DNA from: Rhodospirillaceae bacterium
GTDB lineage: Bacteria > Pseudomonadota > Alphaproteobacteria > Rhodospirillales_A > Casp-alpha2
Reading direction: 5' to 3'
NCBI GenBank assembly: GCA_003488105.1
Contig: DNMS01000251.1
Coordinates: 1-14,814 of the forward strand
DNA length: 14,814 nucleotides
Both the position numbers and the translations under genes were made by a program. Below the pieces are notes generated by a model that was not told where the DNA came from, did no database searches, and worked only from the letters and a program-made list of their open reading frames with translations. Numbering within the stretch: position 1 is the first letter of the stretch; the number at the start of each line of letters is the position of its first letter. Shown in pieces: positions 1 to 14,814 of this stretch.

Positions 1-1246
1 CATCCTCCGTCAACGGGTCGCACAGAACGTGGGTTATGCCGGGCATTTTCAGACCGAAACCCATGCCGAGATAGCCGACTTGAATGACAGAGGGCGCCAA
101 GGCGAATAAACTGATTCTGTTGTTAGGCTCGGGCGCGTTGACGTTCACGAGAACGTCAATTTCATCACCACTGACGATGATCGATGCGATCTCGTCTTCC
201 AGTTCCCACAGACGGCGGTCAAAATCCGCCACATTGTTCAGGTGCTGGATATAGGCGCTACGTCCTTGCGTCTGCTGATACATGAAGACTTCGAAACGGG
301 AGCGGTCGTGTAATTCGAGGATCGGCTCAAGAAGCGCGGCCGCATCCTGGTCCCATAGGCTGTTGCAGACGTATCCCACATGGATACGCTCTTTCCGTTC
401 CCGGCTAGGTACAGCTTCAACGGGGAGGCCGGGCTTATCTTTGAGCGTCCGAGCCAGCGCGTCTTCGATCGGTTGCAACGTGTCGGCGTTTGCGCCGGTC
501 AAATTCCCTGCCAGGGCAAGCGTCGCGGCGACCAATTTAGGTTCGTCCTCAGACAGTTCCGCAACCTTGCCGAAGTGGTATTCGGCGGGTTTTTCGACGC
601 CGATCGCCTGGCTTAAGCGGCCCGCCTGAAAATGGGCATTTTCATCATCCGGCGCCAGTTCCGTCGCCTTTTGAATGGCGCTGATGGCTTTCTCGAACTT
701 CCCAATCTTCTGACATGCCTCGCTGTATGATGTCAGCGCTTGAACGTCGTTAGGCGACAACATGATGTGCCGTTCGAACTCCCGCACGGCAATTTCGTAC
801 TCGTGACGATTCAGGGATACGGTCCCGAAAGCCATGTGCCGGGGGATCGCAGTGTTTTCCAGCGACGTGAAAAAATTGGTGAAATCCGACGGAATGAGAT
901 TGTGGACCTTCGGGTGCGGTTCGAGGGTTGTCGACAGCTTTGCGAAATAGACCCCTTCGTTCAGGTTGCCGACGCGGACATGCAGATTGGCAAGAACTTC
1001 CGCGTACTCGAAGCAATCAGGATCTTGATTGTGGGCTTCTTCGATAAACGAGAGCGCCCGGCCGTATTCTTCCATCGTTACGGCGGCAAGACCCACGAGG
1101 TACAAGAGTTCTGGCGCGTTTGGCCGTTCACGCAACAAGGCATCCAGGTTAGAGAATGCTTGCTCGGTTTTTCTGTTCAAGATCAGCTCGCAGGTGTTGC
1201 TGACCTGTTCGTAAAATGCCGGGGACGCGTCGGTGTTCATCGTCAT
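1..1246 (-). CDS. TPR protein with divergent GT41 (SPINDLY/OGT-like) glycosyltransferase domain, partial
   Basis: No stop codon occurs before the window edge, so only the first 415 residues are seen. Helical TPR-like repeats cover about residues 20-110 and 138-205 (for example 'YGRALSFIEEAHNQDPD' and 'FEKAISAIQKATELAPDDE'). From about residue 287 the sequence follows the start of the O-GlcNAc transferase/SPINDLY catalytic region: 'RIHVGYV' for 'RVGYVSPDF', 'RFEVFMY', 'DVLVNVN' and 'FALAPSVIQVGYLGMGFG' for the family's 'FALRPAPIQ..WLGYPGT'. Several normally invariant positions differ. The family's His after 'SxDFxxH' aligns near Gln299, and WLGYPG is GYLGMG. It lies 128 bases after flaF on the same strand. 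In Caulobacter a TPR-GT41 protein (FlmG) glycosylates flagellin, so a cytoplasmic flagellin-modifying role is inferred here. The start is ATG at 1246; ATG at 1240 is an alternative. Neither has a good ribosome binding site. Confidence 0.8.
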   Translation of the reverse strand, partial: MTMNTDASPAFYEQVSNTCELILNRKTEQAFSNLDALLRERPNAPELLYLVGLAAVTMEEYGRALSFIEEAHNQDPDCFEYAEVLANLHVRVGNLNEGVYFAKLSTTLEPHPKVHNLIPSDFTNFFTSLENTAIPRHMAFGTVSLNRHEYEIAVREFERHIMLSPNDVQALTSYSEACQKIGKFEKAISAIQKATELAPDDENAHFQAGRLSQAIGVEKPAEYHFGKVAELSEDEPKLVAATLALAGNLTGANADTLQPIEDALARTLKDKPGLPVEAVPSRERKERIHVGYVCNSLWDQDAAALLEPILELHDRSRFEVFMYQQTQGRSAYIQHLNNVADFDRRLWELEDEIASIIVSGDEIDVLVNVNAPEPNNRISLFALAPSVIQVGYLGMGFGLKMPGITHVLCDPLTED

Positions 1247-1374
1247 ACTGCGGGCCGTGTTTTCCTGATTAATGCCTGACTGCTGTCAGCGCGCAGGCTG
1301 TATCTTTGTCGGAGAGAATGGCTTGCGCGCGCGGGGCCGGTGCCTCGGCTGATATTCGATACTACCCATCAGGG

Positions 1375-1860
1375 TCAGGCTTCCGTGTCCACGTCTAGCC
1401 GGGGCGGCGGTGCGTCTGGGGTCGGCTGTTCCGGATGAGACGTTGCGGCAGGAGCGTCGGGGGCCGCATCGGCACTTTGGGGTATCTGCGCCAAGCCTGC
1501 CGCGATATTCCTGTTGATCTCGATCAACACGGTCATAGATTCCGGCGTTGGATTGACCAAGGCGCCCACCGTGTGTTTGTCGATGAATTTGCAGAGCGTC
1601 AGCATATTGATTCGCAATTCTTCAGGCACATCGGAGCGTTCGGTCGTCAATTCCGCCTGAAAAATCGTCCAAAGCCGCCAATTCAGACGCAGCGCCGCTT
1701 TGCGCGCGTCTTTGGTCGCCTTCGCGTCGCCGGCGTCATAGGTGATCGAAACGGCCATTCGCTTGGCGGCTTCAATCAACGCCCAGGCTTCGCTTTGCGC
1801 CGGATTCCCCCCTTGGGGGCGGCGTTCATATTTTTTAACCTGATTCTCGTATGGAGGCAT
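1375..1860 (-). CDS. flaF: FlaF, flagellar biosynthesis regulator
   Basis: This 161-residue protein fits the FlaF family (PF07309), which in Caulobacter and relatives promotes flagellin synthesis and secretion opposite FlbT. Recognisable parts are the N-terminal 'MPPYENQVKKYERRPQGG', the helix 'AWALIEAAKRM', the family core 'LRLNWRLWTIFQAEL', 'VPEELRINMLTLCKFIDKHT' and the C-terminal 'LIEINRNIAAGLAQIP'. FlaF proteins usually have about 115-130 residues. The excess is a Pro/Ala-rich tail of about 30 residues after the conserved end, probably disordered. I chose ATG at 1860 because FlaF proteins begin right at this Tyr-containing segment. An in-frame GTG at 1896 would add 12 residues, and neither start has a strong ribosome binding site. 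It lies between flgL and the TPR glycosyltransferase. No flagellin or flbT gene is visible in the window. Confidence 0.8.
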   Translation of the reverse strand: MPPYENQVKKYERRPQGGNPAQSEAWALIEAAKRMAVSITYDAGDAKATKDARKAALRLNWRLWTIFQAELTTERSDVPEELRINMLTLCKFIDKHTVGALVNPTPESMTVLIEINRNIAAGLAQIPQSADAAPDAPAATSHPEQPTPDAPPPRLDVDTEA

Positions 1861-1984
1861 CGTGTTATATGCAGTCCCAATTTGACGAATCGACACACAT
1901 TACCATGCGATCTTCTAGAAATTAAGTTGTCATAAAGTTAATGACGCACGCAACTAGCCGGACGGCATATTACCTTAAGCAACA

Positions 1985-2013
1985 ATAAGATGCTTGGATG
2001 TGATGGCCGTCAA
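1985..2013 (-). promoter_or_regulatory. Candidate sigma-70-type promoter for flaF
   Basis: On the minus strand TTGACG (2013-2008) and TCTTAT (1990-1985) are separated by exactly 17 bases. That is 5/6 and 4/6 matches to the -35 and -10 consensus. It lies just after the flgL stop and about 120 bases before the flaF start. No terminator was recognised after flgL, so read-through from flgL is also possible. The call rests on motif matching only. Confidence 0.35.
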
Positions 2014-2023
2014 GCGCGGTCGA

Positions 2024-4441
2024 TTAAAGGAAGTTCGACAGGCTCAGCTGGCGGACTCGGGCGAACGTCTGATAGGACGCCTCCAAGGTGCGCTGGGTAT
2101 CCAGCAAATTGGTGATCGCTTCAAGGGGATCAATGTTTTCGATCGACGCGATGCTGTTGTCGAACGCAGCGATGATCGTTTCGTTCGATTTCTTTATGTC
2201 ATTCAGAAGAACAGACCGATAACCGAGAATGATTTCCATCTCCTCGATGTTGCTGTCCAATTCCCTGCCGAATGGGGGTGGTGTGGTATTTGTCCGGTCC
2301 AGGGCATCGTCCAATAGGTACAGCCCCTCGCTGACTCGGTTCTGATTCCGGTCCAGGCCGCCCTCGGAGCCGGTTTCGCCCTGCAAGACAAGGAACATGC
2401 CGCGGATCGCTTTCTCGAATGCCGGGTCGATGCCTGTGATGTCAAAATTGAATGATTGCGATTCACTGACCCGGTGGATTTGGGTCGAAGTGTCGCCCTT
2501 GTAATAGCTGGTGGCCGAGATGGTGCCGACGGTGCCACCAATGCTGATCGTGCCGGCGGTCTGCGTCGGGGTGGTGTCATCGACCGCATCTGTCGGAATC
2601 AGCGTTGCCGTCAGGCCGTCTGCGGAGACCGAGGCGATCGTGTACGTATTATCGTTCAGGCCGCCGGTGGTGCCGGCGAAGGTGATTCGGGTGCCGGCCG
2701 GCAGGTTGTTGCCGTCGGGGTCACGGAAATAACCGCCGCCCAGGGTGATGCTGTCCGCGGCGGGATCGTTGTCGGTGTAGGTAATGGACCCGGTTCCGGC
2801 CAGAACGGCCGCCGTTTCGGTCGCGGTGCCGCCGGGAAGGTTGTCGGTGGCGACCAGGGTCGCGGTCGTGCCGTCGGTGGAAATGGATTCGATCGTGTAG
2901 GTGCCGTCGTTGCCGGTGCCGCCACTGACGGTGATCCGCGTGCCGGCCGGCAACAGGTTGCCTTTGGCGTCGGTGAAGGTCGCGCCGGTGAGGGCGATCG
3001 TGTCCTGGCCCGCACCGCCATCCGTGAAAACAACCTCGTCGGCGCCGGCGGCGCCCGCGTCGAAGTAGAAGTTCCGTTCCGCCGCGTTGAAGGAGAACGG
3101 CAGGGCATTCAGCGCGACCACACCCGTCGTGACGGTCGGGACTGTGTCATCCAGGCTTTCATCCGATGCCAAGGTGAGCGTCACGTTTGCCCCGTCGTCG
3201 GCAACGCTTTGGACCGTGAATATCTTGCCGTCGTTTTCCGTGTTGGTGTTGTTGATCTTGATGCGTTGGCCCGCTTCCAGGGTCCCGAAAGTGGCTGTGT
3301 TGGTGATGATCTGGTCTTCACCGTTGGGGCCCGTGCCGACGGAGAACGTCAGCGGGTTGGCGCCACCCAAGACTTCGAGCGTGCTGTTGGCGCCGCCGTC
3401 GGAGACGAGGCGCTGGCTTTCGATCACCAGGTCCGTGCCGTCATTGCTGGCGACCGTGAACGACCCGTTGTTGTTGGTCGTGCCGGCAATGGTGATCATC
3501 GATCCTTCGGGGATGGCATCCAGGGCGTCGGTGTTTATGGCCGTGATGGTATTGGTGCGGCGGTCGAAGGTGACGTCGGTGGTGAAGCTTGTCATCACCC
3601 GGAGATCTTCGGGGTCGGGATAGGAGAATTCCGCGAAGATCGGCACGAGGGCGGTGCCTTCGTCCGTCAGTTGTTCCGTGCGCACGTCGATCCACAGCCC
3701 GTTGGGATCGACGCTGTCGACCGTATAGACACCGTCGTTCACGCCGCCAACCGTGCCGGCTATGGTGATCGTCGTGCCGGCGGCGATGTTCTGGAACTGG
3801 CCGCTGGATGCGGTGGTATTGATCCGGCTTTTGCCGGTACCTGCGTCGGTTTGCTCGAATGTCAGATGGGCCGGGTTCAGGTCGACGCTGCTGCGGGAAA
3901 TGGAAAAGCTTTCCAGATGTGCTTCGCGCGTCGTCGGGTAGGTGACGCGCGCACCGTCGTAGATCGATTGGAACGCGGATACCGTGGACAACCCGAAACT
4001 GATCGGTTCCGTGCGGACCGTGCCGCCGCCGAAGATATAGCGGCCGTCTGCCTCGGTATTCAGGTAGTTCTGTATATCCTTTAGTGCGCGAAAGGCATCG
4101 GCCTGGATCTGTTCGATCCGCTCCGGGTCTGTCTGGTCGCCGTTGGAAAAGCCCAGCAGAAGTTCGCGGAAGTCGGAAATTGCACTGCGGATTCCAGTGA
4201 TGGCCGTCGTCTGAATGTCGAGACGAAGCTGGGCTTGGTCGTTGTTTGAATTGAAACGCTCCAGGCTGGCTTTGGCGTTCTCGATGTTAAGCAGACGCTG
4301 GGACGACAGGGCGAGACCGCTGTAGGTCTGAGTTCGCTTCTCTGTCCCGACCTGCGTTTCCAGATCCAGCAACGTTCTCTGCGTTTGCAGGAAACGACTA
4401 ATCAGAATGGTGTTGGAGGCGGAACTGCTGATTCTGGTCAT
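2024..4441 (-). CDS. flgL: FlgL, hook-filament junction protein 2 (HAP3), with large repeat insertion
   Basis: This is an 805-residue flagellin-like junction protein that joins FlgK to the filament. The N-terminal part (about 1-185) is a typical FlgL helical arm: 'RISSSASNTILISRFLQTQRT', 'SGLALSSQRLLNIENAKASL', then 'FRALKDIQNYLNTEADGRYIFGGG', the flagellin-family 'N....GRYLFSG' motif. The C-terminal part (about 655-805) returns to helix and ends 'LDTQRTLEASYQTFARVRQLSLSNFL', a standard FlgL terminus. FlgL normally has about 300-400 residues. The excess is the central region, about 196-632, made of five repeated beta-rich modules. The reading frame is unbroken. The start ATG follows AGGGA by 8 bases, and this ribosome binding site overlaps the flgK stop codon. 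Only 11 bases separate the two genes, so flgK and flgL are surely co-transcribed and probably translationally linked. Confidence 0.93.
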   Translation of the reverse strand: MTRISSSASNTILISRFLQTQRTLLDLETQVGTEKRTQTYSGLALSSQRLLNIENAKASLERFNSNNDQAQLRLDIQTTAITGIRSAISDFRELLLGFSNGDQTDPERIEQIQADAFRALKDIQNYLNTEADGRYIFGGGTVRTEPISFGLSTVSAFQSIYDGARVTYPTTREAHLESFSISRSSVDLNPAHLTFEQTDAGTGKSRINTTASSGQFQNIAAGTTITIAGTVGGVNDGVYTVDSVDPNGLWIDVRTEQLTDEGTALVPIFAEFSYPDPEDLRVMTSFTTDVTFDRRTNTITAINTDALDAIPEGSMITIAGTTNNNGSFTVASNDGTDLVIESQRLVSDGGANSTLEVLGGANPLTFSVGTGPNGEDQIITNTATFGTLEAGQRIKINNTNTENDGKIFTVQSVADDGANVTLTLASDESLDDTVPTVTTGVVALNALPFSFNAAERNFYFDAGAAGADEVVFTDGGAGQDTIALTGATFTDAKGNLLPAGTRITVSGGTGNDGTYTIESISTDGTTATLVATDNLPGGTATETAAVLAGTGSITYTDNDPAADSITLGGGYFRDPDGNNLPAGTRITFAGTTGGLNDNTYTIASVSADGLTATLIPTDAVDDTTPTQTAGTISIGGTVGTISATSYYKGDTSTQIHRVSESQSFNFDITGIDPAFEKAIRGMFLVLQGETGSEGGLDRNQNRVSEGLYLLDDALDRTNTTPPPFGRELDSNIEEMEIILGYRSVLLNDIKKSNETIIAAFDNSIASIENIDPLEAITNLLDTQRTLEASYQTFARVRQLSLSNFL
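2546..3856 (-). repeat. Five tandem modules of about 70-85 codons inside flgL
   Basis: Modules lie at about FlgL residues 196-266, 288-358, 364-444, 468-548 and 552-632. Each has a core such as 'GTTITIAGTVGGVNDGVYTV', 'GSMITIAGTTNNNGSFTV', 'GQRIKINNTNTENDGKIFTV', 'GTRITVSGGTGNDGTYTI' or 'GTRITFAGTTGGLNDNTYTI'. After the core comes a short 'SvsaDGtta.L' strand and an acidic/Thr-rich linker. Copies 4 and 5 are the most alike and share the preceding 'lt...F.D..GN.LPAGTRIT' segment. At DNA level they share the palindrome TGCCGGCCGGCA (2692-2703 and 2941-2952). Copies 1-3 are more diverged. The pattern fits duplication of a small beta domain that would project as a variable surface domain. I do not recognise a named family. 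Confidence 0.85.
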
Positions 4442-4452
4442 CGTCTAATTCC

Positions 4453-6771
4453 CTAGGCCACGGCCTGTTCCAGGCGATCAATCATTTCCTGGATGACGGA
4501 AATGACCCGCGCGGCGGCGGAGAACGCCTGCTCAAACACGATCAGATCCGCCAATTCCTCATCCAGATTGACACCCCGGATGCTGTCGGACTTGAACTGA
4601 AGACTTTCGGTCAAGGTGCGTTGGCTGTCGATTTGCCGGTCGTTGGTGTCGGCAAGCGACGAACTGCGTGCGATCATCGACGATGCGTATTCGGAGAAGC
4701 TGACGTTCAACGACGGCAGGCCACCGGAAACCGCGAATGAGTTGGAATTGGACAGCATTGCGGACAGTTCCTGGGCGACGCCATTGCTGCCGGGTGACGT
4801 CAGGTATTCACCAGCCTGGCCTTTCGATGTGTCGAATTCCAAACGTCCGGACGAAACGAGACTGGGGGCCGCGACAATGTCCGATCGCACGGAAATCGCG
4901 GTCGACGCGCGGACATCGGCTTCCTTCAAGCCCAGTTCGCTCATCAGCGTCGTGCCGGCGGTCGCCGGGGCGGCGCCGGGCGAGGCGGAGTGCGTGACGG
5001 TGAAGGACCGGCCGTCGTCATGGGCAATCCGCAGCCGGAAGCCCGAGCCGTCGGGCACCACGGAGGCGGTAATGTTCTCGACCGGCGAGAAACTGGTCCC
5101 GGCGACGGGGGCGCCGACGGGATAGAACATCCCGGATGTGTCCGTGCCGCCGTTGTTGATCAGATCGGCGATTTGCTGCAGCGTCGCCCCCGCCGGGATG
5201 ACGACATGACCCAGATATTCAGGGCCGGAGCCCGTATCCGGTGTGTTGGCATCGCGGAAGCTGAGTACTGCGGAGGTGCTTACGAAGCTGGAGCTGAGCA
5301 CGTTTGAATCGTAGATGTTTTCCGCGAGGCCATCGACGAACAGGTTGTTCAGGCCGAAGAAACTGGAAAACCCGGATACGGTTTCATCGACGGTTCCGTC
5401 GCCGTCCTTGTCGAACTGGATGGAGGCATCTTCGAAGTCGCTGCCATCCGCCGTGCCGGTTTCGTCACGCAAGCCGAAGCCGAGCTCCGTATTGTTGAGG
5501 TTGATCGACAGTTGATTCTGGTCGTTCAGCGTTACCGATGCCGAGGGGGCGCCGTTCAACTGAAAGAAATCCTCGAGCCGCGCCGCCAGTTCCGTGATGG
5601 TAATCCCGCCGCTGTCGTCGGTACCGTCGCCGAAAGTCTGGCCGTTGCCCGTGCCGCTCAGGATTTCGGACAAACGGACGGAGATCGTCTGGGCGCCGTC
5701 GGCGTCCATCATGACGATGGCGACATCGTCCGTACCGCCGAGTGAAATCGTCTGTTCCTGAGGCAGGGTGAAAATGCGTTGGCCGGTCAGTTCCTGATGA
5801 CCGGGGAATGCGGTGCCGCGGTTGTGGACCAGATTGATTTGGTCGCGCAATTGGGCCGCCAATTCGTCAAGCTGTGCCTGCAGGTTCGGCAGGACATCGT
5901 CGCGCATGTCGATCAGGCCGGCCAGTTGGCCGCCGCGGGCCTGGGTCGTCAGGTCGTTGATGGCAAGCCGCTCGCCCACGTAGATTCCATCGATCTGGCC
6001 GCTGGCGACCGTCGAGGTCGAGCTCATGGCGGCCGCGGACTCGTGGGTGATGGTCGGCGGAATGGTATCGACCAGCGTCAGGCCCGAGGACGTGAACACG
6101 ACGACGTCGCCGTCGTTACGCGAGAAGAAGCGGATATCGACCAATTCGGACAGGCGGTCGATCTTGTTGTCACGCTGATCTTCAAGATCCGTTGTGTCGT
6201 TGCCGGTCGAACCGAAGCGGATAATGTCGTCGTTGAGCTGATCGATGTCGGCCGTTAGTTGATTCATCTCGGAGACGACGGCGGCGATCTGTTGATCGGC
6301 CTGAAGCCGAAGGTCCTGAATCGTACGGCTCATGGCGGCGAATTTTTCGACCGCGGCCTGGGCTTGGCGGACCAGTTCGCTCTGTTCAAGGATACGGTCC
6401 GGCGAAACCGAAAGCAGTTCCGCGGCCTCCTTGAACTCTTCCAGAATATGCGAGATGGAGGTGTTGTCCCCCGGCGTGCCGAACGTTTCCTGCAGGCGCT
6501 GGTAGTAGCTTTCCTTGACCGTTACGTGGTTGAGCTCGCCCAGTTCCGTGCGGATGGTTTTGATCAGGCCGCCATCGACGACACGGCTATAGCTGGCGAT
6601 CGAGACCCCGGCACCCTGGCCGGCCAGCACCACGGATTGCTGTTGGATGATTTTGCGTGAATACCCGGGGGTATTCACGTTGGCGACGTTCTGAGAAACG
6701 ATGTTGAGCGCCGTCTGATTCGCCAGCAGGCCGCTTTGCGCTGATCTCAGTGCTTGTGTGATATCGCCCAT
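4453..6771 (-). CDS. flgK: FlgK, hook-filament junction protein 1 (HAP1)
   Basis: This 772-residue junction protein sits between hook and FlgL. The N-terminus has the axial-protein signature 'LNIVSQNVANVNTPGYSRK' (residues 22-40). The segment up to about 320 is the conserved helical core ('LEEFKEAAELLSVSPD', 'DLEDQRDNKIDRLSELVDI', 'LPNLQAQLDELAAQLRDQIN'). The C-terminus 'GVNLDEELADLIVFEQAF' (733-750) and 'VISVIQEMIDRLEQ' is the standard FlgK end. Enteric FlgK has about 550 residues, and the extra length is in the variable middle (about 330-630). That middle contains a Ca-loop-like 'DKDGDGTVDETV' at 454-465. I see no copy of the module found in FlgL and FlgE. The ATG start has GGGAA about 10 bases upstream. 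The flgN-like gene is 36 bases upstream, and its product is a plausible FlgK/FlgL export chaperone. Confidence 0.95.
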   Translation of the reverse strand: MGDITQALRSAQSGLLANQTALNIVSQNVANVNTPGYSRKIIQQQSVVLAGQGAGVSIASYSRVVDGGLIKTIRTELGELNHVTVKESYYQRLQETFGTPGDNTSISHILEEFKEAAELLSVSPDRILEQSELVRQAQAAVEKFAAMSRTIQDLRLQADQQIAAVVSEMNQLTADIDQLNDDIIRFGSTGNDTTDLEDQRDNKIDRLSELVDIRFFSRNDGDVVVFTSSGLTLVDTIPPTITHESAAAMSSTSTVASGQIDGIYVGERLAINDLTTQARGGQLAGLIDMRDDVLPNLQAQLDELAAQLRDQINLVHNRGTAFPGHQELTGQRIFTLPQEQTISLGGTDDVAIVMMDADGAQTISVRLSEILSGTGNGQTFGDGTDDSGGITITELAARLEDFFQLNGAPSASVTLNDQNQLSINLNNTELGFGLRDETGTADGSDFEDASIQFDKDGDGTVDETVSGFSSFFGLNNLFVDGLAENIYDSNVLSSSFVSTSAVLSFRDANTPDTGSGPEYLGHVVIPAGATLQQIADLINNGGTDTSGMFYPVGAPVAGTSFSPVENITASVVPDGSGFRLRIAHDDGRSFTVTHSASPGAAPATAGTTLMSELGLKEADVRASTAISVRSDIVAAPSLVSSGRLEFDTSKGQAGEYLTSPGSNGVAQELSAMLSNSNSFAVSGGLPSLNVSFSEYASSMIARSSSLADTNDRQIDSQRTLTESLQFKSDSIRGVNLDEELADLIVFEQAFSAAARVISVIQEMIDRLEQAVA

Positions 6772-6807
6772 GGTCGTTCGGTTCCCGTGTATTCGGTCGA
6801 ATGGCGG

Positions 6808-7251
6808 TTAAAGGTTTTGGTCAAGAGAGACGGCGACGGAATTGGCCGCCGCGCGGGTGCCTTCCTTGCCGGTGCGGCCGTTTTTCGAATAGGTGCCGGA
6901 ATGAGGAACGGCCTGCTGCACGGCTTCGGCGAACAGATCAATCACCTGCTTGTTGGCGGTCATGCCGACCTCGAGGCGCATGGCGTTCTCGCCGACGGCG
7001 TTGGCCAGGCGGGTGCCCGAGACGGTCAGGTTTTCGTGCAGGTCGGGTGGAATTGCCTTCCAATCCAGGTTGGCTTCGTCCAGGTCCTTCATGCTGTTTT
7101 CGTACAGGCGCGCGAGCGTCGCCTTGTCTTCCAGCATGGCTTCCACGTCGAGGAACCGGCGTTCGATGAGCGCCAGATTCTCCGCTTCGATCAGGTCGCT
7201 CATCTGGTCGGTCAGTTCGACCATTCTTTCAAGGCGTTCCATCGATTCCAT
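6808..7251 (-). CDS. flgN: FlgN-like flagellar export chaperone
   Basis: This is a 147-residue, almost wholly helical acidic protein. Residues 1-60 ('MERLERMVELTDQMSDLIEA', 'LIERRFLDVEAMLEDKATL') match the pattern of the FlgN family (PF05130): 'L...L..E...L...d......l..K..L'. FlgN is a cytoplasmic chaperone that holds unassembled FlgK and FlgL for type III export, and its place directly before flgK and flgL supports this. After about residue 115 a low-complexity stretch ('HSGTYSKNGRTGKEGTR') leads to a short end, 'VSLDQNL'. The ATG at 7251 is preceded by a strong AGGAGG at 10 bases, which decides this start over a longer open frame reaching 7416 through flgJ. Sequence identity to enteric FlgN looks low, so the name leans on position as well as helix pattern. 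Confidence 0.7.
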   Translation of the reverse strand: MESMERLERMVELTDQMSDLIEAENLALIERRFLDVEAMLEDKATLARLYENSMKDLDEANLDWKAIPPDLHENLTVSGTRLANAVGENAMRLEVGMTANKQVIDLFAEAVQQAVPHSGTYSKNGRTGKEGTRAAANSVAVSLDQNL

Positions 7252-7279
7252 GAGTGTAGGTCCTCCTGTCGGGCGCTTG

Positions 7280-7609
7280 TTAGCGCGCCTCCTGCATGCG
7301 GATAAGTTGGTCCAGAACGGTGTCGGCGATGCCGACGCCGCCGGCCTTGGAAATGGCCTTGCCGTATTCGTCGATCTGCAGATTGCGCCAGATGTCCTCG
7401 GCCGGGCCGCCCCCAAAGGGCTTTTCGGCTTCGATGTTTTCGAACATCGGGCGGATCATTTCGGAAATGAAGACTGATTCGAAATCCTCGGCGACGGCAC
7501 GCATGCGCTGCATGGACATGGCGTTGTGCATCTTGCCGGCCAGGGCGCCGGTCTTGGCCGAAGGCGCGGTCTGCAGTCCGACGAGCGTGGTATCGATGGC
7601 GCTGTTCAT
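7280..7609 (-). CDS. flgJ: Rod-binding protein, single-domain FlgJ
   Basis: This 109-residue protein corresponds to the N-terminal rod-binding half of FlgJ (PF10135). The diagnostic segment is 'AEDFESVFISEMIRPMFENI' (about residues 39-58), followed by 'GGGPAEDIWRNLQIDEYGKA' and 'GGVGIADTVLDQLIR', the family's 'G.G.G.GIAD.l..qll'. The enteric protein carries a C-terminal muramidase domain that is absent here, as is usual in alphaproteobacteria, where a separate lytic transglycosylase clears the peptidoglycan. It acts in the periplasm as a rod chaperone or cap. The ATG at 7609 shares its A with the flgI stop (TGATG), and AGGTG lies 5 bases upstream, so translation is coupled to flgI. A GTG one codon further upstream is also possible. 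Confidence 0.88.
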   Translation of the reverse strand: MNSAIDTTLVGLQTAPSAKTGALAGKMHNAMSMQRMRAVAEDFESVFISEMIRPMFENIEAEKPFGGGPAEDIWRNLQIDEYGKAISKAGGVGIADTVLDQLIRMQEAR

Positions 7610-8832
7610 CACATCACCTGAATTTCGGCCTGGAGGGCGCCGGCCGCCTTGATGGCCTGCAGGATGGTGATCAGGTCACGCGGGCCGATGCCCAGCGCGT
7701 TCAGACCGTTGACCAGATCCTGCAGCGTGACGCCTTCGTTGAACACGGTCAGGCGCTTGTCCTGGCCTTCGTCGACCTGAATGTCAGTGCGGTCGACGGT
7801 GGTCGTCGTGCCGACCTCGGCGAACGGGCCGGGCTGGGATACCTGCGGGGTTTCCGTGATGCGGATGGTCAGGCTGCCCTGGGCGATGGCGACGGTGGAG
7901 ATGCGCACGTTTTCGCCCATCACGATGGTGCCCGACTGTTCGTCGATCAGCACGCGGGCCATCTGATCCGGCTCGATGCGCAGCTGTTCGACGTCGGTCA
8001 GCAGGTTGACCACGTTGTTGCGATAGTTGTCGGGAACGTGCAACTGCACGGTCTTGGGGTCCGACGGCCGCGCCGCGGTGGTGCCCAGGAAGGCATTGAC
8101 GGCCTGGGAGATGCGGCGCGCGGTGGTGAAATCCGGGTTCTTGAGGCTCAACTTGACCACTTCCATGTCGCCGATTTCGAACGCGACCTCGCGTTCGACG
8201 ATGGCGCCGTTGGCGATGCGGCCCGATGTCGGAACACCCTTGGTCACGGTTTCGGCGTTGCCCTGGGCGGTGAAGCCGCCGACCGCGAGCTGGCCCTGCG
8301 CCACGGCGTAGACCTCGCCGTCGGCGCCGAGCATCGGCGTGACCAGAAGCGTGCCGCCCAACAGGTTGTCGGCATCGCCGAGAGAGCTGACGGTGACGTC
8401 GATGCGTGAGCCCTGGCGGGAAAACGGCGGCATGTTGGCGGTCACCATGACGGCGGCGACGTTTTTGGAATCCAGGCCGGAATCAGTCGTCTGCACGCCC
8501 AGGCGGTTAAGCATGGATTGCAGGCTTTCCTTGGTGAAATGACCGTCGGACAGGGAATCCCCGGTGCCGTTGAGGCCGACCACCAGGCCGTAGCCGACCA
8601 ACTGGTTTTCACGGATGCCTTCGAAATCCACGATGTCCTTGATGCGCGAAGCGGCGCCGGCGCTGCTGGGCAGGCCGATGCTCAAAGCCACGAAAAACGC
8701 TGCGGTGGCGGCGGCGAGGCGCAACGCCAGGGCGAGGCGGCCGCGGCCCGAGGTCTTGTCGTTGTTCATTTTTCCCGTTCTCGTCATCATTTCATTGTCT
8801 CGATCGACTGATGCCGGCCCTTTGCGGGCCAT
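7609..8832 (-). CDS. flgI: FlgI, flagellar P-ring protein
   Basis: This protein of 407 residues forms the periplasmic P-ring around the rod in the peptidoglycan layer. After an extended N-terminus comes a Sec signal peptide with hydrophobic core 'AAATAAFFVALSIGLPSSAG', cleaved near 'AGAA|SRIKD'. The mature protein starts with the highly conserved 'RIKDIVDFEGIRENQLVGYG' and 'VVGLNGTGD'. Further family landmarks are 'NVAAVMVTANMPPF', 'GSRIDVTVSSLGDA', 'LLGGTLLVTPMLGADGEVYA' and the end 'ALGIGPRDLITILQAIKAAG'. I chose ATG at 8832 because AGGTGG lies 8 bases upstream. That leaves about 28 residues before the signal peptide, which is long. ATG at 8769 ('MNNDKTSGRGRL') would give a more usual signal peptide but has a poorer ribosome binding site, and a GTG lies at 8844. 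It is the first gene of the flgI-to-flgL run. Confidence 0.96.
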   Translation of the reverse strand: MARKGPASVDRDNEMMTRTGKMNNDKTSGRGRLALALRLAAATAAFFVALSIGLPSSAGAASRIKDIVDFEGIRENQLVGYGLVVGLNGTGDSLSDGHFTKESLQSMLNRLGVQTTDSGLDSKNVAAVMVTANMPPFSRQGSRIDVTVSSLGDADNLLGGTLLVTPMLGADGEVYAVAQGQLAVGGFTAQGNAETVTKGVPTSGRIANGAIVEREVAFEIGDMEVVKLSLKNPDFTTARRISQAVNAFLGTTAARPSDPKTVQLHVPDNYRNNVVNLLTDVEQLRIEPDQMARVLIDEQSGTIVMGENVRISTVAIAQGSLTIRITETPQVSQPGPFAEVGTTTTVDRTDIQVDEGQDKRLTVFNEGVTLQDLVNGLNALGIGPRDLITILQAIKAAGALQAEIQVM

Positions 8833-8881
8833 GGTTATTCCCACCTGTTATTAAGCGAAAAGCGTGCCATCCAAGGGGAGG

Positions 8882-8897
8882 TTTCAATCAATTGAAA
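8882..8897. repeat. AT-rich 7-bp inverted repeat in the flgI leader
   Basis: TTTCAAT-CA-ATTGAAA is a perfect inverted repeat with a 2-base spacer, within an AT-rich island (about 8882-8914) of an otherwise GC-rich region. It lies between the candidate flgI promoter and the flgI start. The loop is too short for a stable RNA hairpin, so a dimeric protein binding site is more likely than a terminator. The binding protein is unknown. Confidence 0.5.
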
Positions 8898-8945
8898 TAT
8901 AACGATAAATTTTCAAGGTCCGCTGTCTTGGATCGGTTTTTCCCG

Positions 8946-8960
8946 GCAAGAGACGCCCCG
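8946..8960 (-). promoter_or_regulatory. Candidate sigma-54 promoter for flgI
   Basis: The minus strand reads CGGGGCGTCTCTTGC (8960-8946). The GG at 8959-8958 and GC at 8947-8946 are exactly 10 bases apart, and the -12 element TTGC is perfect. The -24 element is imperfect (CGGGG for TGGCA). The predicted start of transcription is near 8934, giving a leader of about 100 bases. It lies after the flgE terminator hairpin, where a promoter for the flgI run would be expected. Confidence 0.4.
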
Positions 8961-8989
8961 TCATGGGCAACAATTGCCGAGACCCTGAA

Positions 8990-9018
8990 ACCGGAAAGGG
9001 CGGCCCGAAGGCCGCCCT
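8990..9018 (-). terminator. Probable intrinsic terminator after flgE
   Basis: AGGGCGGCC-CGAA-GGCCGCCCT forms a perfect 9-bp GC-rich stem with a tetraloop (8997-9005 paired with 9010-9018), 45 bases after the flgE stop. On the minus strand it is followed by CTTTCCGGTTTC, a short and broken U-tract. Termination is likely but may be incomplete. Confidence 0.65.
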
Positions 9019-9034
9019 GACAAGCATCCGTACG

Positions 9035-9050
9035 ACCGGATAAATCCGGT
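9035..9050. repeat. Second small hairpin after flgE
   Basis: ACCGGA-TAAA-TCCGGT forms a 6-bp stem with a 4-base loop, 12 bases after the flgE stop and before the larger hairpin. It has no U-tract. It may protect the flgE mRNA 3' end or add to the terminator. Confidence 0.5.
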
Positions 9051-9062
9051 AAAGGCACGCCG

Positions 9063-10685
9063 CTAGCGTTTGAGGTTGGCTGCTTCCTGCAGCATTTCAT
9101 CGGCGGTCTTGAAACTGGTCGCGGCGACGTTATAGGCGGCCTGGGCAGCGATCAGGCGGCTCATTTCCGTGCCGAGATCCACGTTGGATCCTTCCAGTGC
9201 GTTGCCGAGAATGGTCGCGAAGCCGGACTCGTCGGCGAAAACCTGGTTCGGCTCGCCGGAGGCTTCCGTTTCCTGGAAATTTTGGCCGGTGGAGATTTCC
9301 AGACCGTTCGGGTTGGGGAAGATCGCCAACGGAACCTTGTAGAGAACGCGGCGCGTATTGTCCGTGAACTCGCCATAGATCTCGCCGCCGGGCCCGAAGC
9401 TCAGGCTCGAGACGGCCGCGGACTCGGCGCCGTTGTGTTCGTAGTTGGCGAAGGAAAAGTCGCCGGCAAATTGGGTGAAGGTGCTGGCATCAAACGTGAA
9501 AGTTGCGGTTTCGCCATCATCGAAGGTGACGTCGAAAGTATACTCGGAATCCGATGTCAACGCGCCGGTGTTGCCGAATTCAAGGCGCTGCGGGATCGAT
9601 GCCGTCGAGGAGAACGTGATGGCGTTCGTCGTCACTTCATCGGCGTTGAGAGGCACGGCCCCATCCAGGGTGATCTCCGCCTGATTTTCCGAAATGCTGG
9701 CGATCGTATAGGTCTGGTCGTTGCCGCCGCTTCCCGCCACGGTGATCGTGTCACCCGGCTTCAATCCGGCGAACGTGCCGGCCAGCTGGCTGCCCAGTTG
9801 CGCACCCCCGCCCGGATTGTTGTTGGTGAATGCCGTAATGACGCCACCGCCGCCGACGACGGTCGAGAACCGCACGGCATGGTCGTCCAGCGTGGTCGAG
9901 ACCGGCGTGTGAACGCCGCCGGGTGATGCGGTCACGCTGGCGATATTGTCGCCGATCAGGCGGAAATCCCACAAGTTCGTAGCGTCGAAAGCCTTGGTGA
10001 AATCGACGCGGATGCTTTGGGCGTCAAAGCTCGAGTCAACAACCTTGATGCTGCCGTTGAACGTCGTGCCCGAGGCGGCGTCGGCCGGTAGGTTGACGTC
10101 AACGGACGCGGCCGTTGTCAGTTCCCCGGTATCTTCAAAGGCGAACTGGTCGACGCGCATGGGTGCCGGCGTGCCCAGGCTGAAACTGCCGTCCGGATTG
10201 ACGGAATAGCCCAACAGGAAGTTTCCGAACTGGTCCGCGAGATAGCCCTGGTTCACGGTCGCCGCCGTTCCGTCGGAAAGCGTTACGGAATCCGTCAGGT
10301 CGGTGACGTTGATATCGAAGGCGCCGCGCCGCGTGTACTGGATGTTGCCGTTCACATTGATGTCGGGCGAGACCATGAAAAAGCCGCTACCGATGATCGC
10401 CACGTCCAGGTTGCGGTCGGTGGTGCGGACTTGGCCCTGATTCGAGATGCGTTGGAAATCAACGGGCGCGGTCCCGCCGAGGTCGGAATGGGTGGTCCCG
10501 GAGGCACCTTCCGCCGTGGTCGCGCCGATCGATGTGAACCCTTTGTTCATCAGCGTCCGGAATTCAGTATCCGTGCGCTTGTAACCGTCGGTGTTCAGGT
10601 TGGCGACGTTTTGCGAAATGGTGTTCAGCTTGTGGGACTGACCCATCATGGCCGAGGTCGCTTGCTGAAAAATGCCCAAACTCAT
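9063..10685 (-). CDS. flgE: FlgE, flagellar hook protein
   Basis: This 540-residue axial protein begins with the rod/hook signature 'LNTISQNVANLNTDGYKRTD' (20-39). The conserved hook domain follows ('ISNQGQVRTTDRNLDVAIIG', 'GFFMV', 'YTRRGAFDIN', 'GYLADQFGNFLLGY'). It ends with the family C-terminus 'GSNVDLGTEMSRLIAAQAAY' ... 'FKTADEMLQEAANLKR'. It forms the extracellular universal joint of the flagellum. Its length is more typical of alphaproteobacterial hooks than of the 400-residue enteric FlgE. The start 'MSLGIFQQATSAMMGQSHKL' is less canonical than usual FlgE, so a paralogous hook-like protein cannot be excluded. Residues of about 277-358 contain one copy of the beta module repeated in FlgL. 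The gene is a stand-alone unit, with a sigma-54 promoter upstream and hairpins downstream. GGGGA lies 10 bases before the ATG. Confidence 0.88.
   Translation of the reverse strand: MSLGIFQQATSAMMGQSHKLNTISQNVANLNTDGYKRTDTEFRTLMNKGFTSIGATTAEGASGTTHSDLGGTAPVDFQRISNQGQVRTTDRNLDVAIIGSGFFMVSPDINVNGNIQYTRRGAFDINVTDLTDSVTLSDGTAATVNQGYLADQFGNFLLGYSVNPDGSFSLGTPAPMRVDQFAFEDTGELTTAASVDVNLPADAASGTTFNGSIKVVDSSFDAQSIRVDFTKAFDATNLWDFRLIGDNIASVTASPGGVHTPVSTTLDDHAVRFSTVVGGGGVITAFTNNNPGGGAQLGSQLAGTFAGLKPGDTITVAGSGGNDQTYTIASISENQAEITLDGAVPLNADEVTTNAITFSSTASIPQRLEFGNTGALTSDSEYTFDVTFDDGETATFTFDASTFTQFAGDFSFANYEHNGAESAAVSSLSFGPGGEIYGEFTDNTRRVLYKVPLAIFPNPNGLEISTGQNFQETEASGEPNQVFADESGFATILGNALEGSNVDLGTEMSRLIAAQAAYNVAATSFKTADEMLQEAANLKR
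9612..9857 (-). repeat. Single copy of the FlgL-type beta module inside flgE
   Basis: FlgE residues of about 277-358 contain 'LKPGDTITVAGSGGNDQTYT' followed by 'IASISENQAEITLDGAVPL'. This parallels FlgL copy 4, 'LPAGTRITVSGGTGNDGTYT' followed by 'IESISTDGTTATLVATDNL'. The order of elements is the same: a preceding 'F' strand, 'l.pG..ITvaG', the 'GND.TYTI.SIS' turn and a 'tL' strand. The similarity is at protein level. Confidence 0.75.
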
Positions 10686-10738
10686 GTCTCGATGTCCCCG
10701 CGTCCAGGGACCCTCTTCGGTTTTTCCCGCGTTAATTA

Positions 10739-10757
10739 TTGCAAGGTCGATGCCAAG
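10739..10757 (-). promoter_or_regulatory. Sigma-54 promoter of flgE
   Basis: The minus strand reads CTTGGCATCGACCTTGCAA (10757-10739). It matches the sigma-54 consensus TTGGCA-N6-TTGCA, with GG (10754-10753) and GC (10742-10741) exactly 10 bases apart. Transcription should start near 10729, giving a leader of about 44 bases. Middle-class flagellar genes such as hook genes are known to use sigma-54 with a FlbD-type activator in Caulobacter. Confidence 0.85.
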
Positions 10758-10773
10758 AGGGAGGGGGAGTATC

Positions 10774-10789
10774 CATTTGAAAACAAATG
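10774..10789. repeat. AT-rich inverted repeat upstream of the flgE promoter
   Basis: CATTTG-AAAA-CAAATG has 6-bp arms and lies about 45-60 bases upstream of the predicted flgE start site, in a distinctly AT-rich patch (about 10772-10800). The minus strand TATCATTTGTTTT (10793-10781) resembles an IHF site with two mismatches to WATCAANNNNTTR. It may be an IHF or activator site that aids sigma-54 promoter looping. Function is inferred from position. Confidence 0.4.
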
Positions 10790-10794
10790 ATATT

Positions 10795-10835
10795 TATAAA
10801 GAGGCCTGGGCAAAGTCTGCCCTATGGGGGCCTTT
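10795..10835 (-). terminator. Possible weak terminator after fbpC
   Basis: A nested hairpin has inner arms GGGCA/TGCCC (10808-10812 and 10818-10822) and outer arms based on GGCC (10803-10806 and 10829-10832). On the minus strand it is followed by TCTTTATAAATAT. It lies about 75 bases after the fbpC stop. The stem is short and interrupted, so the call is tentative. Confidence 0.35.
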
Positions 10836-10909
10836 GGACCATGCAGGGGGGAAATTCTTGCCGCCTTGGGCGTGGGCGAGCGTTCCGGGCGCCACCGCCG
10901 CCGCGGCGT

Positions 10910-12022
10910 TCAGGGGGCCGGTTTGGGGAAAATCAGAAGATGTTCCGGTGCCACCCGGGCGCTGACGCGCGATCCGATTTCCGGCAGAAACACCCCGGGC
11001 ATCCGGGCGTTGAAAAGGGCTCCGTCGCCGCCGTCCTCCAAGGACAGAGTCAGATGGCTGGAACGCCCGAGCGAGCGCGCTGAGACGACAGTCAGTAGGG
11101 TGCCGGCGTCTGTTGCGCCCGGTTGGGACAGGTTCAGGGCTTCGGGGCGGACCAGCACCTGGGCTTCGGCGCCTTCGACAAGGCCGTTCGCGGGAAACGG
11201 CCCCAGGACGGAGACCAGGGCGCCGTTCTCCACCCGGCAGTCGAGGCGGTTGACGGGGCCGAACAATTCGGCGACGAACACTGTCTTCGGGTGGAAATAG
11301 ATCTCGACCGGCGTGCCGGACTGGACGATGCGTCCGTCCTGCATGACCATGATGCGGTCGGCCATGAACATGGCTTCTTCCGGATCGTGGGTAACCATCA
11401 GGGTGGCGATGCCCGATCGCGACAGGATTTGGAACGTATCCTGGCGGATCTGGGCACGGCGGTTGACGTCGAGGCCGGAAAACGGTTCGTCCAGCAACAG
11501 CACCCGGGGGGCCGGGGCCAAGGCGCGCAGCAGGGCGACGCGCTGCTGCTGGCCGCCGGACAGGGTATGGGGAAAGGCGTCGGCATAATCGCCGAGGCCC
11601 ATGGTTGCGAGGGTATCGCGGGCCCATTGCCGGCGAGGCCGGTCCTTTTCCGCCAGGCCGAACACGATGTTTTCGTACACGGTCAGATGGGGGAACAGGG
11701 CAAAGTCCTGAAACATCAGGCCGACATTGCGTTTTTCCGGCGGCATTTGGGGGCCGCCGTGGCCATCGGCGACCGTATCCTCGCCAATGGTGATGCGCCC
11801 GACCTGTAGGTCCTCAAGCCCCGCTGCAAGGCGCAGCAGGGTCGTCTTGCCGCATCCCGAAGGTCCCAGCAGGCAGACCAATTCGCCCGGATTGACGAAG
11901 ACGGAGACCCCCGACACCACGGTGTGATCGCCGAATGCATGCGAGACGTTCAGCATGTGCAGGCCATCGGCCTTGGACATGGTCGTCGGCGCGGCGGCGG
12001 GCGGAGCCATGGGGGAGGTCAT
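10910..12022 (-). CDS. fbpC: Fe(III) ABC transporter ATP-binding protein, FbpC type
   Basis: This 370-residue ATPase powers the FbpB permease at the inner face of the cytoplasmic membrane. Its motifs are complete: Walker A 'GPSGCGKTT' (53-61), Q-loop 'FQDFALFPHLTVYENI' (104-119, the Fbp/Pot-type form), signature 'LSGGQQQR' (154-161), Walker B 'VLLLDEPFSGLD' (174-185) and switch histidine in 'MVTHDPEEAM' (209-218). A C-terminal TOBE-like regulatory region (about 265-370, with 'VLVRPEALNL') follows. Among importers of this group, the length and the neighbouring Fe(III)-type binding protein favour iron over polyamines or sulfate. The ATG overlaps the fbpB stop by 4 bases (ATGA), with GGAGG 5-6 bases upstream, so the two are translationally coupled. 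The first 20 residues are a low-complexity Pro/Ala stretch, and Met15 or Met23 could also serve as starts. Confidence 0.93.
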   Translation of the reverse strand: MTSPMAPPAAAPTTMSKADGLHMLNVSHAFGDHTVVSGVSVFVNPGELVCLLGPSGCGKTTLLRLAAGLEDLQVGRITIGEDTVADGHGGPQMPPEKRNVGLMFQDFALFPHLTVYENIVFGLAEKDRPRRQWARDTLATMGLGDYADAFPHTLSGGQQQRVALLRALAPAPRVLLLDEPFSGLDVNRRAQIRQDTFQILSRSGIATLMVTHDPEEAMFMADRIMVMQDGRIVQSGTPVEIYFHPKTVFVAELFGPVNRLDCRVENGALVSVLGPFPANGLVEGAEAQVLVRPEALNLSQPGATDAGTLLTVVSARSLGRSSHLTLSLEDGGDGALFNARMPGVFLPEIGSRVSARVAPEHLLIFPKPAP

Positions 12023-13725
12023 GGATGGCCTCCGCCGGCGTGACCGGGGCGGCTGCGCAAGGTCGTCAGGGCGAGGATGATCACGGGAATCAGGCCGGCG
12101 GCGACGATGGTCAGCGCACCCAGGGCCGATTCCTCGAACAATTCGTCCGAAGCGTACTGGAACACGAAGGTCGCGAGCGTGTCATAGCCGAAGGGGCGCA
12201 GGATGATGGTAATGGGAAGCTCCTTCATGCAATCGACGAAAACCAGCAGGCCCGCCGTCAACAGGCTGGTGCGGAGCAGCGGGAAATGGACGCGGGACAT
12301 GGTCTGGAACGGGCTTGCCCCAAGCGTCCGCGCGGCACCGTCCATGTTACGCGAAACCTTGCCCAGGCCGGCCTCGACCGTGCCGAAGGACAGCGCCAGA
12401 AACCGCGCCAGATAGCCATAGAGGATGGCGATCACGGTGCCGCTGAACAGCAGTCCCGTGGATACACCGAATACCCGTTCCGAGAAAGCGTCGATCGCAT
12501 TGTCCAGGCCCGCCATGGGCACGATCACGCCGATCGCCAGCACCGCACCCGGCACGGCGTATCCGATCGACGCGAAGCGCACGGCGGCGCGGGGCAGGGG
12601 GCCCGAGCCCATACGCAGCCCGTAGGCGAGAATAAGGCCGATGGCGACGGCGATGACGGCCGCCCCCAGGGACAGCGAAATGCTGTTCAGGGTAATGGTC
12701 AGGTAATTGGCCTTCAGCGTGACGTCAAAGAACACCACGGCGTAGGACAGCAGGACCGAGGCCGGCAGAACGAAGCCGAGCAGGATTGGAAAGGCACAGA
12801 AAACGGCGGCCAGGGCGGCCTTGACGCCGCTCAGGCGGTAGCTGGGCAAAGCCTGAATCTTGCTTGATGTATGATGGTAGCGTTGCCCCCGCCGGGCCAT
12901 CCGCTCCATCACGACCAGGACGACGACGAAGATCATCAGAACCGACGCCAATTGCGCCGCGCCCGAGATGTTGTCCATGTTCAGCCAGACGTCGTAGATG
13001 CCCGCCGTGAAGGTCTTGACGCCAAAGAAATCGACGGTCCCGAAGTCGTTCAAGGCCTCCATCATGGCCAGGGTCATGCCGACCACGATGGCCGGGCGGG
13101 CCAACGGCAGGGCGACGTTCCAGAAGCTCTGCCAGGCGGTCTTGCCGAGCGTGCGGCTGACTTCGAGCACGCAGACCGACTGTTCCAGGAAGGCCGCGCG
13201 GGCCAGCAGATAGACATAGGGATAGAGCACCAGGGTCATGACGGTGATGGCGCCGCCCATGGAGCGGATTTCCGGAAACCAGTAATCCTGCCGGTCGCGC
13301 CAACCGAAGATCTCGCGCAGCGTGCCTTGCACCGCGCCGGCGTACTCCAACTGGTCCGTGAACACGAAGGCCAGGATATAGGTCGGCACCGCCAGCGGCA
13401 GGACCAAGGCCCAATTGAACAGGCCGCGTCCGGGAAACCGGCACATGGTTACCAGCCAGGCCGTGCCCGTGCCGATGACGAAGGTGCCCAGGCCGATCCC
13501 GCCAATCAGCGTCACCGTGCGTTCGATATAGCCGAACAGTACCGTGTTGTAGAGATGACGCCAGATATCCGGCGCCGGGGTCAGGGCGATGGTCGCGACG
13601 GCGATCAAGGGGGTGGCCACGAACAGGGCGACGGCCAGGGTCAGCACACCCCATCGGTCGGGAATCAGGCGGGCAGGCAGATATCGGGCGGCTGGCCGGT
13701 CAGCGACGGCGGCAGGGTGCGGCAA
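12019..13725 (-). CDS. fbpB: Fe(III) ABC transporter permease, FbpB type (two fused permease domains)
   Basis: This is a polytopic inner-membrane permease of about 568 residues with roughly a dozen hydrophobic segments in two homologous halves. Each half has a cytoplasmic EAA loop that docks on FbpC: 'EVSRTLGKTAWQSFWNVALP' in the first half (about residues 188-207) and 'GAARTLGASPFQTMSRVHFP' in the second (about 464-483). Both halves also carry the conserved region after the loop ('ALNDFGTVDFFGV' and 'CMKELPITIILRPFGYDTLA'). 'MKELP.T..LRPFG.dTLA' is typical of Fe(III)/thiamine-type permeases. No ATG suits the start. I chose TTG at 13725, with GGGAG about 10 bases upstream. The open frame extends to 13803 but then runs through the terminator after fbpA. 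A GTG ('VLTLAV') further in lacks a ribosome binding site. Confidence 0.92.
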   Translation of the reverse strand: MPHPAAVADRPAARYLPARLIPDRWGVLTLAVALFVATPLIAVATIALTPAPDIWRHLYNTVLFGYIERTVTLIGGIGLGTFVIGTGTAWLVTMCRFPGRGLFNWALVLPLAVPTYILAFVFTDQLEYAGAVQGTLREIFGWRDRQDYWFPEIRSMGGAITVMTLVLYPYVYLLARAAFLEQSVCVLEVSRTLGKTAWQSFWNVALPLARPAIVVGMTLAMMEALNDFGTVDFFGVKTFTAGIYDVWLNMDNISGAAQLASVLMIFVVVLVVMERMARRGQRYHHTSSKIQALPSYRLSGVKAALAAVFCAFPILLGFVLPASVLLSYAVVFFDVTLKANYLTITLNSISLSLGAAVIAVAIGLILAYGLRMGSGPLPRAAVRFASIGYAVPGAVLAIGVIVPMAGLDNAIDAFSERVFGVSTGLLFSGTVIAILYGYLARFLALSFGTVEAGLGKVSRNMDGAARTLGASPFQTMSRVHFPLLRTSLLTAGLLVFVDCMKELPITIILRPFGYDTLATFVFQYASDELFEESALGALTIVAAGLIPVIILALTTLRSRPGHAGGGHP

Positions 13726-13754
13726 GGTGCGTGGACTCCCAGGTTGCGGAGGGC

Positions 13755-13793
13755 ACAAAAGCAGAAAACGCCGCGGGGGGAAACCCCGCAGCG
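13755..13793 (-). terminator. Intrinsic terminator between fbpA and fbpB
   Basis: A 10-bp GC-rich stem (13784-13793 with 13769-13778, one G-U pair, 5-base loop) is followed on the minus strand by TTTTCTGCTTTTGT. Flanking GCAGAA and TTCTGC (13761-13766 and 13795-13800) can extend the stem. It lies 30 bases after the fbpA stop. This is a strong terminator by eye. Partial read-through would let the binding protein be made in excess of the permease and ATPase. Confidence 0.85.
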
Positions 13794-13823
13794 CTTCTGC
13801 CAACTGGTTCGTTCAGGAACGAA

Positions 13824-14814
13824 TCAGCTGCCGGGTCCGTCGTCGAATCCAACCTTGTCCACCAGTCGGGAGGCGGCGGGCCGCAGCTTGGCGATTTTCT
13901 CGAGCGAGAGCGTATCGCCCTTGAACTCGCCCCAGGACTGGACGAGCTTCGAATAGGGAACGCCGGGTTTCACCGGATATTCCTGATTATCTTCGGCGTA
14001 GATCTTCTGCGCTGCGTCGCCGGACAGGAACTCGATCAACTTGACCGCCGCGTCCTTGTGCTTGGCGCTTTTGGTTACGGCGGCGCCCGAAACGTTCATG
14101 TGGTTGCCGCGGTCACCCTGGTTCAGATAGGTCAGACGAACGGCGGCGGCCCACTTCTTCTGCTCGGGCTTCTCGTCGTTGGTCATCATCTTGCCCATGT
14201 AATAGTTATTCGTGATGGCGATGTCGCACACGCCTTCGTACACGGCCTTGGCCTGGGCGCGGTCATTACCCTGGGGTTTGCGGGCCAGATTGGCCTTCAC
14301 GCCCTGAAGCCACTTTTCGGCACCTTCTTCACCATGATGGGCGATCATCGAGGCGATCAGCGCCACGTTGTAGGCGTTCTTGCCGGAGCGCACGCAGATG
14401 CGGCCCTTGAATTTGGGATCGACCAGATCCTCATAGGACGTCAGTTCGCCCGGTTTGACCCGTTCCTTGGACACCAGCGCCACGCGGGCACGGGACGTCA
14501 GGCCGAACCACATGCCTTCCGGGTCGCGGAAGTGGGCGGGGATGTTCTTTTCAAGGGTATCCGACTTCACGGCCTGCAGCACGCCGCCTTCCTTCAGGGC
14601 GTACAGGCGGCCGATGTCGACGGTCAGCACCGCGTCGGCGGGGCTATTGTCGCCGGCGGCCTTGATCTTTTCCAGCATGCCTTTCTTGGCGAACACGACG
14701 TTCACCTTGATCCCCGTTTCCTTGGTAAAGGCATCGAGGAGCGGTTTGATCAGGAACGGTTGGCGATAGGAATAGAGGTTCACTTCCTGGTCGGCGGCCT
14801 GGGCCCAGGCCGCC
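13824..14814 (-). CDS. fbpA: Fe(III)-binding periplasmic protein, FbpA/FutA type, partial at its N-terminus
   Basis: The first base of the gene lies outside the window. The visible part starts in the tail of a signal peptide ('AAWAQA|ADQEV'), and about 325 mature residues follow. The fold signature matches iron-binding proteins: 'VNLYSYRQPFLIKPLLDAFT', 'TGIKVNVVF', 'NSPADAVLTVDIGRLY', 'WFGLTSRARVALVSKERV', 'LTSYEDLVDPKFKGRICVRS'. Likely metal ligands are Tyr in 'LYSYRQ', Tyr in 'GKNAYNVALI' and the Tyr pair in 'ITNNYYMGKM', equivalent to the Tyr ligands of FbpA and FutA. The FutA His in 'SSRHY' is Gln here. In-frame GTG codon 14783-14781 encodes the Val of 'EVNLYS' and is not a start, because the frame continues upstream into the signal peptide. 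The protein captures Fe(III) in the periplasm for FbpB and FbpC. Confidence 0.93.
   Translation of the reverse strand, partial: AAWAQAADQEVNLYSYRQPFLIKPLLDAFTKETGIKVNVVFAKKGMLEKIKAAGDNSPADAVLTVDIGRLYALKEGGVLQAVKSDTLEKNIPAHFRDPEGMWFGLTSRARVALVSKERVKPGELTSYEDLVDPKFKGRICVRSGKNAYNVALIASMIAHHGEEGAEKWLQGVKANLARKPQGNDRAQAKAVYEGVCDIAITNNYYMGKMMTNDEKPEQKKWAAAVRLTYLNQGDRGNHMNVSGAAVTKSAKHKDAAVKLIEFLSGDAAQKIYAEDNQEYPVKPGVPYSKLVQSWGEFKGDTLSLEKIAKLRPAASRLVDKVGFDDGPGS

Follow-up and report, generated by a model that had tools for sequence, protein, structure and literature searches.

Five tandem modules in the flagellar junction protein FlgL of a Rhodospirillaceae bacterium, and their possible role as an expandable collar

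The stretch of DNA analysed here (the window; 14,814 nucleotides of contig DNMS01000251.1 from a marine Rhodospirillaceae bacterium) carries flagellar genes in the order flgK (4453-6771), flgL (2024-4441) and flaF (1375-1896); these and all other window features described below lie on the reverse strand. The flgL frame, recognised by its FlgL profile match and by its position directly downstream of flgK, encodes a hook-filament junction protein of 805 residues, and flgK encodes a protein of 772 residues (FlgK_D1, E 6e-43) that provided a negative comparison for the module described below. Neighbouring flaF and flgL, and cut by the window edge, is a gene (2-1246) for a TPR protein with a family-41 (O-GlcNAc-transferase-like) glycosyltransferase domain, a candidate for glycosylating flagellar proteins, with the Thr/Ser-rich modules of FlgL as possible targets. 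Between flgK and the gene for a rod-binding protein lies a frame (6808-7272) with no Pfam family at E 0.001, which from its position we presume to be perhaps a FlgN-like export chaperone. Adjoining the flagellar genes at 10910-14813 are ABC transporter genes (a solute-binding protein cut by the window edge, a permease and an ATPase), which by likeness we take to specify an iron importer.

Residues 1-189 of FlgL (3875-4441) form the N-terminal D0/D1 end, with the best stretch of the match to TIGR02550 at residues 3-148 and predicted helices at residues 2-33, 45-99 and 106-127. The C-terminal D1/D0 end (residues 646-805; 2027-2506) has predicted helices at residues 673-804, is conserved in 23 homologs and matches Flagellin_C weakly, below the cut-off. 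D0 was poorly predicted, residues 1-41 and 773-805 being mostly under a pLDDT of 50, and the core is predicted to have a fold like that of solved FlgL. An earlier note on this DNA had described intact FlgL ends flanking an insert, and this is borne out: both helical ends match TIGR02550, in order and in two stretches (E 4e-25), and the ends alone give a single stretch over profile positions 1-387 of 387 (93.9 bits). The window FlgL scores 88.9 bits, below the NCBI automatic naming cut-off of 127.2 bits, which is a naming threshold and not a biological feature. Three FlgLs of the order with no, no and one module also fall short of it (65.4, 99.2 and 55.6 bits), and the cut-off is therefore unsuited to this order. 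The modular make-up may be one reason why several such proteins carry the name 'hypothetical'. That FlgL normally has 300-400 residues, as the note had stated, does not always hold, since NCBIfam models of FlgL/HAP3 run to 524, 749 and 827 positions, the last two attesting large FlgLs elsewhere. Chains of 744 and 750 residues from a C. jejuni junction-cap complex are also among the top Foldseek matches listed, where the chain that is FlgL is not given.

Between these ends, residues 191-640 consist of five copies of one module of about 85 residues: M1 (residues 191-275; 3617-3871) and M2 (284-361; 3359-3592), the positionally conserved first and second modules, followed by M3 (362-450; 3092-3358), M4 (468-551; 2789-3040) and M5 (551-640; 2522-2791). 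The earlier note had placed the repeats at 2546-3856, corresponding to residues 196-632 approximately. The profile of these segments picks out five copies (residues 193-275, 284-361, 364-450, 469-551 and 552-639), and each copy, scored with a profile of the other four, exceeded all 1000 of its own shuffles (21.6-60.6 bits, against 7.9-15.3 for the best shuffle), with segment borders that had been set by eye and aligned with all five copies present. Structure predictions of the repeat region contain a repeated beta fold, and the description of five diverged, tandem beta modules is thus upheld. So is the view that copies 4 and 5 are closest: the M4-M5 pair has a BLOSUM score of 195, and the nine other pairs score 49-104. 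An origin by duplication is likewise supported, although M4 and M5 are just 65% alike in DNA over 189 bases (the highest pair value, 71%, spans only 31 bases) and their duplication is therefore not recent; a recent duplication in the window was rejected. An artefact or assembly error was also rejected, because the five-module FlgL occurs in eight of eight genomes of the genus and in 23 proteins. We consider this anatomy, of two ends and five modules, to be well supported.

The module is probably a small all-beta domain, a barrel, to judge from models. Folded alone, M4 gave seven strands (pLDDT 87.9), and the nearest solved folds of the single module are small barrels (the E1 FCCH domain, the riboflavin synthase N-domain and a phage endosialidase barrel) with middling scores and 12-19% identity. 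FlgL D2 structures are absent among the matches listed for the single module, which excludes nothing, and a sequence search of the PDB with the module profiles gave no match under E 0.04. Scans of Pfam, NCBIfam and PHROGs placed no family for the module over its cut-off on the window protein. In Pfam, no family exceeded its cut-off anywhere on the window FlgL; the nearest in the module region was Phage_attach (23.3, against a cut-off of 26), and 59 single modules reached a best E of 0.0013 among the 25 families listed out of 67, with cut-offs for one member only. PHROG 1236, a phage 'head protein', matches the window FlgL at E 4e-12 over positions 51-113 of 177, partially in relatives too, and 40 of the 59 single modules match it with E values no higher than 0.01; the match is steady but confined to a portion of the profile. 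Tblastn searches with M4-M5, M1 and the related FlgL P0035 against 50,697 phage records gave nothing significant, and a back-translated pattern in viral contigs found 11 loci, three of them with only weak module-like stretches (best 11-16 bits).

The module also occurs outside FlgL. In the window, a FlgE-like hook/rod-family protein of 540 residues (9063-10685; TIGR03506 above cut-off) contains one copy at residues 284-359 (9609-9836), additional to the five FlgL copies of the earlier note, which had overlooked it. A profile restricted to the five FlgL copies gives it 26.3 bits; its score is 46.0 bits after iteration without this protein, and 65 bits with profile A3, which includes the copy itself; A4 similarly contains the modules of loci L001-L045, and the scores of member rows are flattered because the profiles contain their own modules. 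The canonical hook protein FlgE of relatives has one module in L027, L028, L032 and L034, two in L031 and three in the incomplete L030, and the module site of L027 and L028 is empty in L032, whose copy sits elsewhere. The window FlgK had no accepted module match in the profile search; a FlgK of 821 residues at L033:4807-7272(+) has one module (28 bits). Giant open frames of thousands of residues at L036:3-18001(+), L037:1-11186(+) and L038:1-16001(+) carry one or two copies, in surroundings that look RTX- and LamG-like. No module was found in 13 flagellins from 12 loci, three of which exceed 1000 residues. Because it is found in FlgE, in a FlgK and in giant frames as well as in FlgL, the module is a portable part of exposed axial proteins.

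Copy number is constant among close relatives. Five modules are present in all eight genomes of the genus and, among the matches listed, in all 23 proteins (the window's included) at least 55% identical over the whole query; P0031, a 449-residue fragment with three modules (63% identical over 59%), was left out. The earlier note had suggested variation between strains; none was seen within the genus, and the suggestion holds instead between genera and families, with counts from 0 to 8 in the order. At the level of the class, a match at E 1e-8 or better was found in six of 192 sampled genomes, G001 included; the matching protein of the remaining five also has the N-end profile of FlgL and carries between one and seven modules. 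Of 248 genomes in the order, 179 have a recognised FlgL, and 60 FlgLs, four of them cut by contig ends, were chosen from among the matches listed to spread over genera; at E below 0.01, 56 of the 60 have at least one module, and the FlgL of G130 measures 508 residues. Length follows module number: the medians for one to five modules are 440, 508, 609, 720 and 797 residues (58 rows), and among 120 of 301 database matches listed, 515 residues go with two modules, about 608 with three, about 708 with four, about 800 with five, 861 with six, 986 with seven and 1074 with eight. Three FlgLs of 1017-1279 residues (L101, L102 and L136) have just three or four recognised modules and several hundred residues of other, unassigned inserted sequence; the FlgL of 1279 residues, with three modules, has grown by non-module sequence.

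A tree of 83 FlgLs, made from the ends only by a quick method without bootstrap, shows 27 of its 80 inner branches as open and implies at least 36 changes in module number, some of these changes perhaps being missed or split matches, since several modules of family f22 score only 10-35 bits at the counting threshold of E below 0.01. The open-ended FlgLs L090, L096, L131 and L140 were left out of the tree and of the length contrasts, as was L029; this last, the FlgL of G009 (L029:2490-5609(+)), seems to lose frame near its C end, its last residues being unlike those of other FlgLs.

Modules beyond the first two have been gained, lost and swapped between lineages as whole cassettes. The FlgLs P0030 and P0123 are 90% identical, yet differ by one whole module. 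M1 and M2 of the window best match positions 1 and 2 in 10 of 13 FlgLs compared, the exceptions being P0035 (with three M4/M5-like modules in front), L041 and the one-module L044, and M3-M5 match varied places. In P0012 the ends group with P0004 and P0006 and M3-M5 group with P0015 (AU p 4e-41; reverse test 5e-8), p values that are somewhat optimistic because the clades were named after the identities had been seen. In P0122 the ends are 83-84% like those of P0035, and M1-M2 are 81-87% like those of P0030 and 42-46% like those of P0035. Within the 23-sequence clade with five modules, mean identity is 78% for M1, 65% for M2, 72-73% for M3-M5, 76% for the N-end and 73% for the C-end.

We compared the open-frame lengths of FlgL, FlgE, FlgK and the best-scoring main flagellin as contrasts, with kinship corrected on the tree of FlgL ends and not on a genome tree; six length pairs were tested, plus module number against FlgE length. 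FlgL length covaries with that of flagellin (r 0.69, P 7e-9, 53 contrasts, signs agreeing in 37 of 53) and of FlgE (r 0.60, P 7e-7, 57 contrasts, signs agreeing in 38 of 57), as does FlgE with flagellin (r 0.53, P 4e-5). FlgK length showed no covariation with FlgL, FlgE or flagellin (r -0.09, 0.10 and -0.01). Without the three genomes with flagellins above 1000 residues the coefficients are 0.61 for FlgL and flagellin, 0.50 for FlgL and FlgE and 0.34 for FlgE and flagellin, and the sign test for FlgL and FlgE is not significant (32 of 54, P 0.22). By itself, module number shows only a weak relation to FlgE length (r 0.28, P 0.03), since part of the FlgLs are enlarged by other sequence. These values rest on 58, 54 and 58 rows, FlgE rows having been dropped for G041, G247, G046 and G131 (none listed) and G067 and G108 (cut), and flagellin rows for G112 and G229 (none) and G081 and G091 (cut); the flagellin of G001 was entered as 459 residues, its best-scoring match being 423, and some genomes may have a second flagellar system, to which the flagellin or FlgE with the best score could belong. 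The three giant flagellins (L148, L149 and L150; 1152, 1115 and 1062 residues) are without the module and come from the genomes with the three longest complete FlgLs of the order sample (1279, 1075 and 1017 residues).

The earlier note held that a large exposed FlgL domain is unexpected, which is not fully supported: excerpts of two papers describe an exposed beta-sandwich D2 domain in Xanthomonas campestris FlgL (PMC6155364, excerpt) and a 'bulky D2 domain' in C. jejuni FlgL (PMC12221982, excerpt). The solved Salmonella junction is modelled with 11 FlgK and 11 FlgL subunits, the D2 of FlgL being exposed (PMC12221982, excerpt). As far as these excerpts go, the window protein shares with the FlgLs of Xanthomonas, Salmonella and C. 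jejuni the helical D0/D1 ends and a beta outer domain inserted in D1, exposed here by analogy; unlike theirs, the outer domain in this order is an array of zero to eight homologous modules, variable in number and subject to exchange. In marine bacteria, the excerpted account of giant flagellins (Thomson et al., 2018; PMC6248924) describes an axial flagellar protein whose exposed region is enlarged by internal domain duplication, and it asks whether other flagellar components are correspondingly large. The likeness to the window protein is in this enlargement of an exposed region through internal duplication; the difference is that the window protein is the junction protein FlgL and, at 805 residues, lies under the 1000-residue mark. 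A literature search by titles and the starts of abstracts, with subscription papers mostly outside its coverage, found no paper on a modular or variable-copy FlgL. To our knowledge, work on variable flagellar surface domains centres on flagellin.

As to the function of the module stack, we infer, at a little short of even chances, that the exposed outer domain of FlgL is a stack able to expand, by which the junction stays proportionate to hook and filament. The outer (D2) domain would be a stack of small all-beta modules, probably barrels, and its D1-inserted part would face outward, as in solved junctions. If the ring has 11 FlgL subunits, as in Salmonella, five modules in each would give about 55 modules, forming a collar where hook and filament meet. 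Small domains that are acidic and free of cysteine would be suited to export as an unfolded chain and to refolding at the tip. The main job of such a collar would be geometric and mechanical, keeping the outer layer of the junction scaled to the surface layers of filament and hook, and it might save thick or heavily decorated flagella from thinning abruptly to a weak point at the joint. The earlier note had put forward adhesive, phage-facing and stiffening roles as alternatives, each of which would be a candidate only; that FlgL scales with flagellin and hook speaks for a role in geometry or mechanics. The co-scaling is nevertheless correlational and comes from open-frame lengths, FlgK adjoins FlgL in the junction yet does not scale with it, and some large FlgLs (986 residues, in G033 and G072) are paired with ordinary flagellins of about 490 residues. 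Module number in FlgL might even be an evolutionary size dial, the outer layers of hook, junction and flagellin being matched by gain, loss and borrowing of cassettes while FlgK stays constant; we regard this wider proposal as doubtful, though it has a real chance of being right.

Exchange of modules between lineages suggests selection for diversity, of which size matching needs none. Phages that attach to the flagellum, or grazers, might exert a pressure under which modules vary and are swapped, and the cassette exchanges in P0012 and P0122 and the repeated gains and losses on the 83-FlgL tree fit such a diversifying surface; we nonetheless think it quite improbable, as the modules on the whole are no more variable than the ends in the 23-sequence clade and five copies are fixed in the genus. 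The same gains and losses, at least 36 of them, could be growth without selection, tandem duplication and recombination changing the number of modules in an exposed loop that tolerates any foldable domain. Insertion of the module at different places in hook proteins and the enlargement of some FlgLs by non-module sequence agree with this, but the first two modules keep their position and likeness in 10 of 13 FlgLs, the number is fixed throughout the genus, and FlgL length covaries with two other axial proteins and not with FlgK; neutral growth seems unlikely to us. An adhesive collar, with modules binding glycans or surfaces and the junction acting as a holdfast or sensor patch near the cell, is in our judgement also unlikely, although the module swaps and the copies in giant open frames may leave room for adhesive as well as phage-facing roles. 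Proportioning of the junction, adhesion, diversification and neutral growth may also combine.

In summary, a junction protein of which a Salmonella flagellum has 11 copies (PMC12221982, excerpt) often changes size in this order and is made of exchangeable modules that are also used in hook proteins. The covariation of FlgL with flagellin and hook, and not with FlgK, provides a rule, open to testing, for changes in the thickness of the extracellular flagellum, and the covariation of FlgL and FlgE with flagellin bears on the question, posed in the excerpted account of giant flagellins (PMC6248924), of whether other components are correspondingly large. If module number does act as a size dial, it would be a general rule for building thick flagella, and would settle whether giant flagellins go along with growth of other components.
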